From Methanosarcina barkeri MS (lineage in GTDB: Archaea; Halobacteriota; Methanosarcinia; Methanosarcinales; Methanosarcinaceae), in contig NZ_CP009528.1 of NCBI RefSeq assembly GCF_000970025.1, positions 682,001 through 746,000 on the forward strand: DNA of 64,000 nt. The letters are read 5' to 3'. Numbering within the stretch: position 1 is the stretch's first letter; every line of letters begins with the position of its first letter. Made by a program: the position numbers and the translations under genes. A model generated the notes under the pieces. The model saw only the letters and a list, made by a program, of their open reading frames with translations. It did no database searches and had not been told where the DNA came from. Shown in pieces: positions 1 to 64,000 of the stretch.

Positions 1-828
1 CCCCAGATCAATAATGTCATTTCTACTTTCAGAGGGTATTTCTATTGTTCCACTACCAATAAGAACGAGCTTTAATTCATTCTTTCTATGCTTTTTATAT
101 CTGGTAAAAAAATCAATTAGAAGAGGAACATTTTTCCCGGCTTCCTTCCTTCCTGCGTAAAGAATGAAGTCAGTTTTAATGCCGTATTTCTCCCGGAATC
201 GGTCTGGATTATACACAAAATCCATATCAATTCCCTCTCCTAAAACAGTCTGCATGTTATTTAGGTTATAAAGATGATTCGCTAATATTTTTTCAGGAGA
301 TGCATGAAAAATAATGCCTTTGACATTTTCAAACATAGTCTTATAAATATTCAGGTAAGCGTAGCTTTCATCATGAAGGCATGGAATTATAACTGATTTT
401 TCAGGGTATATGCAGGATCCATAGTAAGTCGTACCGAACATATATGGAATAAATAAAAAGTAATCGTAATCTGTACCATGTTCAGCAATATAAGAATAGA
501 GACCGGGGCTGTTAACCATTTCCCGCATAAACGTTTTCTCTTCATCGGGAGATATCTCAAGACCGCGCATAAGTTTATAGTTTATTTTATCAAAACGGGC
601 AGTATCTCTTTTCCTTACTGAAAATCTGTGTATACTGACCCCATTTAAATTATAAATCCCCTCTTCATAAAAGTCAGTGCTCCAATCACTCAAGAATTCT
701 TTGACGCAAGTAGTAAGTATTTCAACTTCAATACCGTGTTTTTGCAGGTTTTCAACTGTTCTTCTGCATTCACTTTCTGCTCCGCCAGGAATGTTCCCGT
801 ACCAAGGAGTTACAAACGCTAGTTTCAT
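1..828 (-). CDS. Glycosyltransferase family 4, partial (C-terminus beyond window)
   Basis: The reading frame is open from an ATG at 826-828 to the window edge, giving 276 codons without a stop. The N-terminus reads MKLAFVTPWYGNIPGGAESE, the usual GT-B start with the Gly-Gly-Ala-Glu acceptor-side loop. A later stretch reading DFILYAGRKEAGKNVPLLID matches the opening of the second Rossmann domain of GT4 enzymes. It probably transfers a sugar from a nucleotide donor to a growing surface glycan on the cytoplasmic face. It lies in the same orientation as the methyltransferase, ABC exporter and second glycosyltransferase to its right, so it belongs to one polysaccharide locus. The donor-binding E-x7-E motif would lie outside the window, and the sugar cannot be inferred. 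Confidence 0.85.
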   Translation of the reverse strand, partial: MKLAFVTPWYGNIPGGAESECRRTVENLQKHGIEVEILTTCVKEFLSDWSTDFYEEGIYNLNGVSIHRFSVRKRDTARFDKINYKLMRGLEISPDEEKTFMREMVNSPGLYSYIAEHGTDYDYFLFIPYMFGTTYYGSCIYPEKSVIIPCLHDESYAYLNIYKTMFENVKGIIFHASPEKILANHLYNLNNMQTVLGEGIDMDFVYNPDRFREKYGIKTDFILYAGRKEAGKNVPLLIDFFTRYKKHRKNELKLVLIGSGTIEIPSESRNDIIDLG

Positions 829-892
829 AGTAATTTATCCCCGGATCACATAACATAAAATTATGATAATAATTCAAACATTATTTAGTCCC

Positions 893-2242
893 TCATTTTT
901 TTCCGATGACCGCATAATCCTGTGCTCCGTATAAAGTGTTGTTTAACATATTGACGTTTTGATTATAAGTTTCAAACAGGACTTTCTCTCTGTCTTTTAG
1001 GTCATCAAAGTCCGGCAACTTCTTTAATCTCATACTGTCTGGAACGGGAGAAATAAATTTCGTCTCAATTTCGCGGAAATTAACTGCACTTAATAAAAAC
1101 TTGAGTGTTTCGGGATGTACTGGTTTTATATGAGTAAAATCAATATAAAAATTGGTAAAAGAAAAGAATGATAGAGGATTTACAGTCTCTACTATTAAAT
1201 AAAAACCATACTTAAGCTTCTTGTTGCAAAGGTTTAACATTTTGATAAGATAATTAGGAGCCAGATGTTCAACTACCTGACTGATGAAAATTCCATCCAG
1301 GCTTTTGTCTTCCATAGTTTGAAGAGTTTCAATTGCATCCTTTAACTCTACATTAAAACCTTTTGATTTGCAGAAACTAATCATATCTTCATCGATATCT
1401 ATTCCCTTCGCAACGATATCGTTCTGTCTGGCTAGTTCCAGAAATTCCCCTCTTCCACAACCGATATCCAACACATTTTTACAATCCTTGAAGTAATCTA
1501 AAAATGCTTTTTGATGCTGTTGAATGTGATCCCTTGAGCCTCTGAACTGTTCTTCAAATGCGTAATAATTTATTTCAGATTCATTGTTTTCAGATTCATT
1601 GTTTTCAGGTTTCTGTACCTTATGATTCTGCAAGTTTTTTTTTAAGCTGTTCTCAAGCACACTGTTAAGCCAGATTTTGTTATTCAGATCCAAATCAATT
1701 GCAGAAATAACGCTATTAACTTCAGATTTGATATTTTGGGAAGAATTTACTTTTAAATGCTCAAGCTCGGTTTTTAAATATCCTGCATCTGTTTTTAAAG
1801 ATTTAACATCAATTTTTAAACTTTTTGCATCGATATTTAGGCGTTCAAAATCAGTGTTCAAATTTCCGACATCAGTTTTTAAATCTTTAACCACATCTGT
1901 AACGCCAAAATTAAATTTTCTTTGTTTTTGGAAAACTGGATCAACATATCTCTGGACCTCTCCATGGACCATTTTTCTTCCTTCTACAAGAAACTTTCCT
2001 ATGACTGGACGATGAGAACTTATTGTATAACTTTCATTGCAGATGTCACTATAATTTATAAATTCAAGACCTTCAGGAATATCTATTTTTATAGGGGAAG
2101 CTGCAGAAAATGTTTCACTCATTATTTCCGGTTCATTTTCTGTATAAATACCCTCTTTTTTTCTCTTATCTATGTTCTCACGGATTTTTTCCATGATCTT
2201 CTCGATATCTACCTCTTCGTCCTTAATTTCCAGTGTATCCAA
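893..2242 (-). CDS. SAM-dependent methyltransferase with N-terminal heptad coiled coil
   Basis: This 449-residue protein has a class I methyltransferase domain in its C-terminal half. Motif I is VLDIGCGRG (258-266), followed by an acidic loop (GIDIDED) and ISQVVEHL. Residues 121-169 form seven exact heptads, each starting with Leu and mostly of the form LKxDxxx, a classical coiled coil. An Asn/Glu/Ser-rich linker (about 212-224) separates coil and catalytic domain. The start is TTG, with GAGG eight bases upstream. The neighbour is a Wzt-type exporter ATPase. In bacterial ABC-dependent O-antigen systems a methyltransferase carrying a coiled coil (WbdD) caps the chain and sets its length. By analogy this may methylate the non-reducing end of an exported glycan. 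No kinase domain is visible. The methyltransferase fold is certain; the substrate is inferred. Confidence 0.85.
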   Translation of the reverse strand: MDTLEIKDEEVDIEKIMEKIRENIDKRKKEGIYTENEPEIMSETFSAASPIKIDIPEGLEFINYSDICNESYTISSHRPVIGKFLVEGRKMVHGEVQRYVDPVFQKQRKFNFGVTDVVKDLKTDVGNLNTDFERLNIDAKSLKIDVKSLKTDAGYLKTELEHLKVNSSQNIKSEVNSVISAIDLDLNNKIWLNSVLENSLKKNLQNHKVQKPENNESENNESEINYYAFEEQFRGSRDHIQQHQKAFLDYFKDCKNVLDIGCGRGEFLELARQNDIVAKGIDIDEDMISFCKSKGFNVELKDAIETLQTMEDKSLDGIFISQVVEHLAPNYLIKMLNLCNKKLKYGFYLIVETVNPLSFFSFTNFYIDFTHIKPVHPETLKFLLSAVNFREIETKFISPVPDSMRLKKLPDFDDLKDREKVLFETYNQNVNMLNNTLYGAQDYAVIGKK

Positions 2243-2462
2243 TTTAGATTCCTCAATGAACTTAATTATTTATATGGATTCATTTTCAGAGTTTTCCAGA
2301 GTATATGTTTATTGGATATGGCACAAAGTCTGTTAATCCGAAGCTACGCTTATTTATCGACATCTCTTATTTCTTAAGACAGCATGTTCATTTTCGGCAT
2401 CTGTTTCAACAGAAAAATTATTTATTTAATCAAAAACACTGTCGTTTTTTATCGAGTAATGT

Positions 2463-3725
2463 TTATAACTCTTTACCGGATCCTTTTTGAATTTTTATTT
2501 TTGGTTTCATATTGAAAACTCCGGTATAGATAATTGCACTATCATTAGGAATTACTTTTAAAACCTCTATATCGTGAGCCATAAGCAAATATTCTTCAAA
2601 AGCATCTTTTCCGTATCCCTTATTTGCCACACCAACAGAGAATGAATAGTCTCCTGCCGAGAGTGGAATAAAGAATTCCCAGATTAGTTCTGCAATCTGC
2701 CCTTTTTTTAGAGTAAAAGTTTTAATGCCACTACAATATGTATTTGTTTCAAATACTGATACACCCAGATTGTTTCTAACGTGAAGGCCAAAGTGAGGAT
2801 CAGATAATTCTTTTAAGGCCTTGACTTGATATATAACTTTAATTACCTGTTCACTCTCAGTGTATAATATTTCCTCGTTTTTTGAGTTCAGAATTTTAAA
2901 GGAAATAAGTTCAACTTCCCCTGTTGAAGCATTCGGATTTTTTCGACCTGTACAATCTTTCGTATCAGCTATGTCATATACTTTTACTTCTGTATCTCCC
3001 ATGTGTGCTTTTTGTAAAATCATTCCATGATAATAATCAATTATATCTTTTGGGTCGCCGGAACTAAGCATATGACCGTGATCTAATAACATTGCTGAAT
3101 CACATACAATTTTTACAGCATTCATGTCGTGAGATACAAAAATAATGGATCCGCCACTGTTTTTAAATTCCAGAATCTTTCTCATGCATTTTTGCTGAAA
3201 ATATGCGTCTCCGACAGATAGCGCTTCATCTACCAAAAAACACTTTGGTTCTGCATGCATTGCTATTGAGAATGCAAGCCTCATAAGCATACCCGATGAG
3301 TATGTTTTGATCGGGTCATAAATAAAATCCCCAAGCTCTGTGAAATCAATAATCTCGTCTTTTTTCTTTTCAATTTCGCTTTTATCCATTCCTAGAAATG
3401 TCCCATTCATGAATATATTTTCAATGCCTGTAAGTTCTTGATCAAAACCTGTTCCCAGTTCAAGTAAACCGGTGATTTTTCCGTCTACTTCTATCAAGCC
3501 CTCGTCAGGAAGCATGACACCAGAAAGTACCTTTAATAGAGTAGATTTGCCAGCTCCATTCTGTCCTACTACCCCGAGGGTTTGTCCTTCCTTCACTTCA
3601 AAAGAAATATTGTCTAATGCAGTGATCTCTCTATGGTATTTTTTCTTTAAGATTTTCTCTTTTAATCTGTCAGTGGGTGTATGATACAACTTGAACTTTT
3701 TTGAAACACCTGATACTTTGATCAT
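2463..3725 (-). CDS. Polysaccharide ABC exporter ATP-binding protein (Wzt-type with carbohydrate-binding tail)
   Basis: The 420-residue protein has an ABC ATPase domain (about 1-230) with Walker A GQNGAGKS (54-61), signature YSSGMLMRLA and Walker B CFLVDEALSVGD, then the switch histidine in FVSHD. The C-terminal 170 residues resemble the beta-sandwich Wzt_C domain, which in bacterial Wzt reads the capped end of the polysaccharide before export. It lies 25 bases downstream of the ABC-2 permease gene, which supplies the membrane half. The pair should flip a lipid-linked glycan across the membrane. The tail implies that chains carry a recognisable terminal modification, consistent with the methyltransferase gene immediately downstream. 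Confidence 0.93.
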   Translation of the reverse strand: MIKVSGVSKKFKLYHTPTDRLKEKILKKKYHREITALDNISFEVKEGQTLGVVGQNGAGKSTLLKVLSGVMLPDEGLIEVDGKITGLLELGTGFDQELTGIENIFMNGTFLGMDKSEIEKKKDEIIDFTELGDFIYDPIKTYSSGMLMRLAFSIAMHAEPKCFLVDEALSVGDAYFQQKCMRKILEFKNSGGSIIFVSHDMNAVKIVCDSAMLLDHGHMLSSGDPKDIIDYYHGMILQKAHMGDTEVKVYDIADTKDCTGRKNPNASTGEVELISFKILNSKNEEILYTESEQVIKVIYQVKALKELSDPHFGLHVRNNLGVSVFETNTYCSGIKTFTLKKGQIAELIWEFFIPLSAGDYSFSVGVANKGYGKDAFEEYLLMAHDIEVLKVIPNDSAIIYTGVFNMKPKIKIQKGSGKEL

Positions 3726-3750
3726 ATTGAGTCACAACTTGTGATTTTAA

Positions 3751-4518
3751 TTATATGAAATCTCGAATATCTTTTTCTAGTTTTTTGAAGATAATCTCTG
3801 CAAAGAATAGAATTACAAGACTTAACAAGAGCAGATATAAAATAGGCTTTAAACTTGGAATTTCCTTATATATAAATATAGTTTGATATAAGTGAATAAA
3901 TGAAAACGCCGGATTATAATTCATGAGTTTTTTTACAAAATCTGGGAGTACATCATAAAGATATACGATTGGGGTAAACCAAAACCAGATCTTAAGTACA
4001 ATTCCTACAACTTCTTTTAAATCCCTTACGAAGACAACAAATACTCCAATAAAAAACCCAAGGGAATAAGCGAAGATCTGCTGGATAATATATATAAATG
4101 GAACTAATAGAATTACACGGCTTACTCCATATCCACTGATCAGAAGTAAAAACAGGAATATTCCCATTGTCACAACATAAGTAATACTCTCCGAAACAGC
4201 AATATAGAGAGGAAATGAGGAAAGATCAACCTTAACTTTGGATATGATATATTTCTTGTCTAAAAAAACACTAGATGTCCTTGTAACAGTATTCGAAAAA
4301 GCATTCCATGCAATTACACCAGAAGTAAGATAGAATCCATATGCATAGACTGAAGACGAGCCAGGCAAACGCGATCCCATAAGATTAGCAAATATGACGG
4401 TAAATATAAAAATATCCACAAGTGGATAAATGAAATTCCACAAAGCTCCTAAAGTAGACCCTGAGTATTTTTCAGTAATATCTCTTTTTGCTAATTCAAG
4501 AATTAAACCTATATTCAA
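3751..4518 (-). CDS. Polysaccharide ABC exporter permease (Wzm-type, ABC-2 family)
   Basis: This 255-residue integral membrane protein has about six hydrophobic segments. It begins with a short amphipathic cytoplasmic helix containing LAKRDITEKYSGSTLGALWN, a typical entry helix of O-antigen/teichoic-acid ABC-2 permeases. It ends with ILFFAEIIFKKLEKDIRDFI. Length and topology fit Wzm/TagG. It is transcribed just ahead of the Wzt-type ATPase gene and pairs with it to translocate a lipid-linked polysaccharide. Upstream lies a glycosyltransferase gene on the same strand, with an 88-base gap. Confidence 0.92.
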   Translation of the reverse strand: MNIGLILELAKRDITEKYSGSTLGALWNFIYPLVDIFIFTVIFANLMGSRLPGSSSVYAYGFYLTSGVIAWNAFSNTVTRTSSVFLDKKYIISKVKVDLSSFPLYIAVSESITYVVTMGIFLFLLLISGYGVSRVILLVPFIYIIQQIFAYSLGFFIGVFVVFVRDLKEVVGIVLKIWFWFTPIVYLYDVLPDFVKKLMNYNPAFSFIHLYQTIFIYKEIPSLKPILYLLLLSLVILFFAEIIFKKLEKDIRDFI

Positions 4519-4606
4519 ATTACTATCTCCTGATTATTAATTCACCGGGACGGAAGAATATTATATTTTTTGAGAAATTTTTGAGAAATAATCTGATCAC
4601 CGGAGG

Positions 4607-5704
4607 TCATTTATCACAAAAACAATTTTCGCAAGCAACATTTTTTTTCATGCTATTTTCAAAAATAGAAATGTCAAACATAGCTGCTCTTTTAAAACAT
4701 TCATTTCCATAGCTTGATGGGTTTTTCGAGATATTCTTTACTGCACTGATTATATCTTGAATATCTGCTTCCACAAACACGCCGGTTTTCCCGTCGACTA
4801 CTGTTTCCTTAAATCCACCTTCATTTACAGCTACTACAGGTTTTCCACTTGCCATAGCTTCAACAGGTGTCATCCCGAAATCCTCATCCATGGCAGTGCA
4901 GATAAAACCTCTACAGCGGGAATAAAGGTCAAGTAATTCCGTCTCAGAAACTTCCCCAAGAACCTTCACGTTTTCAGGTAAGTTGTCAAGAATATTTTTT
5001 GCATAACTTTTTGCGTGATCTCCTTTGGAGTATCCCCCAACAATGACAAGCTTTTCTTCGGGCATTTTCTTGAATGCTTCAATTTGAATTTCCACTCGTT
5101 TTTCAGGATAGAGCCGGTTTACTGAAAGCCAGAAGTCTCCATATTCTTTACAGGTAAATTTTGAAGTTTCGACAGGGGGGTAGATAACTTCAGCATCCCT
5201 GTGGAAATACTTTTTGATTCTTGTTGAGGTATTTTTAGAGTTCGTTACGATTTTACATACATGGGAAAGGTAGTATTCCGAAATTGGCCTGTGAAGCCTG
5301 ACCCATATCCGGAAGAAGATAGAAATCCAGAGGGGTTGCCTACTGATAAAGGTCTCGTAAAGGTCATAGAAAGCTCGTGTAGGAGTATGGCAGTAATACA
5401 GGTTGGGTTTATGTTTCTTTGCCGCGAAATATGCCCAGTTGCCTGAAAAAATGAAAAAATCGTATTCCTTTGAAAAATCGCAGGCTGCAAAATAAAATGA
5501 TGCGGAAATCTGCTTCAAAGGAGGTATTTTTGGGGTTTTTCCCAGGCTGATTATTCGTATGTTGGAATACCCCATCTTTTTTACTGACTCCATATTCAAG
5601 TCAGTAGTGATAACATCGGCGTTGAAATATTTTGCGAGCATGAGAACAAGTTTCTCTCCACCGCCAATGGCTCCAAAATAATCATGAAATATAGCTATTT
5701 TCAT
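4607..5704 (-). CDS. Glycosyltransferase family 4
   Basis: The 365-residue protein starts [20 protein letters not shown], with the Gly-rich loop of GT-B enzymes. The C-terminal donor domain contains [20 protein letters not shown] and the E-x7-E motif in [19 protein letters not shown]. These are hallmarks of retaining GT4 enzymes (mannosyl or related transferases). It has no signal peptide or strong membrane segment, so it works at the cytoplasmic face. It is the first gene in a same-strand run (GT4, permease, ATPase, methyltransferase, GT4). The C-terminus carries an unusual Cys-rich tail ([11 protein letters not shown]). The exact sugar and linkage cannot be told. Confidence 0.92.
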
Positions 5705-6481
5705 CGATTTCTCACTTTTTTCAGGGGTTTTAACAAATGCAGATAAAAAGCTAATTTAATTATAAATGTAAACATCGAGCCCCCCATGAGTGGGAAGAGT
5801 ATCGTGTCACGTTTTTATAATTTGAAGTTTCCTATCTATCCTTAAACTATCAATATAAAAGTTATCTGTGAATCTGATTTACGATTAATAATATCCGATT
5901 TCCTGCAAGATTTCAACAATTCATTAAACTCAACGATTATAAATATATTGAAAATTGTATATCAACAGTAGGGACATATGATACTTTCCAGATGAGATGG
6001 TTCATTAGATATATATAACACTTCCCAGATGAAGTGCTTCATTAGATAGCGAGATGATTCATTAGATAACAAGATCATATATTAATTATTTATTAAAGTT
6101 CATCTTTACCTCACTTAAAACAGTTCACCTTTACCTTACTTAAAACAGTTAATCTTCACTTTAAGTGTCATTTTAGTGTTATCTATCAGGTAACGAAATA
6201 AATTCTACTCTATAAAAATTGAGGCATTTAAGCATCACTTTAGTGCTGTTTGCCTTTATTTACTCTCATTTAATACACTTGTCTAAACTGGGAATCAATA
6301 ATAAGGCTACAATTACAGTCTACGGTTATACCTTTAAAAGTACTCACGATATTATTTAGATCGTAAAACAACCTTAAAGTTATTATATTAATTAACTACT
6401 ATCAAAGATAAGATACTCAAAAACTATCAAAGATAAGATACTCAAAAGTGCAATTTATTCAAAAGTTAAGAACTATAAGAG
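5705..6481. repeat. Divergent intergenic region with three families of short direct repeats
   Basis: This 777-base AT-rich gap separates the minus-strand glycan locus from aglB on the plus strand, so promoters for both directions must lie here. About 5980-6070 holds three degenerate copies of a unit ending in TTCATTAGATA. Positions 6097-6146 hold two near-identical 25-bp units beginning AGTTCA, followed by a decayed third. Positions 6398-6446 hold a perfect 24-bp repeat (core ATCAAAGATAAGATACTC) with a 25-bp period, just upstream of the aglB start. No gene was recognised. Confidence 0.7.
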
Positions 6482-8998
6482 ATGATTACTACGAACAAAG
6501 GCATGGGATGTCCGGTGGCAAAACGGCCCGCTCATAAATTAAAATTCAGTATTATTTCTTTGATTGCAGTTGGATTGGTTGCTTTTCTCATGCGCCTGAT
6601 CTCGTATTCCACGGTTACTGCAAACGGAAGCATAAATCTTTTGGGATATGATAGTTTCTACCATATGCGGCGCATTTTATATACAACTTTCAATTTTCCA
6701 CATCCCCTTAATTTCGATTCTTATATTAATTATCCTGCGGGATTTGAAGTCGGATGGCCTCCTTTTTTTGACTTTTTAGGTGCACTGCTTGCAAAAGTCC
6801 TGGGAGGAGGCAACCCTGATTTGTATACCACAGAATTTGCAGGAGCCTTGCTGCCAGTGCTTCTGGGAGTCCTGACAATAATTCCACTGTATATGGCGGC
6901 TGCTGCGATATTTGACCGAAAAACCGCACTTTTTGGAGCCTTAGTTTTTGCAGTGATTCCAGCTCATGTCTACGTATCCCGGTTTGGAGCAGTTGACCAT
7001 CACGTAGCTGAAACTCTCCTGTCAACCTCAGCTTATGCATGTTTCATACTTGCTTTAAAATGGGCAAGAGAAGGCTCCCTTTCCCTGACTTCTCTCAAAA
7101 ATATCTCTTCTGAAAAGAAACTAATAAAATCGTTAGCTTTCGCAGTAGCATCCGGACTATTCTTTGCACTTCTGATTTACACATGGATAGGAGCCCTTGT
7201 TTTTGTAAGCTTTATTGTACTTTACGCATTCATACAGACAATAATCGACCTTAAGGCCGAGAAAAACTCCGACTATCTTCTTATATGCTCTACTGTATCT
7301 CTTCTTGCAACGCTTCTCTTTACCATTCCCCTATCAGCAGGATCTTTGCGTCCGGGCCTGGAAATGAGTGCGATGTATCTTTCCTGGTTCCAGGTATTCT
7401 ATGTGTTCAGCATGCTAGTCGGAACCTTAATCCTCTGGGGCTTTTCCCTATATATCTCGAAAAAAGGTCTGGACTGGAAGTACTATCCAGCCGTCTTAAT
7501 ACTGATCTCTGTCGCTGGTCTTCTGTTCCTTAAGACATTTTCTGCCGAGTCATATGCTTTTGTAATTGAAGGAATGAATTTCTTCCTCGGAAAAGGTGAA
7601 TACATAAGCACGATTTCCGAGGCTCTGCCAGTATTTTTAACTTCAGATGGAAATCTTACTTTTACGCCAATACTGGGAAGTCTCGGGCTTTGTTTCCTTA
7701 CCGCTCTGGGAGGATTTTTCCTGCTTGGCCTCGAGTGGAGAGGTGAAAAATCAAAGCCTGAAGGAGTTTTTTTCCTTTTATGGTCGGCCTTTTTCGCATA
7801 TTTAATGCTCTCTCAAAGGCGTTTTTCGTATCTGTTCGCAGTAAACGCAGCAATGCTTACCTCATACTTACTTTGGGTTTTACTGGATTCCTTTGACTTT
7901 GAGACTGAAGTAAAAAAATTGGTGAAATCTGTTCCGACCCACGGGAATAATGCAATGTTTACATCTCGGGCAGAAAAAGAAACAAAGTCAAAAAAGTCCG
8001 AAAAAGAAACAAAGTCAAAAACAAAATCAAAATCGAAAATTAATTCCTCAGGTTCAAAACAGAATTCTCAACCCGACTACTTCAAAATTGTCTCATCTCT
8101 GGCACTTATAGGGCTTGTATTTATACCCTGCATTTGGGCAGGAGTTGCTTTTGCAAAAGAGGACGGCTTGATTGACCCTATCTGGAAGGACTCTCTCACC
8201 TGGCTTGGAGCCTCGAGCCCTGAAACTTCTTACTACCTTGATCCGTCCGGAACCCCCGAATATGGAGTTTTGAGCTGGTGGGACTACGGAAACTGGATCG
8301 TTTACCAGGCTAAAAGGCCTGCAGTTTCAAACAACTTCCAGACCGGTGTAGACGATTCTTCACATTTCTTCTTAACGAACTCCGAGGAAGACGCAAAGGC
8401 AATTATGGAAAAGCTCAAAGTAAAATATGTAATAACCGACAATCTGATGGCAGGCGGCAAATTTGGGTCTATTGTTAAGGTTGCAGGTGAGAACATAAGC
8501 AAGTATCTAAATGTTCAAACCGTCAACGGAAACGGCGGGCTTCAAACCATTGCAACTGCTAAAAAGGAATACACGCAAACCGAAGTATACAAGCTTCATC
8601 AACTTGACGGATCAAATCTCGGAAACCTGAGGCTTGTCCATGAAACTACTGCACCTGAGGTAGATAATGACACGACTAGTGACGTAAAGATATTCGAGTT
8701 TGTCTCTGGAGCCAGGCTTTCAGGTACTGCAGACCCAGGGCAAAGCATTACTGCAACCCTTGAGCTCAGATCAAACACAGGCCGAAAATTCACATATCAG
8801 AATGAAGTAACGTCAGATAAAAACGGTTCATTTGAAATAACCGTACCTTACTCAACCGAAAATAAAGCAGATGGAGTCAATGCTCTGTCGACTTATTCCC
8901 TAAAAGCAGGAAACACCACAGTCTCAGAAATTCAGGTGACGGAAAAGGATGTCCTGGAAGGGAACAGGGTAGAGGTGAAAATCCCAGAATCGAAATAA
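6482..8998 (+). CDS. aglB: Oligosaccharyltransferase AglB (STT3 family)
   Basis: The 838-residue protein is the catalytic subunit of archaeal N-glycosylation. It moves a dolichol-linked oligosaccharide onto Asn in N-x-S/T sequons on the extracellular face. The N-terminal half has multiple membrane helices and the first catalytic acidic motif within LLGYDSFYHMR, then RFGAVDHHVAET. The soluble part carries the STT3 signature WWDYGNWI (W599-I606). A Lys/Ser-rich low-complexity segment (about 495-533, KSKKSEKETKSK) lies between the membrane and soluble regions. A beta-rich domain (about 735-838) ends the protein. It neighbours the polysaccharide export locus but is transcribed away from it. No strong ribosome site precedes the ATG; the Met at codon 8 is an alternative start. 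Confidence 0.95.
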   Translation: MITTNKGMGCPVAKRPAHKLKFSIISLIAVGLVAFLMRLISYSTVTANGSINLLGYDSFYHMRRILYTTFNFPHPLNFDSYINYPAGFEVGWPPFFDFLGALLAKVLGGGNPDLYTTEFAGALLPVLLGVLTIIPLYMAAAAIFDRKTALFGALVFAVIPAHVYVSRFGAVDHHVAETLLSTSAYACFILALKWAREGSLSLTSLKNISSEKKLIKSLAFAVASGLFFALLIYTWIGALVFVSFIVLYAFIQTIIDLKAEKNSDYLLICSTVSLLATLLFTIPLSAGSLRPGLEMSAMYLSWFQVFYVFSMLVGTLILWGFSLYISKKGLDWKYYPAVLILISVAGLLFLKTFSAESYAFVIEGMNFFLGKGEYISTISEALPVFLTSDGNLTFTPILGSLGLCFLTALGGFFLLGLEWRGEKSKPEGVFFLLWSAFFAYLMLSQRRFSYLFAVNAAMLTSYLLWVLLDSFDFETEVKKLVKSVPTHGNNAMFTSRAEKETKSKKSEKETKSKTKSKSKINSSGSKQNSQPDYFKIVSSLALIGLVFIPCIWAGVAFAKEDGLIDPIWKDSLTWLGASSPETSYYLDPSGTPEYGVLSWWDYGNWIVYQAKRPAVSNNFQTGVDDSSHFFLTNSEEDAKAIMEKLKVKYVITDNLMAGGKFGSIVKVAGENISKYLNVQTVNGNGGLQTIATAKKEYTQTEVYKLHQLDGSNLGNLRLVHETTAPEVDNDTTSDVKIFEFVSGARLSGTADPGQSITATLELRSNTGRKFTYQNEVTSDKNGSFEITVPYSTENKADGVNALSTYSLKAGNTTVSEIQVTEKDVLEGNRVEVKIPESK

Positions 8999-9055
8999 GG
9001 AGTTCTTGAACCGGGTTTTTTAAATGAAAACAGAAATTAAAATCTTTTAAAAAAC

Positions 9056-9089
9056 GAAAAGAGAAAAAGAATTTTTTCATTCTCTTTTC
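9056..9089. terminator. Hairpin between convergent aglB and DHH genes
   Basis: GAAAAGAGAA (9056-9065) pairs perfectly with TTCTCTTTTC (9080-9089) around a 14-base loop that includes a run of six T. It lies 58 bases after the aglB stop and between convergent genes, so it may stop transcription from either side. Confidence 0.6.
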
Positions 9090-9100
9090 CTCTTCCTGTT

Positions 9101-9187
9101 ATTATTTCTCAAATTATTATTTTTCGAATATTATTTCTCAAATTATTATTCTTCGAATATCATTTTTCAAATTATTATTTCTCATAT
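9101..9187. repeat. Three tandem copies of a 29-bp AT-rich unit
   Basis: Units at 9101-9129, 9130-9158 and 9159-9187 share the core TTATTTCTCAAATTATTAT. Copies one and two differ at one base; the third is more diverged. They sit between the convergent 3' ends of aglB and the DHH phosphoesterase gene. Confidence 0.9.
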
Positions 9188-9253
9188 TGGCTTTATTCAA
9201 TATTCGGGAAGACAACTTCAGTAGTGGGTCTAGTGCCGAAAGTCTTGAAGGTT

Positions 9254-10720
9254 TCATTCTCCCGCGCTTTCGACTCCTACGGCGCTTAGGAACCTTTTCA
9301 CTACGGCTTCATTAACCAGCCTGAGTAACGTCTGACGGTCTTTTGTAGCGCTGAAAACACCAAGGGGTATCTGGGCTCCTGCTGCGTTTGCATGTCCACC
9401 TGCATCTTCGCCGAAAGCCTGGCGCATAACTTCGCCGAGGTTAATTCTGATATCATTGCTTCGTCCGGAGATATATATACGGTCTTCAGTTACTCCAAAG
9501 ACTACGGTTGTGGAGATGCCCTCAAGGCTCAAAAGGTAATCTGCAGCTTGCGGAAGCGTATCCCTATCCCTTATGTTCCCGACATTCGAGAGAAGGTAAC
9601 TTCCTATTACCTGTCGGTTTCTTATGGCCTCCCCAAGTACCTCAAGGGTTTCAGTGGCCATCGAAGGCTGTTCAAGCTGATCCAGGATTCCGTGGTTCGA
9701 AAGGGGGTAAAGGTACGAAGCGGCTGAAAGATCAGCAGGGTCGGTCTTCCTCTTGAAATCCTGGGTGTCAGTTCGGATTCCATAGAGCAGGGCTGTTGCC
9801 AGCGTTTTGGATATATTAATATTGAGCTGCTGCAGGTACTTTGTCATTATAGTAGCTGTTGCTCCGAAGTTAGGTCGGATATCTATGTACTCAGCCTTTA
9901 TTTCGGTTTCTCCTGGGGGGTGATGGTCAATTACAATACCCACAAACGAGTTTGGGGGAACCATGTTGTTAACTCCGGGAATGGAGCAGTCTATCAGGGC
10001 GATTTCGTCGAAGCCTTTGAGACCGTTCTCTTCCATCTTACCGAGGTCGATCCCGAGCAGGTTTACAAAGGCTTTGTTTTCCTGATGCCCTATTCTGCCA
10101 TGGTAGAGGATGCTTGCCTCAACCCCGATGCTCTTTGCAATCTCTTTCAGGGCCAGCCCACTCGAAATAGCATCCGGATCAGGGTTATCGTGGATTACAA
10201 TAGCAAGTTTTTTATCCCTTATTCCCTTCAGCCACCGTGCAAGCCTGTTACCTCTGTGAACCGATTCGGCTCTCTCAAGAGAACGGGAAAGGGAACTTGC
10301 TACAAGCTTGGAAGACATAAAGACATAATCTGCTCCAAGGTCTTCCATTTTTTCCTTATTGATAATATCTGAGGCCCGGGAAAAGAGCTGAACATCAGGG
10401 TTAACTGCCTTTTTGAAATTCTCAATGCCCTTTCTATTAGCTTCGTTATTGGAAGTCAGGAAAAGTATAACAACAACATTCTTAAGGTCAATCTTATCGA
10501 CAAGTTCAGGGTCGGAGATATCGCCTACAATCGCTTCAAATCCTTCCTCCCTGAGAGTCTCAACCTTAGCTTCGTCTTTGTCTACAATAATCACAAGCTT
10601 ATTGCTTTCCCTGAGCTCTTTTGCAAGCGCAAAACCAACACTTCCACTGCCCAGAACAAGGTATCTGGGTTTGACTGTACTTTTAAGATTGCTATCCGCA
10701 TCTTTTGATAAATTAAGCAA
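9254..10720 (-). CDS. DHH-family phosphoesterase with N-terminal TrkA-N (RCK) domain
   Basis: The protein has a Rossmann NAD-binding domain (RYLVLGSGSVGFALAKEL), then a DHH phosphoesterase domain with HDNPDPDAISSG and IDHHPP, and a DHHA1 end with GGHANAAGAQIP. Such proteins hydrolyse phosphodiesters (nano-RNA, pAp or cyclic dinucleotides); the RCK part may sense NAD(H) or another nucleotide. I place the start at a TTG (10718-10720), because GGGAGG lies seven bases upstream and the protein then opens LLNLSKDADSN, giving 488 residues. An in-frame ATG at 10769-10771 would add 17 residues lacking family character. The fusion is characteristic of methanogens; the substrate is unknown. Confidence 0.92.
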   Translation of the reverse strand: MLNLSKDADSNLKSTVKPRYLVLGSGSVGFALAKELRESNKLVIIVDKDEAKVETLREEGFEAIVGDISDPELVDKIDLKNVVVILFLTSNNEANRKGIENFKKAVNPDVQLFSRASDIINKEKMEDLGADYVFMSSKLVASSLSRSLERAESVHRGNRLARWLKGIRDKKLAIVIHDNPDPDAISSGLALKEIAKSIGVEASILYHGRIGHQENKAFVNLLGIDLGKMEENGLKGFDEIALIDCSIPGVNNMVPPNSFVGIVIDHHPPGETEIKAEYIDIRPNFGATATIMTKYLQQLNINISKTLATALLYGIRTDTQDFKRKTDPADLSAASYLYPLSNHGILDQLEQPSMATETLEVLGEAIRNRQVIGSYLLSNVGNIRDRDTLPQAADYLLSLEGISTTVVFGVTEDRIYISGRSNDIRINLGEVMRQAFGEDAGGHANAAGAQIPLGVFSATKDRQTLLRLVNEAVVKRFLSAVGVESAGE

Positions 10721-10804
10721 AAATAGTCCTCCCTGTTTTGTATAAGTCCAGGCACATGTAAAGGAAAGCAAACATTTGATCAGAATCCTGCCTATTCACA
10801 TTTT

Positions 10805-10838
10805 ACTACAGTTAGTTAACTGTAAGGCTAACTGTAGT
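10805..10838. promoter_or_regulatory. Perfect 11-bp inverted repeat upstream of the DHH gene
   Basis: ACTACAGTTAG (10805-10815) and CTAACTGTAGT (10828-10838) are exact complements. A third half-site, TAACTGT, lies between them and can pair with the first arm instead. The element starts about 85 bases upstream of the TTG start of the DHH gene. It could be an operator or a 5' leader structure. A run of T follows on the plus strand, but no plus-strand gene ends there. Nothing else was seen between 10721 and the IS. Confidence 0.5.
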
Positions 10839-11097
10839 TTTTTGACTGTTTTTCTTACTGATTAGACACTCTTATGAAACTGCTTTTATATATCATACTT
10901 TTTAAGAAATAATATTCTTTTTATGGGAAACTCAAAAATTCCAGTATATTATATTGGAATGTAACATTATATTGGAATGTAACATATATACTTAATAACA
11001 TCAAATAGGTTTTCCTCGGTGTAGAAATATAAGAAATAAATTCCCTCAATTGTTCTGGAGATATATAACAATTTCTACTATAATCTATTATAATCTA

Positions 11098-12376
11098 GAG
11101 AATCTCAAATTAGCTTTTAAAATCTCAAATCTAATTTGATACTCACTTTTTTAAAAGTATCTCCCAAACGAATTCTTATCCTCAACTTTATTTTGCATTT
11201 CTGTCAACACCAGTAGTTGATATGCTATGAAACTCAATAGAGAGTAGAGTTTTCTACTCTGATTTCTCACTCTTCTGATATCGAACTTTACTGTACCTTT
11301 AATATGTCCATGTATCTTTTCACATTCAGCTCTCTTTTTATACTGATCATCAAAAGTCTCATCTCTGATATTTTGGTTTCTTAGGTACATTCCTACCTGT
11401 TCTTTCCTTCCAATTTCATATAGAAATCTGAGTTTGTTTTCCATTGGTGCATGAATATCTCCACCGAGTTTCCACTTTTTATTCACCCAGTGATCGATTC
11501 GTTCCTCTTCACCTTCTTGATTGATTACTGCATTTGAAGCGTAGGAAATAATCGGTTTTGCGTTCAGATTATACCAAATATCAGAATGATTGAGGAATGA
11601 ATCATAACCTCCGTCAGCAGAATAAAATTCCAGATTAGCGTTCATGTTCTTTAGAGCCTCAATATGATCGATAAGTTCTGGAGAGTCACCAGAAAGTCCT
11701 TTTGTATGAGTCATGAAAATTGGGTAAGTTCCAACCATTGTAATATGTGCCTTATCCATTTTGCATTCATAATGAGGATTATAATCAGCATGTTTGTCGT
11801 ATCTTGAAGCTTCAAGTGGAGTGGAATCAATTTTTGCTTCCTTTTCCTGAGAAAGTTTGAGAATTTTCTCACCTATAAGCATCATTATCTCATTGACTCC
11901 TTTTTCTCCAAGTCTATACTTCATAAAATGATGAAGGGTTCCACCTGAAGGAAGTTTAATCTGGCCATTTTCATCATAAAAAGAAAGCAGGATAGCTTCT
12001 TCGTCTGTTAAGGAAGAAATGGTTTTATCATATGAGAGTTGCCTGAAACACTTCACAACAAACAGTTTTATCATAGAAGAAACACTGTACTTAAAGTGCC
12101 AACTTTTGTTGGTGTAAAAAGTACGTTCGACGTGCTTTGCAATATCGTCAATGCAAAGAAAGTACAGGAATTGGCAAATTGAAGTACTTTCTCTGCTCAA
12201 ATAATTATCGAAGGAGTCCTCGAAGAGGACTCCTTTGTATAACATACTGTTTTTTGACATGAGAAAGGCATAGAAGGTATTGTTTTAAGTTGCCACTACC
12301 AAACAGAGACAAGTGCTATCAGAGTTAGTGGAAAAAAGAATAAGTTTTTAAGTCAAAATTCTAATTTGAGAGCCTC
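11098..12376 (-). mobile_element. Complete insertion sequence (1279 bp) with terminal inverted repeats and 5-bp target duplication
   Basis: The left end GAGAATCTCAAATTAG (11098-11113) and the reverse complement of the right end (12361-12376, GAGGCTCTCAAATTAG) agree at 14 of 16 positions. The flanks are both ATCTA (11093-11097 and 12377-12381), a perfect 5-bp direct repeat consistent with target duplication. A single transposase gene fills the interior. The intact ends and open frame suggest recent, possibly active, transposition. The family is not certain from reading alone. Confidence 0.88.
11151..12260 (-). CDS. DDE transposase (IS5/IS1182-like)
   Basis: The 369-residue transposase is uninterrupted. 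The N-terminal part (about 50-120) looks like the InsH/DUF772-type DNA-binding domain of IS5/IS1182-like enzymes. Candidate catalytic acids are D145 in KIDSTPLE, D216 in YSADGGYDS, and E312 or E314 in AECEKIHGHIKG near a C-terminal helical region. It occupies nearly all of the element bounded by the inverted repeats. No frameshift is visible, so it should be functional. The subgroup is inferred, not searched. Confidence 0.9.
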   Translation of the reverse strand: MSKNSMLYKGVLFEDSFDNYLSRESTSICQFLYFLCIDDIAKHVERTFYTNKSWHFKYSVSSMIKLFVVKCFRQLSYDKTISSLTDEEAILLSFYDENGQIKLPSGGTLHHFMKYRLGEKGVNEIMMLIGEKILKLSQEKEAKIDSTPLEASRYDKHADYNPHYECKMDKAHITMVGTYPIFMTHTKGLSGDSPELIDHIEALKNMNANLEFYSADGGYDSFLNHSDIWYNLNAKPIISYASNAVINQEGEEERIDHWVNKKWKLGGDIHAPMENKLRFLYEIGRKEQVGMYLRNQNIRDETFDDQYKKRAECEKIHGHIKGTVKFDIRRVRNQSRKLYSLLSFIAYQLLVLTEMQNKVEDKNSFGRYF

Positions 12377-12487
12377 ATCTATAAAGCCAGAGAATTCATA
12401 TGAGTCAGAGAATTCAGGTTTGCAGAAATGATTTGACAGCTCAAATAGGCAAGGAGACCATATAAGATAGTCCGGCAGGTAATAGTT

Positions 12488-13996
12488 ATGAAGTGCATTA
12501 ATTCTTTGAGGATAAAAGCGATAGACCGAAATTGTGAATGCCTTGGGCTTCTACCTGTCCAGTTAATGGAAAATGCAGGGGCCGTTATTGCACAGCACAT
12601 ACGGGAAAGGCTTGAGAGTGGTAGGGTACTTTTTCTCGCAGGCCGGGGAAACAACGGAGGAGACGCTTTTGTCGCGGCCAGACACCTTGCAGGCTCTTCA
12701 GGATACACTGTAAAGGTAATGCTGCTAGGAAAAGCCAGGGATATAAGAACGAAAGAAGCTCTCCATAACTTTTCCCTTCTGAAGTTCAGCCGTGTTGATG
12801 TGCTCGAAATAACGGACTCAAGTCAGCTTGAAACCTCGGCTTCAGAATCGTTTCAGGAAGCTGATCTGCTCGTCGACGCAGTATTCGGAACCGGGATAAG
12901 GGGAAAGCTCAGAGATCCTGAATCAAAGGTTATCGATTTTATAAACCGGGAAGGGAAAGCCGGAAAAACCGTAATCTCAGTTGACATTCCCTCAGGACTT
13001 GACCCTGATAGTGGGGATTTTGAAAAAGCTGTGCATGCAGGGCTTACTGTTACTTTTCACCATATGAAGACCGGGCTTTTGAGCGAGAAGGCAAAAGAAT
13101 ACACTGGCATGATAAAGGTTGCAGACATTGGAATATGTGTCGACGCCGAACAGTACGTTGGTCCCGGAGACCTTATGATGCTGCGCAGGCGGGAGTCCGG
13201 GGAACACAAGGGGGATTCCGGAAAAATCCTCGTTATAGGAGGAGGTCCGTATTCAGGAGCTCCGGCCCTTGCGTCCCTTTCGGCCCTTAAAGCTGGAGCA
13301 GACCTTGTAACCGTAGCAGTTCCAGAACCTGTAGCTGAAATAGTGGCATCATATTCTCCAAACCTTATCGTCCGAAAACTCTCTTCAAATGTCCTCTGCC
13401 CTGAAGATCTTTCAATCCTTATGGACCTTATAAATTCCCATGATGTAGTTGTGATGGGTATGGGGCTCGGGAGAGCGGCAGAAACCTTGGAAGCCATCCG
13501 AAAAATCCTGCCCTTTTGCAGGAAAGCGGTTCTTGATGCCGATGCCCTCTCATCTCTCTCAGGTGCTATTTTTGAAAGCCTTGCGGGCAACTGCGAACTG
13601 ATAGTAACCCCGCATGCCGGAGAATTTGCCCGCCTGAGAAATATGGAAACCCCTGATAGCTTGGAATCTCGTATTAAAGCCGTCAGGGAGTTTTCGGAGG
13701 AAAAAGGGGTTGTAACACTTCTCAAAGGAAAAATCGATATTATCTCGGACGGAAAGCAGACCCTACTGAACAGGACAGGAAACCCGGGCATGACCGTGGG
13801 AGGCACAGGAGATGTCCTTGCAGGACTTACAGGATCGATTTTTTCCAGAAATCCTGCATTCCTCGCGGCAGCCTGTGCTGCGCACGTCAATGGGGCAGCC
13901 GGGGATCTGGCTTTTGAGAAAGCAGGAAATGGACTACTTGCAACGGATGTTCTGGAGAATATTCCTAAAATAATTAAAGCGGCTGAGATTGGATAA
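12488..13996 (+). CDS. nnr: Bifunctional NAD(P)H-hydrate epimerase / dehydratase (Nnr)
   Basis: The 502-residue protein repairs hydrated NAD(P)H. The N-terminal YjeF domain (about 1-210) epimerises the hydrate and shows AGRGNNGGDAFVAARHL and DAVFGTGIRG. The C-terminal ribokinase-like domain (about 225-500) is the ADP- or ATP-dependent dehydratase, with VIGGGPYSGAPALA and NPGMTVGGTGDVLAG. AGGT lies upstream of the ATG. The gene starts 112 bases beyond the IS right end, so the IS insertion lies in its upstream region and could have altered its promoter. Confidence 0.96.
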   Translation: MKCINSLRIKAIDRNCECLGLLPVQLMENAGAVIAQHIRERLESGRVLFLAGRGNNGGDAFVAARHLAGSSGYTVKVMLLGKARDIRTKEALHNFSLLKFSRVDVLEITDSSQLETSASESFQEADLLVDAVFGTGIRGKLRDPESKVIDFINREGKAGKTVISVDIPSGLDPDSGDFEKAVHAGLTVTFHHMKTGLLSEKAKEYTGMIKVADIGICVDAEQYVGPGDLMMLRRRESGEHKGDSGKILVIGGGPYSGAPALASLSALKAGADLVTVAVPEPVAEIVASYSPNLIVRKLSSNVLCPEDLSILMDLINSHDVVVMGMGLGRAAETLEAIRKILPFCRKAVLDADALSSLSGAIFESLAGNCELIVTPHAGEFARLRNMETPDSLESRIKAVREFSEEKGVVTLLKGKIDIISDGKQTLLNRTGNPGMTVGGTGDVLAGLTGSIFSRNPAFLAAACAAHVNGAAGDLAFEKAGNGLLATDVLENIPKIIKAAEIG

Positions 13997-14075
13997 AATA
14001 AGATTGAGTATAAGAGATAGAGTCATGTCTAAGTGTAAAATACTGTAAATTTGCTAAAATGGGGAGACAATTCGT

Positions 14076-14261
14076 ATGGTACATGAAACTGAAAGGAAAA
14101 TCAAGCTGAAAATCGAAAGAAATCGGATAAGAGTTACGATTTTTCACGGGGAAGATGAACAGGTCATAAAACTCAATCTTGAAGAAGCAAGAGGACTTAG
14201 GGAAGAGCTGGATAAAGTAATTGAAGACTATTCACAAAGAAAGCAAATCAGAATCGACTGA
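14076..14261 (+). CDS. Small conserved-looking charged protein, unknown function
   Basis: The 61-residue protein is preceded by a clear GGGGAG ribosome site eight bases from the ATG. It is highly charged, with an N-terminal beta-rich stretch (KIKLKIERNRIRVTIF) and a C-terminal helix (LEEARGLREELDKVIEDYS). No membrane segment or cysteine is present. The fold pattern, beta hairpin then helix, suggests a compact soluble or nucleic-acid-associated protein. It lies 79 bases downstream of nnr on the same strand. No family is recognised. Confidence 0.7.
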   Translation: MVHETERKIKLKIERNRIRVTIFHGEDEQVIKLNLEEARGLREELDKVIEDYSQRKQIRID

Positions 14262-14584
14262 TCCAAGAAAATCTGTGTTGAAATGCCAAAAAAGCATTAG
14301 AATGTCAGAAAAAGGCATCTAAATACTAAAAATACCCTAAAAAATGCTAAAAATACTCTATATGTGCACTGAAATACTAAATATACCCTAAATATACACT
14401 GAAATGCTAAAAATGCCAAAAATATACATCAAAATGCCAAAAATATCAAAAAGGACATCGAAATGCCAAAAATATATGAAAAATATTGAAATTTCATAAA
14501 TAAGCACTGAAATTCTAGAAAAAAGGGAATTGATAGCTAGACTGGATCAAACCAGATAAATCAAGGTTCTAATTCAAGGTTAAT
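14262..14584. repeat. Intergenic region of degenerate AAATGCCAAAAAT-type repeats
   Basis: From about 14280 to 14480 the sequence is a chain of imperfect units of the form GAAATGCCAAAAATAT or GAAATGCTAAAAATA. They have variable spacing and are strongly A-rich on this strand. It looks like a decayed minisatellite. The remainder leads into the moaC ribosome site (AAGGTT). No gene was seen. Confidence 0.6.
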
Positions 14585-15076
14585 ATGTACGAAAAACGTG
14601 GTGGTTTTGTGGAAAAGCAATTTACTCATATTGAGTCCGGCAGAGCACATATGGTAGATATCAGTGAAAAGTGTGAGGTTCCGAGATTGGCGCGGGCTGC
14701 AGGGGAAATTATGCTTTCCGGGGAGACTATAGAGAAGATACGAACCGGAAACGTGGAAAAAGGCAATGTGCTTGCAACTGCGCGGGTTGCTGCCGTGCTT
14801 GCGATTAAAAAGACTCCTGACATAATTCCAATGTGCCATCAGATCCCTATAACTGCCATAGATGTGGATTTTGAGATCGACAAAGGGATGATTTCAGCGG
14901 AGGTAAAAGTCCGGACTGTCGGAAAAACAGGAGTTGAAATGGAAGCCCTCACAGGGGTTTCGGCAGCATTGCTGACGATTTGGGATATGGTGAAATCAGT
15001 GGAAAAAGACGAGAGTGGAAATTATCCACATACTTCAATACAAAATATCAGGGTGCTCGAAAAACTCAAAGGATAA
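14585..15076 (+). CDS. moaC: Cyclic pyranopterin monophosphate synthase MoaC
   Basis: MoaC converts the MoaA product into cyclic pyranopterin monophosphate in molybdopterin synthesis. This is needed for molybdenum or tungsten enzymes such as formylmethanofuran dehydrogenase. The 163-residue protein carries the family motifs MVDISEK, KKTPDIIPMCHQIPIT and MEALTGVSAALLTIWDM. Length is normal (about 160). The annotated ATG follows AAGGTT; a GTG at 14612 (VEKQFTHIE) is an alternative start closer to the family consensus. The prs gene follows on the same strand. Confidence 0.96.
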   Translation: MYEKRGGFVEKQFTHIESGRAHMVDISEKCEVPRLARAAGEIMLSGETIEKIRTGNVEKGNVLATARVAAVLAIKKTPDIIPMCHQIPITAIDVDFEIDKGMISAEVKVRTVGKTGVEMEALTGVSAALLTIWDMVKSVEKDESGNYPHTSIQNIRVLEKLKG

Positions 15077-15152
15077 AGCCCAGGGTAAGCCCTTAAAAAA
15101 TAAGCTTTTTAAAGGATGGGATATATCAAGACCGCAGACTGAGGTATATATC

Positions 15153-16004
15153 TTGAAGATTATAGGTGGACCAGCATCACAATTACTTGCCAGCCGCACT
15201 GCCCGGGCTTTAGGGATAGAGCCTGTACTTTCCGAGTTTAATCGATTTCCTGATGGGGAACTTTATCTCCGAATCGCAGAAGAGACCGAAAACGAGCGTG
15301 TGACCCTTATTCAGAGTACACCCACTGATTCTGATCTTGTTTCCCTGCTCCAGCTTATCGATGCTTGTGAAGGAGCAAAAGAGCTCAATGTCGTGATTCC
15401 TTATATGGGATATGCCAGACAGGACAAGAAGTTCAAGCCTGGAGAGCCAATCAGTGCCCGCGCAATTGCCCGCTGTATCAGAGCTGACCGCGTTTTTACG
15501 ATAAACATCCACGAAAAAAGTGTGCTTGAATACTTCCCTGGCCCTGCGGAAAACCTTGAGGCAGCTAAACTTGTTGGGGACTATATTGCAGGGCTTAACC
15601 TGGAAAATCCACTTATGCTTGCTCCGGATTCGGGAGCTGAAGGGCTTATAAAGAACGTCTCATCAGGGCTGGGCTTTGATTATGATCACTTGGAGAAAAC
15701 GAGACTCAGTGGGGATACAGTTGTAATCAAGACAAAGAATCTCGATGTAACGGGCAGAAATGTTGTCCTCGTAGACGATATGATTGCAACAGGCGGGACG
15801 ATGGCAGAATCTATCAAAATGCTCAGAGCCCAGGGAGCAGCAGATGTTTACATTGCCTGTGTACATCCTGTACTCGCGAGGAACGCCGTTTTAAGGCTCT
15901 TTAATGCGGGCGTAAAGGATATTCTCGGAACCGATACTCTTGAAAAAGCAGAGAGCAGGCTGAGCGTTGCTCCCCTTATTGCAGATGCCCTTAAAGGGCT
16001 CTGA
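15153..16004 (+). CDS. prs: Ribose-phosphate pyrophosphokinase (PRPP synthetase)
   Basis: It makes PRPP from ribose 5-phosphate and ATP for nucleotide, histidine and cofactor synthesis. I choose a TTG start (15153-15155), with GAGGT eight bases upstream, giving the typical N-terminus LKIIGGPASQLLASRTA and 283 residues, the usual archaeal length. An upstream in-frame ATG at 15015 would overlap moaC and add 46 residues without homology character. Motifs include SEFNRFPDGELYLR, PYMGYARQDKKFKPGEPISA and the PRPP loop VVLVDDMIATGGTMAES. It sits 76 bases after moaC and may be co-transcribed. Confidence 0.96.
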   Translation: MKIIGGPASQLLASRTARALGIEPVLSEFNRFPDGELYLRIAEETENERVTLIQSTPTDSDLVSLLQLIDACEGAKELNVVIPYMGYARQDKKFKPGEPISARAIARCIRADRVFTINIHEKSVLEYFPGPAENLEAAKLVGDYIAGLNLENPLMLAPDSGAEGLIKNVSSGLGFDYDHLEKTRLSGDTVVIKTKNLDVTGRNVVLVDDMIATGGTMAESIKMLRAQGAADVYIACVHPVLARNAVLRLFNAGVKDILGTDTLEKAESRLSVAPLIADALKGL

Positions 16005-16064
16005 TACAAATAGTTTAATTTTATTACCGTTAACTATTTTTTATGTTCTGTTGTTTCTAGTATT

Positions 16065-16775
16065 ATGACTCTTCCAGAAGTCTGTCCACTTGATGAAAGT
16101 CAGACATGTAAAGGGCGGGAGTGCCACCTCTTCTGCCTTGAGTGGAGATCAAGAGAACCCATCTGCCTTATAGGTTACAGTATAACAAGTAGAATTAAAT
16201 CCGGAAAAGCTGGACGTAACAGGGATACCTATGCTGAAGATACTTTCCGGAAACTAGGAAGGCAGCCGCTTTCTAAAAGAAAAGATGTCTCTGAAATAGG
16301 AGACTGGACCCCTTCAAGGCTCACAAATAAATCTTCGGAACAATCTGTTGAAAGAAACGAAGAAAGATTTTCAAAGAACCGGCACTTCCAGGAAACAGAT
16401 GTAAAGAAGCCTGACCAGAAGCCTGAGGGAAACCATGATGAAAGGCAAAGATATGCTCCCAGCGATGCTGAGAAAGCTTCTATAAGGCTGGAATCCGGAT
16501 TGAAAATTGAGCCGGTTGAACAGAGCCCGGTTATACATGCAAAAATTGAACCAAAAGTCCAGGAAAAGCCAAAGACCCCGGAAAAAGTCATTTCAAGAGA
16601 TAAGCACACGACGATCTTTGCACCTTTTAATAATGATAAAAAAGATGACTCCTGCCTGCCAGGAAGAGAGGAAAAAGTAATAAAGTCCGCTGAGAATAAA
16701 GAAAAGCGTAAAAAGCTTGATAAAGCAATGGAAATAGACCTTCCTGATACTTATGATGAGGATTTCTGGAGTTAA
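16065..16775 (+). CDS. Hypothetical protein with N-terminal cysteine cluster and disordered charged tail
   Basis: The 236-residue protein has five cysteines in its first 34 residues (C7, C15, C20, C24, C34; local sequence CKGRECHLFCLEW), a possible metal or Fe-S site. Residues from about 55 onward are Lys/Glu/Ser/Pro-rich and low in complexity, predicted disordered, ending in an acidic DLPDTYDEDFWS. No ribosome site precedes the ATG, so it could be leaderless or start elsewhere. It lies 61 bases after prs on the same strand. Function unknown; probably lineage-specific. Confidence 0.65.
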   Translation: MTLPEVCPLDESQTCKGRECHLFCLEWRSREPICLIGYSITSRIKSGKAGRNRDTYAEDTFRKLGRQPLSKRKDVSEIGDWTPSRLTNKSSEQSVERNEERFSKNRHFQETDVKKPDQKPEGNHDERQRYAPSDAEKASIRLESGLKIEPVEQSPVIHAKIEPKVQEKPKTPEKVISRDKHTTIFAPFNNDKKDDSCLPGREEKVIKSAENKEKRKKLDKAMEIDLPDTYDEDFWS

Positions 16776-17104
16776 CCACCTTCAGTCCGAAAATGGCTGT
16801 TTTTCGCTCAATCCTTTTTAAAAAGGCTTGGCAGTTAACAGCCTTCAGCTCGAAGAAATAGCTCAGAAATACAGATAGAAGTTCCGGAAAGGGTTTCTTA
16901 CCCTTGAAGAAAAAATTATATTATCTTTACTCCGGCGTTCCTGAAGTGAACTTTCTTGACTCCTTTATAACCGATTGTTCATGGTTTTAAAGCGTTGGGT
17001 TTTAAGACGTTGATATGATTATAATCCATGAATATCGAAGGAGTTATGGAAAATCAACTGTACTTCTGAGAGAGAATTTTGATATCATAAGATTCTCATT
17101 TTTC

Positions 17105-17200
17105 ATGCTGTTTGACTATGCTGCTTAACTTATGCTGCTTAACTTATGCTGTTTGACTATGCTGCTTAACTTATGCTACTTAACTTATACTGCTTAACTT
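17105..17200. repeat. Seven tandem 13/14-bp repeats upstream of the TPD nuclease gene
   Basis: Units are ATGCTGCTTAACTT (14 bp) and a 13-bp variant ATGCTGTTTGACT, arranged in seven consecutive copies. They end 50 bases before the start codon of the TPD-domain gene, in a 474-base gap (16776-17249) that otherwise shows no gene. Confidence 0.9.
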
Positions 17201-17249
17201 TTATTTTGCGTGCTCGGGAAGGATACAAAAAAGGATATGATGATTCAGG

Positions 17250-18038
17250 ATGGACCGCCAGACATACCAGACAATCTACAGCTCACTGCATGACTTTAAA
17301 GATGTTTTTCGCCTTTCGGAGGAATATTCCAAACCCGTAGGTGTGCTTGCAACAATTCTCAATCAGAAAGTCGTAAAAAAGACTCGGTTCAAACACAGAA
17401 AAGTTTATTCAAGGGAAAACGAACTTTTTTTAAAATGGAAACAGGGACGCACTATTCTTGATCTTGCGGAATACACAGGCTTTCCTCCTACCCTTATGGC
17501 ATCCCTTATTATGAAGAATTGTCAAATTTCCAAGAAAAGTATAAACTGGCTTTTCAAAAATGTGGACTTAATCGAAAACCGCCGTCTTCAAAAGGAAGTC
17601 AAAAAAGCTCTTGATGTCGATCACTTCTTTTCGCCTCATGCCCATGAGATGCAGTGTAAGAAGGGCGAGATGGGAGAAGCACTTATCCAGAAATGGCTTG
17701 ATGATAGGGAAATTCCATATTGTACCGAAGCAGACATTCGGGCCAAGGGAGAAGGCAAGACTCCTGATTTTGTCCTGGAAAATCCTGTATGCATAGACAA
17801 TCTTATGGTCAACTGGATTGAAAGCAAAGCGCTTTTTGGAGACTACTTCGAACACGAGCACTATTCAAAGAAACAGTTTCGGGAATATGCAGAGATTTTC
17901 GGAGAAGGCATGGTTGTCTACTGGTACGGGTATCTCGAAGATCTCCCTTCCGAGGGCTATCTTGTAAAGAACTATAGCTTTTTTGGAGAATATAAAGAGG
18001 AAGTTGATGAGCTATTTAATTATCTGGTATACTGGTGA
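17250..18038 (+). CDS. TPD-domain PD-(D/E)XK nuclease-like protein (CDIN1/C15orf41 family)
   Basis: The 262-residue protein has an N-terminal helix-turn-helix-like part with LDLAEYTGFPPTLMASLIM. The C-terminal domain contains the diagnostic TPDF motif (171-174). Together with E143 (KGEMGEALIQ) and E191-x-K193 (WIESKA) it forms a plausible PD-(D/E)XK active site. The human relative CDIN1 (C15orf41), mutated in congenital dyserythropoietic anaemia type I, shares the TPD domain, and archaeal members resemble Holliday-junction resolvase-type nucleases. It lies convergent with mre11-rad50, which fits a DNA repair or recombination role, though this is inference. Start chosen as ATG at 17250; GGAT elements lie upstream. 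Confidence 0.8.
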   Translation: MDRQTYQTIYSSLHDFKDVFRLSEEYSKPVGVLATILNQKVVKKTRFKHRKVYSRENELFLKWKQGRTILDLAEYTGFPPTLMASLIMKNCQISKKSINWLFKNVDLIENRRLQKEVKKALDVDHFFSPHAHEMQCKKGEMGEALIQKWLDDREIPYCTEADIRAKGEGKTPDFVLENPVCIDNLMVNWIESKALFGDYFEHEHYSKKQFREYAEIFGEGMVVYWYGYLEDLPSEGYLVKNYSFFGEYKEEVDELFNYLVYW

Positions 18039-18220
18039 GTCCTGTTTGAATACGTTTGAGTGCTGATAGAATACATTTGAACCTTGTATGAAATACTTTT
18101 GATACCAGTGCTTCGATTCCAAAATTAATTCCTCATTTCCTAGAAAATACGGGATTTACAGGTCTATTAAAAAGTCAAGTTTTATGAACTTACTTCAAAA
18201 TCGAGTACATCGCAGTACTA

Positions 18221-18570
18221 GTTTGCTGACAGAATGTATTTGAACCTTATCTGGAATACTTTTGACCCTGGTCTGCTGACAGAATGCGTTTGAACCTTAT
18301 CTGGAATACTTTTGACCCTGGTCTGCTGACAGAATGCGTTTGAACCTTATCTGGAATACTTTTGACCCTGGTCTGCTGACAGAATGCGTTTGAACCTTAT
18401 CTGGAATACTTTTGACCCTGGTCTGCTGACAGAATGCGTTTGAACCTTATCTGGAATACTTTTGACCCTGGTCTGCTGACAGAATGCGTTTGAACCTTAT
18501 CTGGAATACTTTTGACCCTGGTCTGCTGACAGAATGCGTTTGAACCTTATCTGGAATACTTTTGACCCTG
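18221..18570. repeat. Seven tandem copies of a 50-bp unit
   Basis: The array has an exact 50-bp period. Six units (18271-18570) appear identical; the first (18221-18270) differs at a few bases. Each unit contains CTGACAGAATGCGTTTGAAC followed by CTTATCTGGAATACTTTTGA. Diverged relatives occur just upstream (about 18037-18110), so the array grew from older decayed copies. There are no spacers, so it is a minisatellite and not CRISPR. It lies between the convergent 3' ends of the TPD nuclease and rad50 genes; no gene was seen in 18039-18646. Confidence 0.97.
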
Positions 18571-18646
18571 GTCTGGTATATTTATGAATCCTGTCTGACA
18601 TACTTGCTAACTGCGCGACAGGCCTGCTGAAAAGGAAATAGTCAAC

Positions 18647-21600
18647 TTAAAGTTTTACAATAGACGACATATTGGTAATAGGGTCTTTTTCTACCTGGAA
18701 GACATGGTCTGCCGAATCTATAAGTGATTCATCATGGGAGACCACAATAATCTGGCCTACGCCTATGCCGCGCATCATGTCTATGAGTTTCAAAAGCTGG
18801 TTTATATGCCCGCGGTCCAGGAAAACTGTAGGCTCGTCAAGGATCATGGGGGGAAGCCCGTCTGCCCTATCTCCGCCAAAACCCAGAGCAAGAAGCCTGT
18901 AGATCGCACAGCGCAGGACAAGGTTAAAGATTGCACGTTCTCCTCCGCTAAGGAGTTTTGGTTCAAGGGGGGTGCCGTCTTTTCTATAAACCGTGAGGTT
19001 ATATTCCGGGTCGAGTTCGATATGTGAATAAGCATTATTTGTGTACATGAAGTTGAACATTTCATTCAAAAGGATCGAAAGAGCCCCAATGTTTTTTGTC
19101 CGCATATCCGCCCGAACGTGCATATACATGCTCTCAAGCTCTTCGGCGTTGCTATATACGGCTTCGAGGTACTGCTTCCTGTTCTCAAGGGCTTTTAGTT
19201 CTTCTTTCAGCTCATTACGGCGTTTTAAACTATTTTCAACCATCCCCACTTCTTTTAAGAGCGCATCTTTGGTAGACGTTATTTGCCGGGTTTTTTCAGT
19301 AAGGTTTGCCTGATATTCTTCAAGCTGGGTACGCTTTGACTGAAGGTCTTCGAACCTGCTTCCTTGTAGCTTTCCTTCAAGCTGTTTTACCCGCTCGTTT
19401 CTTTCAAGGATTTCCCGGTCAAAAAAGCCGACTTTTTCGGCAAGGTTCCTGATTGAAGCCTCAAGCTCGGAGATTTTGTGCTTTACGTTATCCATCTGTA
19501 TCAGGTTTGCTCCGAGTTTTTTTGTCTTCAAGAGACGCTTTGAACTTTCTTCATGGGTTTCTTTTGCCATGGCTTCTTTTTTCCTCAGGGCTTCAAGCTC
19601 AATTTCCAGGGTTTTGAGTTTTTCCTTTTCCTGAGTTTCTCGTTCGGCAAGCCCTTTTATTTTCTCATTGAGCTCTCCAAGTCTCTGCCCGTAATTTTCG
19701 ATCAGTGCTAGGGAAGTCCTGATTTTCCCGTTCAGGCTCTCTATTTCCGAGGTATTTTCAGCAAGCTTTTTCTCAAAGGCTTTTGCCTCTCGAAGTACTC
19801 TTTCACTCTCACCATGAGCTTTTTGAGCTGCCGCCTCCCATCCCTGCAGGGCTTTAATATCGGGAAGAAGCTTGCCCATTTTAGCCTCAAGTTCTTCCTT
19901 TTGTTTATTAAGCCCTTCAAGTTTAAGGGAATCTTCCTCGGTTCGGGTTTTGTGGATAGATATCCTTTCTTGCAGGTCTTTTGCTTTATTTTTGAGTCTT
20001 TCGGTTTCCAGGTCGTAATCCGAAATTCGCTTCTCCAGCTTTTTGGCATCCTTGAGCCGATTAAGTTTTTTCTCGACTTCGGCTTGCTGGAGCTTTATAT
20101 CAAGAAGTTCTGCTGCAAGTTTTTCTCTCTTCTGTTCGGATTCCCCGGTTGTGCATGCAATTTCAGAGCCTTTAAGATCCTGCCCGCATGTAGGGCATTT
20201 TCCTTCGGCAAGTAGCTGCTGGTTTTTACGGATAACTTTATCAAGCTCCCTGACAGTAGCTTCAAGCTCTTTTTCCCGCCCATGCAGCCTGTTTTTGTTT
20301 TCCAGCAGAAGTTCGCTGAGGTACTCCAGGTCTTCGAGCTGCTCTCCGGTAAAGCCAAGTCCTTTTAACCCTGCAGAAGCTTCGGATTTTTGCTCCTTGA
20401 CTTCCAGAACTGCCTTATCATTTTCCCTGAGATCCTCTTCAAGGATTTCTATCTCGGTTTTACTTTTCCTAACTGCGACCCTGGAGTTTTGAAGTTCCTT
20501 ATCAAGCGTGAGGAGATTTATGTCTCCTGTTTCTTTTTCTTTGAAAGCAAGTGCAAGTTTTGTTGAGGCTTCGTTTTTCCGTTCGCGCAGAAGGCTTTCT
20601 TTTTCTTCCAGCTCATTTATAAACAAAGGAAGCTCATAAGAGTCCGTGAAGCCTGTAGTTTCTTTTGCAGCTTCTTTTAGCTTTTTACTCTCATCTTCGA
20701 TTCTCAGTATATTTTTTCTGTTTTCTTCAATTGCCCCGTTTGTAGTCCCAATATCTGCCCTGCACTGCCTTAAAATCTGTTCGGTCTCAGCCTTTTCGTT
20801 TTCAAGGTCATGTAGAGCCTGAGTGTGAACTTCTTCCTCTCTGAGGAGAAGAGCAAGCTCTTTTGAGATCGCATTTACCTTTTCCCTAGCAAGAAACTCC
20901 TCTTTTTCCTGCTGCATGCTCAGAGCCTCAATCTCAAGGTTCCCAAACCCACATTCTTCTCGAATAAGCTTATTCTCTTCTCCCAGTCCGAGCAGTGCCT
21001 GCCTTTGTTCATGGGATTCTCTGGCGAAGTTTTCTTTTTCCCGGATACAGCCTGCCTTGTCTTCCTGAGACTTAGCCAGGACCTGTTTCAGAGTCTGGAT
21101 TTCCTGGAGATGTTCCCTGTGCTCTGTGATCATAAGGTCGAGTTTTTCTTTCTGGGCGGCTGCAGCCTCTTTATTCTCATTACATTTTTTTAAGATAGTA
21201 TCGTTTTCCTTTATCTTCTGCTTGAGCCCATTCAAAACAGCATGCGGTTCTGTACTTTCAATCCCCTCAATTTCGGCTTTTACGCTCGAAAGGCTTTTAC
21301 TCGTGTCCCTTTGAAGCCTTCTTACAGCAGTTTTTGCGCTTCCTGCTCTTTCCCTGTATTCTTCGAGCTTTCCAAGCTGCAACAAGCCGTCGATCATTCG
21401 CTGCCTGTCTTTTGGTTTCGCGTTAATGAGTACATCAATTTCGCCCTGCCTGATGTAAGCGCAGTTTCTGTACGCTTCTTCATCCATATTTAGAAGAGAA
21501 CAGACCTCTTCGTAAGTCCGTGTAGCCTGATCGACAATACTTTCCCCATTGGCATAGAGCACACATTTCGAATTCGAAGCGCTCTCACTTTTAGAAGAAT

Positions 21601-21871
21601 ACCTGAAAGCCTGTTCTATAAGATAATCCTGTCCTAAATGCTCAAAACCCAGGTTTATTTTCGCATTTTCAGCTCCTTTGAAGATTACATCTGCAAGCAC
21701 GAAGTCCTTTGAAAGAATTTTGCTCCCGAAAAGCCCCATAAAACATGCTTCAAGCAGGCTTGACTTCCCGCTTCCGTTCACCCCGGAAATGACTGTAACT
21801 CCGTCTTCAAATGTAAAATCCAGTTTTTTATAACTCCGGATGTTTTCAATATGCAAGTTTTTGAGCTTCAC
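18647..21871 (-). CDS. rad50: DNA double-strand break repair ATPase Rad50
   Basis: Rad50 pairs with Mre11 to tether and process DNA ends. The 1074-residue protein has Walker A GVNGSGKS (30-37), a long coiled coil split at mid-length by the zinc hook CPTCG (C559, C562), and a C-terminal ATPase half with LSGGERAIFN and ILDEPTVFLDRGH, then VVSHDESLIDSADHV. The zinc hook position near the centre gives two coil arms of similar length, as expected. The start codon overlaps the mre11 stop by four bases, so the two are translationally coupled. The cysteine of the DQDL-type hook region is intact. Confidence 0.97.
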   Translation of the reverse strand: MKLKNLHIENIRSYKKLDFTFEDGVTVISGVNGSGKSSLLEACFMGLFGSKILSKDFVLADVIFKGAENAKINLGFEHLGQDYLIEQAFRYSSKSESASNSKCVLYANGESIVDQATRTYEEVCSLLNMDEEAYRNCAYIRQGEIDVLINAKPKDRQRMIDGLLQLGKLEEYRERAGSAKTAVRRLQRDTSKSLSSVKAEIEGIESTEPHAVLNGLKQKIKENDTILKKCNENKEAAAAQKEKLDLMITEHREHLQEIQTLKQVLAKSQEDKAGCIREKENFARESHEQRQALLGLGEENKLIREECGFGNLEIEALSMQQEKEEFLAREKVNAISKELALLLREEEVHTQALHDLENEKAETEQILRQCRADIGTTNGAIEENRKNILRIEDESKKLKEAAKETTGFTDSYELPLFINELEEKESLLRERKNEASTKLALAFKEKETGDINLLTLDKELQNSRVAVRKSKTEIEILEEDLRENDKAVLEVKEQKSEASAGLKGLGFTGEQLEDLEYLSELLLENKNRLHGREKELEATVRELDKVIRKNQQLLAEGKCPTCGQDLKGSEIACTTGESEQKREKLAAELLDIKLQQAEVEKKLNRLKDAKKLEKRISDYDLETERLKNKAKDLQERISIHKTRTEEDSLKLEGLNKQKEELEAKMGKLLPDIKALQGWEAAAQKAHGESERVLREAKAFEKKLAENTSEIESLNGKIRTSLALIENYGQRLGELNEKIKGLAERETQEKEKLKTLEIELEALRKKEAMAKETHEESSKRLLKTKKLGANLIQMDNVKHKISELEASIRNLAEKVGFFDREILERNERVKQLEGKLQGSRFEDLQSKRTQLEEYQANLTEKTRQITSTKDALLKEVGMVENSLKRRNELKEELKALENRKQYLEAVYSNAEELESMYMHVRADMRTKNIGALSILLNEMFNFMYTNNAYSHIELDPEYNLTVYRKDGTPLEPKLLSGGERAIFNLVLRCAIYRLLALGFGGDRADGLPPMILDEPTVFLDRGHINQLLKLIDMMRGIGVGQIIVVSHDESLIDSADHVFQVEKDPITNMSSIVKL

Positions 21872-24195
21872 AGGTAATCACCAAGGTTATACTGTCGAGG
21901 TACAGCAGTCTTTTTCCTTCCTTTTTTTGCCCCTGCTTTCCCCGTTTTTTCGTTTAGCTCCGTAGCCCTTGTAGGTTCCTCTTCAGGCAGCTTTTCAGTT
22001 TTGTCTGTTTTTTCCTTTACAGGTTTGCCTTTTACTCCGGGCTCAGATTGCTTTCTACTCTTCTTCTCAGGTTTACTTTCAGGTTCAGTAGGTTTACTTT
22101 CAGGTTTACTTTCGTCTTGACTTTCAGGTTTAACTTCAGGTTTACTTTTAAGTTCGCTTTCAGTTTTACTTTCAGTTTTACTTTCAGGTTTTACTTCAGG
22201 TTTACTTTTGGCTCGGCTTTTAGGTTTAATTTCAGATTTACTTTCGGCTTGAATTTCAGGTTTAACTTCAGGTTCGTTATCTTTATCTTTTCCGAACTCG
22301 GTTTCAATTCCTGGAGTTTTTACTGGAGTCCTGGAAGTTTCCTGCTGGATATTCGATTCAGAAGGCGCTACAGGCTTATTGTTCAACTCTGTTGATCTCG
22401 AATCAGGCAGCTTCAAAAGCCCCGAATCAGACGAACACTGCGAGTTTGATGCTGGTGCCAATGGTGCCAATTCGGAAATATCCTGATTCATGGCTGAAAT
22501 CTCAATACTCTTTGAGGGTTCAGTGTCCTTTGAGGTCTCAGTACTCTTTGAGGTCTCAGTACTCTTTGAGGTCTCAGTACTTTTTTTAGTACCTTTTTTT
22601 TCAGTATTCTTGATTCGGTCTGAAGTCCGCAGAACTCCTGAAAGTTCAGTAATTTCAAGCTTGCCGGAAACTATACCCTCCTGCATGTTTTTCCCGGCGA
22701 GTCCAGCCTCCCCTACAGCATCAGGGTTTATTTCTTCAAATTCCAGAAGTCCGGGAGTGGTGGCAGAACTTGCAGCATTGGCAGTGTAGGCAGAACCATC
22801 GGGACTAGCCGAATTGGCGGGAATCTCTATCCTGAATTCAGGGTTTTTGAAGTCCATAGCTTTAGCTTCAATAAGTTTCGAAAGACGGTCCTCGGTTTCT
22901 TCATCTACCCTTGACTTTGAGACATTAGGGCTCCGGACAATTTCATCAATAATCAACCCGCCGTCGTTTAAACTCATTTTCCGGATCTCGCTTGCAACGG
23001 CATGGTCAGGATCAGAAAAGGTTACCTTTAAGCCTTCCTCCGGGAAGGACTCCTTTGCTCTCCGGTCTACAAAGTTTGACACGAGAGCCCCTTTATTAAG
23101 CAGGTATTCCTCAAGTTCGCTCTGTGACAGGACTGCTCCCGAATCCCCTGAAATTTCCAGAAATACCACGGATTCAGGGATATCTTCCAGATATTCGTCG
23201 ACTTTAGAAAATATCTGTTCATAGGGTTTGTCCTCTCCTTTCAACTCTACTCGAATGGAAAGGAATTTACGGGTTGGAATCGTGCGTTTGCTAATTTCAA
23301 GTCCTTTTTCGGAAAGCGTAATAATATTGTAGGAACGGGCTTCCTTTTCGGACAGACTGTTTCGTTCCGTACTGCCAGGGTAAGTAATCCAGGTCTCACC
23401 GGTTTTATTTTTGATTATTGAGTGTTCATGGTAGTCGCCAAGAAGAATTGCGTCAACCTTGAAAGGAAGGTTTTCAAGCACCTCATCGCAGTCCCATTCC
23501 GCATATGGAAAAGGATTCATAATCTGGTGCATTACAAGCAGTTTCCAGCCGTTTACCACAGGGCAGGAAGGGATCGAAGAGATGGAAGGATTAGAAGGGC
23601 TGGATAAGGTAGAAGAGGCAGAAGAAGTAGAAGAGATAGAAGGAGTAGATGGGTTGGGGGGAGTTGAAGAAGTTGAAGACGTGGGCGAAATGGACGAAGT
23701 GCAAGGAGTTGGAGAAGTGGAATCATTGGAAGAAGTAGAAGAGTCGGAAACGGCAGGAGAGTCCGGCGTCTCAAATCCTGAATAGTCGAATATAGGAATT
23801 TTTGATTTCGGGACACTGTCTATCCCGTAGATGGCTGCATTACCTACCATAAGCGGTTTTTTTCCGAGCCTTGCCGCAAGTCCCATCTCCTCAAAAAGGT
23901 CGAGCCACTGGGTATTCTGCTTGCTTTCATGGTTCCCGACAATTCCTAAAAACGGTATGTCAGCCGCCTTCAGTCTGGACAGGAGATTTATTGTATCAAG
24001 GAGGTCTTCAAGGGTCGGGTTCCTTGAATCAAAAAGGTCTCCCGCATGCACTACGGCATCTACCTGCATCTCAACCGCATCATTTACAACAAGTTCGAAA
24101 GCTGCAAAAAAATCGTTTCTCCGGACCTCGCTGTGATATTGCCTGTATCCCAGATGCGTGTCTGCAGTGTGGAGTATCCTAATTTCCCTGGCCAT
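21868..24195 (-). CDS. mre11: DNA double-strand break repair nuclease Mre11, with expanded low-complexity regions
   Basis: The 775-residue protein has all Mre11 phosphodiesterase motifs: ADTHLGYRQYH (D12, H14), HAGDLFD (D53), GNHES (N88, H89), VMHQ (H223) and LLGDYHEHSI (H256, H258). Between about 143 and 213, inside the catalytic domain, lies a 70-residue Ser/Thr/Pro-rich insertion. Residues from about 500 to 760 form a second low-complexity tail of STETSK and KPESK-type repeats, ending with GRKKTAVPRQYNLGDYL. Such segments are absent from compact archaeal Mre11 proteins. The matching DNA is repetitive (22040-22400, 22500-22580, 23590-23750), so slippage likely made them. It is the first gene of mre11-rad50. 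Confidence 0.95.
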   Translation of the reverse strand: MAREIRILHTADTHLGYRQYHSEVRRNDFFAAFELVVNDAVEMQVDAVVHAGDLFDSRNPTLEDLLDTINLLSRLKAADIPFLGIVGNHESKQNTQWLDLFEEMGLAARLGKKPLMVGNAAIYGIDSVPKSKIPIFDYSGFETPDSPAVSDSSTSSNDSTSPTPCTSSISPTSSTSSTPPNPSTPSISSTSSASSTLSSPSNPSISSIPSCPVVNGWKLLVMHQIMNPFPYAEWDCDEVLENLPFKVDAILLGDYHEHSIIKNKTGETWITYPGSTERNSLSEKEARSYNIITLSEKGLEISKRTIPTRKFLSIRVELKGEDKPYEQIFSKVDEYLEDIPESVVFLEISGDSGAVLSQSELEEYLLNKGALVSNFVDRRAKESFPEEGLKVTFSDPDHAVASEIRKMSLNDGGLIIDEIVRSPNVSKSRVDEETEDRLSKLIEAKAMDFKNPEFRIEIPANSASPDGSAYTANAASSATTPGLLEFEEINPDAVGEAGLAGKNMQEGIVSGKLEITELSGVLRTSDRIKNTEKKGTKKSTETSKSTETSKSTETSKDTEPSKSIEISAMNQDISELAPLAPASNSQCSSDSGLLKLPDSRSTELNNKPVAPSESNIQQETSRTPVKTPGIETEFGKDKDNEPEVKPEIQAESKSEIKPKSRAKSKPEVKPESKTESKTESELKSKPEVKPESQDESKPESKPTEPESKPEKKSRKQSEPGVKGKPVKEKTDKTEKLPEEEPTRATELNEKTGKAGAKKGRKKTAVPRQYNLGDYL

Positions 24196-24366
24196 GGTTT
24201 TATCAGTCTCTAATTTTTACCCTATAAGGGTTTCTATATTAGTAATTAACTACTTTTTACAGAAAATAAACTTCACCCAGTTGAGGGAGTTAGCATCTTT
24301 CACGCTGGAATGCTGACTAATTGACATAAGTCTGACATATAAATCAAGGAGAAAGTTTTGATGGGC

Positions 24367-24395
24367 AAAAATTAAGATCTTGATCCTGGCTCAGA
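24367..24395 (+). other. Short string matching the bacterial 16S rRNA 5' (27F primer) sequence
   Basis: TTGATCCTGGCTCAG (24380-24394) is identical to the core of the conserved bacterial 16S 5' end. The preceding bases (AAAATTAAGATC) also resemble it, with a gap and two mismatches. The similarity stops at about 24395, so this is not an rRNA gene. Chance, an ancient fragment or an artefact are all possible. Confidence 0.5.
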
Positions 24396-24472
24396 GAAGA
24401 CTGAATAATGCTTTCAGGTCATTTTTACCTCATACAGTTGCTTGGCTAGAGTTACTAATTATTTACAAATAA

Positions 24473-24625
24473 TTAGTAATTCTACAGGTTAAGTAATTCT
24501 ACAGGTTAAGTAATTCTACAGGTTAAGTAATTCTACAGGTTAAGTAATTCTACAGGTTAAGTAATTCTACAGGTTAAGTAATCCTACAGGTTAAGTAATT
24601 CTACAGGTTAAGTAATTATATAGAT
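24473..24625. repeat. Nine tandem copies of a 17-bp unit upstream of mre11
   Basis: The unit is TAAGTAATTCTACAGGT. Eight copies (24473-24608) are identical or differ at one base; the ninth is degenerate. The array lies about 280 bases upstream of mre11, in a 583-base gap (24196-24778) with no recognised gene. Confidence 0.95.
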
Positions 24626-24778
24626 TAGTAACTATGTAGCAGCACAAGATTAAAAATAGACAAATTGTGTTTTTAGCTTTCAAAGCTTGTAATTCATCAT
24701 CTTAGAGTGCAAGGCAATACCTCAATAAAATCTGAAAATTGGTAAAGTATAACATTCCAGTCTACAGCCGTTCGTATG

Positions 24779-25426
24779 TCAGATACGCTTACCCAATCTA
24801 TAAAGCTCGTCATCCTTAATTGCAACGAACCATTTGGGAGATACGAAAACGACATCACAACTATCTGTTTCCCCGTTGGCATGCGTAATGAAAGTGTGGA
24901 CTCTATTAGGATAATCGGGTACTAATGACCAGTTTCCAGTCCAGATATCTCCAGCATTCATATAATATTGAGAATGAAACTCCCAGGGTACAGCATGATA
25001 TTCGCGTGGTAACCCATCCTCAAAACCAGCGACACTCCACCGAGTTCCGGAAGGATCAAAGCCTTTTCCTGACGTATCTGTCGGAATTTCGACGGTTATA
25101 TAGTCTGATCTGGTAATAGAATTGCTACCTTCTTCGTTTATTACTTTCATAGTGATGTTATACACACCCGGATTGGTAAACGTATGCGTTGCATTCATGG
25201 CATGTTTTGAGTAAGTGCCGTCTCCAAAATCCCATAACCAGGAAGTTGGTATTCCGCCAGTGCTTACGCCAGTAAATTTTACTACAAAAGGAACTGCTCC
25301 TCCGGTAACGTTTGCAGAAAAATCAGCTATTGATCTCTCAGTTTGTACAGCCAGTGAAGTAGATGATGACAGAATTAAGAACACAAAAGCTAAAGCTATT
25401 GAATAAAATTGTTCTTTGTATCTCAT
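24779..25426 (-). CDS. Secreted protein with one PKD domain
   Basis: The 215-residue protein starts with a signal peptide (hydrophobic core IALAFVFLILSSSTSLA). One PKD domain (about 30-115) carries SWLWDFGDGTYSKHAMNATH and ends GSNSITRSDYITVE. The C-terminal 100 residues are aromatic-rich (WRSVAGF, WEFHSQYYM, WTGNWSLVPDYP) and match no family I know. PKD domains in Methanosarcina are common in S-layer and other surface proteins, so this is probably exported and surface-associated. It is a stand-alone gene with an AT-rich upstream region (25427-25668). Confidence 0.8.
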   Translation of the reverse strand: MRYKEQFYSIALAFVFLILSSSTSLAVQTERSIADFSANVTGGAVPFVVKFTGVSTGGIPTSWLWDFGDGTYSKHAMNATHTFTNPGVYNITMKVINEEGSNSITRSDYITVEIPTDTSGKGFDPSGTRWSVAGFEDGLPREYHAVPWEFHSQYYMNAGDIWTGNWSLVPDYPNRVHTFITHANGETDSCDVVFVSPKWFVAIKDDELYRLGKRI

Positions 25427-25668
25427 TTTCTTCCCTCATATGCCAATTCAAAATGCACATTTTTTAATATAACGTCCAAATATTCTCTAATATAAAGTCC
25501 AAGTGCTTTCTATTATGGCAACATATAATTATGAGGGAAACAAATTTTCTTATTACTGAAACCGAATGTAAATAATCGGTAGCTTGAATATAAATCTAAA
25601 ATAGCAGATAATCTAAAGCAGTAATAAAATAAATAGCATAAAATAATACTCTCTTTTATATTCCTATT

Positions 25669-26001
25669 TCACATACATCGTCTTGGATTTGCAACTTCTC
25701 TTTTAAGAATTTCTATCCAATCCAGAGCCTGTACTCCGGGATATTCATATCCTAAAAGAAGCACTTCGCTGAATTCTTCGCCTTCAATTGACATGGACCC
25801 TGTTACCTCATAGGTTGGAAATGGGACCGGAAGGACTCCTTTTACAGTCTCATCAACTTCCAGTTTCGTAAGTCTGGTTAGGTTATCCGTAAAAAGCACT
25901 TCTTCGGCACTGCTTGCAGTTACAATAGGTATTGTACGAATTGAGTGATATATACACGATTCAACCACAGAAAATCCAAGTACGAGTTCTTTCCAGATCA
26001 T
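25669..26001 (-). CDS. Hypothetical protein, possibly a gene remnant
   Basis: The 110-residue frame has ordinary composition, with a plausible beta-rich core (YEVTGSMSIEGEEFSEVLLL) and a C-terminal ALDWIEILKREVAN. There is no signal peptide, and the N-terminus (MIWKELVLGF) does not look like a natural start. A clear ribosome site is not visible. Neighbouring sequence includes other gene fragments, so it may be the surviving 3' part of a longer gene. No family is recognised. Confidence 0.4.
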   Translation of the reverse strand: MIWKELVLGFSVVESCIYHSIRTIPIVTASSAEEVLFTDNLTRLTKLEVDETVKGVLPVPFPTYEVTGSMSIEGEEFSEVLLLGYEYPGVQALDWIEILKREVANPRRCM

Positions 26002-26084
26002 AGGTTCGTTATGATTGATTCTGACAGAGAATATGTCCTTCTAGTATTGTTCCTCATTTTGATGGTCAGAGAAAAGAAGAATTT

Positions 26085-26357
26085 ATGGAAAAAGCCCTTG
26101 AAATAGCCTCAAATATTCGATCTGATTCTTACAGAGCAAAGGCACTTTGTTTTATATTATCTCTTATGAGGAATTCTCCAGTGAATAAGCTTTATTTTTT
26201 GTGGAGAAGAGTGATTCAAATTCTCAAAGAAGGTACTCGAAGTAACCTACTTTCTAATATCATCACATTAATTCCAGTTATAAATGATTTGGGTGAAGAT
26301 GAAACGTTATTTGAAATTTCTCAGGCTATTATAGACGTTTCTTATTGGTTTCCATAA
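26085..26357 (+). pseudogene. Fragment of a helical-repeat (STAND-type sensor) protein
   Basis: The 90-residue frame begins with a unit of the form ALEIASNIRSDSYRAKALCF. It ends with LIPVINDLGEDETLFEISQA followed by IIDVSYWFP. This matches the repeat-and-cap pattern found at the C-terminus of large STAND NTPase or CHAT-type proteins, where repeats of the type A-x2-I-x-D-x2-R-A-x-A-L end in a cap like AIQDVGRWWP. Only about two repeats and the cap remain, with no upstream effector or NTPase domain. It is best read as a remnant of a lost conflict-type gene. Confidence 0.55.
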
Positions 26358-26373
26358 AGTAAGTATTCTGATG

Positions 26374-26462
26374 GGTACTGTGTAGTCTACGGGGTCTGTG
26401 TTAAATTTTCTGTATTTAATGATGTCTGTCTGGAGGTAAAAACCCATCAATTACACAGTACC
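26374..26462. repeat. Inverted repeat bounding an 89-bp segment
   Basis: GGTACTGTGTA (26374-26384) and TACACAGTACC (26452-26462) are exact complements with 67 bases between them. Both arms are followed inward at the same distance by GGG (or its complement). This could be a tiny non-autonomous element or a long hairpin. It lies between the helical-repeat fragment and the DJ-1/PfpI gene. Confidence 0.6.
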
Positions 26463-26582
26463 TCACAGAGCCTTTCTATGAATAGAGATACTCTTTATGA
26501 GAAGATAGGACAATAGTGTATAAAATGAAATCAAAATATGAAATCAGATATATTTGACATATTAAATACAGCGGGATCAATT

Positions 26583-27209
26583 ATGAAAAGCGCAGTATAT
26601 CTTTACGTATTTGACACAATGGCTGACTGGGAAATCAGTTATTTAAGCGCTGAATTAAACTCGGGAAGATACTATAAAAAAGGGTTAGAACCTTTAAAAA
26701 TAGTCACAGTTAGTGTGGACAAAAACCCTGTAATTACAATGGGTGGCATAAAAATACTACCTGATATTGGATATGAAGAACTTATCATTGAAGATGCAGC
26801 AGCCCTGATCCTCCCTGGAGGAAATACATGGACAGAACCGATTCACGACCCAATTTTAAAAAAGGCTGAAGAGGGTTTAAAAAAAAGTGTAATTGTTGGG
26901 GCAATTTGCGGCGCTACAATGGGACTTGCTGAGAAAGGGATGCTGAATAATAGATGGCACACCAGCAATGATCTTGGATTTCTTAAAATGATGTGTCCAA
27001 ACTATGCAGGAGAAATGTATTATAAACAAGAACCAGCTGTAACTGACGGAAACCTGATTACTGCTTCCGGAGTAGCTCCACTGGAATTCACTGTTCATGT
27101 GTTGAAGAAACTGGATGTATTCTCGTTGGAAACGTTAGATTCATGGTACAATCTTTATCGTACTCACGAATCGAAATATTTCTATGAGCTAATTAATTCT
27201 ATTCAATGA
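26583..27209 (+). CDS. DJ-1/PfpI family protein (type 1 glutamine amidotransferase-like)
   Basis: The 208-residue protein starts MKSAVYLYVFDTMADWEISY. It has the nucleophile-elbow cysteine in VGAICGATMGLA, preceded by AALILPGGNTW and followed by RWHTSNDLGF, the DJ-1/PfpI arrangement. Members act as proteases, chaperones, deglycases or regulators; the exact reaction cannot be told. I use the ATG at 26583, since the family's first strand starts there. An upstream in-frame ATG at 26538 would add 15 residues. It stands alone, followed by a dispersed hairpin repeat. Confidence 0.88.
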   Translation: MKSAVYLYVFDTMADWEISYLSAELNSGRYYKKGLEPLKIVTVSVDKNPVITMGGIKILPDIGYEELIIEDAAALILPGGNTWTEPIHDPILKKAEEGLKKSVIVGAICGATMGLAEKGMLNNRWHTSNDLGFLKMMCPNYAGEMYYKQEPAVTDGNLITASGVAPLEFTVHVLKKLDVFSLETLDSWYNLYRTHESKYFYELINSIQ

Positions 27210-27229
27210 ATTGCAGAATCTCAAATTGA

Positions 27230-27305
27230 AAAAAGAGACAAAATTTAGGCTGAAGGGCATGTGGATCATTGACAAATCTGGCAAAACAGCCCTTTAGCCT
27301 CGTTG
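27230..27305. repeat. Dispersed hairpin repeat, copy 1
   Basis: GGCTGAAGGGC (27248-27258) pairs with GCCCTTTAGCC (27289-27299; one wobble) around a 30-base loop. The whole block, including the preceding A-rich stretch, is closely similar to 30549-30624. It starts about 20 bases after the PfpI-like stop codon. Confidence 0.8.
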
Positions 27306-27742
27306 ACAAGAGATAAACAATTGTAAGGAAATTGCACCCACTATATTTCCATACTATTCTAACTTTGCTTTCAAAAATGAGTGATTTTACGTTATCCTGC
27401 GGCTTTATCTGTGTATGCCTAGCAAAAGAATAATCCTAACAATAACGATTCTATTACGATGGCAGATATTTCTCCATGTTCAGAAAAGAAAATAATGATG
27501 CTTGTTTTGTGTCAATTTCTTCCGCAATAATTTTGCTTTTTTTGGATAATTCCATTTTCACTTAAAATACCGTGACTTTTTTCAATCGTTTTCAGAAGTG
27601 CATTAGGAATAAGAGTATATCCGAAATGAGTGTATCCGAGTACTTTTTCCTGAAAACAAGACAAACAGAAACTCCCTAACAGATCGAGAAATTTAAATAC
27701 TTTTAAGAATTCGGACTTTCTTAAAATATGGACGTTGTTTAA
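27306..27742. other. Intergenic region with possible decayed minus-strand coding sequence
   Basis: No intact gene was seen. On the minus strand, roughly 27510-27710, a stop-free stretch can be read (it includes EKVLGYTHFGYTLIPNALLK), which then shifts frame. It may be a decayed gene; I do not recognise the family. Confidence 0.3.
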
Positions 27743-28103
27743 ATGATATCAGTACCTGAAGCACAGGAATTTGCCAGAGAATGGATGAGGCCTGAAACTC
27801 CATAACATTAACAGAATTCTCGATCATTACAGTGAAGATTTCGAGATGACTACTCCTATGATAGTCCTTGTAATGAATGATCAAACAGGAACCCTCAAAG
27901 GTAAGAAGAATGTGAAACCATACTGGGAAAAAGCACTTGAAAGAGTTTTTGATCTTCGGTTTGAGTTGATTGATGTGTTTGTAAGTGTCAATAGCCTGGT
28001 AATCTATTATAAAGCAGTTTTAGGAAAACGTGCTGCAGAAATTTTGTTTTTTGGAAAAGATGGTAAGGTTCATAGAAGTATTGCTCATTATAACGAAATT
28101 TAA
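27743..28103 (+). pseudogene. Frameshifted SnoaL-like (NTF2 superfamily) protein
   Basis: An N-terminal piece (MISVPEAQEFAREWM from ATG 27743) and a C-terminal piece (HNINRILDHYSEDFEMTTP onward to the stop at 28103) lie in different frames. The few codons between them read best in the third frame, with TGA in place of an expected Trp codon. The C-terminal part contains GTLKGKKNVKPYWEKALE and RSIAHYNEI, typical of SnoaL-like proteins. At least two small indels therefore disrupt the gene. An 85-residue frame from 27846 remains open and might be translated, but it lacks the first helix. Confidence 0.7.
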
Positions 28104-28288
28104 TTTTTAAAATTTCAATCTTATTCATTTTACAAATTTATATTAAAGTTAACATAAAATTTTATTAATATATAGAAATATAATATTTTTTATTAACAAC
28201 ACTTTCTTTATATAGAAAAAAACATTTAACATTATTAATCTTTTTTTATTAATCAAAAATTAACTTACTGTGATCCAAGGTGAAATAA

Positions 28289-30511
28289 ATGAAACTTGAT
28301 GAAACACGAAGAGTTTATTCTCTCATTGGAATTTTAGGAATAACGTTGATGTTTTTTTTAATGCTCGTGAGTATCGCAGGCGCATACCCGTTTGCGTATA
28401 TTACAAACAGGGGTGGTACTGTTTCTGTAATTGACACAGCAACAAACAAGGTTACAGCCACGATAAACGTAGGATCTGGTCCCCAGGGAGTTGCAGTCAA
28501 CCCGGCGGGAACAAAGGTATATGTGACAAACTATTATAACAAGACTGTCTCTATAATTGACACAGCTACAAATAAGGTTACGGCCAAGGTAACCGTAGGA
28601 GGATATCCTTATGGAGTTGCGGTCAACCCGGATGGAAAAAAGGTATATGTGACGAATATTTATAGTAGAACTGTCTCCGTAATTGACACTGCAACAAACA
28701 ATGTTACAGCCACAATAAATGGATTCTACAAACCTATTGGAATTGTAGTCAACCCGACAGGAACAAAGGTATATGTGACGAACTATGGAGATAAAACTGT
28801 TTCTGTAATCGACGCAGCTACAAATACTGTTACAGCCACGGTGACAGTAGGATCCCGTCCCTGGGGAGTTGCAGTCAACCCGGCTGGAACAAAGGTATAT
28901 GTGACAAACGATGACGATGGTACTGTTTCTGTAATTGATACTGCAACAAACACGATTAAAGCAACGGTGACAGTAGGATCCAAAACCTATCCCTGGGGAA
29001 TTGCAGTCAATCCGGATGGAACAAAGGTATATATAACAAGCAGGAAAAGCAAAAATGTCTTTGTAATTGATACAGCTACAAACAAGGTTACGGCCAAGGT
29101 AACCGTAGGAAAATATCCTTATGGAGTTGCAGTCAACCCGGCTGGAACAAAGGTATATGTGGCGAACCGTGACAGCACTGTCTCTGTAATTGACACTGCA
29201 ACAAACAAGGTTACAGCCAGTGTGAAGGTAGGAATATGGCCTATTGCTTTTGGGCAGTTTATATTTACTTTCACACTAGCTCCTTTCGCAGACTTTTCTG
29301 CAAAACCTACCGAAGAAAAAGCGCCATTAACAGTTACCTTTACCGACGAAAGTCTGAGATCCCCGACTAAATGGAAATGGAGTTTTGGAGATGGAACAAC
29401 TTCAACCAAGCAGAATCCAACGCATAAATATTCTAAACTAGGTAGGTATACGGTAACACTGACAGCAACAAATGATAACGGCAGTAACACGGTAACAAAA
29501 ACAGAATATATAAAAGTGGTAACAAAACCTGTTGCAAACTTTACTAGCAGTGTTACATCAGGGAAAACACCATTAAACGTTAAATTTACTGACGTAAGCA
29601 CAGGAACACCAACTAAATGGCAATGGGATTTTGGAGACGGATCAAAGTCATTCCTCCAGAATCCAATTCATAAGTACTCCAAGGCAGGAATCTATACTGT
29701 TAGCTTAACAGTAAAGAATGCTGCAGGTAGGAATACGGTAACAAAAACAGACTATATAACAGTAATAGCAAGACCTGTTGCTGCATTCTCCGGGTCTCCA
29801 ACCTCAGGGGCAGTACCATTAAACGTTAAATTTACTGACACCAGCACAGGCTCACCACTAAAATGGAAATGGAGTTTTGGAGATGGAGCAACTTCAACCC
29901 AGCAGAGTCCAAGGCATAAATATTCCAAAGTAGGTAGGTATACGGTGACACTGACAGCAATAAATGGCAACGGCAGTGACATGCTAACAAAAACAGACTA
30001 TATAACAGTAATAGCAAGACCTGTTGCAAATTTCACCAGCAGTGTTACATCTGGAAAAACACCATTTAATGTTGTCTTTACTGACACCAGCACAGGAATA
30101 CCTGCTGAATGGCAATGGGATTTTGGAGACGGATCAAAGTCATTCCTCCAGAATCCTATTCATAAGTACTCCAAGGCAGGAATCTATACTGTTAGCTTAA
30201 CAGTAAAGAATGCTGCAGGTAGGAATACGGTAACAAAAACAGACTATATAACAGTAATAGCAAGACCTGTTGCTGCATTCTCCGGGTCTCCAACCTCAGG
30301 AGCAGTACCATTAAACGTTAAATTTACTGACAAAAGTACCGGAACACCCACGAAATGGAAATGGACTTTTGGAGATGGAACATCGTCCACAATCCGGAAT
30401 CCAATTCATAAGTATTCCAAAGTCGGGAGGTATACAGTGGCACTGACAGCAACAAATGCTGCAGGCATTAACACGATAACAAAAACAGATTATATAAAAG
30501 TGACAACATAA
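28289..30511 (+). CDS. Surface protein: seven YVTN beta-propeller repeats plus five PKD domains
   Basis: The 740-residue protein begins with a signal peptide or membrane anchor (LIGILGITLMFFLMLVSIAG). Seven repeats of about 42 residues follow (VSVIDTATNKVTATINVG with VAVNPAGTKVYVTN), enough for one seven-bladed propeller. Five PKD domains of 82 residues come next, each with W-x-W-x-FGDG and ending TKTDYITV. PKD domains 2-3 and 4-5 are near copies, 492 bases apart. AAGGTG lies upstream of the ATG. Such proteins are abundant at the Methanosarcina cell surface and are thought to act in adhesion or envelope structure. A hairpin repeat follows the gene. Confidence 0.92.
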   Translation: MKLDETRRVYSLIGILGITLMFFLMLVSIAGAYPFAYITNRGGTVSVIDTATNKVTATINVGSGPQGVAVNPAGTKVYVTNYYNKTVSIIDTATNKVTAKVTVGGYPYGVAVNPDGKKVYVTNIYSRTVSVIDTATNNVTATINGFYKPIGIVVNPTGTKVYVTNYGDKTVSVIDAATNTVTATVTVGSRPWGVAVNPAGTKVYVTNDDDGTVSVIDTATNTIKATVTVGSKTYPWGIAVNPDGTKVYITSRKSKNVFVIDTATNKVTAKVTVGKYPYGVAVNPAGTKVYVANRDSTVSVIDTATNKVTASVKVGIWPIAFGQFIFTFTLAPFADFSAKPTEEKAPLTVTFTDESLRSPTKWKWSFGDGTTSTKQNPTHKYSKLGRYTVTLTATNDNGSNTVTKTEYIKVVTKPVANFTSSVTSGKTPLNVKFTDVSTGTPTKWQWDFGDGSKSFLQNPIHKYSKAGIYTVSLTVKNAAGRNTVTKTDYITVIARPVAAFSGSPTSGAVPLNVKFTDTSTGSPLKWKWSFGDGATSTQQSPRHKYSKVGRYTVTLTAINGNGSDMLTKTDYITVIARPVANFTSSVTSGKTPFNVVFTDTSTGIPAEWQWDFGDGSKSFLQNPIHKYSKAGIYTVSLTVKNAAGRNTVTKTDYITVIARPVAAFSGSPTSGAVPLNVKFTDKSTGTPTKWKWTFGDGTSSTIRNPIHKYSKVGRYTVALTATNAAGINTITKTDYIKVTT

Positions 30512-30548
30512 TACATAATCAGGAATAGAACCTAAAAACCTCAAATTA

Positions 30549-30624
30549 AAAAAAGAGAAAAATTCAGGCTAAAGGGCATGTGGCTCATTGATAAATCTGG
30601 CAAAACAGCTCTTTAGCCACGTTG
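30549..30624. repeat. Dispersed hairpin repeat, copy 2
   Basis: GGCTAAAGGGC (30567-30577) pairs with GCTCTTTAGCC (30608-30618; one G-U pair). Loop sequence and flanks closely match copy 1 at 27230-27305. It follows the YVTN/PKD gene stop by about 40 bases. The rest of the gap to 30771 shows no gene. Confidence 0.8.
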
Positions 30625-30771
30625 ACCGGAGTTGAAAGCTAGCTTTGTTTTGAGGTTTTCATATCTAGAGGTACTACTATTTTCTACTTTTTGCTTTAGT
30701 ATTAATCTCTACAACGGGGGTACATAGCCTATAAAGTAGTCTCATCGGGAAACCATAATGATGCTCGCCGA

Positions 30772-31104
30772 TCAGAGGTCATATAATTTCTTTCCAACGT
30801 TATATCCAGCGCCGTACCCGTCTCTAAACCCATTAAAGTATCCTCCATTGTATCCGGAATCTGGCCCGTAGTAGATCATGAGGAACATGCGCGGACTTTT
30901 ACCGGTTAAGCCGTCTGTAAACCCGGTACTGTATCCTTTTGAGTATCCTTCCCAGTAGCCGCGAGTATAGCTGTCATCACTGTTTTCTGTATATTTTACA
31001 GATGTAGCTGCGCTTACGGATGAAGCAGTCAGCGAAAATACAAAAAGGACTAACAGAAGAATGCTTAGTGTCTTTCTTATTCTTTCAGATATTTGTTTTC
31101 CCAT
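30772..31104 (-). CDS. Small secreted Gly/Tyr-rich protein
   Basis: The 110-residue protein has a clear signal peptide (TLSILLLVLFVFSLTASSVSA). The mature part is rich in Gly and Tyr, with repeats of the form GYxxGY (YTRGYWEGYSKGYSTGFTDG and YNGGYFNGFRDGYGAGYNVG). These short repeats resemble Gly-zipper or YxxG-type repeats that pack helices or form surface assemblies. A GGAGGG ribosome site lies upstream of the ATG. No enzyme motif is visible. Probably exported; function unknown. Confidence 0.75.
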   Translation of the reverse strand: MGKQISERIRKTLSILLLVLFVFSLTASSVSAATSVKYTENSDDSYTRGYWEGYSKGYSTGFTDGLTGKSPRMFLMIYYGPDSGYNGGYFNGFRDGYGAGYNVGKKLYDL

Positions 31105-31577
31105 TCTTTACCCTCCAACTCTTTTTAGTTTAATCCGGATTTTGTGGTCATTCATTATACTACAATTGGCGTTTTAAATCTCTGAATATAGCGTTCACAG
31201 CAATTTTTTAAGATGCCTCGGTTAGATTAGTCCTACCTTGAGATTAATAAACCTACATTTCGATCGCTGCTCAACTTATATTCATATACCTGGGTTATAT
31301 ATAAGAAGAATAGAAAAAATCATTCTTAACTCTACTTATTATGGAAAAATAGGGCAATAAAAGTTTAAATAACTCAAAAAAAGGAGAATCGGTCGTTCAA
31401 TATCACAGAAGCACTGTTGAGTCATGCTGTTGAGCCGATGGTTATGAAACTCTTTTACTTACCGATATGGGTTAGAAAGGAATAGACGAAATAGTATAAT
31501 AGCGATGGAAGAATATAATAATTGAAAGCAATATCATTTTAATTTAAAACGGGTAAAAGTAAGGGGGATTAAGGTTG
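31105..31577. other. Intergenic region without recognised gene
   Basis: The region is AT-rich, with no convincing coding frame, tRNA or strong hairpin. It must contain the promoter for the small secreted protein on the minus strand and possibly for the miniprotein at 31578. Confidence 0.5.
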
Positions 31578-31679
31578 ATGATAGGGGTCAGTGAAATAAT
31601 AATTGCGGTTATTATTATAATAGCTATTATATTCCTGATATTGACTTTTAAACGGCTTCGTGAATTAAAATGGAAATGA
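31578..31679 (+). CDS. 33-residue single-span membrane miniprotein
   Basis: The ATG is preceded by AAGGTTG and a GGGGG run. The frame encodes MIGVSEIIIAVIIIIAIIFL then ILTFKRLRELKWK. This is one hydrophobic helix of about 20 residues followed by a strongly basic end that would stay in the cytoplasm. The pattern is vaguely TatA-like but lacks its amphipathic helix. The start context and the sharp switch from Ile-rich helix to Lys/Arg tail suggest a real small protein. Function unknown. Confidence 0.5.
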   Translation: MIGVSEIIIAVIIIIAIIFLILTFKRLRELKWK

Positions 31680-31958
31680 GAATATAAGTTAAATCTTCTG
31701 TGAAGATATCTATTGTAGTTCATCTTCAATTTTTATATAAGTATTACGAAAATATGGTTACTTCTATCTGCAGAACCGCATGCGTAACTATTTAGCCTAT
31801 ATAAAGCAGAATCAATAGATATCTTCATTAAAATTCAATAGACATATTTTTGTAACTTGATTTTCTTAAATTGTTGGCGATTGACTGTGTTTCTTCATTT
31901 TTCAGAGGTTATTTTTCGGATTCCTCGTTTTCACTATAATCAATATCAATAGACATGT

Positions 31959-32057
31959 TTTGATAGGCTGAATAGTTGCTCACATACTTACTTTGACAGG
32001 TTGAATAGTTAACCACATACTTACTTTGACAGGTTGAATAGTTAACCACGTACTTAC
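31959..32057. repeat. Three tandem copies of a 33-bp unit
   Basis: Units at 31959-31991, 31992-32024 and 32025-32057 share GGTTGAATAGTTAACCACAT. Copies two and three differ at one base. The period is a multiple of three, and on the minus strand the units read as repeated SKYVVNYSTCQ within a 67-codon frame (31909-32112), but nothing else supports that frame as a gene. The surrounding gap 31680-32142 holds no other gene. Confidence 0.9.
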
Positions 32058-32142
32058 TTTTTTGGCTAAGCATAAAGCAGTTATAAGGAGGTTGCAATCT
32101 TTCTAAAACCACAGACCATACGAAGTTATATTTTGCGTTCTT

Positions 32143-32817
32143 TTAGGCTTTACGAAACAGTTTTTTCTTAATTTTTCGCCTGGCGCTGCCTGACATCTGT
32201 TTAAGAATAATAGGTGTGGGTGTATTTTTTCCCGCAGGAGAAACTTTTCCTTCTCGGATGGCTTCCAGCACGGCGTCGAGGGTATTTTCCGAGGCATTGA
32301 TTTCGGTGTATGCTTGGCCTACCATTTCTGGAACATGGGAATCGCTTCCTGCAACTTCCGGAATTCCAAGCCTCTTTGCCTCGGTTGCAGCTTTCCGGTT
32401 GGCTCCATTAAAAAGGCAGCGGGAGTTAAAAACCTCAACGGCATCAACGTCAAGTCCTTCAAAACTTCCTATCCCGTGGGAACTGCGCTTGAAGGGGTGA
32501 GGGATAATAACCGTGCCTCCGAGTTTCCTGGCTATCTCAATCGTTTCTTCCGGACTCAGATGAGGCTTGATATTCTGGCTGACTCCGAGAACAAGGATAT
32601 GCCCCTTCGAAGAACTAACCTCAACCCCGGGAATGACCGTAAGCTCAAAGCCAAGTTCCAGGGCTCTTTTTTTACAGGCAAGCCCGCCTTCCACAGTGTC
32701 GTGGTCACAGATAGCAAATCCGTCAAGTCCCCTTTTACTTGCGGTTTTAAGGATGTCGTCATGGCTTGATTTGCTATCTTTTGAATACTCGGAATGTACA
32801 TGCAGATCGAATTTCAT
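32143..32817 (-). CDS. PHP-domain metal-dependent phosphoesterase
   Basis: The protein opens MKFDLHVHSEYSKDS, with the HxH metal motif, followed by FAICDHDTVEGG, IPGVEVSS, VIIPHPFKRS and GSDSHVPEMVG. This is the full set of PHP-domain metal ligands. Such enzymes hydrolyse phosphoesters such as nucleoside 3',5'-bisphosphates or histidinol phosphate. I choose the ATG at 32815-32817 (224 residues), since MKFDLHVHS is the normal beginning. An upstream ATG at 32877 would add 20 hydrophobic residues. The C-terminus is basic (RRKIKKKLFRKA). It stands alone; the substrate is not determined. Confidence 0.9.
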   Translation of the reverse strand: MKFDLHVHSEYSKDSKSSHDDILKTASKRGLDGFAICDHDTVEGGLACKKRALELGFELTVIPGVEVSSSKGHILVLGVSQNIKPHLSPEETIEIARKLGGTVIIPHPFKRSSHGIGSFEGLDVDAVEVFNSRCLFNGANRKAATEAKRLGIPEVAGSDSHVPEMVGQAYTEINASENTLDAVLEAIREGKVSPAGKNTPTPIILKQMSGSARRKIKKKLFRKA

Positions 32818-33262
32818 ACTTAACAGAAGAATGAGAAATGAATTTATATAAATTTTGAAACGAGAGTCCATTGGCATCCAGGTTTATTACTGACCGCAAA
32901 AAAGTTCGTTTATTTACAAACAAGCGATGTCTTAAAAATAGGATGAAAATTCTGGAGGAACTGCGAACGGGCAAAAACATAGTAAAAATCTGGTTTTAGG
33001 GGTGTAGTTTAGGATATTAGGAGGGTCTGATGTTTTCAGTAGACACCCGTTCGCATGTAAACAAACAACTTCTGGATATAAGTACCTTTCGTGGATATAC
33101 GAACAGTATTCAGACCATACAAAAAACTCCCTGAGAAAAAGATATTGGAAAACGCTCTGTCAATATTCCAGTAGTTTTTATAAAATTCAAAAAGCTTTCT
33201 ATTCTTCTGAAAAGCTCGGGAGTGATACATATCCTCAGGTACAAACTTTAAAAAAATTTGGC
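32818..33262. other. Intergenic region, no recognised gene
   Basis: Weak open frames exist on the minus strand but show no family character, ribosome site or codon pattern to support them. Confidence 0.45.
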
Positions 33263-33288
33263 CCAAACTTTTTCAAAAAAAAGTTTGG
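33263..33288 (-). terminator. Intrinsic terminator of hflX
   Basis: CCAAACTTTTT (33263-33273) pairs exactly with AAAAAGTTTGG (33278-33288) around a four-base loop. On the minus strand the hairpin lies about 40 bases beyond the hflX stop and is followed by a run of seven T. Confidence 0.65.
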
Positions 33289-33326
33289 ATCAAAAATCCA
33301 GTTGTTTAAGAAACGTTTAATAAAGA

Positions 33327-34637
33327 TCACTCACTTGTTTGAGCTTCCTGAGGTTCAAGGAGAGCATGTGCTCGGTTAATTATCTCTGTTCTTGCTTCAT
33401 AATCCAGAAGTATCCGCTCTCCGAACTCTACTCTGTGTACGATTCCTTCTTCATACAGCCATGAGAGCATTGACATCCCTTTTTCCGAATTGGGAAGGGA
33501 AAGAGAGCAAAAACACCAGGGAGGTAGATGCTTTATTATTTCTTCTTTTAGTGCAGTCATTCCGGTGCCCTTTTTTGCGGAAACAAAGACCGGGTTAGGG
33601 GCCATATAACCTATTTGCTCCATAATGACGTCAAGTTTGGATTCATCAACCAGATCGGCTTTATTAAGTACGGTAATTATAGGAACTCCCTGTATTCGGT
33701 CCCAGAGGGTATCGTGAGATGTCGAAAGTTTCTGCAAGATCGTTTCGGGTTTTTCGCTTGCATCCACTACTAGGAGTATAAGGTCCGAGAGAAAAATCTC
33801 GTCAAGGGTGGACTTGAAGGCGTCAACCAGCCAGTGAGGAAGATCCTCTATAAACCCCACGGTATCGGTCAAAAGAGCTTTTCGTCCACCTAGGTCCAGA
33901 GCTCTGGTCATGGGCACAAGTGTTGTAAAAAGCATGTTCTTTGCCTCAACACTTTCATCTACAATTGCATTGAAAAGCGTGCTTTTCCCGGCGTTTGTAT
34001 ATCCTGCAAGGGAAATCAAGGAAAAGCCTTTCCTGTGCCTTAAAGCCCGTAAAGATTCATCATCTTTTTCTGCAGATTCAAGTTCATTACGAATCCTTGT
34101 TATCCTCTTCTTCAGGTCCTGTTCATAAGAATCTTCGTAGTCTCCGAGCCCCATGAAACCTGCCCTTTCCTCCTTTTTAAGGAGAGACACAACAGCTCTT
34201 ACCCTTGGTACTTCATATCTCAGTCTTGCCAGTTCGACCTGGAGTTTTGAGCGGTGGGTAGTTGCCCTTTTTGCAAAGATCTCAAGGATGAGCTGGAATT
34301 TATCGATAATCTGGCATCTGCAGATTTCTGAGATATTGAATAGCTGAGTTGTAGAGAGCCTGTTATAGAAAATTACTTTCTCTACACCCGTACTCCTGAC
34401 AAGTTCGGCAAGTTCCTCTATTTTCCCCCGGCCAAGCTGGTACTTCGAATCAGGATACCTGGTTTGCTTAAGCTCACCAACTGGCAGATAACCTGCAGCT
34501 TTTGCAAGCTCTCTGAGTTCCTGTAAGAGGTATTCTTCACGTTCAGGGTCCGAATTGGGAATTGTTCTTTTAACGAGAATTACTCTGTTACCGTTGCTGG
34601 ATCCGCTATAGGATTTCTGTTCAGCTGAAATTTTCAT
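33327..34637 (-). CDS. hflX: GTPase HflX
   Basis: HflX is a translation-associated GTPase that binds and splits ribosomes, especially under stress. The 436-residue protein has the N-terminal HflX domain (PDSKYQLGRGKIEELAELV), a coiled-coil linker, and a GTPase domain with G1 GYTNAGKST, G3 DTVGFIEDLPHWL and G4 TVLNKADLVD. The C-terminal part ends in a short acidic tail. Its start codon overlaps the upstream DUF2209-type gene by four bases, so translation is probably coupled. Confidence 0.96.
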   Translation of the reverse strand: MKISAEQKSYSGSSNGNRVILVKRTIPNSDPEREEYLLQELRELAKAAGYLPVGELKQTRYPDSKYQLGRGKIEELAELVRSTGVEKVIFYNRLSTTQLFNISEICRCQIIDKFQLILEIFAKRATTHRSKLQVELARLRYEVPRVRAVVSLLKKEERAGFMGLGDYEDSYEQDLKKRITRIRNELESAEKDDESLRALRHRKGFSLISLAGYTNAGKSTLFNAIVDESVEAKNMLFTTLVPMTRALDLGGRKALLTDTVGFIEDLPHWLVDAFKSTLDEIFLSDLILLVVDASEKPETILQKLSTSHDTLWDRIQGVPIITVLNKADLVDESKLDVIMEQIGYMAPNPVFVSAKKGTGMTALKEEIIKHLPPWCFCSLSLPNSEKGMSMLSWLYEEGIVHRVEFGERILLDYEARTEIINRAHALLEPQEAQTSE

Positions 34638-35029
34638 GCCTCGATTTCAAGTTCTTTTATCAATAGGTTACGGGCGCTCAGGGAAACGTGGTGCACGAGT
34701 TCAATCGACATTCTCTCGGCAATTGATTCCTGATACTTAAAAGCCCTGGAAAACATACTTTCGGTCACCCATTTGGGTTTATTATACATATCCCCCTTTT
34801 CTGCCACAATCGTACCCTCAAAAGAAAGTTGGTCAGCCGTATCTTCGATTAACTGCACAACGTCCAGCAGGCTGGGAGCTCTTTTTTGCCAGAGGGGAAG
34901 GATTTTGATCTGCTTGATTTTTTCAATATGGCTAGCCGAAACCGTAAGCGCTGCGGCTGCACATACCATATAATACCCTCCTTTAATCCTGTGCCTGCCA
35001 GAGATGTCTACTGCAATAATATCCCACAT
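34634..35029 (-). CDS. DUF2209-type protein
   Basis: The 131-residue protein begins MWDIIAVDISGRHRIKGGYY, which I associate with the archaeal DUF2209 family. It appears to have an RNase H-like opening strand with an Asp (AVDISG). No catalytic site has been described for this family to my knowledge. It contains FEGTIVAEKGDMYNKPKWV and a C-terminal helix with VHHVSLSARNLLIKELEIEA. It overlaps hflX by four bases, suggesting co-translation and perhaps a ribosome-linked role, which is inference. Confidence 0.75.
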   Translation of the reverse strand: MWDIIAVDISGRHRIKGGYYMVCAAAALTVSASHIEKIKQIKILPLWQKRAPSLLDVVQLIEDTADQLSFEGTIVAEKGDMYNKPKWVTESMFSRAFKYQESIAERMSIELVHHVSLSARNLLIKELEIEA

Positions 35030-35141
35030 ATACTCTACCCTCGGCTGAAGATCTGCTTTTCATAAAATTAAGAAACGTTAAGCTCAGGGAAAAACTCCTT
35101 CGGTCAAGTCTGAACTAACACTCGAATAAACATCCGAATAT

Positions 35142-36203
35142 TTACATCTTCGTCCGGCTGATATCTAGGTACTCGATTTCCTCACCTTTCTCAACTGCAA
35201 AAAGCATTTTTTTCCTGACGCTGTTTGCAAGCCTGACAGCTCCAGACATAACTGAAAGCCTGAACTCAAAATCCGCAGGGATGGCATTTACAAGGTATTC
35301 CGAATGAGGAATTTTCTCTATTGACTCTACCTTTCGGTATACCCTGAAATTTGTCCCGAATTTAAAACCGGTTTTGACCACATGCCCCGAATCCCTGAGA
35401 TTTTTATATGCACTGTACTTTCTCAGGAAAAAGCTTTCAATCTCCGAGGCTTTCTCGACAAATTCGTCAAATGAAAACACTTTACCTTTCCTGTCCCGAA
35501 CCGTTATTATGCCTCTGGAAAAGAGGTAAAGTGATTCGACCAGGGAAAGCTGCAACCTCTCGGAGTCCAGCATTTTTCCGTAAAAGCCACTTTTATAGAG
35601 AGTTTCCGAAGCCTGAGAATCCCAGGCTATTACCCTGTCTTCTAGGAAAGTGGCATCGGTTTTGATGGCAGGATATGGCTCAGGCATTTCTCCTTTGGGA
35701 ACTGCGGTTTTAACCTCATAGAAGGTAAGGTCACTTTCTTCATCCACCACAGCAAGGATAAACTGCTTATGCACGTTCTCTGCCGAGGTAACTGAGTCCT
35801 GAAGAAGTTTTACAGGAAGGAGCTGTCTTTCAGACTGGACATGAACAAAAATATTTGCTGCATTTTTACCCGGGTGGCTGCCTCTGGGATACACCCGGAA
35901 ATCTGCAGCTGATGGCTGGACATAGTACCCTCTTTCTTTAAGGTCCTTATAAACTATATATTTCAGCTCAAAATTCGGCTGCCTCAAAGAGGCCTGTTCG
36001 AAAAAGGTTCTAAAATCGAGCAGTGTGCCTTCAAGTTCGATCTCGAGTTTTCCTCTGGACAGAAGAAAAGCAGCTTCTACAAGCGAGAGTTCAAGCCCTT
36101 CGCCTTTAGGACGCCCGAAGTAACCAGTTTTATAAAGTTCGGCTACCGCTTCCTTTCCGGCAAGGACCCGGTCTCCTTTAAGTTGTGTTTTCAATAGATT
36201 CAC
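35142..36203 (-). CDS. endA: tRNA-splicing endonuclease (two-domain homodimer type)
   Basis: EndA cuts introns at bulge-helix-bulge sites in precursor tRNA. The 353-residue protein is an internal duplication, as in the euryarchaeal alpha-2 enzyme. The N-terminal half (KYIVYKDLKERGYYVQPS, ADFRVYPRG) is a pseudo-domain. The C-terminal half holds the catalytic triad: Tyr in FGTNFRVY, His in IPHSEYLVNA, and Lys in ANSVRKKMLFAVE. Length matches the family (about 340-350). It lies divergent from nothing close; an AT-rich gap with 16-bp repeats lies upstream. Confidence 0.95.
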   Translation of the reverse strand: MNLLKTQLKGDRVLAGKEAVAELYKTGYFGRPKGEGLELSLVEAAFLLSRGKLEIELEGTLLDFRTFFEQASLRQPNFELKYIVYKDLKERGYYVQPSAADFRVYPRGSHPGKNAANIFVHVQSERQLLPVKLLQDSVTSAENVHKQFILAVVDEESDLTFYEVKTAVPKGEMPEPYPAIKTDATFLEDRVIAWDSQASETLYKSGFYGKMLDSERLQLSLVESLYLFSRGIITVRDRKGKVFSFDEFVEKASEIESFFLRKYSAYKNLRDSGHVVKTGFKFGTNFRVYRKVESIEKIPHSEYLVNAIPADFEFRLSVMSGAVRLANSVRKKMLFAVEKGEEIEYLDISRTKM

Positions 36204-36313
36204 CTGAAAAGAAAATGAAATGAAAATAAGTTCTTTACCAGTCTGGTTTGCTGTAGTTTAATTTGATATAGCGTAATTTCTCTTGATCTAGGTTCTCATA
36301 AAACAATTTGCTA

Positions 36314-36377
36314 TTAAAATAATTTATTGTTAAAATAATTTATTATTAAAATAATTTATTATTAAAATAATTTGTTA
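36314..36377. repeat. Four tandem copies of a 16-bp AT-only unit
   Basis: The unit is TTAAAATAATTTATTA. Positions 36314-36329, 36330-36345, 36346-36361 and 36362-36377 carry four copies; the first and last differ at one base. A second looser series of TGTAATCTA-type units follows to about 36490. It lies in the 338-base gap between endA (upstream side) and the 3' end of cfbB. Confidence 0.9.
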
Positions 36378-36541
36378 CAATCAGTTTGTCTTGATTGATC
36401 TGTTGTAATCTACTCTATTGTAATCTAATCTGTTGTAATTTACTCTATTGTAGTCTACTATTGTAATCTAAATTGTTATAATCGATTAATATAATATTGC
36501 TTGGTAGTGTTTGCATACACTAAGAACGGAGCCTTCCCACA

Positions 36542-38029
36542 TTACGGAAGAACCCTGGACTCCATGAAATTTCTTGCAGCTTCTACAAGTGAGCTTGCAA
36601 ACTCTCTGTACGCAACTCCGTGCAGGTGGGCATATGAACCCAGGGTATTTCCAGAAATAAGCCCATCCATGCCGTTCTTTATGCCTGTACCTCTTGACAG
36701 AGTTATTGCAAATTCAGCGTCCTCAGGAATTTCCCTTATTTCAGAATGGTGGAATTCGTGTCCCTTGAAACTGTTGTCTTTTTTCCCGAGAAGGCAGTCC
36801 TTATTAAGGGTCCCGATATTGTAGCTGACCACTCTTGTTTGTCCCATAATAGTATGCCCTGGTAGGGCTCCGACCATTGAATATGTAGATTCTGGCATTG
36901 AGGTATTGTGATAGGTACCTTTTCCGGGAACGCCTGTGCTTATTTTTTCCGTAAGGTACATAAGCCCTCCACACTCGGCATAAATAGGCATGCCTGCAGC
37001 AGATGCTTTTTTGATATCCTGGCGCATGGACTCGTTAGCTTCAAGTTCGGCTGCAAAGAGTTCGGGATAACCTCCTCCTATATAGAGCCCGTCAACTTCC
37101 GGAAGTGAGGTGTCTTTAACAGGGCTAAAGTAAACAATTTCTGCGCCTGCAAGATTCAGGAGATCAATGTTATCGTGATAGTAGAAGTTGAAAGCCTCAT
37201 CAAGGGCAACCCCTATCTTTGGCCTGGGTGCTCCAGAATCGGAGACTGAAGAAAAAACGCTATTATCAGGGCTTTTAAGGGGCTTTGCGCTTTTTGCGAT
37301 TTTCATAAAGCGGTCTACGTCAATTCCTTTATTGATGATTTCTTCAATGCCTTGAAGGCGGGCTTCAAAGTCTCCATCCCCAAGCCGTCTCCGGCCTTCG
37401 AGAGCTGGCATAAGCCCGAGATGGCGCATGGAAATCTGCATCGCGTGGTCTCTCGGAACAATTCCTATAACCGGAATGCCTGTATAGTGTTCGATTGCTT
37501 CTTTTGCTTTTTCGGCATGGCGGCGGCTTCCTATGTTATTAAGGATAACTCCTGTAATTTCCACATCAGGGTCGAAGTTCCTGTATCCGTTTATAAGGGC
37601 AGCACTCGAACGGGTAATACTTCGGGCATTGATTACAAAGATTACAGGGCAGTTAAGGATCTTTGCGATCTGGGCAGTGCTTCCAAGGTCGCTTAAGCTT
37701 TCAAAACCTTCATAAAGCCCGCGAACTCCTTCAATAATCGCAATATCCGCCTTCTCGCCGGCCTCGCAGGCATGAGTATAGACATCCAGAATCCCGTTTT
37801 CATCCATGAGGTAGCCGTCAAGGTTCCGGCAGAACCTGCCAGTTATCTCAGTATGATAGCTTGGGTCGATATAATCCAGAGCAACCTTAAAGGGCTGTAC
37901 TTTGTATCCCCTTGAAACGAGAGCAGCCATCAGGCCCATGGAAATTGTAGTCTTGCCTGAGGAAGAACGGTCTGCGGAAATGAGAATCCTGGGAATATTC
38001 CTTGCTGCGGATTGCTTGTCATTAATCAT
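36542..38029 (-). CDS. cfbB: Ni-sirohydrochlorin a,c-diamide synthase CfbB
   Basis: CfbB amidates the a and c acetate groups of Ni-sirohydrochlorin with glutamine and ATP, the second step of coenzyme F430 synthesis. The 495-residue protein has a P-loop (ISADRSSSGKTTIS, 17-30) and a CobB/CobQ-type glutaminase domain with the nucleophile C353 in YAECGGLMYLT and the His of GSYAHLHGVAYREF. By sequence alone it resembles cobyrinate a,c-diamide synthase CbiA. The position next to cfbC and cfbD decides the F430 assignment. It is the last gene of a minus-strand cfbD-C-B run. Confidence 0.93.
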   Translation of the reverse strand: MINDKQSAARNIPRILISADRSSSGKTTISMGLMAALVSRGYKVQPFKVALDYIDPSYHTEITGRFCRNLDGYLMDENGILDVYTHACEAGEKADIAIIEGVRGLYEGFESLSDLGSTAQIAKILNCPVIFVINARSITRSSAALINGYRNFDPDVEITGVILNNIGSRRHAEKAKEAIEHYTGIPVIGIVPRDHAMQISMRHLGLMPALEGRRRLGDGDFEARLQGIEEIINKGIDVDRFMKIAKSAKPLKSPDNSVFSSVSDSGAPRPKIGVALDEAFNFYYHDNIDLLNLAGAEIVYFSPVKDTSLPEVDGLYIGGGYPELFAAELEANESMRQDIKKASAAGMPIYAECGGLMYLTEKISTGVPGKGTYHNTSMPESTYSMVGALPGHTIMGQTRVVSYNIGTLNKDCLLGKKDNSFKGHEFHHSEIREIPEDAEFAITLSRGTGIKNGMDGLISGNTLGSYAHLHGVAYREFASSLVEAARNFMESRVLP

Positions 38030-38092
38030 TTTTTCGATACCCCTTTGTGTTTATTCACCCTGATGTGTTTATTCAACTATTGATACTCTAAT

Positions 38093-38890
38093 TTATTTTG
38101 TCAATTCCCTCAGCCGTTCATCACTCAGGGAATCGGCTGTAACTTTTTTTTCGTTTTCAAGGATTGCTTTCCCAAGCTTGCGATAGATCTGCGCAATATC
38201 AGATTCGGGTGCCTTTTCCATTACCGAGTAACCTTCCCTTTCACAGTCCTGAACTACCTGCCTCTTCGGGATAAAAGCCATAAGCTGGCTGCCGATTTCC
38301 TCGGAAAACTTCGAAACTATTTCCTCTTCCCTGCTTACATTTCTGGAATTGCAGATTACCCCGCTAAGCGGCATTCCTATCTTCGATAAGCCTTTGCAGA
38401 TATTATTTGCTGCATAAAGGGGCATGTACTCTCCTGAAGTCAGGACATAAGCCTCATTTACGAACCCTTTTCTTACAGGGGCAACAAATCCTCCGCAGAC
38501 GATGTCTCCTGGTACATCGTAAATGATAAAATCCTGTTCTTTTAAGAGATTTCCTGAAATGCTCTTCAATTTCTGGATGGCAACAATGATTCCTCGCCCT
38601 GCACACCCTATGCCTGGTTCGGGACCGCCTGCTTCCACGCATTTGACGCCTGCATATCCCTCAAAGACCACATCTTCTTTTTTTATGTCCACACCCTCAC
38701 GCAGGAGATCAAGAATGGTTGGAATTCTCCTGCCTCTTAGAAGGGTGATTGATGAGTCACTTTTAGGATCGCAGCCTATAATCATGACTTTCTTTCCTGC
38801 CTCGGCGCAGGCAGCGGCAATGTTTGAAGCGGTACTCGATTTGCCTATGCCGCCTTTCCCGTAGATCGCTATGATCTTCTGGTTTTTCAA
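38093..38890 (-). CDS. cfbC: Ni-sirohydrochlorin a,c-diamide reductive cyclase, NifH-like subunit CfbC
   Basis: CfbC is the ATP-driven Fe-S electron donor that reduces CfbD, which carries out a six-electron reduction and ring closure of the Ni tetrapyrrole. The 265-residue protein has a deviant Walker [10 protein letters not shown] (11-19) and the two cysteines that hold the inter-subunit [4Fe-4S] cluster of NifH proteins, C96 (GIGCAGRG) and C132 (GDIVCGGF). The nitrogenase operon is absent, and it lies between cfbD and cfbB, so F430 synthesis and not nitrogen fixation is its role. Confidence 0.95.
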
Positions 38891-38927
38891 AGGATCTTCC
38901 TCCTGATTTTATCCTGGCTCTTCTTGC

Positions 38928-40040
38928 TCAGGCTTCCTTTGCAACTTCCCTTAAGGTAGCCCCAAACTCAGATTCCACAATCCCACTGACTCCCAGTGTT
39001 TTCGGGTGGAGGTCGATTTCAACCAGCACATACTCATGCCCCATCTCTTTTAAAGGCAGGACCTGTCTCGGGCCGTTAGTTATCGAAATCAGTTCCATGT
39101 TCTTTATGTTCTCCATAGGGATTGCATGTGGAACACCCGAAATGACTGCAAAATCAAAGTCACTGTATTTTTCTTTTATTAATTTGCTGACCTTTTCGCC
39201 TGCAATAGGGTACTCGTCCATGCCACCAATGATTTCATGTACCTCAATCCCATGTGCTTTGAGATCTCTCGTTATATACTTGGCATGCTGCCTGACTCTG
39301 GGAAGTCCGAGCTCCGGGTCGATATTTGCCATATTGATAAGATTTTCTTTTTTCCCGAGAGCTTCTGCAACCTCATTGACTGCAAGGGTAATGTCTGCAA
39401 ACATGTAGCCGGTTTCTTTTTTGGCATTCATGATGACAAGGCCCCTCTTGTCTTCCTTGAGGAGTTGAATTACACGCTGTGCGGCTTTGTATTTGACATC
39501 CCCACGGGAGGGAGCAAGGTATTCCCTGCTTGCAGCTCCATGCTTTTTTTCTACTTCTGTAGCTTTTTCAAGGAGATATTTCTGACGCTCGAACTCTTTG
39601 TGATCAATAATTCCTGCATCGAGTGCGGATTCCAGGGCAAAGAGTACTCCTTTTGTGTTATCGTGATAGCCTGCGTGCACCTCGACTTCGATTACAGGGA
39701 CATCAGGATTTGCCTCTAGCACGGCATCATGCATTTCTTCCCCTATAATCATACTGGGGCAGGTTCCTACAATTCCTATAAGTTTAGGATTAAAAAGTTC
39801 CACTGACTTGTTGATAAGTTGGACAAGTTTATCATGTCCTCCAAAAACGAAATTGTTCTCATCAAGGCCTGTGGTAACCACATGTATACCGTCTTCTTCG
39901 AGCAGCCTTGCATGTTTAAAGGAACACCCTGGAGGCCCATGCAGGATAGCGACATCAACATTTAAGTCTCTTAGAGTGTAAAGAGCCGCAACTATGGAAC
40001 TTGGGCGGGGATGAATGATTGAAATCTCTTTTTCAGCCAT
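38928..40040 (-). CDS. cfbD: Ni-sirohydrochlorin a,c-diamide reductive cyclase, NifD-like subunit CfbD
   Basis: CfbD is the catalytic nitrogenase-like subunit that reduces Ni-sirohydrochlorin a,c-diamide to 15,17(3)-seco-F430-17(3)-acid, with electrons from CfbC. The 370-residue protein is shorter than NifD. It keeps two N-terminal cysteines in positions suited to a [4Fe-4S] cluster: C39 ([11 protein letters not shown]) and C94 ([13 protein letters not shown]). It is the first gene of the cfbD-C-B run, 37 bases ahead of cfbC. A long upstream gap contains a likely TATA box and a palindrome. Confidence 0.95.
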
Positions 40041-40251
40041 AACAAATCCTCTTGTTTAGATAATAGTGATACTGATAAGAATGATAAAACGCATTTCCCT
40101 GAAAACTCCTGTGTCCTCAGGATATGAACTATTACCTGTAAAATGGGATTGGGAAACACGATCAGTTGAAATTAAAGTGAGTACTGGAAACGAATACAGA
40201 TTGGAAGATCCTGTATAAAACTCTATCATAAAAATATCGGCAAATGCCTGC

Positions 40252-40304
40252 AGCCTATTGTGGCATGTATCCGGAATAGGCTCGGATCCAAATTTTATAT
40301 TAAA
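40252..40304 (-). promoter_or_regulatory. Predicted cfbDCB promoter with palindromic candidate operator
   Basis: Read on the minus strand, a TATA-like element (TTTAATATAAAATT, 40291-40304) is followed by an inverted repeat AGCCTATT-N15-AATAGGCT (40252-40282). The repeat centre lies about 30 bases beyond the TATA centre, where transcription should begin. That placement suits a repressor site. The 5' leader would be about 220 bases. Confidence 0.5.
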
Positions 40305-40314
40305 TATTTGTATA

Positions 40315-40378
40315 TTAGAAATTGTTATCCTTAGAAATTGTTATCCTTAGAAATTGTTATCCTTAGAAATTGTTATCC
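40315..40378. repeat. Four tandem copies of a 16-bp unit upstream of cfbD
   Basis: TTAGAAATTGTTATCC is repeated four times exactly, at 40315-40330, 40331-40346, 40347-40362 and 40363-40378. It lies just upstream of the predicted cfbDCB TATA box. Confidence 0.95.
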
Positions 40379-40435
40379 TGAGCAAAAATTCCTGAATAAT
40401 TCTTGTAATTGCCCGAATTAACCGGAATTTCTGGG

Positions 40436-40655
40436 AATTCTTCAACAATTCTTCAACAATTCTTCAACAATTCTTCAACAATTCTTCAACAATTCTTCAA
40501 CAATTCTTCAACAATTCTTCAACAATTCTTCAACAATTCTTCAACAATTCTTCAACAATTCTTCAACAATTCTTCAACAATTCTTCAACAATTCTTCAAC
40601 AATTCTTCAACAATTCTTCAACAATTCTTCAACAATTCTTCAACAATTCCTTAAC
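40436..40655. repeat. Nineteen perfect tandem copies of an 11-bp unit plus one variant
   Basis: AATTCTTCAAC is repeated 19 times without error (40436-40644); a twentieth copy (40645-40655) has changes. The array lies between the cfbE stop and the cfbD promoter. It keeps an 81-codon frame open (40409-40654), but 11 is not a multiple of three, so that frame is a by-product of a stop-free unit. Confidence 0.98.
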
Positions 40656-40698
40656 TATTTCTCAGTGAAGAACCTCATTATACAGTTATTAAATAATT

Positions 40699-42231
40699 TT
40701 AACGGAAGCATTTTACCGAAGAGAGTATTATATCGTCGCCTCCTGCAAATTCTAAGGCTTTTGAAAGCCCTTCTGGAAGATTCCGTGCATAAAAAATGTT
40801 TTTTCCATTTACTGCCTTCATCCTTTCTCCTACCAGGATAACCTGCTTACACTTTGCACCGAACTTTTCTACAAAGCCCTGTACAAGTTCAGGAGGCAAC
40901 CCTTCACATACCTGAGAGGCTTCTTCTCCCAGCACAAGGATGATATCTTCCTTTTTTTCGTCCTTTCTCTTAAGGAGAGCGTAATCAAGGGCTTTTTCGG
41001 CCGAGAGGATATCCATTCCGGAGTTGGAATTGTCTATTAAGGAAATGCCATTCATTTCCTTTTCCTGCATCCTGCCTGAAAGCCCTTTGAATCCTTCAAT
41101 TGCCGAAATAATAGCTTCAGGTTTAGTTCCAAGTTCAAGGGCGGCTGCCGACGCTGCGACAAAAGCAGTCCTGTAAGCCGAAACATTATATCCCGGACGC
41201 AGGGAAGCTGATAAAATTTGCTTTCCCCTGTGCATAAAGCGAATGCCGGAACCTGAAGATGTAGGAGAAGCCTGGTATTTGCTTGAATCGGCTGGCATTG
41301 ATGAACCTGATAGATCACACGATCCTAGTAAGTCTGAAGGCATTACTAACTCTGAGGATACTGATAAGGCTGAAGTCCCTGGTTCCGTTTCCAGTACAAA
41401 GTCAGCTATTTGTCCTGGAGTCTTGGAAAACTGATCATTAAAATGGTCTTTAAAGGTTAAAACCTTTATTTGGTCTTTTTTTGCAGCTTTAAGGGCTTTT
41501 TCAGCTCTGGCATTGATTAGAAGAGTACTTCCAGGTTTTGCATTTCTGATAAGCTGGAGTTTTGCTTCGCTTGCAAGGGATGTATTATTTGCAATCCCAT
41601 AGTCCGGGGAAAGGGTTGTAAGAATTCCCAGGTCAGCAGTGCCTGTGCCTCCTATCGAGATCTCAAAGATAAAAAAATCCGGCCTGAACTCGGCTTCAAA
41701 AGTTTTCTCAACGGCAACCAGAATGCTTCCGGGAGTTATGCTCAGGCCTTTGTATATAAGAGAAGAAGCGCCCGCTTTCCAGTATTCAAGTCCCCGTGAA
41801 GTGTGCAGTACTACTTCAAACTGCCTGGAGAGCATATCGGCCAGGAGGGATGCTGTACTTGTTTTTGCTTTTACGCCGGTAATCTCGACTGTTTTTATGC
41901 CTGAAAGCCTTGAATCACCTTTGAGAATTTCTCCGACAATTTCATGGTGCGAAAGGATGTTTTTTTTCTGCGCCCTGGCTTCTACAAGCATAGGATAGGC
42001 AAGATCGAGGTGTACAGGCGCAACAATCAAGTCGAATTCTGATGCAGGAAGAGGAGTTTTTGAGCAGTGTATCCCGTACTTCTCCTCAAGCTCAAGCAAC
42101 GTTTCAGGCTTGACTGTCCTGTATACATCTATTCCGCTTACTTCATTTCCAGCGGCTGCAAGGCTTTTTGCGATAGGAATGCCGCCGTGGGTCAGGTCGA
42201 GCACGGCGAACTTCTTCCGATACAGGTCCAT
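40699..42231 (-). CDS. cfbE: Coenzyme F430 synthetase CfbE (Mur-ligase-like)
   Basis: CfbE performs the last step, ATP-dependent closure of the carbocyclic F ring to form coenzyme F430. The 510-residue protein is Mur-ligase-like, with an N-terminal Rossmann domain ([18 protein letters not shown]), an ATP-binding loop GVKAKTST (119-126, in place of the usual GTNGKTT), and a C-terminal ligase domain. A Ser-rich stretch (about 296-335, [15 protein letters not shown]) looks like a low-complexity insertion. It follows cfbA by 26 bases and is separated from cfbD by the repeat-filled gap, so there are likely two transcription units. Confidence 0.93.
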
Positions 42232-42257
42232 GATAAAACCGGACCTTAGGTAAGACT

Positions 42258-42650
42258 TTAAAGGGATTCCTGAACCCTTTTGAACACAAGGTCGGCGATA
42301 AGCTCATCGGCTCCAAGAGGGTTTGCATAGCACAGAGGAACGGCTTTTCCGTCAATTTCCAGGGTACCGCAGCCATTTTCGTCCAGGCTCAGGATCTCGG
42401 GGATATCCTTTGTGATATGAACTCCAGAAGCCAGGAAAACCGGTACTGCTGCAATTTTTGTCACGCCTGTGCCAGAAAAGCCTTCGATTGCCTCTCCAAG
42501 GGTTGGCTCACTGTTTTCCATAAAGCCGGCTCTGACAACGACATCCGAGTGTTTCCGTGCTATATGATCTGCGATCTGAGTGACTACTTCCTTATTGTAA
42601 GGCAGCTTGCTCCCATGGCCTATGGCCAGAATTCCGAGTTTTTCTGTCAT
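42258..42650 (-). CDS. cfbA: Sirohydrochlorin nickel/cobalt chelatase CfbA (CbiX-small)
   Basis: CfbA inserts nickel into sirohydrochlorin to start F430 synthesis, and can insert cobalt for cobamides. At 130 residues it is the small homodimeric form. It starts [20 protein letters not shown] with the catalytic His of GHGS, and has the second active-site region in [19 protein letters not shown] with His. It is the first gene of cfbA-cfbE. The region to its right is shared with a divergent metal ATPase gene. Confidence 0.95.
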
Positions 42651-43100
42651 TTTTAAAACCTCAATCTCTGTCTGTTCAAGATTAACACAATCATTCGGAT
42701 TTGTAATAATGAAGAGTTTAACATAGTTAGGATTTATATGATATAATTCTTTTGAGAAAATTCTTTTGAGAAATAACAGCGGGAGAAAGTTTTGATAGAT
42801 CTGAGCGCAATCAACAGTTCTAGTAAATTTGTAACATAATTGTCTGTAACATAATTGTCTACATTTATCTGGTTTATTTCAGGTTTTTGTTTTCAAATTT
42901 GATATACGCTATTTTGTCCTTGGCTAAAGTTGTTATTTTGGACGAATTTCCATTACTGCTTCAGATATCTTTCTCCAGCGCAACTTTAGTTTCTTACTAT
43001 TAAACATAATTTTATTATTTCGTATTAAATCATAATAGATTTATGTTATTAATATTTATAGGTTTTAACATCTAAATTTGCTTTTATTTGGGTAGATAAT
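42651..43100. other. Divergent intergenic region between cfbA and the metal ATPase gene
   Basis: The region contains two short duplications: TTCTTTTGAGAAA twice near 42750, and CTGTAACATAATTGTCT twice near 42830-42860. Promoters for both directions must be here; TATA-like ATTTATAG occurs near 43060. No gene was recognised. Confidence 0.45.
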
Positions 43101-45035
43101 ATGATAGACAACAACTATAGTCGTACTGAAGGTTTTTGGAGTTATATCCGTAACCTAGCTACTCGTTATCAGGATTTTTTACTTGACCCCGGAACATTGT
43201 TTACTGTGGCAAGCGGGGTCTTGCTCATAATAGCGATAGCTGTTTATCCGCAAAACATGCTGTCAGAAAATAGCATGGGTGAAGGCAACTGGTTATATCT
43301 ATTATCCGCATTGGTTGGATCATCGTTTATATGGTGGTCTGCTTACCAGGGGATTAAAGAAAGGGACTTTACTGCTGATATTCCGGTTACTATCGCAACA
43401 ATTGCTGCTATTGCTATCGGGCAGTATTCGGCTGCTGCAGTCGTAGCTGTACTTTTGCTTCTGGGTGGTATGCTTGAGGAACTTGTCTCTGCGAGAGCAG
43501 GAAAAGCACTCGAATCTCTGGCGAAACTATTGCCTGATAGAGTCACAGTCAGGCGTGAAGGACATGATATTGTAGTGCCTCTTGAGGAAGTTAAGGTAGG
43601 GGACACAATCCTTGTTAAGTCGGGAGAACGTATTGCTGTTGACGGAACTGTTATTTCGGGCACTGCTTCGGTAAATCAGGCTGCTATTACCGGAGAGAGC
43701 CTGCCAGTTGATAAACAGGAAGAAGATAATGTTTTTGCAGGTACTCTTAATGAAGTAGGTGCAATGGAAGTGCTGGCCACTAAAGTTGGAAGTGAAACAA
43801 CCATCGGACAAATACATCGCTTGATTGAGGACGCGCAGATTCAAAAGCCAAAGATAGAGAGGCTCTTGAACAACCATGCTAAATTTTATACGCCTACTGC
43901 AATCATCTTGGGCGGCTTGCTCTGGTGGTGGAGTGGAGATCTGACACGAGCAATTACTATGCTAATAGTATTCTGTCCATGCGTAATGGTACTTGCTACA
44001 CCTACGGCACTTGTGGCTTCGGTTGGTAATGCGGCGTTAAGAGGCAATCTTATTAAAAAAGGAGCCACGATAGAATCTATGGCCAGGATAGATACTGTTA
44101 TTTTTGATAAGACAGGGACACTTACTCACGGTGAACCAAAACTTGCCAGCGTTATAACATTGAACAACAATAAAGATGAAGACTTATTGTTATTGGCTGC
44201 AATTGCAGAGAAGTTCAGTGAGCATCCGCTTGGAAAAGCTGTTGTCAAAGCTGCTGAAGAAAAGGGGTTCTTAATACAGGATCCGGAATCATTTGAATCC
44301 ATATCAGGAACCGGCATAAAGGTTAAAGCTAAAGGAAAAAGCGTCTTTGTAGGTCGTCTGAAGCAAGCTTCTGAATTTAATATATTAATCTCTCATAAAG
44401 CTGAAGAAATCATTAAAAAACAATCTCAACTGGGCCGTAATGTAGTCATGATAGGAATTGATAACGAAATCGCAGGGTTGCTAACATTTGAGGATAGAAT
44501 TAGGCCGGAGTCAAAAAAGTCCATCGAGAACCTTCATAAACTCGGAATAAAGACAATAATGATTACAGGTGACAGCAAAGTAGTTGCAGAACAGGCAGCT
44601 AAAATCCTTGGTATAAATGAAATATATGCTGAAGTAATGCCCCAGGAAAAGGTCGAAATTGTGAAACGTCTACAACTTGAAGGTCATAAAATTATCTTTG
44701 TGGGTGACGGTGTTAATGATGGTCCGGTACTTGTCACGGCTGATGTAGGAATAGCTATGGGGCTTACAGGAACAGATGTGGCAATAGAGACAGCAGAAGT
44801 TGGACTATTATCCGATGACCTTTTAAAAATTCCGTACCTTATAAGCGTATCCAAGAAGGCAATAATCACTATCTGGCAAAATGTTGTATTTTCGCTTAGC
44901 GTCCTCTCAATGGCGGTTATATTGACTATACCGGGCATACTTACACCCGTAACAGGGGCATTATTACACGAACTCTCATCAATTCCAGTAATAATGAACT
45001 CAGCCAGATTAATTACGTACAGTCCCAAAGACTGA
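43101..45035 (+). CDS. P1B-type heavy-metal transporting ATPase without N-terminal metal-binding domain
   Basis: The 644-residue pump has the actuator motif TGES (197-200), the metal-site motif CPC (292-294, in FCPCVMVLATPTAL), the phosphorylation motif DKTGTLTHGE (D336), the HP motif in SEHPLGKAV, and GDGVNDGP. The N-terminus lacks the CxxC or His-rich domain of many copper and zinc pumps, and starts close to the first membrane helices. CPC is typical of copper-, zinc- or cadmium-type pumps, so the metal cannot be fixed. It is divergent from cfbA; a link to nickel is possible but only by proximity. Confidence 0.93.
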   Translation: MIDNNYSRTEGFWSYIRNLATRYQDFLLDPGTLFTVASGVLLIIAIAVYPQNMLSENSMGEGNWLYLLSALVGSSFIWWSAYQGIKERDFTADIPVTIATIAAIAIGQYSAAAVVAVLLLLGGMLEELVSARAGKALESLAKLLPDRVTVRREGHDIVVPLEEVKVGDTILVKSGERIAVDGTVISGTASVNQAAITGESLPVDKQEEDNVFAGTLNEVGAMEVLATKVGSETTIGQIHRLIEDAQIQKPKIERLLNNHAKFYTPTAIILGGLLWWWSGDLTRAITMLIVFCPCVMVLATPTALVASVGNAALRGNLIKKGATIESMARIDTVIFDKTGTLTHGEPKLASVITLNNNKDEDLLLLAAIAEKFSEHPLGKAVVKAAEEKGFLIQDPESFESISGTGIKVKAKGKSVFVGRLKQASEFNILISHKAEEIIKKQSQLGRNVVMIGIDNEIAGLLTFEDRIRPESKKSIENLHKLGIKTIMITGDSKVVAEQAAKILGINEIYAEVMPQEKVEIVKRLQLEGHKIIFVGDGVNDGPVLVTADVGIAMGLTGTDVAIETAEVGLLSDDLLKIPYLISVSKKAIITIWQNVVFSLSVLSMAVILTIPGILTPVTGALLHELSSIPVIMNSARLITYSPKD

Positions 45036-45259
45036 GAATGAACAAAAATTCTCTCAGGGCTATTTCCTGACCTTGCATTAGTAGATGGTTGATATATTTT
45101 TTACATTAGTAGATGGTTGCTACTTATCTTTGAGTACTTTTGTTTGGTTGCATTTGTTTCCTGAGCTTACCTGTGTATTTGCTTGTTTAATCCATTTCCT
45201 GAACTTACCTGCGTACAGGAAGTTTATAAATAGCGTCCGTTTACCCGGAAATTTATATA

Positions 45260-45284
45260 GGAAAGGCCTTTAAATGGCCTTTCC
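45260..45284. terminator. Hairpin overlapping the glnK stop codon
   Basis: GGAAAGGCC (45260-45268) pairs with GGCCTTTCC (45276-45284) around a seven-base loop. The hairpin spans the last codons and stop of glnK (minus) and lies about 225 bases after the metal ATPase stop (plus). It may end transcription from either side. Confidence 0.55.
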
Positions 45285-45608
45285 ATCTCTTTCACCTGTT
45301 CTTATCCTAATTACCTTTTCTACGGGCAAGACAAAGATTTTACCATCTCCAATGTTGCCGGTTCTTGTTGAACTAACAATAACATCGATAGCTTTATCCT
45401 CGTCTTCATCGTTTACTACCAACTCGATCTTTGTCTTCGGTAGGGCATCAACCCGATATTCCTGCCCTCTCCATTGCTGGATAATGCCTTTTTGCTGGCC
45501 GCGACCTTTTACGTCAATAATTGTGAGGCTATTGAAACCGGCATCTTCAAGCGAGGCTTTTACTTCTTCAAGTTTTGTGGGCCTGATGATCGCTTCTATT
45601 TTCTTCAT
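45270..45608 (-). CDS. glnK: Nitrogen regulatory protein P-II (GlnK)
   Basis: GlnK binds ATP/ADP and 2-oxoglutarate and plugs the partner Amt channel when nitrogen is plentiful. The 112-residue protein opens MKKIEAIIRPTKLEEVKASL. Its T-loop has Y51 in WRGQEYRVDALPKTKIE, and the C-terminal part has the P-II signature STRTGNIGDGKIFVLPVE. Its start overlaps the amt stop by four bases, so it is translated with amt and almost certainly shares the amt promoter. Confidence 0.97.
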   Translation of the reverse strand: MKKIEAIIRPTKLEEVKASLEDAGFNSLTIIDVKGRGQQKGIIQQWRGQEYRVDALPKTKIELVVNDEDEDKAIDVIVSSTRTGNIGDGKIFVLPVEKVIRIRTGERDGKAI

Positions 45609-47218
45609 ATAGCCTTCCCCTTTTTAGTCTCGGTCGTTAACGCTATCTGGCCACGAATTTGACTCGGTTCAGGGCTTTTATTCATTCCAGTCTCAGGAAG
45701 ATCTCCAACATAACCAGGGCAACCTACCTCAGGCACATCAAGCCCTCCGATTTCTACATCGCTGCTCACACGCATTGGCGTTATCAGATTGATTAACTTA
45801 TAGATGATAAATGCCAGACCGCCAACTACGATAAAGTTGGTAGCCACACCAATGAGTTGTGCCACAAACTGTAGGGGCTGGCCGTAGAATAAACCGGTAA
45901 CTGCAGTAGGCACTCCATTCCATCCGGCGCCATAGCTGCCGTCTGCGAACAGACCTAGAGCTAGACAGCCCCATGCGCCGTTGACCATGTGTACAGAGAC
46001 AGCACCAACCGGATCATCGATTTTTAACTTTCTCTCAATGAAGAAGACTGATTCGACTACAAGAATGCCCGAAACAAGGCCAATGATCGCAGCACTTATC
46101 TGGTTGACAAATGCACAGGGTGCAGTGATAGCGACAAGTCCTGCCAGCATACCGTTACATGCCATACCTGGATCTGGCTTTTTAGTGCGCACGGCCCACA
46201 TCCATGCCGTAGCTGCAATAGCACCGGTAGCTGAGGCCAGCATAGTGTTTGTGGCTACAACAGCTAGTCTCAGGTCTTCACCTGCCATGGTTGAGCCCGC
46301 ATTGAAACCAAACCATCCGAAAGCAAGGATGAAGGTACCGATTATAGCCATAGGGATACTGTGACCGGGTATTGCATTGACGGAACCGTCTTTGTTATAC
46401 TTGCCTATACGAGGTCCGATAATCCATGCGCCTACCAGGCCAATAACTCCTCCGGTCATATGCACTACCGACGAGCCGGCGAAATCCACATGGCCGTTAC
46501 CCAGGCCGAAATTAACTCCAAGCTGGGACAGCCAACCTCCGCCCCACACCCAGTTGCCGAAGAGTGGGTATATAAAGGCACCAATAGCAAATCCCATGAA
46601 ACAGAACGCCAGGAATTTCCATCGTTCTGCCAGTGCTCCGGTAGGAATTGTCGCGGTAGTATCCATGAAGACCATCTGGAATAAGAATAAGGCGAATACA
46701 CCAACATCATAAGTGCCTATCAACGCAAATCCAGTCATTCCAAAAAGCCCGAACGGATGCCCTAAAAGGTTAATAGTAAACTCTTGATTAAGTCCTGTAT
46801 AGCCTCCCAACGTAGCTAGGGGGCCAAAACCTCCGAACATGATGGCAAAACCCGTGAGGAAGAACCCTAACATACCCAGTGGATATACAAAGAAGTTCAT
46901 AGACATCGTATGCGCGACATTCTTCACACGGACGAACCCGGTTTCGACCATCGCAAACCCGGCCTGCATGAACATAACCAGGAAACCCGCGAGCAGTGTC
47001 CACATTATATTTATGGCTACGCTGTTATGTCCTACAGCACTGGTCACATCTGCTAAAGAAGGTGCATCCTCGGTGCTCGCCGCTACATAGCCAGAATAAT
47101 CCGTATCAGCTCCCGTAGGATCTGCCTGCTGGTCCGCCAGCACTATGGCCGGAAAAACAACGACCAAAATAAAGAGTACCAAAAAACTAACAAATAACTC
47201 GTTTATTTTTTTCCGCAT
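45605..47218 (-). CDS. amt: Ammonium transporter Amt
   Basis: The 537-residue channel has an N-terminal signal-like segment (FLVLFILVVVFPAIVLA), then eleven membrane helices typical of AmtB. Family sequence includes FMQAGFAMVETGFVRVKNVA, FAGSSVVHMTGGVIGLVGA and FGWFGFNAGSTMAG. The cytoplasmic tail after the last helix (VGCPGYVGDLPETGMNKSPE) is about 60 residues. It moves ammonium into the cell and is regulated by GlnK, encoded directly after it. An NrpR-like operator lies next to a TATA box about 200 bases upstream. Confidence 0.96.
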   Translation of the reverse strand: MRKKINELFVSFLVLFILVVVFPAIVLADQQADPTGADTDYSGYVAASTEDAPSLADVTSAVGHNSVAINIMWTLLAGFLVMFMQAGFAMVETGFVRVKNVAHTMSMNFFVYPLGMLGFFLTGFAIMFGGFGPLATLGGYTGLNQEFTINLLGHPFGLFGMTGFALIGTYDVGVFALFLFQMVFMDTTATIPTGALAERWKFLAFCFMGFAIGAFIYPLFGNWVWGGGWLSQLGVNFGLGNGHVDFAGSSVVHMTGGVIGLVGAWIIGPRIGKYNKDGSVNAIPGHSIPMAIIGTFILAFGWFGFNAGSTMAGEDLRLAVVATNTMLASATGAIAATAWMWAVRTKKPDPGMACNGMLAGLVAITAPCAFVNQISAAIIGLVSGILVVESVFFIERKLKIDDPVGAVSVHMVNGAWGCLALGLFADGSYGAGWNGVPTAVTGLFYGQPLQFVAQLIGVATNFIVVGGLAFIIYKLINLITPMRVSSDVEIGGLDVPEVGCPGYVGDLPETGMNKSPEPSQIRGQIALTTETKKGKAI

Positions 47219-47268
47219 TCCATTGACTCCTTAATTTTCCATTCGGGCTTTAATAATAGGCGGTCAGC

Positions 47269-47324
47269 GACATGCGAGGTCGTATTATCTTATTATGTGA
47301 CATGCGAGATCGTATTATCTTATT
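47269..47324. repeat. 26-bp direct repeat in the amt leader
   Basis: Two copies of GACATGCGAGGTCGTATTAT (26 bp in all, one mismatch) lie at 47269-47294 and 47299-47324. They fall between the predicted amt promoter and its start codon, so they would be in the 5' untranslated region. Confidence 0.85.
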
Positions 47325-47411
47325 CTCTGTATATCATCCGTCTAATAGCCCTATATCATATCACCAGCAGTTTATTTCCTTATAGTTCTATATTAATATT
47401 TCGGATGAGTG

Positions 47412-47434
47412 GGAATATGACTTCCTATTTTATA
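47412..47434 (-). promoter_or_regulatory. amt-glnK promoter: TATA box with NrpR-like operator
   Basis: GGAATATGACTTCC (47412-47425) is an exact GGAA-N6-TTCC site, the operator recognised by the archaeal nitrogen repressor NrpR. On the minus strand it follows directly after a TATA box (TATAAAAT, 47427-47434). It would block polymerase assembly or start at this promoter. No gene lies between it and DUF2267 to the right (47435-47708). Confidence 0.75.
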
Positions 47435-47708
47435 ATTTATTAATATATCGAAACTCTATAAATAAATATTATATAAATGTGTTAAAAGTAAATGAATACT
47501 CAAGCTGGATGCATGTGAGAATGAGCAGCAATAGTAGTGTATAAAAAGCCGTATACTTTAAATTTTAAGAACGGAACCTTGAGAGAACGTTTATATAGAT
47601 CTGAAGAAAAGTTGTCTTTACATGAAAGATCAGGAAGAAGAAAAATCCTAAATTGATAAAAAGGTTAACGGATTCCAGAGAAAAATTTCAGTTTAAATTC
47701 ATGCGTTT

Positions 47709-48149
47709 TCATCCTTTTGGCGCGATCTCTTCCGGAAACCACTCCTGAATCTCTTTTGGCATATTAAATTTTACATCCCGAAGTTCGCCTTCTCCAATGT
47801 GCATGTACATGACCCACAGGACAGCCCGAATAACTTCAGCCGGGTTTACATTCTTATCGAACTCAAATTGTGCGTGCACTCTTCTGGCAAACTCTTCTTT
47901 TTTGAATTTCTCGGGCTTATCTCTGAGAGTCCAGCCGTCATAATATATTCCTTTAATTATAAGGGGCAACTGTGAAGCAAGATCAACTGCTTCTTCTACC
48001 GGAAGCCTGTCCCGGATAGCGTGCAATGTACCCCTCAATGCCTGATATGCACTATCCTTGCTCTGCCATTTCAACTGGGTCAGAATATCCCTGAGCCATA
48101 TATTGGTTAAATCTATACTGTTTTCAAGATTCTTTACTCCCGTAGTCAT
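47709..48149 (-). CDS. DUF2267 family protein
   Basis: The 146-residue protein contains the DUF2267 pattern: WLRDILTQLKWQSKDSAYQA, LHAIRDRLPVEEAVDLASQLP, IKGIYYDGW and VNPAEVIRAVLWVMYMHIGE. The family is soluble and helical, common in bacteria and some archaea; its function is unknown. I choose the ATG at 48147-48149 because GGGGGAA lies just upstream. The longer frame from 48176 adds nine residues without support. It stands alone. Confidence 0.88.
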   Translation of the reverse strand: MTTGVKNLENSIDLTNIWLRDILTQLKWQSKDSAYQALRGTLHAIRDRLPVEEAVDLASQLPLIIKGIYYDGWTLRDKPEKFKKEEFARRVHAQFEFDKNVNPAEVIRAVLWVMYMHIGEGELRDVKFNMPKEIQEWFPEEIAPKG

Positions 48150-48577
48150 TTCAATTCCCCCAAAGATTGAAAACAAATGTCGTTAGGCAAATAATATCAT
48201 TAGGTAATTAGATATCATTTGACAAAATAAATTATGAGTTGTATTTATATAATAATATCTAAGGACAAAACTAGAAGAGGAAGTCCGGGTCATGGCCAGA
48301 TTTAGGGATCTGGAAACCGAAAAAAACTCTATTTTTACAGACCACCAGGACAAGTTCCCAAAAATGACTAAGTGCAGGAAAGTTCAAATTTAAACAGTTT
48401 CAGATAGTAACTAAAAGGTTCCCTGAACTGAACTTGCAAAAAAGTAAACTTCATGCATTTTTCCTATAATTATATTAGGTACTTTTATGAGTATATTTAT
48501 TGAATCTGCATTTTTACTGCATTTTTACTGCATTTGTTTGATATTTCTACTCTCAGTTCTAATCTCTTTTGCGCGGT
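48150..48577. other. Intergenic region with a short ACTGCATTTTT repeat
   Basis: Three consecutive CTGCATTTTT-type units lie at about 48506-48535. No coding frame, tRNA or strong hairpin was seen otherwise. Confidence 0.45.
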
Positions 48578-49015
48578 TTAATTGCTCTCCTGAGGTGCAA
48601 TCGTATCAAAATCTCCGCGCAAAGTCTTAAGTGCATATTTTTCCAGATCTATTTCCTGTCTCGTACGGAATCCAAGTCCTCTTAGTATAGATACAGGAGG
48701 GCACCAGCCCTGCACAGCGTACTGGAGCAGGAAAGCTGAAGCTATTGTGGGTAAGATAAGCCATATTTTGCTTCTTTTTAAGCCAAGTATTATTCCAATT
48801 AAAGAAACTGTAGATACGCGAATTTCCATAATGCGTCCTATATCCCACTCCTTATCAAGCTCTTCAATCCTTTTGCCTATTTCATAGTCGGTCTTGCTCG
48901 CATAAAACCTGACCATTGCAGCTATTTCTGTATCTATTGCCTGATTAATCTCAGGAGGCGTATTTGCCCGTACCCTATCCCCTCTTATGAGTTCACTGTA
49001 ATTGCTCACTTCCAT
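48578..49015 (-). CDS. YgaP-like (DUF2892) small membrane protein
   Basis: The 145-residue protein has a soluble N-terminal half (EINQAIDTEIAAMVRFYASK) and two adjacent hydrophobic segments in RVSTVSLIGIILGLKRS and IWLILPTIASAFLLQYAVQ. The sequence then reads GWCPPVSILRGLGFRTRQEI. The pair of helices followed by G-W-C-P-P-V is the DUF2892 (YgaP inner-membrane) pattern. Its role is unknown. A likely ribosome site (GAGGGG) lies upstream of the ATG. Confidence 0.85.
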   Translation of the reverse strand: MEVSNYSELIRGDRVRANTPPEINQAIDTEIAAMVRFYASKTDYEIGKRIEELDKEWDIGRIMEIRVSTVSLIGIILGLKRSKIWLILPTIASAFLLQYAVQGWCPPVSILRGLGFRTRQEIDLEKYALKTLRGDFDTIAPQESN

Positions 49016-49287
49016 AAAATTCCCCTCTTAATAATCTTTTTTCAATGTATAATCAGGCCTGAATTGCCTTTTTATGAAAGAGGGTAGGGGTTTGCGAATA
49101 TAAAGTTAATCAGAAAAACTTAGTTTCAGAACTTGGTTTTGTAAGCGAAAAAGAAGTGAATACACTTTTCCCCATTTTTTTGTTTTCTGAGATATTACGG
49201 GAAAAAGTAGATTTTTATGTATTAAAAAAGGATTACCAGGAGAAATACTTGTTTATTTCCTGTTTCATAACTCGATTATCTCCTGTT

Positions 49288-50157
49288 TCATAACTCGATT
49301 AGTCCATTAGGGTAATAGATTATCTCTGCTCCTTTAAAATATATGCCTCCAGGATGTCTATAACCATTTGACCCGCTCCAGTCAAAATTCAGCCAGTACT
49401 GAATCTTCCCATCTTTAAGCTCTCTGCCTGAGTACCAGATATTTTCAGCATAGTAATATCTACTCTGTAGATACCTGAGAATTTCAGATGTATTTTCGTT
49501 ATTATCTCCTATGTAAAGTTCAGGATAGGCATGTCCGTAGCTCTCGTTTGTTGCAGTAACGACTCTTGTATTGAATCCCATATTCTTTAAAAGGGCAGAC
49601 ATGACTATGGAATAGTCGTCACAGTCTCCTTTATAACCTTCATTTATAGTCTGTGAGGCATCGAAGAAAAACTCACCGTTTTTTTCATAACGATACTCCC
49701 AATGCTGGTTCACGTAATCAAAAACATCACAGGCGTCTTTAATATTGTATCCTGAAGTTTTTCCGGTTATATTGAAAACTTCGGATTCAATTTTCTCATT
49801 TCCTGATCCAATACCTCTCTGGAAATTTATGGACAGTAACCTGTATTCCCTGGGATAGACGACGTTTGTTTTTTCTTCATGATATGTCGGAACCTCTGGT
49901 ATTTTTGGAGATCTAGAATCGGTCAGGTATGCAGTGCTCTTATTCTCTTCTGTCTTATTTTGTTCTCCTAATCCTGTCTCATCAGGCAAAGGGTTATCCG
50001 TTCTATTGGGTGTTGAATTCTGTAAATCCTTTATCAAGTCTTCGGAGTTCAGACCAGCTACAGGAATTTTATCGGTAGCATCAGGATATATACATCCGGA
50101 AGCAAGTGCAAAAAGAATAATAAAACTCAATAATTTTAAAAAGTTTGTCCTGATCAC
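49288..50157 (-). CDS. Lipoprotein with transglutaminase-like protease domain
   Basis: The 289-residue protein has a lipobox-like signal (FIILFALASGCIYPDATD), so it should be anchored by Cys on the outer face. After a Thr/Asn/Glu-rich linker comes a transglutaminase-like domain: Cys in YKGDCDDYSIVMSALLKNMG, His in NESYGHAYPELYIG, and an Asp in WLNFDWSG, the Cys-His-Asp triad. Such proteins cleave or cross-link surface polymers; the substrate is unknown. Alone on its strand. Confidence 0.88.
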   Translation of the reverse strand: MIRTNFLKLLSFIILFALASGCIYPDATDKIPVAGLNSEDLIKDLQNSTPNRTDNPLPDETGLGEQNKTEENKSTAYLTDSRSPKIPEVPTYHEEKTNVVYPREYRLLSINFQRGIGSGNEKIESEVFNITGKTSGYNIKDACDVFDYVNQHWEYRYEKNGEFFFDASQTINEGYKGDCDDYSIVMSALLKNMGFNTRVVTATNESYGHAYPELYIGDNNENTSEILRYLQSRYYYAENIWYSGRELKDGKIQYWLNFDWSGSNGYRHPGGIYFKGAEIIYYPNGLIEL

Positions 50158-50690
50158 TTTGTCGACTTCCCGGATTAATATAAGTGAAATTAAATGCAGT
50201 GCAAAGAATGTATTAATTTATATACGCAGATTCGTAGCTATAAACCTGCAAAGTATAAATTTGTAAGCTATTTTATTTTGAGCTTATCCCGAAACCAGCT
50301 TTATAATCAAAACCATCAAGATCCTTGCTATATCCAGCAGAAAGTCATGCTTTTTCCATTTAATTTAAGTTATACTATTAAGGTCTACAAAAGATTCAAA
50401 AGCACTATTGAAAAAAAGGTAAAAACTTATTAAATGAAAAGAAAATAAAATTTTATAAGTATTAAACGTTATAAATATATAAAATTTAAAATGTTATTAA
50501 GTTAAAAAAATAAAGAAGATTACAATTATAAGATATTCAAATTTTAAAAAGAGCAGATTTCAAAGAAATAATGGGTTTATAAAAAGAATATGAATTGTAA
50601 ACTAATAATAAATAAAATATAAAAAAGAACGAAAATAATATATAAAAAAGAAAGAAAAATGAAGAGAAGTTAAACTACTACTTCAGCTTT
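50158..50690. other. Very AT-rich intergenic region
   Basis: No gene was supported. Short open frames on the plus strand (50194-50433) have no ribosome site or family resemblance. From about 50440 to 50660 the sequence is almost only A and T with scattered GAAAG, probably the region downstream of the DUF1699 gene. Confidence 0.5.
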
Positions 50691-51098
50691 TCAGGCTGCT
50701 ACATCCTTTCTAAGGATGTAAGCAACCATTTCAGGATTAAGTTTGCTTTCTCTTGAAACCTTTTCCTCAATGGCTTCAGTAGATTTACCTTCAGTCTTCA
50801 GCTCTCTTATTTCTTCGATTATTGATGAAGGAATACGATAATACTCATTTATGTCTTTCCTGTGGCCCCAGACATCGCCTTCGATAAGCTGGATACGCTG
50901 CATTTCAAGGAACATCTCTATGGATTTTGAGACTGTACGCCTGTAAGATTTAGGAAGCTGTATAACTTCAATCTTTGGACAGTTCTCAACAAGTGAAAAA
51001 ATATCCTTGTTTGAAGGCCTAAAAGCCAGATGCACTATTCTCTCATTTGGATTCAGTGTAAAGATTTCTTCTCTTGAACTCACAACTCTTATTTTCAA
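50691..51098 (-). CDS. DUF1699 family protein (paralogue 1)
   Basis: The 135-residue protein begins MKIRVVSSREEIFTLNPNER. It continues with VHLAFRPSNKDIFSLVENCP, EVIQLPKSYRRTVSKSIEMF and EGDVWGHRKDINEYYRIP. It is clearly similar along its length to the protein at 54743-55198. I recognise this as DUF1699, a family largely confined to Methanosarcina and relatives, of unknown function. The C-terminal helix pair (STEAIEEKVSRESKLNPEMV) looks like a small winged-helix or HTH element. Confidence 0.85.
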   Translation of the reverse strand: MKIRVVSSREEIFTLNPNERIVHLAFRPSNKDIFSLVENCPKIEVIQLPKSYRRTVSKSIEMFLEMQRIQLIEGDVWGHRKDINEYYRIPSSIIEEIRELKTEGKSTEAIEEKVSRESKLNPEMVAYILRKDVAA

Positions 51099-51798
51099 AG
51101 TTTAACCTCCAGATCTATCTATTTTTTTCGCTTGATAGTAAAAAACTCTTCATTAAATATTTTTCTATAATTACCTGTATCATTTAAAAAGAATTTTTAT
51201 TTACGTTTTTTCAAGTGTTTTTTTAAGATCCCTCTCTAATTAATAAAAATCAGTATGTATAACAGTGTTTTTAAAAAAACTTAAAAAAATATTTGAGAGA
51301 TTTTGAGGTTGTGTTATGAGCAAAATTCATAAAAAATCCAGAATTTTGTTTGAAATAATTCTGTTTTCATCAAGTCAGGGCAATTTTAGGAGTGAAGATA
51401 TTTAAAAACAAGAAGATAAATTTTCAAATATTATAAAAAATTAACTTGATTTTGTATGTTTTGATATGTGTTTTTTCGTGTCTTCCGTGCTTCCTTGATT
51501 GTAATATCCAGATCGAATCGCTCCGCGACCGGCTGCGTTTTCCATGTTACAGGATTCCATCGGACTTTAAAATAATACTTGAGTCATAAATTATAATTAT
51601 TTTCTTATTATATATATATTTGAGATCAATGTACTAGATACAAAAAGAAGCAGTAATTTAGCAATTGTAGAATAACAAAAGAAACATTCTCAATGTAGTA
51701 AAAAGGAAGAACACATCTAAAATATGGAAGTATTCGGTAGAAGAAAAAGCACTCCACCGAAGAGAAATTTAATTTTCTTCAAAGTTGGAATAAGGTAT
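51099..51798. other. Intergenic region, no recognised gene
   Basis: This 700-base gap is AT-rich except for a short GC-rich patch near 51510-51560 (CGAATCGCTCCGCGACCGGC). That patch may be a remnant of foreign or decayed sequence. No frame, tRNA or repeat array was supported. Confidence 0.45.
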
Positions 51799-52038
51799 TC
51801 AGACCAGTGTATGAACCACCACTACAGAGACCCCATATAGCAACAGCAGAAGTATAATCTGAACGAAAATAACATCCAGATAATAGGCCCTGGACCTGAT
51901 TCCTCTCCTTTGAGAATTGTCTGCAGAACTGTCAAATTCCCTGTTTTTACGAGTGGGTTCGATCTGCGACTTTATTCCTTCACTTATCTTTTTATTCTGT
52001 TCCATATGAGCGTTTATCACTTCTTCCAAGTCAGTCAC
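51799..52038 (-). CDS. Small tail-anchored membrane protein
   Basis: The 79-residue protein has a charged N-terminal half (MEQNKKISEGIKSQIEPTRK) and one C-terminal membrane helix (VIFVQIILLLLLYGVSVVVV). The segment before and into the helix (IRSRAYYLDVIFVQII) resembles that of the short protein at 52259-52405 (FRVKSWYVDMVFMHIM). Probably a membrane-anchored small protein with its head in the cytoplasm. A GAGGTGA ribosome site precedes the ATG. Function unknown. Confidence 0.6.
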   Translation of the reverse strand: MTDLEEVINAHMEQNKKISEGIKSQIEPTRKNREFDSSADNSQRRGIRSRAYYLDVIFVQIILLLLLYGVSVVVVHTLV

Positions 52039-52258
52039 CTCCTCAAACCTGTGTTTTTGAACAAGGGCTTTAAGGCGTTTCCTTACTTTTTAAAGCAGAA
52101 TGCTTTTTAATTTCCCAGAATGATAGAATTTTTTAGGAGATTTATAGAATTTTGTTCCAATCAAGAACTCTGGTTTTCCTATTTCATCTACAATTTCATA
52201 CCTTGCTCCTAAAATTCTTTTACTTTCCGACATACTATAAACTGGGATGTTTCACCAA

Positions 52259-52405
52259 TTAAACGGGGACTATGGTCGGCACTATGTATATGTAAATGAC
52301 ATAAAAAATCACTACAAACATGATGTGCATAAAGACCATGTCCACATACCAAGACTTTACTCTGAATTTCGCTAGATCCGCCTCCTGAAGAGTATTTACA
52401 ATCAT
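52259..52405 (-). CDS. 48-residue single-span membrane protein, related to the neighbour at 51799
   Basis: From the ATG at 52403-52405, preceded by GGAAG, the frame reads MIVNTLQEADLAKFRVKSWY then a helix VDMVFMHIMFVVIFYVIYIY. The helix entry pattern (aromatic, Y, hydrophobic, D) matches the 79-residue protein downstream. The frame is open upstream to 52477, but that extension is Cys-rich and unlikely. It lies between the orphan atpK-like gene and the 79-residue protein, all on one strand. Confidence 0.5.
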   Translation of the reverse strand: MIVNTLQEADLAKFRVKSWYVDMVFMHIMFVVIFYVIYIYIVPTIVPV

Positions 52406-52503
52406 TGAATTCTTCCAAATGCAGGGCCAGTATACTCTAGAAAATGTCTCACAGTTGCAGGCACGATAAACACACAAAGAGTATCATCTGGTCCTTATCA
52501 AAC

Positions 52504-52749
52504 TTAAGCAGAATTGATAAGCAGTGCGACGACGAGACCGAATATAACAATGGTTTCTGGAATAACAGTAAGGATCAGACCCTTACCGAATAATCCTTCG
52601 TTTTCTGCCATTGCGCCGATTGCTGCTGTACCAATATCTTTTTCAGCTATTGCGGACGCAATCCCGGTTAATGCGATTGCAATTGATGCACCGACTGCTT
52701 TTGCTCCTGCTGCGTCCAGGAATAGATTTGCTGTTGCACCATCTACCAA
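52504..52749 (-). CDS. Orphan A-type ATP synthase c subunit (AtpK-like proteolipid)
   Basis: The 81-residue protein is a two-helix proteolipid: AVGASIAIALTGIASAIAEK then GTAAIGAMAENEGLFGKGLI then LTVIPETIVIFGLVVALLI. The ion-binding glutamate E65 is present in the second helix. This is the rotor-ring subunit of archaeal A1Ao ATP synthase. It is intact but lies 5.3 kb beyond the 3' end of, and outside, the main atp operon (58019 to beyond the window end). Directly upstream on the same strand lies a remnant of an atpI-like gene, as in the normal order I-K. It may be a partial duplicate or a relocated copy. Confidence 0.88.
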   Translation of the reverse strand: MVDGATANLFLDAAGAKAVGASIAIALTGIASAIAEKDIGTAAIGAMAENEGLFGKGLILTVIPETIVIFGLVVALLINSA

Positions 52750-52773
52750 GTTTTTATTCCTCCGTTTATTTTC

Positions 52774-52956
52774 TTATATATCCAAATGGGTTGAATTTTC
52801 TGCACTCTCTTCCATAGAATTTTCCAATTCTACATCTTGAAACCTGAGTGCATGCAGTCCGGGAGCCATAATACCCAGAACGGTGTCAGGATCGTGTCCG
52901 AGTATAAATACGAGAATTGCAGCTATTGCTGCGAAGCCAATCTGAGGATGATCAGA
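52774..52956 (-). pseudogene. Remnant of an A-type ATP synthase a/I subunit gene (3' end)
   Basis: Reading the minus strand from 52944 down to a TAA at 52774-52776 gives [20 protein letters not shown] then [20 protein letters not shown] and a short polar end. The pattern L-G-H-x5[13 protein letters not shown]3-V-E matches the C-terminus of the atpI/NtpI stator subunit. An in-frame TGA lies at 52957-52959 and no longer atpI frame exists upstream, so the gene is truncated. It ends 25 bases before the orphan c-subunit gene. Confidence 0.7.
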
Positions 52957-53456
52957 TCATTCCAAAGGCGATGTCATTGACTGTAAAGTGGGGGTAATAG
53001 TCTCAGATGTTCTTGCTGTTTGAAAGGCTGTTAATCCGTTTTTGCACTATTACTAGCCGACCAGCCAAGAACATAGACATGCACCTGTTATCGAAAGGCG
53101 TAAATTTGTCGTAAACGTAATTTCTCCCCGACAGCAAGTGTTTGATTGTAATGCAAGGCATATATCTTTGCATATTATCTTAATAAGATAATAGATATAG
53201 ATTGTATTCTAACTGATATAAATCTTTCTAACAGTTTAAAAAAGGTTTAAAAGCTCGATATCGTGACTCCATAAATTATATACTTTTCATATTCTTGCCA
53301 GGAATATCTCTGACTAAACGGAATTTTGTTCTGAAGAAAACCATGCCTGTTCTTTTCAAAAGGCAGTGTTAGCTTTAAGAGATATCAAAAATCACATAAC
53401 TTTTATAAAATGTCATGCTCAATATACCTTCAATATTACCTTGAAGAGGCTCATGC
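52957..53456. other. Intergenic region upstream of the coiled-coil gene
   Basis: Beyond the atpI-like remnant no further atp sequence can be read. The region is AT-rich from about 53150 on and must contain the promoter of the plus-strand coiled-coil gene. No repeat or RNA gene was seen. Confidence 0.45.
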
Positions 53457-54710
53457 ATGGAAGATCCTGTTATCTCAAAAATAAAGAGTCAATTCGATAA
53501 GAAAGGAAATCCGGCAAAGATTCCGCTGATGAGCGGGAAAAAATTTTTTGAAGCCCGATCCGAAACGGATGGAGTCTATGTTGACAACCTGAAAAAAGAA
53601 CCATTTCTCCCCTGGAAACTCTTTACCGAAGCTGTCAATTGTATAAAGGAACATGGCGGGAAGGTAAAGAAAGGAAATGCGACAAACTCGAAATTGGGAG
53701 ATCCAAATCTTGGCCTTGATACCCTGGAAGGTTATATTGCCAGTAAAGTTTACGGCTGCAAGATAGGCGATCCCGTACTTAAGAGAGTTACTCCTGTAGC
53801 TTCCATCCTTGACTGGGCTGAAATTTGTGAAAACACACGGGGACAGATCGGTCTCCTTTCCGAGGAAAAAGAACTGCATACTTCTGAAAGTAAAAAAGAA
53901 ACTTCTCTGGCTTTTACCGTTGAAGAGAATAAAGAAAGCTTACCAATGAACTCTGTTTATAACCAGCCTGACAATAAGCTGAAAGAAATGAGCAAACTGG
54001 AAGCTGAGCTTGAGGACAAAATCCAGAAAATAAAAGAACTTGATCGACAGGCTGCAGGTAGGGAAAATGAAATTGTAAGGCTGAATACAGAATTTGGAGC
54101 ACGTGAAAAACTTCTTCTTAAGAACGAGTCGGAACTGCGAGCCCTTCAGGAAAAGTTTGCGGAAAAAAGTGAAGAAGTCCTACACCTTGAGTCCAGAATC
54201 ATAGAAAAAGAAGACAGAATTAAGGATCTTACCGAAGAACTTGGGGAGAAGGTAGAAAACATAAAGATCCTTACCGAGAACCTTTCAGCAAAAGAAAGAG
54301 AGGTAGAAGAGCTTGATGAAAATATTTCTATAAAAGATAAAGATCTTAAGACCCTGGCTGAAGAGGTTATTACAAGGGCTGGAGATATGAAAAAAATTGA
54401 AGAGAAGCTTACCTTGAAAGAAAGGAAAATAAATACTCTTGAAACTATGCTTACCACAGCCGAAGAAAAAGTAAAAACACTTGAGAAGCAGCTCTCCGCT
54501 TTTGAAGGAGAAGAAAAACTGGCAGTTCAGCTTCGAGAAAAAGAAGAATTTATAAAACAGTTAAAAGGAACCCTCGTAAGTAAAGAGGAAGCTTTTTCGA
54601 GGGTTAGTGAGGAAAATCGGAAATATAAAATGCAGCAAAAACTGGCATCTGAGGGGTTAAGGCAGATAGAAGAACAGAAAGCCTCAAAAAAATGGTGGAA
54701 GCGTCTATAA
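53457..54710 (+). CDS. Coiled-coil protein with an N-terminal globular domain, unknown function
   Basis: Of 417 residues, about 1-135 form a globular domain with KKFFEARSETDGVYVDNLKK, LPWKLFTEAVNCIKEHGGKV, KGNATNSKLGDPNLGLDTLE and ASILDWAEICENTRGQIGLL. Residues about 180-400 are a long coiled coil with repeated units like LKTLAEEVITRAGDMKKIEE. The protein ends SKKWWKRL. The N-terminal pattern suggests a small nucleic-acid or protein-binding domain, but I do not recognise the family with confidence. It converges with a DUF1699 gene. AAGAGG lies upstream of the start. Confidence 0.8.
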   Translation: MEDPVISKIKSQFDKKGNPAKIPLMSGKKFFEARSETDGVYVDNLKKEPFLPWKLFTEAVNCIKEHGGKVKKGNATNSKLGDPNLGLDTLEGYIASKVYGCKIGDPVLKRVTPVASILDWAEICENTRGQIGLLSEEKELHTSESKKETSLAFTVEENKESLPMNSVYNQPDNKLKEMSKLEAELEDKIQKIKELDRQAAGRENEIVRLNTEFGAREKLLLKNESELRALQEKFAEKSEEVLHLESRIIEKEDRIKDLTEELGEKVENIKILTENLSAKEREVEELDENISIKDKDLKTLAEEVITRAGDMKKIEEKLTLKERKINTLETMLTTAEEKVKTLEKQLSAFEGEEKLAVQLREKEEFIKQLKGTLVSKEEAFSRVSEENRKYKMQQKLASEGLRQIEEQKASKKWWKRL

Positions 54711-54742
54711 ACCCAACTGAAAAAAAGCCAGAATTCTTCTAT

Positions 54743-55198
54743 TTAAACTTTGTTCATTCGCGGTCGCTCAGGGCCTGATGTCAGAAAAGAGCTATGAAGT
54801 AAATGAAGAATCATATCAGGGCTAATTTTTCTTATATGTGTAATTTCACCTATTATTTCTTCTTCGGTTCTTCCCTGAACTTTCAGTTCATTTATTTTTT
54901 CAAGCACGTAAGCGGGTATTACAAAGTAATTGTTAAGATCGTGCCAGTGCCCGCTTACATCTCCTTTTACCAGATGAATACCTGAAGACGCGAGGTACAT
55001 TCTGATAAATTTAGAGAGTCCCTCGTAGGAAGATGCGGGAAGTTGAAGTAACTCAATCTCAGGACATGTCTTGACCAGACTAAAAAGATCTCTATCCGAA
55101 GGTCTAAACGCAAGATGTACTGCTTTCTCCTCTGCCTCCAGGCCGGAAATCTCATCCCTGCTTGTCACGACTCTGATGCGTACACTACCTAGCCCCAT
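54743..55198 (-). CDS. DUF1699 family protein (paralogue 2)
   Basis: The 151-residue protein reads MGLGSVRIRVVTSRDEISGL, VHLAFRPSDRDLFSLVKTCP, EIELLQLPASSYEGLSKFIR and KGDVSGHWHDLNNYFVIPAY. It is similar throughout to the protein at 50691-51098. Both end with a helical element (RTEEEIIGEITHIRKISPDM). Function is unknown. Two paralogues within 5 kb suggest a local duplication followed by divergence. Confidence 0.85.
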   Translation of the reverse strand: MGLGSVRIRVVTSRDEISGLEAEEKAVHLAFRPSDRDLFSLVKTCPEIELLQLPASSYEGLSKFIRMYLASSGIHLVKGDVSGHWHDLNNYFVIPAYVLEKINELKVQGRTEEEIIGEITHIRKISPDMILHLLHSSFLTSGPERPRMNKV

Positions 55199-55437
55199 TT
55201 ATGCTCCCTTTTCTATCTAAGTATGTATCATTTATTTAATTTTGTATTTCAGTCTTTCTAATCAAATTTCAGTACAATAAAATCATGAATACACAAACTT
55301 TTCTAAAAAACGAGTGAATAAATAGAGGGATGCTGAAATTATGCCAAATATAAACCTTTATAAGTAAATATAAACATATTTACTAAGAAATCGTATGCCC
55401 GACGAACAGAAAAGTTTTTAAGTGGACAGAAAAGTTT

Positions 55438-57741
55438 TTAAAACTCACTCTCAGGTTTTATGCTCAACCCTGCCGCAAGAGCTTGCCCGAATGAAATACA
55501 TCCATCTCCACAGGGAATCTTACGGTGAGCCAGGAATTCAAAACCCGCTTCTGTAACAGTTCTTGCAATGCATGAAGTGATGTGATTGTTATAGGCAACT
55601 CCTCCACTAAGACCTATCTTTTCAAGCCCTCTTTTTGCGGCAAGAGAGATGGCAAGTTCTGAAATTCCCGTCGCAAGGCTTTCCTCAACCGCAAAAGCAA
55701 GATCAGTAGGGGAGTACTTTCCTGAAAGCTCATATACCCCCAGAAGAAGCTCGGTGGTGTCAAGTAAAGGAACTCCAGATTCTCTATCTTTCTTGAAAAT
55801 GATAGGAAGATCTATGGAATGGGTACTCTTCGTTGCGGCAGATTCGAGTTTCATTGATGGCTCCCCGTCATAGGTTCTCATCTCGCAGATCCCGAGCAGG
55901 GCAGCTGCTGCATCCAGTACTCGTCCGGTACTGCTACTTCGAGCAACATTTACCCCGGTTTCAAGCTGTTTCATCACAGTTGAAAACTCCCTGTCTCCTT
56001 TCGGAAAAGCAAGGGGAAGTTTTTCCAATTCTGCTCTCCCAAGTTTCTCAAAAAGAATCCCCAAAACCATTCTTGAAGGTATCCGCGAAGCAAGGTCTCC
56101 ACCTGGCATCGGCTGAGGGAGTAAATGCCCTATACGTTCGTATCCGAAGTAAGAGGATTCAAAGAGTTCCCCTCCCCAGACTGTACCGTCAGTGCCATAT
56201 CCTACACCATCAAGGGCAATTCCGAGAATTCGGGAATCCAGGGGAAGGGAGTTATCAGCCATAAGCGCTAACATGTGAGCTTGATGATGCTGAACCTGAA
56301 GAGTATCGTCTCCTCCCATCTTTAGCGCAAAACGTGTTGTATTAAATGAAGGGTGCAAGTCACAACCCCAGTAAAGGGGCTCGATTCCTGTAAGTTGGAT
56401 AAGATGTCTGACAACCTCGGAGTGGTACCTGAAGGTTTCTACATGACTGGTATTTCCTATATACTGAGATACATAGGCAAGCTTTCCTTTTGCCACAGTA
56501 ACCGTAGAATTCATTTCAGCCCCCACACCTATAGAAGCTTTAACTTCAAAAGGCAGCTCTACGGGCTCAGGTACAAAGCCGCGGGAACGACGAATAAAGG
56601 CTGCTTTTCCATTCACAATTCTGATAACCGTATCATCATTTCGATTTGCAATAACCCTGTTGTGCAGCAGGTAATAATCGACAATCCCTTTAAGTTTATC
56701 AAGCGCCTCTTTATTCTCAACAACCATGGGCCTTCCCGGAAGGTTTGCCGAGGTCATAACATATACTGCATCAGGTACGCGGTCAAAAAGCAGATTCTGC
56801 GTGCCTGTATATGGAAGCATAACACCTATATTGTGCAGGCCAGAAGTCACCGATTCTGCCAGGCTGGATTCTTTTGACCTGGGAAGCACAGTAATAGGCC
56901 GGCGGTAAGAAGTTAAGTATTCCCTGCCTGCACCTTCAAGTTCTGCAAAGGTTTCCGCAACTTCTGCATTTTTTGCCATGACCGCAAAAGGTTGTTCCGG
57001 GCGCCTTAAACGTCTTCTAAGCTCCTTTACAGGCTCCTCCTTTCGCGCATTGCAGGCTATATGAAAACCTCCAAATCCTTTTATAGCAAGAATTGAGCCT
57101 TGTTGAAGGAGATCCGAAGCATGTGCAATTGCTTCATAACCCTTTACCAGGACATTTCCTTCTGGGTCTGAGAGCCAGATCTCTGGCCCGCACTTTGGGC
57201 AGCAGACAGGCTGGGCATGATATCTCCGGTTGAGAGGGTCAGTATATTCAGTTTCACATTCCGGACAAAGAGGAAAATCTGCCATAGTGGTATTTTCCCG
57301 GTCATAAGGAAGGGTTCGGACGGTTGTATATCTGGGCCCGCAGTTTGTGCATACCGTAAAAGGATAATGAAAATACCTGGAAGAAGGATCAAAAATCTCA
57401 GACCTGCACTGTTCGCAAATAGCCGTGTCAGGAGGAATTATGGAATTTTCAAAAACTCCGGATTCACTGGGCACGATAATAAATTTAGAATACCCAAAAA
57501 ACGGGATATTTTTTGCTTTGATTTCCTTAACTTTGGCCAGAGGAGGTTTCTTTTCAGGGAGTTCTTTAATGAAATTATCAAGGCTTTCCTTATTTCCTTC
57601 TATAAGGATTTCCACATAATTTCCAAGATTTTTCACATATCCGAAAAGCCCGTGGACTTTTGCAAGCTGATATATAAAAGGGCGAAAACCTACCCCTTGA
57701 ACAGTACCGGTAATATGAAGAAGCCTCGCTTCGTTTTGCAT
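55438..57741 (-). CDS. hypF: Carbamoyltransferase HypF ([NiFe]-hydrogenase maturation)
   Basis: HypF transfers a carbamoyl group from carbamoyl phosphate to HypE, which turns it into the cyanide ligand of the hydrogenase iron. The 767-residue protein has all modules: acylphosphatase (TGTVQGVGFRPFIYQLA, R20), two zinc fingers (C109, C112, C131, C134; C159, C162, C181, C184), a YrdC-like domain (IKGFGGFHIACNARKEEP), and a Kae1-like domain with QVQHHQAHMLALM and IALDGVGYGTDGTVWGGE. No other hyp gene is in the window. Length is normal. Confidence 0.97.
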   Translation of the reverse strand: MQNEARLLHITGTVQGVGFRPFIYQLAKVHGLFGYVKNLGNYVEILIEGNKESLDNFIKELPEKKPPLAKVKEIKAKNIPFFGYSKFIIVPSESGVFENSIIPPDTAICEQCRSEIFDPSSRYFHYPFTVCTNCGPRYTTVRTLPYDRENTTMADFPLCPECETEYTDPLNRRYHAQPVCCPKCGPEIWLSDPEGNVLVKGYEAIAHASDLLQQGSILAIKGFGGFHIACNARKEEPVKELRRRLRRPEQPFAVMAKNAEVAETFAELEGAGREYLTSYRRPITVLPRSKESSLAESVTSGLHNIGVMLPYTGTQNLLFDRVPDAVYVMTSANLPGRPMVVENKEALDKLKGIVDYYLLHNRVIANRNDDTVIRIVNGKAAFIRRSRGFVPEPVELPFEVKASIGVGAEMNSTVTVAKGKLAYVSQYIGNTSHVETFRYHSEVVRHLIQLTGIEPLYWGCDLHPSFNTTRFALKMGGDDTLQVQHHQAHMLALMADNSLPLDSRILGIALDGVGYGTDGTVWGGELFESSYFGYERIGHLLPQPMPGGDLASRIPSRMVLGILFEKLGRAELEKLPLAFPKGDREFSTVMKQLETGVNVARSSSTGRVLDAAAALLGICEMRTYDGEPSMKLESAATKSTHSIDLPIIFKKDRESGVPLLDTTELLLGVYELSGKYSPTDLAFAVEESLATGISELAISLAAKRGLEKIGLSGGVAYNNHITSCIARTVTEAGFEFLAHRKIPCGDGCISFGQALAAGLSIKPESEF

Positions 57742-58018
57742 ATAAAGTAGAGATTACTGTTTGTCGTTAAAATAGCTTTCTAAATAATAAAAGTACCTGG
57801 CAGCATCGTAAATAGATTCAAACTTCAAATATACAGATTGTAAGTAAGAGAAGTACAGACTGTAAGCACAGAAAAGTATAGATTCCAATTCAGTAAGACC
57901 AGGGTAAACGATAACATTTTTTAAGACATGTATAAATTATAACACTAAATTGAAATAAATTCAGATAAAAGCAAAAATCTGTGGCTGAATTCAGGAGAAT
58001 TCTGATCCTGAATTCATG

Positions 58019-58183
58019 TCACATATATGGAGAAATTGTTCGTATCATAATGATGAACCCCAAAATCATCATCAAAAGGGAAATCCTCCAGGCCACCTGC
58101 AAAAGGAGGGCCTGGTTTTTGGGTTCACCTAACTTAAATACTGCTCTTTCAACCAAATTTGGTTGATCGTCACACGCAGCCAT
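58019..58183 (-). CDS. ahaG: Small A1Ao ATP synthase-associated protein (AhaG-like)
   Basis: A 54-residue frame starts at an ATG (58181-58183), 17 bases after the atpD stop. It reads MAACDDQPNLVERAVFKLGE, PKNQALLLQVAWRISLLMMI and a hydrophobic end ILGFIIMIRTISPYM. The Methanosarcina mazei ATP synthase operon ends in a small hydrophobic gene called ahaG after ahaD, and this has the same place, size and character. The assignment rests mainly on position. It has one membrane segment; its function in the complex is not established. Confidence 0.6.
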   Translation of the reverse strand: MAACDDQPNLVERAVFKLGEPKNQALLLQVAWRISLLMMILGFIIMIRTISPYM

Positions 58184-58199
58184 TTCAAATCAAGCTTGA

Positions 58200-58832
58200 T
58201 TATTTCATTCTCTCCTTGACTCTCTTCAGCCTGGAAGTACCTTCTCTTTCCATCTCCTCGAGGGTAAAACGAATGTACTTCATGGTTGCAATGAGGTCCG
58301 GAATAACTTTGAATTCAAGAGCGTTTACACGTCTTTTTGTCTTCTCGATTTCATCAAGAAGTCTTTTCATCGTTGTTTCCAGCTCTGCTGCCGTGATAAT
58401 CTTTTCTACCAGGACCTCATAGGCATCTGCGGACTCATCAATATACGAATTTGTCCCAACAATACCGTAACCTCTTTCAACAAGAGATTTGTGGACACCT
58501 GTAGAGCTGATTTGTGGCACCACAACACCCATGATGTTGTGTCCTGAAAGCTGAATTTCTGGAGATTCCTTTGCTGTAAAGGCAGTTGACTTAACTGTAA
58601 CCATTCCGTTTACAGCAGAGGCAAGATTGATTTTTTCTGCAGCGGTTAGATAGGCAGCGTCCAGTTCGGTTCTGACGTTCCTTGCCTCGTTAAGAATCTT
58701 AAAGAACTCAAGAATAAGACCATCTCTCTTCATCTTAAGGAGCTTGTGCCCACTTTCAGAGAGCTTGATTTTTTTCTTGAGCTCAATCAGCTCCGACCGA
58801 GTTGGTTTTACGTCTTGAGCCATGGTAATCAC
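58200..58832 (-). CDS. atpD: A-type ATP synthase subunit D
   Basis: Subunit D is part of the central stalk that couples rotation of the c ring to the catalytic head. The 210-residue protein starts [20 protein letters not shown] after a short MIT leader in the annotated frame. It has long N- and C-terminal helices for the coiled-coil shaft, and the conserved [15 protein letters not shown] motif near the C-terminus. The start overlaps the atpB stop by four bases. Length is normal. Confidence 0.96.
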
Positions 58833-60211
58833 TGACCCTTTCTGTGTGCAGGATGGTATTTCTGGATGTATTTGTTGTCAATCCTACCCAGCTGGTTTTC
58901 AGGCAGGTGTGCAAGGATCTTCCATCCAATGTCCAGAGTGTCTGCAATTGTCCTGTTTTCGTTTCTGCCCTGTGTAACGAACTGCTGTTCGAAAAGGTCA
59001 GCAAACTCAAGGAACTTGACGTCTCTCTCAGACAGAGCTTCTTTACCGACGATAGCCACGAGACCTCTCAGGTCACGCCCTTCTGCATAACCTGCATACA
59101 TCTGGTCAGAAACTGCCTTGTGGTCTTCTCTTGTCTTGCCTGCTCCGATACCGGAGTTCATCAACCTTGACAGGGACGGCAACACATTAATTGGCGGGTA
59201 GATACCTTTCCTGTGCAGTTCTCTTGAAACCACAATCTGCCCTTCAGTAATATAACCGGACAGGTCAGGAATCGGGTGGGTAATATCGTCACCAGGCATC
59301 GAGAGAATCGGAATCTGAGTAACTGATCCCTTTGCGCCCTTAACAATACCTGCGCGCTCATAGAGAGTTGCAAGGTCAGTGTACATGTAACCAGGATACC
59401 CACGACGGCCAGGGATTTCGTTACGAGCGGCACCCATCTGACGAAGAGCTTCTGCATAGTTGGTAATGTCGGTCAGAATGACAAGTACGTGCATGCCGTG
59501 TTCGTATGCCAGATATTCAGCTGCAGTTAAAGCCATACGCGGAGTAACTATACGTTCGACAGCAGGGTCATCTGCAAGGTTGAGGAACACAACAGCCCTT
59601 TCAAGAGCCCCGGTCTTTTCGAAGTCGCTCATGAAGTACTGGGCTTCTTCATTGGTAATACCCATTGCTGCAAAAACTACTGCGAAAGCAGATTCAGATC
59701 CTGGCACAGCAGCCTGCCTTGCGATCTGCAGAGCAATTTCGTTGTGTGGAAGACCTGAAGCTGAGAAAATAGGCAGTTTCTGTCCACGGACAAGGGTATT
59801 TGTTCCGTCTATTGTGGAGATACCTGTCTGGATGAAATCCTTTGGAGGCAGCCTGGCATATGGGTTCATTGCAGCTCCGTTGATGTCCAGAAGCTGGTCG
59901 GGCACAATCCTGGGTCCACCGTCAAGTGGTTCTCCTGAACCTGAAAGGATTCTTCCGAGAAGGTCAATGGATGCAGGGAGCTTCAGGGTTTCCCCTGTAA
60001 AGACTACACCGCATTCCTTGTCCAGACCAGTAGTACCTTCAAAAATCTGGATAACCACTATGTCTGAAGATGAGTCCAGCACCTCGCCTCTGCGGGTGGT
60101 CCCGTCAGGCAAGTTAATAGTAACAATTTCTTTATAGCCTACAGGCTCTGTTTTTTCAACAAAGACAAGTGGTCCTGCAATCTGAGTGATTGTCTTATAC
60201 TCTTTTACCAT
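58829..60211 (-). CDS. atpB: A-type ATP synthase subunit B
   Basis: Subunit B is the non-catalytic nucleotide-binding subunit of the A1 head. The 460-residue protein has [20 protein letters not shown], the beta-barrel [20 protein letters not shown], and the region [21 protein letters not shown] where a catalytic P-loop would be in subunit A. It also shows [28 protein letters not shown] lies upstream of the ATG. It is two bases from the atpA stop. Confidence 0.97.
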
Positions 60212-60213
60212 AT

Positions 60214-61950
60214 TTACCTACCTCTCAGGGATGCAAACTCTTTATCCATCTGTGCCAGGACAGCATTCATAGACTCATCAAACTTCTCTTCGTACTTGAC
60301 CTTAGCAAGCACATTTTTGGATTCAAGCTTGATAATTTCAGTTACGGGAACACCTGATTTCAAGGCATCCATCGCAGCGTCTCCCCATTTCATGATTGCC
60401 TTAAGGATCTTGTACTGCTGATCGAACGGGCTGTATGCATCTACTGGGTGGAATGCATTCTGCTGCAGGAAAATTTCCCTAAGCATACGGGTGATTTCAA
60501 GCAGAAGCTGCTGGTCGTCTGGCAGAGCATCGGAACCTACAAGCTGCACGATTTCCTGCAGTTCAGATTCTGTCTGGAGCATTTCCATTGCTCTTTCCCT
60601 CAAAGGCACATAATCAGGAGCCACATTATCTGCAAACCAGTCATTAAGACTGTCCTTATACAGACTGTAACTGTTCAGCCAGTTGATGGCCGGGAAGTGA
60701 CGCCTCTGAGATAGTTTGGCATCGAGAGCCCAGAACACTTTTACGATACGCAGGGTATTCTGTGTAACAGGCTCTGAGAAGTCACCGCCAGGTGGAGATA
60801 CTGCTCCAATAACAGTAATGGAACCTGTTTCGCCGCAAAGACTCTCCGCAACCCCGGCACGCTCGTAGAATTCGGCCAGTCTTGCAGACAGGTATGCTGG
60901 GTAACCTTCTTCACCAGGCATTTCTTCCAGACGGGAAGAGATTTCTCTCATGGCTTCTGCCCACCTTGAGGTGGAGTCTGCCATAAGGGATACATCTAAT
61001 CCCATGTCACGGTAGTATTCTGCAATGGTGATTCCGGTATACACAGATGCTTCTCTTGCGGCCACAGGCATGTTTGAAGTGTTAGCGATAAGAACAGTAC
61101 GCTCCATAAGTGGGCGCCCGGTCTGCGGATCTTCGAGTTCAGGGAATTCGCTCAGAACATCTGCCATTTCGTTTCCACGCTCACCACAACCGATGTAGAC
61201 CACAATTTCGGTATCACTCCATTTTGCAAGCGACTGCTGAGTTACGGTCTTTCCCGATCCGAAAGGTCCGGGGATTGCAGCTGTTCCGCCTTTTGCCACA
61301 GGGAAAAGCCCATCAAGGATTCTCATTCCTGTAACCAGAGGCCTGGTTGGAGTAAGTTTTGCCTTCACAGGTCTGGGTCTTCGAACAGGCCACCTCTGCA
61401 TCATCTGCAATTCGGTCCCATCAGTCAGAGTACAGATTGTGTCTACTACCGTAAAGTTTCCGCTCTTTATGTCGGAAATTGTACCTGAGATATCAGGAGG
61501 CACCATGATCTTATGTTCAATATTCACGGTTTCCTGTACAACACCAATTACGTCTCCACCTTTTACGGAATCGCCCTTCTTGACAATGGGTTTGAAATCC
61601 CAGAGTTTCTTATGATCAAGCCCATCTGCGCTGACACCTCTCTGGATGAAGCTACCCATTTTTTCAAGCAGGACGTGCAGAGGCCTTTGAACCCCGTCAT
61701 AAATACTGGAAAGAAGACCCGGACCAAGTTCTACGGACAGAGACGACCCTGTAGATACACAGGGTTCCCCTGGCTTGATACCTGCGGTCTCTTCATATAC
61801 CTGGATGATGGTCTTGGGCCCTAATATCTGAATGACTTCACCCATTAAACCTTCATTACCGACTTTGACCAGGTCATACATTTTTGCCTGCAAGCCGATG
61901 GCGGTGACGACAGGCCCAGACACACGATAAATTTCACCTTTTACTTCCAC
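60214..61950 (-). CDS. atpA: A-type ATP synthase catalytic subunit A
   Basis: Subunit A makes or hydrolyses ATP in the A1 head. The 578-residue protein has the P-loop GPFGSGKT (228-235), the catalytic Glu region [15 protein letters not shown], and the A-type insertion (about 110-200) absent from F-type beta. The start is GTG at 61948-61950 with AGGTG seven bases upstream. The gene overlaps atpF by ten bases. No intein is present. Confidence 0.98.
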
Positions 61951-62243
61951 AGATCAACACCTACCGCTTGTTTTATCTTATCTCTTAGATTTGAGCCTGA
62001 TCCACTGCCTCCCAGGGCTACTACTGTAGGCTGGACAGACTCATTCAAGTTTTTCCTTAGAATTTCCGGCAGATTACCAATGTCATCATTATGCATTACA
62101 AGAATCCCGACACTTTTGTCTTCAAGCACAGATTTTACAACGGACTCAGTGGCTGCGGTATCTGTGGTTTCATAAACCTTCCTGACACCAGCCAGTCTGA
62201 ATCCTGTAACAAATTCGCTCTTTCCGATCACCGCTAATTCCAT
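61941..62243 (-). CDS. atpF: A-type ATP synthase subunit F
   Basis: Subunit F is a small central-stalk regulator. The 100-residue protein begins [20 protein letters not shown] and contains [13 protein letters not shown], the expected Rossmann-like fold, with a helical C-terminus ([16 protein letters not shown]). Its ATG overlaps the atpC stop codon (TAATG arrangement), and its end overlaps the atpA GTG, so translation is tightly coupled. Confidence 0.96.
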
Positions 62244-63325
62244 TATATAACCACCAACTGGTCTTTGATTAACTCATCACTGAGGCCAGTCTCCTTACCC
62301 CTGAAAATGATCCGGAGATTAGTAGCCTCATTATGTTTATGAATGATATAATCCAGAATAGGTGCAACTGAGATCGGGGATACATGCGAGAGAACGGTTG
62401 AAGATTCAAGATAATATCTTGTGAGCCTGCTTTCAAGAGTGGTCAAAGAAGTCATATCTGAACTCGTAACGCCTGAAATTACGTCCCAGTACTGAGTTCT
62501 TTGAAGCTCATTGACAAACTCGTCATATGGGAGAGTCGCCAGTTTCTCCGGTTTTAACTCAAGACCGCCTTCAATCATGAGCGGCATGATTTCATCAAGC
62601 TGCATAACTCCTGCTTTTTTCAGTCTGAAAAGATTTATTAAATTCTTGACGTCTACTTCCAATCTGACAACTTTAAGAAAGAGCTTGCGGTCTTTAGATC
62701 TTGGTTTACCTATTACTCCAAACAAGCCTGTATAATACATTTTGTCAAGTTCGTTCTCTATGTATGCCAGGTTAGTTCCGTCAAACTTATGCAGCAGGGG
62801 GTAGTATTCAGAGTATTTCAGGGCTTCAATTATTTCTTGATATGTAGCCTTGGCTGCAAGTTCTGACATCGACGTATAGGTAAACTCCCCAGCAGCAATC
62901 AGTGATTCCATGATATCTTCAGCAGATGCATTGTAGATTTTACCACGGAGAAGTGTTTTTATGTTCCAGATGTCGTATCTTTTGAGATATGCGACAACTA
63001 GGTAATTCAATTCTCCTCCGGTGATTCTTACCAACTTATCATATGTGAGCGCAAGATTTCTGTTCAATGCGTGTTCTGCCAGATCGCCACCACTGTATTT
63101 CATTGCCAGTTCGTTAACGTCGTTTTTGTATTCAGACTCTTGGATAAAGCGGGTAATCCCATCAATCCCCATGTTAAGGAGCCGGGGATATGTTTCTTTA
63201 GGGAGCAGTTTGCTCTTCATAGCGCGGACGCGGGTTACGGCATAGGGATAGTTAGAAGTGCCATTTTTCTTTTTATCGGATTTTCGCGAGGGTTTTTGCC
63301 CCCAGAGTCTCTCCAAAAGCCGCAT
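62243..63325 (-). CDS. atpC: A-type ATP synthase subunit C
   Basis: Subunit C is the socket (equivalent to V-type d) that joins the central stalk to the c ring. The 360-residue protein has the internal threefold pattern of such subunits, including [40 protein letters not shown] and THKHN-like [15 protein letters not shown] near the C-terminus. A slightly long basic N-terminus ([17 protein letters not shown]) precedes the fold. It follows atpE by six bases. Confidence 0.95.
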
Positions 63326-63331
63326 CGAACA

Positions 63332-63883
63332 TCACCCGTATAATATATCAGATATCTGCTTCAATGAACGCTCATACACGTTTTTCAGGATTGAATCATA
63401 TGTGAAATCTAACCTGACCGTTCCGTCCTCGTTTTCCAGAACAATTCCACCAATAGTATCAAGATTACCAGCGTAAGATAGAGAAGTTAACTTCTTGACA
63501 ATATCTTCAGAATCTTTAGAAGAGTAAACTCTAGCACCGCTAGCTTCGTACTTGTTGATAATATTTTTCAACAGCTCTTCTTTTTTGGATGCCGGCATTG
63601 ACTTAATTTTTTCAACTGTCTGGGCATAAACTTTATCTAGAAGATCCTTACGCTTATTAAGCGTAATTCTTTTCACTTCCAGATTTGCACTTGATATGAC
63701 CTGTTGGTGCAGATTTTGGAGGTCCTCTTCCGCCTTGGCAAGGCTGTCCCCGAGTGTTTTTTTCTGTACTTCCTTAGCTTCATTTATGATCTCGGAGGCC
63801 TTTGCATCGCCTTCGGCTTTTATACGGGAAACCTCAGCACTTGCACCCTCTTGGATGTCTTTTACAACAATCTCTAGTCCCAT
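63332..63883 (-). CDS. atpE: A-type ATP synthase subunit E
   Basis: Subunit E forms the peripheral stalk with subunit H. The 183-residue protein has a long N-terminal helix (VKDIQEGASAEVSRIKAEGD, AKASEIINEAKEVQKKTLGD) and a globular C-terminal domain with GNLDTIGGIVLENEDGTVRL. GGAGGTG precedes the ATG at the best distance. It is the first atp gene seen here; in Methanosarcina the genes H, I and K normally lie upstream and would be beyond the window edge. Confidence 0.96.
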   Translation of the reverse strand: MGLEIVVKDIQEGASAEVSRIKAEGDAKASEIINEAKEVQKKTLGDSLAKAEEDLQNLHQQVISSANLEVKRITLNKRKDLLDKVYAQTVEKIKSMPASKKEELLKNIINKYEASGARVYSSKDSEDIVKKLTSLSYAGNLDTIGGIVLENEDGTVRLDFTYDSILKNVYERSLKQISDILYG

Positions 63884-63902
63884 GCTTACACCTCCAAATA
63901 AA

Positions 63903-63958
63903 TTTAGAGCAAAAAAGTGCTCTAAAGCCTAGAGCAAAAACTCTAAGCTGCTTAGAGT
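63903..63958 (-). promoter_or_regulatory. Two strong hairpins in the atpE leader
   Basis: TTTAGAGCA (63903-63911) pairs exactly with TGCTCTAAA (63918-63926) around a six-base loop. ACTCTAAGC and GCTTAGAGT (63940-63958) form a second near-continuous palindrome. Both lie 20-75 bases upstream of the atpE start and probably inside the long atp transcript, between the genes for the c ring and for subunit E. Confidence 0.6.
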
Positions 63959-64000
63959 GCAACGATACCTAGGAAAACTTAGAGCATTATAATAGCTCAG

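Follow-up and report, generated by a model that had tools for sequence, protein, structure and literature searches.

The question raised by this locus is whether the TPD-family protein encoded beside mre11-rad50 in Methanosarcina barkeri MS, a relative of human CDIN1 (C15ORF41), is an active nuclease and on what it would act. CDIN1 is essential in mammals and is mutated in a hereditary anaemia (dyserythropoietic anaemia type I), and we know of no substrate for it. The window, that is, the whole analysed stretch of 64,000 nucleotides, contains the following features at this locus:

17250..18038, plus strand: gene of the TPD-family (CDIN1-type) protein, 262 aa, PF14811, ATG start
17577..17969, plus strand: TPD / PD-(D/E)XK-like nuclease domain, aa 110-240 by Pfam
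18224-18575, no strand: seven 50-bp tandem sequence repeats (99% alike) separating the TPD gene from rad50
18647..21871, minus strand: rad50, 1074 aa, convergent with the TPD gene, SMC_N and AAA_15 by Pfam
21868..24195, minus strand: mre11, 775 aa, overlapping rad50, Metallophos by Pfam

A diverged copy of the 50-bp repeat is also seen at 18061-18102.

The assignment to the TPD (CDIN1-type) family, made in the original prediction, is borne out by the Pfam scan, in which PF14811 (TPD) covers residues 110-240 with 166 bits, the cut-off being 27 (E 5e-49), and the TPD sequence motif required by the family is present as T171-P172-D173. No second Pfam family is detected on the protein at E 0.01, there is no NCBIfam match, and sequence comparison gives no credible relative of solved structure. 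The window gene is a new archaeal member of a family that is already known, and the presence of TPD genes in archaea has been reported before (PMC7092493), the available excerpts of that paper placing the archaeal orthologues in Euryarchaeota and in no other archaeal phylum; no publication naming PF14811 was found. When the profile is used, 115 of the 392 genomes of the phylum have a TPD protein above the cut-off, being 60 of the 61 genomes of family f1, all four of f2 and, for the remaining 51, genomes of f8, which the names of the matching contigs identify as Methanosarcinaceae, ANME-2 and Archaeoglobaceae, respectively. The TPD tree agrees with these lineages. TPD is found in none of the genomes of f3 (three), f4 (one) and f5 (14) of the same class, and among 14 control genomes it is matched in M. 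acetivorans only. The window belongs to a genome of the Methanosarcina clade, its TPD protein sharing 95% identity with that of Methanosarcina sp. UBA5. In 14 of 23 orthologue pairs tried, a finite dN/dS of 0.03-0.09 is obtained (two pairs are saturated, seven were skipped for unequal length, and dS exceeds 1 in several of the 14), which shows that the gene is maintained by purifying selection. Together, this ratio and the 115 genomes above the cut-off rule out a chance match.

For the comparison of sites and neighbourhoods, contigs were scanned with the single pattern WIESKA[LMV]F, and 80 of the 108 loci were taken; a further 11 loci from Methanosarcinaceae, ANME and others stand outside all counts. 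L130, where no TPD ORF was detected, the fragmentary L141 and L206, and 11 sequences identical to others were dropped, which leaves a neighbourhood set of 137 locus rows plus the window, 138 in all; flanking DNA was examined for 71 of the 115 TPD genomes. Two genomes show interrupted frames, one being Methanohalophilus profundi (L141), where TPD is split into two ORFs, and the other G201, where an in-frame TAG lies inside the TPD match; either may reflect decay or sequencing error.

The AlphaFold2 model, calculated from an alignment of 20 archaeal proteins, has a mean pLDDT of 93.6 and a pTM of 0.87. The core order in this model is helix (E143), strand (D173), strand (E191, K193) and helix (Q209, Y213): E143 is placed on the first core helix, D173 immediately ahead of its strand, E191 and K193 at the end of the strand after it, and the following helix carries Q209 and Y213. 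Foldseek returns nothing below E 0.001 with this model. In the VIA structural comparison (625 chains) the top match is BsaWI (Z 7.5, rmsd 3.0 Å, 112 residues), tied with AF1548 (1y88; Z 7.4, rmsd 3.5 Å, 106 residues), and further matches are the BspD6I small subunit, Can2/Card1-type nucleases, the NucS-like 2vld, EcoRII, FokI, Bax1 and Vsr; the RNA polymerase subunit Rpb5 is also among the matches listed. All Z values are below 8 and may reflect merely a common arrangement, yet one superfamily dominates the list: the matches listed over residues 128-250 are mostly PD-(D/E)XK proteins, restriction enzymes among them, and the Rpb5 domain has a similar fold. Residues 128-250 are thus predicted to adopt a PD-(D/E)XK-like core fold, as had been proposed. 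AF1548, a protein of unknown function, is only 14% identical to TPD, and the aligned range starts at residue 138, so that the helix-turn-helix (HTH) part lies outside it. The N-terminus, for which an HTH-like region had been anticipated, is a double HTH (aa 1-97) in two predicted models. When it is modelled separately, homeodomain, TrpR and serine-recombinase HTHs match both halves with Z 4-6:

17250..17393, plus strand: helix-turn-helix 1, aa 1-48, like DUX4 homeodomains (Z 6.0, rmsd 1.8 Å, 48 residues)
17394..17540, plus strand: helix-turn-helix 2, aa 49-97, like the Tn3/gamma-delta resolvase HTH (Z 5.6, rmsd 1.9 Å, 43 residues)

The residues of the putative active site are the same in all sequences that were compared, 138 non-identical archaeal TPD proteins from Methanosarcinaceae, ANME-2 and Archaeoglobaceae:

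17676..17678, plus strand: E143 codon, motif-I-like acid on the first core helix, 138/138
17760..17771, plus strand: TPDF motif, with the D173 codon at 17766-17768, D173 in 138/138
17820..17828, plus strand: E191-S-K193 (ExK), both residues in 138/138
17874..17888, plus strand: Q209xxxY213, fitting the QxxxY of RecB-like nucleases, 138/138

The selection of the named loci by the pattern WIESKA[LMV]F biases residues 189-196 among those loci; the same site residues are present in loci that were picked by the Pfam profile instead. TPDF, with D173 inside it, as well as E143, E191 and K193 are all found where the original prediction had read them, and the PD-(D/E)XK site that it considered plausible has its catalytic D and (D/E)xK (D173, E191 and K193) complete in 138 of 138 proteins. 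Q209xxxY213 is an addition to that set of residues. The acid, D, ExK and QxxxY occur in the order that is common to RecB-like nucleases, whose QxxxY motif is defined in PMC2602864 (seen as excerpts), and E143 would be motif I of the RecB-like set. Unlike those nucleases, TPD has no helicase domain and carries the double HTH at its N-terminus instead; RecB, Cas4 and AddB are absent from the Pfam scan at E 0.01 and from the 50 VIA matches listed, and no publication combining CDIN1 and QxxxY was found. The invariance of the site suggests that it is intact and that catalysis is probably retained, and it is the main ground for expecting catalysis.

The main ground for caution is provided by the human protein. 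The likeness to CDIN1 rests on the PF14811 match, the TPD motif and the published domain plan of two N-terminal HTHs followed by PD-(D/E)XK (excerpts of PMC7261414), with which the archaeal model agrees. In the available parts of PMC7261414 and PMC13370696 no enzyme activity of CDIN1 is described, as the original prediction had also held, and, according to the former, CDIN1 with or without a Codanin-1 fragment is inactive on duplex, flap, fork, Holliday-junction and RNA substrates. CDIN1 binds the C-terminus of the scaffold Codanin-1, which the accessible text of PMC7092493 reports from animals and some protists and not from archaea; the archaeal TPD protein therefore has no known scaffold partner.

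We consider it an even chance that TPD is an active DNA nuclease with an accessory role in repair and with RecB-like motifs, best read as not specifically a partner of Mre11-Rad50 nor a resolvase; the cutting, DNA as the substrate and the repair role are each what we infer. Catalysis would be metal-dependent and of the PD-(D/E)XK type, using E143, D173, E191-x-K193 and Q209xxxY213, and the tandem HTH N-terminus probably sets the protein on DNA. In Methanosarcina, TPD would most likely play an accessory part in repair by trimming or nicking DNA that is damaged or broken. In most other Methanosarcinaceae its gene stands immediately behind that of an HhH-GPD base-excision glycosylase. This DNA-nuclease reading is drawn from the PF14811 match, the predicted fold, the invariant site, the low dN/dS and the HTH matches, and also from repair and replication neighbours that occur in separate lineages, namely HhH-GPD, rad50-mre11, RecJ-Pcc1, nth and MCM. 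Against it stand the many neighbours from translation and tRNA modification (NMD3 C-domain, aRF1, ArcS, Pcc1 and a YchF-related GTPase), the want of a universal partner, the low structural scores (nothing in Foldseek below E 0.001, Z below 8) and the missing HhH-GPD neighbour in the Methanosarcina clade.

As far as the literature found goes, the archaeal TPD neighbourhoods are new. They differ by lineage, and directly upstream of the window gene are:

16065..16775, plus strand: upstream neighbour, 236 aa, without Pfam match, syntenic in Methanosarcinaceae
16776..17249, plus strand: spacer at the place where other genera have the HhH-GPD glycosylase gene, no remnant of it being found by tblastn

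About seven 14-bp tandem repeats lie at 17105-17200, just ahead of the TPD start, and further away a DDE transposase gene (PF01609; 11151-12260) separates the TrkA-DHH gene from nnr, two genes that are adjacent in relatives. An HhH-GPD gene is found directly upstream and on the same strand in 42 of the 42 rows of its clade, which comprises Methanolobus, Methanococcoides, Methanohalophilus, Methanomethylovorans and an ANME-3-type group. The HhH-GPD frame ends anywhere from 25 nt ahead of the earliest possible TPD start to 88 nt past it. The Pfam assignment (E 3e-15) was made in L060 only, the others being identified by BLAST to L060 or to a second member; the best NCBIfam match of L060, 3-methyladenine glycosylase PRK13913, is below the cut-off. 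By sequence the glycosylase is MagIII-like, with GxETA where EndoIII-type proteins show GRKxA. The lysine of GRKxA is the lyase lysine of EndoIII-type proteins, so the HhH-GPD glycosylase seems to lack it. Beyond the HhH-GPD gene, where the contig permits, prs, moaC and nnr usually follow, and the ANME-3-type loci differ. In the Methanosarcina clade the gene is missing before TPD, and proteins from five loci give no tblastn match at E 1 to a remnant in 21 spacers, including that of the window; the M. barkeri genome has an HhH-GPD gene at another site, 47% identical.

In the other lineages, aRF1 is upstream in 10 of 10 ANME-2 rows. Of the 50 Archaeoglobaceae rows, 31 have an NMD3 C-domain protein in this place, and two more have it at greater distance. 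This protein is a second copy, full-length NMD3 being present as well in nine of nine Archaeoglobaceae tested; as seen at L034:9103-9372 and similar places, it is a C-terminal protein of about 90 aa that mostly overlaps or lies close to the TPD start. RecJ-Pcc1 is upstream in eight Archaeoglobaceae rows (families checked on L177 only), and in one genus of that family RecJ, Pcc1 and TPD overlap as a chain (L177, RecJ from 2228, TPD start near 3705). TgtA-ArcS is upstream in three rows, nth lies two genes upstream in two, four rows combine a convergent MCM with a divergent PHP gene, and a YchF-related GTPase is near TPD in five. Five rows of the Methanimicrococcus clade and L143 have none of HhH-GPD, aRF1, NMD3 C-domain, RecJ-Pcc1, TgtA-ArcS, MCM or rad50. 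Clearly, TPD has no universal partner, and both DNA-repair and translation genes recur.

The translation genes raise the possibility that TPD is an RNA nuclease of translation or RNA quality control, in which the role of CDIN1 on a CNOT1-like Codanin-1 would have its archaeal root. This is conceivable, and we hold it to be on the unlikely side. NMD3 C-domain, aRF1, TgtA-ArcS, Pcc1 and YchF-related GTPase genes do precede or adjoin TPD in different lineages, Codanin-1 is described as resembling CNOT1 (excerpts of PMC7092493 and PMC11911400), and Pet127, a PD-(D/E)XK protein, is described as an exoribonuclease (part of PMC9014873). The HhH-GPD, Nth, RecJ, Rad50-Mre11 and MCM neighbours, however, indicate DNA, the predicted N-terminus resembles DNA-binding domains, and no RNA cleavage by human CDIN1 is recorded in the accessible text of PMC7261414. 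Moreover, replication and translation genes are frequently adjacent in archaea, as the available part of PMC2643942 describes, so that the translation linkage of TPD is weak evidence.

The original prediction took the placement of the gene, convergent with mre11-rad50, as a sign of a role in recombination, which in its specific form would make TPD a dedicated partner of Mre11-Rad50 that resects or processes double-strand breaks. The convergent placement is confirmed in the window, and the QxxxY motif (excerpts of PMC2602864) is one of RecB-like nucleases. Rad50 was scored only in rows with at least 700 bases downstream (129 of 138 rows, nine being unscored) and within a distance limit of 3 kb, and a convergent rad50(-mre11) adjoins TPD in 30 of these 129 rows, all in two clades: the Methanosarcina clade, where 25 of its 30 rows have it (two are unscored and three lack it), and the ANME-3-type clade, where five of six do (one is unscored; the contig name of L105 includes ANME3). 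It is absent in the other 99, among them Methanolobus, Methanococcoides, Methanohalophilus, ANME-2 and Archaeoglobaceae, so the linkage, when checked for conservation, is not a trait of the family; the adjacency is a local arrangement, confined to Methanosarcina and a single related clade. Since the genes are convergent, they share no promoter or transcript, and the seven 50-bp repeats stand between them. In the form in which it was made, the argument from placement is not supported by these observations, and the original interpretation as a whole is borne out in part. NurA is the usual archaeal resection nuclease, and it is still matched, weakly (E 1e-5), in the genome of the window. A dedicated Mre11-Rad50 partnership is quite unlikely. 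NurA matches occur in 15 of 20 genomes tested, with none in G139, G002, G012, G191 and G363, and the separate idea that TPD substitutes for NurA was rejected as unclear.

It is also highly unlikely that the nuclease fold of TPD is degenerate and only binds nucleic acid, without cutting it: the repeated assay failures with human CDIN1 (as excerpted from PMC7261414 and PMC13370696) would fit this, and the complete catalytic set in all 138 archaeal proteins speaks against it.

The comparison with archaeal Holliday-junction resolvases concerns Hjc (PF01870), which belongs to the same broad superfamily and has the E/D/ExK set in common with TPD, a protein that differs in its extra HTH domains and QxxxY and in its lack of profile similarity. 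Hjc is not matched in the TPD protein by the Pfam scan at E 0.01, and alignment of TPD with 10 Hjc proteins by hhalign gives a probability of 0.3%, so the likeness looked for is not found at the profile level; the 50 VIA matches listed include other PD-(D/E)XK nucleases and no Hjc, a list that does not exclude an Hjc-like fold. Canonical Hjc has two weak matches in the 83 genomes of the class of the window and none in the 61 Methanosarcinaceae genomes sampled, 60 of which have TPD. A separate Hjc-like family of about 160-165 aa, to which Pfam assigns no family, was found in 12 of the 15 genomes examined, that of the window included, and not in the two Archaeoglobaceae tested. It aligns with the Hjc profile (probability 46%, E 2e-4), and its profile alignment with TPD gives 0.1%. 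This Hjc-like PD-(D/E)XK protein is seen, for example, at L263:1501-1980 and, in the M. barkeri genome, at G000:C2:3849603-3850052, mostly in Hjc-poor lineages; judged from these alignments, the resolvase candidate that suggests itself where canonical Hjc is missing is this family rather than TPD. That TPD is a resolvase replacing Hjc in Methanosarcinaceae, in line with the Hjc pattern there and with the likening of human C15ORF41 to Hjc in excerpts of PMC7261414, is therefore rejected as extremely improbable, since the Hjc-like family fills the gap and aligns with Hjc, TPD aligns with neither, Archaeoglobaceae keep both Hjc and TPD, and the 18 genomes of f3, f4 and f5 lack TPD and show no more than one weak Hjc match between them.

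For the family, the survey of neighbourhoods ranks the partners, with the HhH-GPD glycosylase first and the translation factors second, and it cautions against relying on the mre11-rad50 adjacency alone. The archaeal protein, with no known scaffold and an unvarying site, offers a simpler system in which to uncover the chemistry of CDIN1, and Methanosarcina has working genetics. It is a doubtful but specific proposal that TPD proteins are repair nucleases acting downstream of the HhH-GPD glycosylase, opening or resecting the strand at the abasic or alkylated sites that it leaves, and that human CDIN1 is descended from them; if this were true, a step in the processing of DNA damage would be affected in dyserythropoietic anaemia type I.
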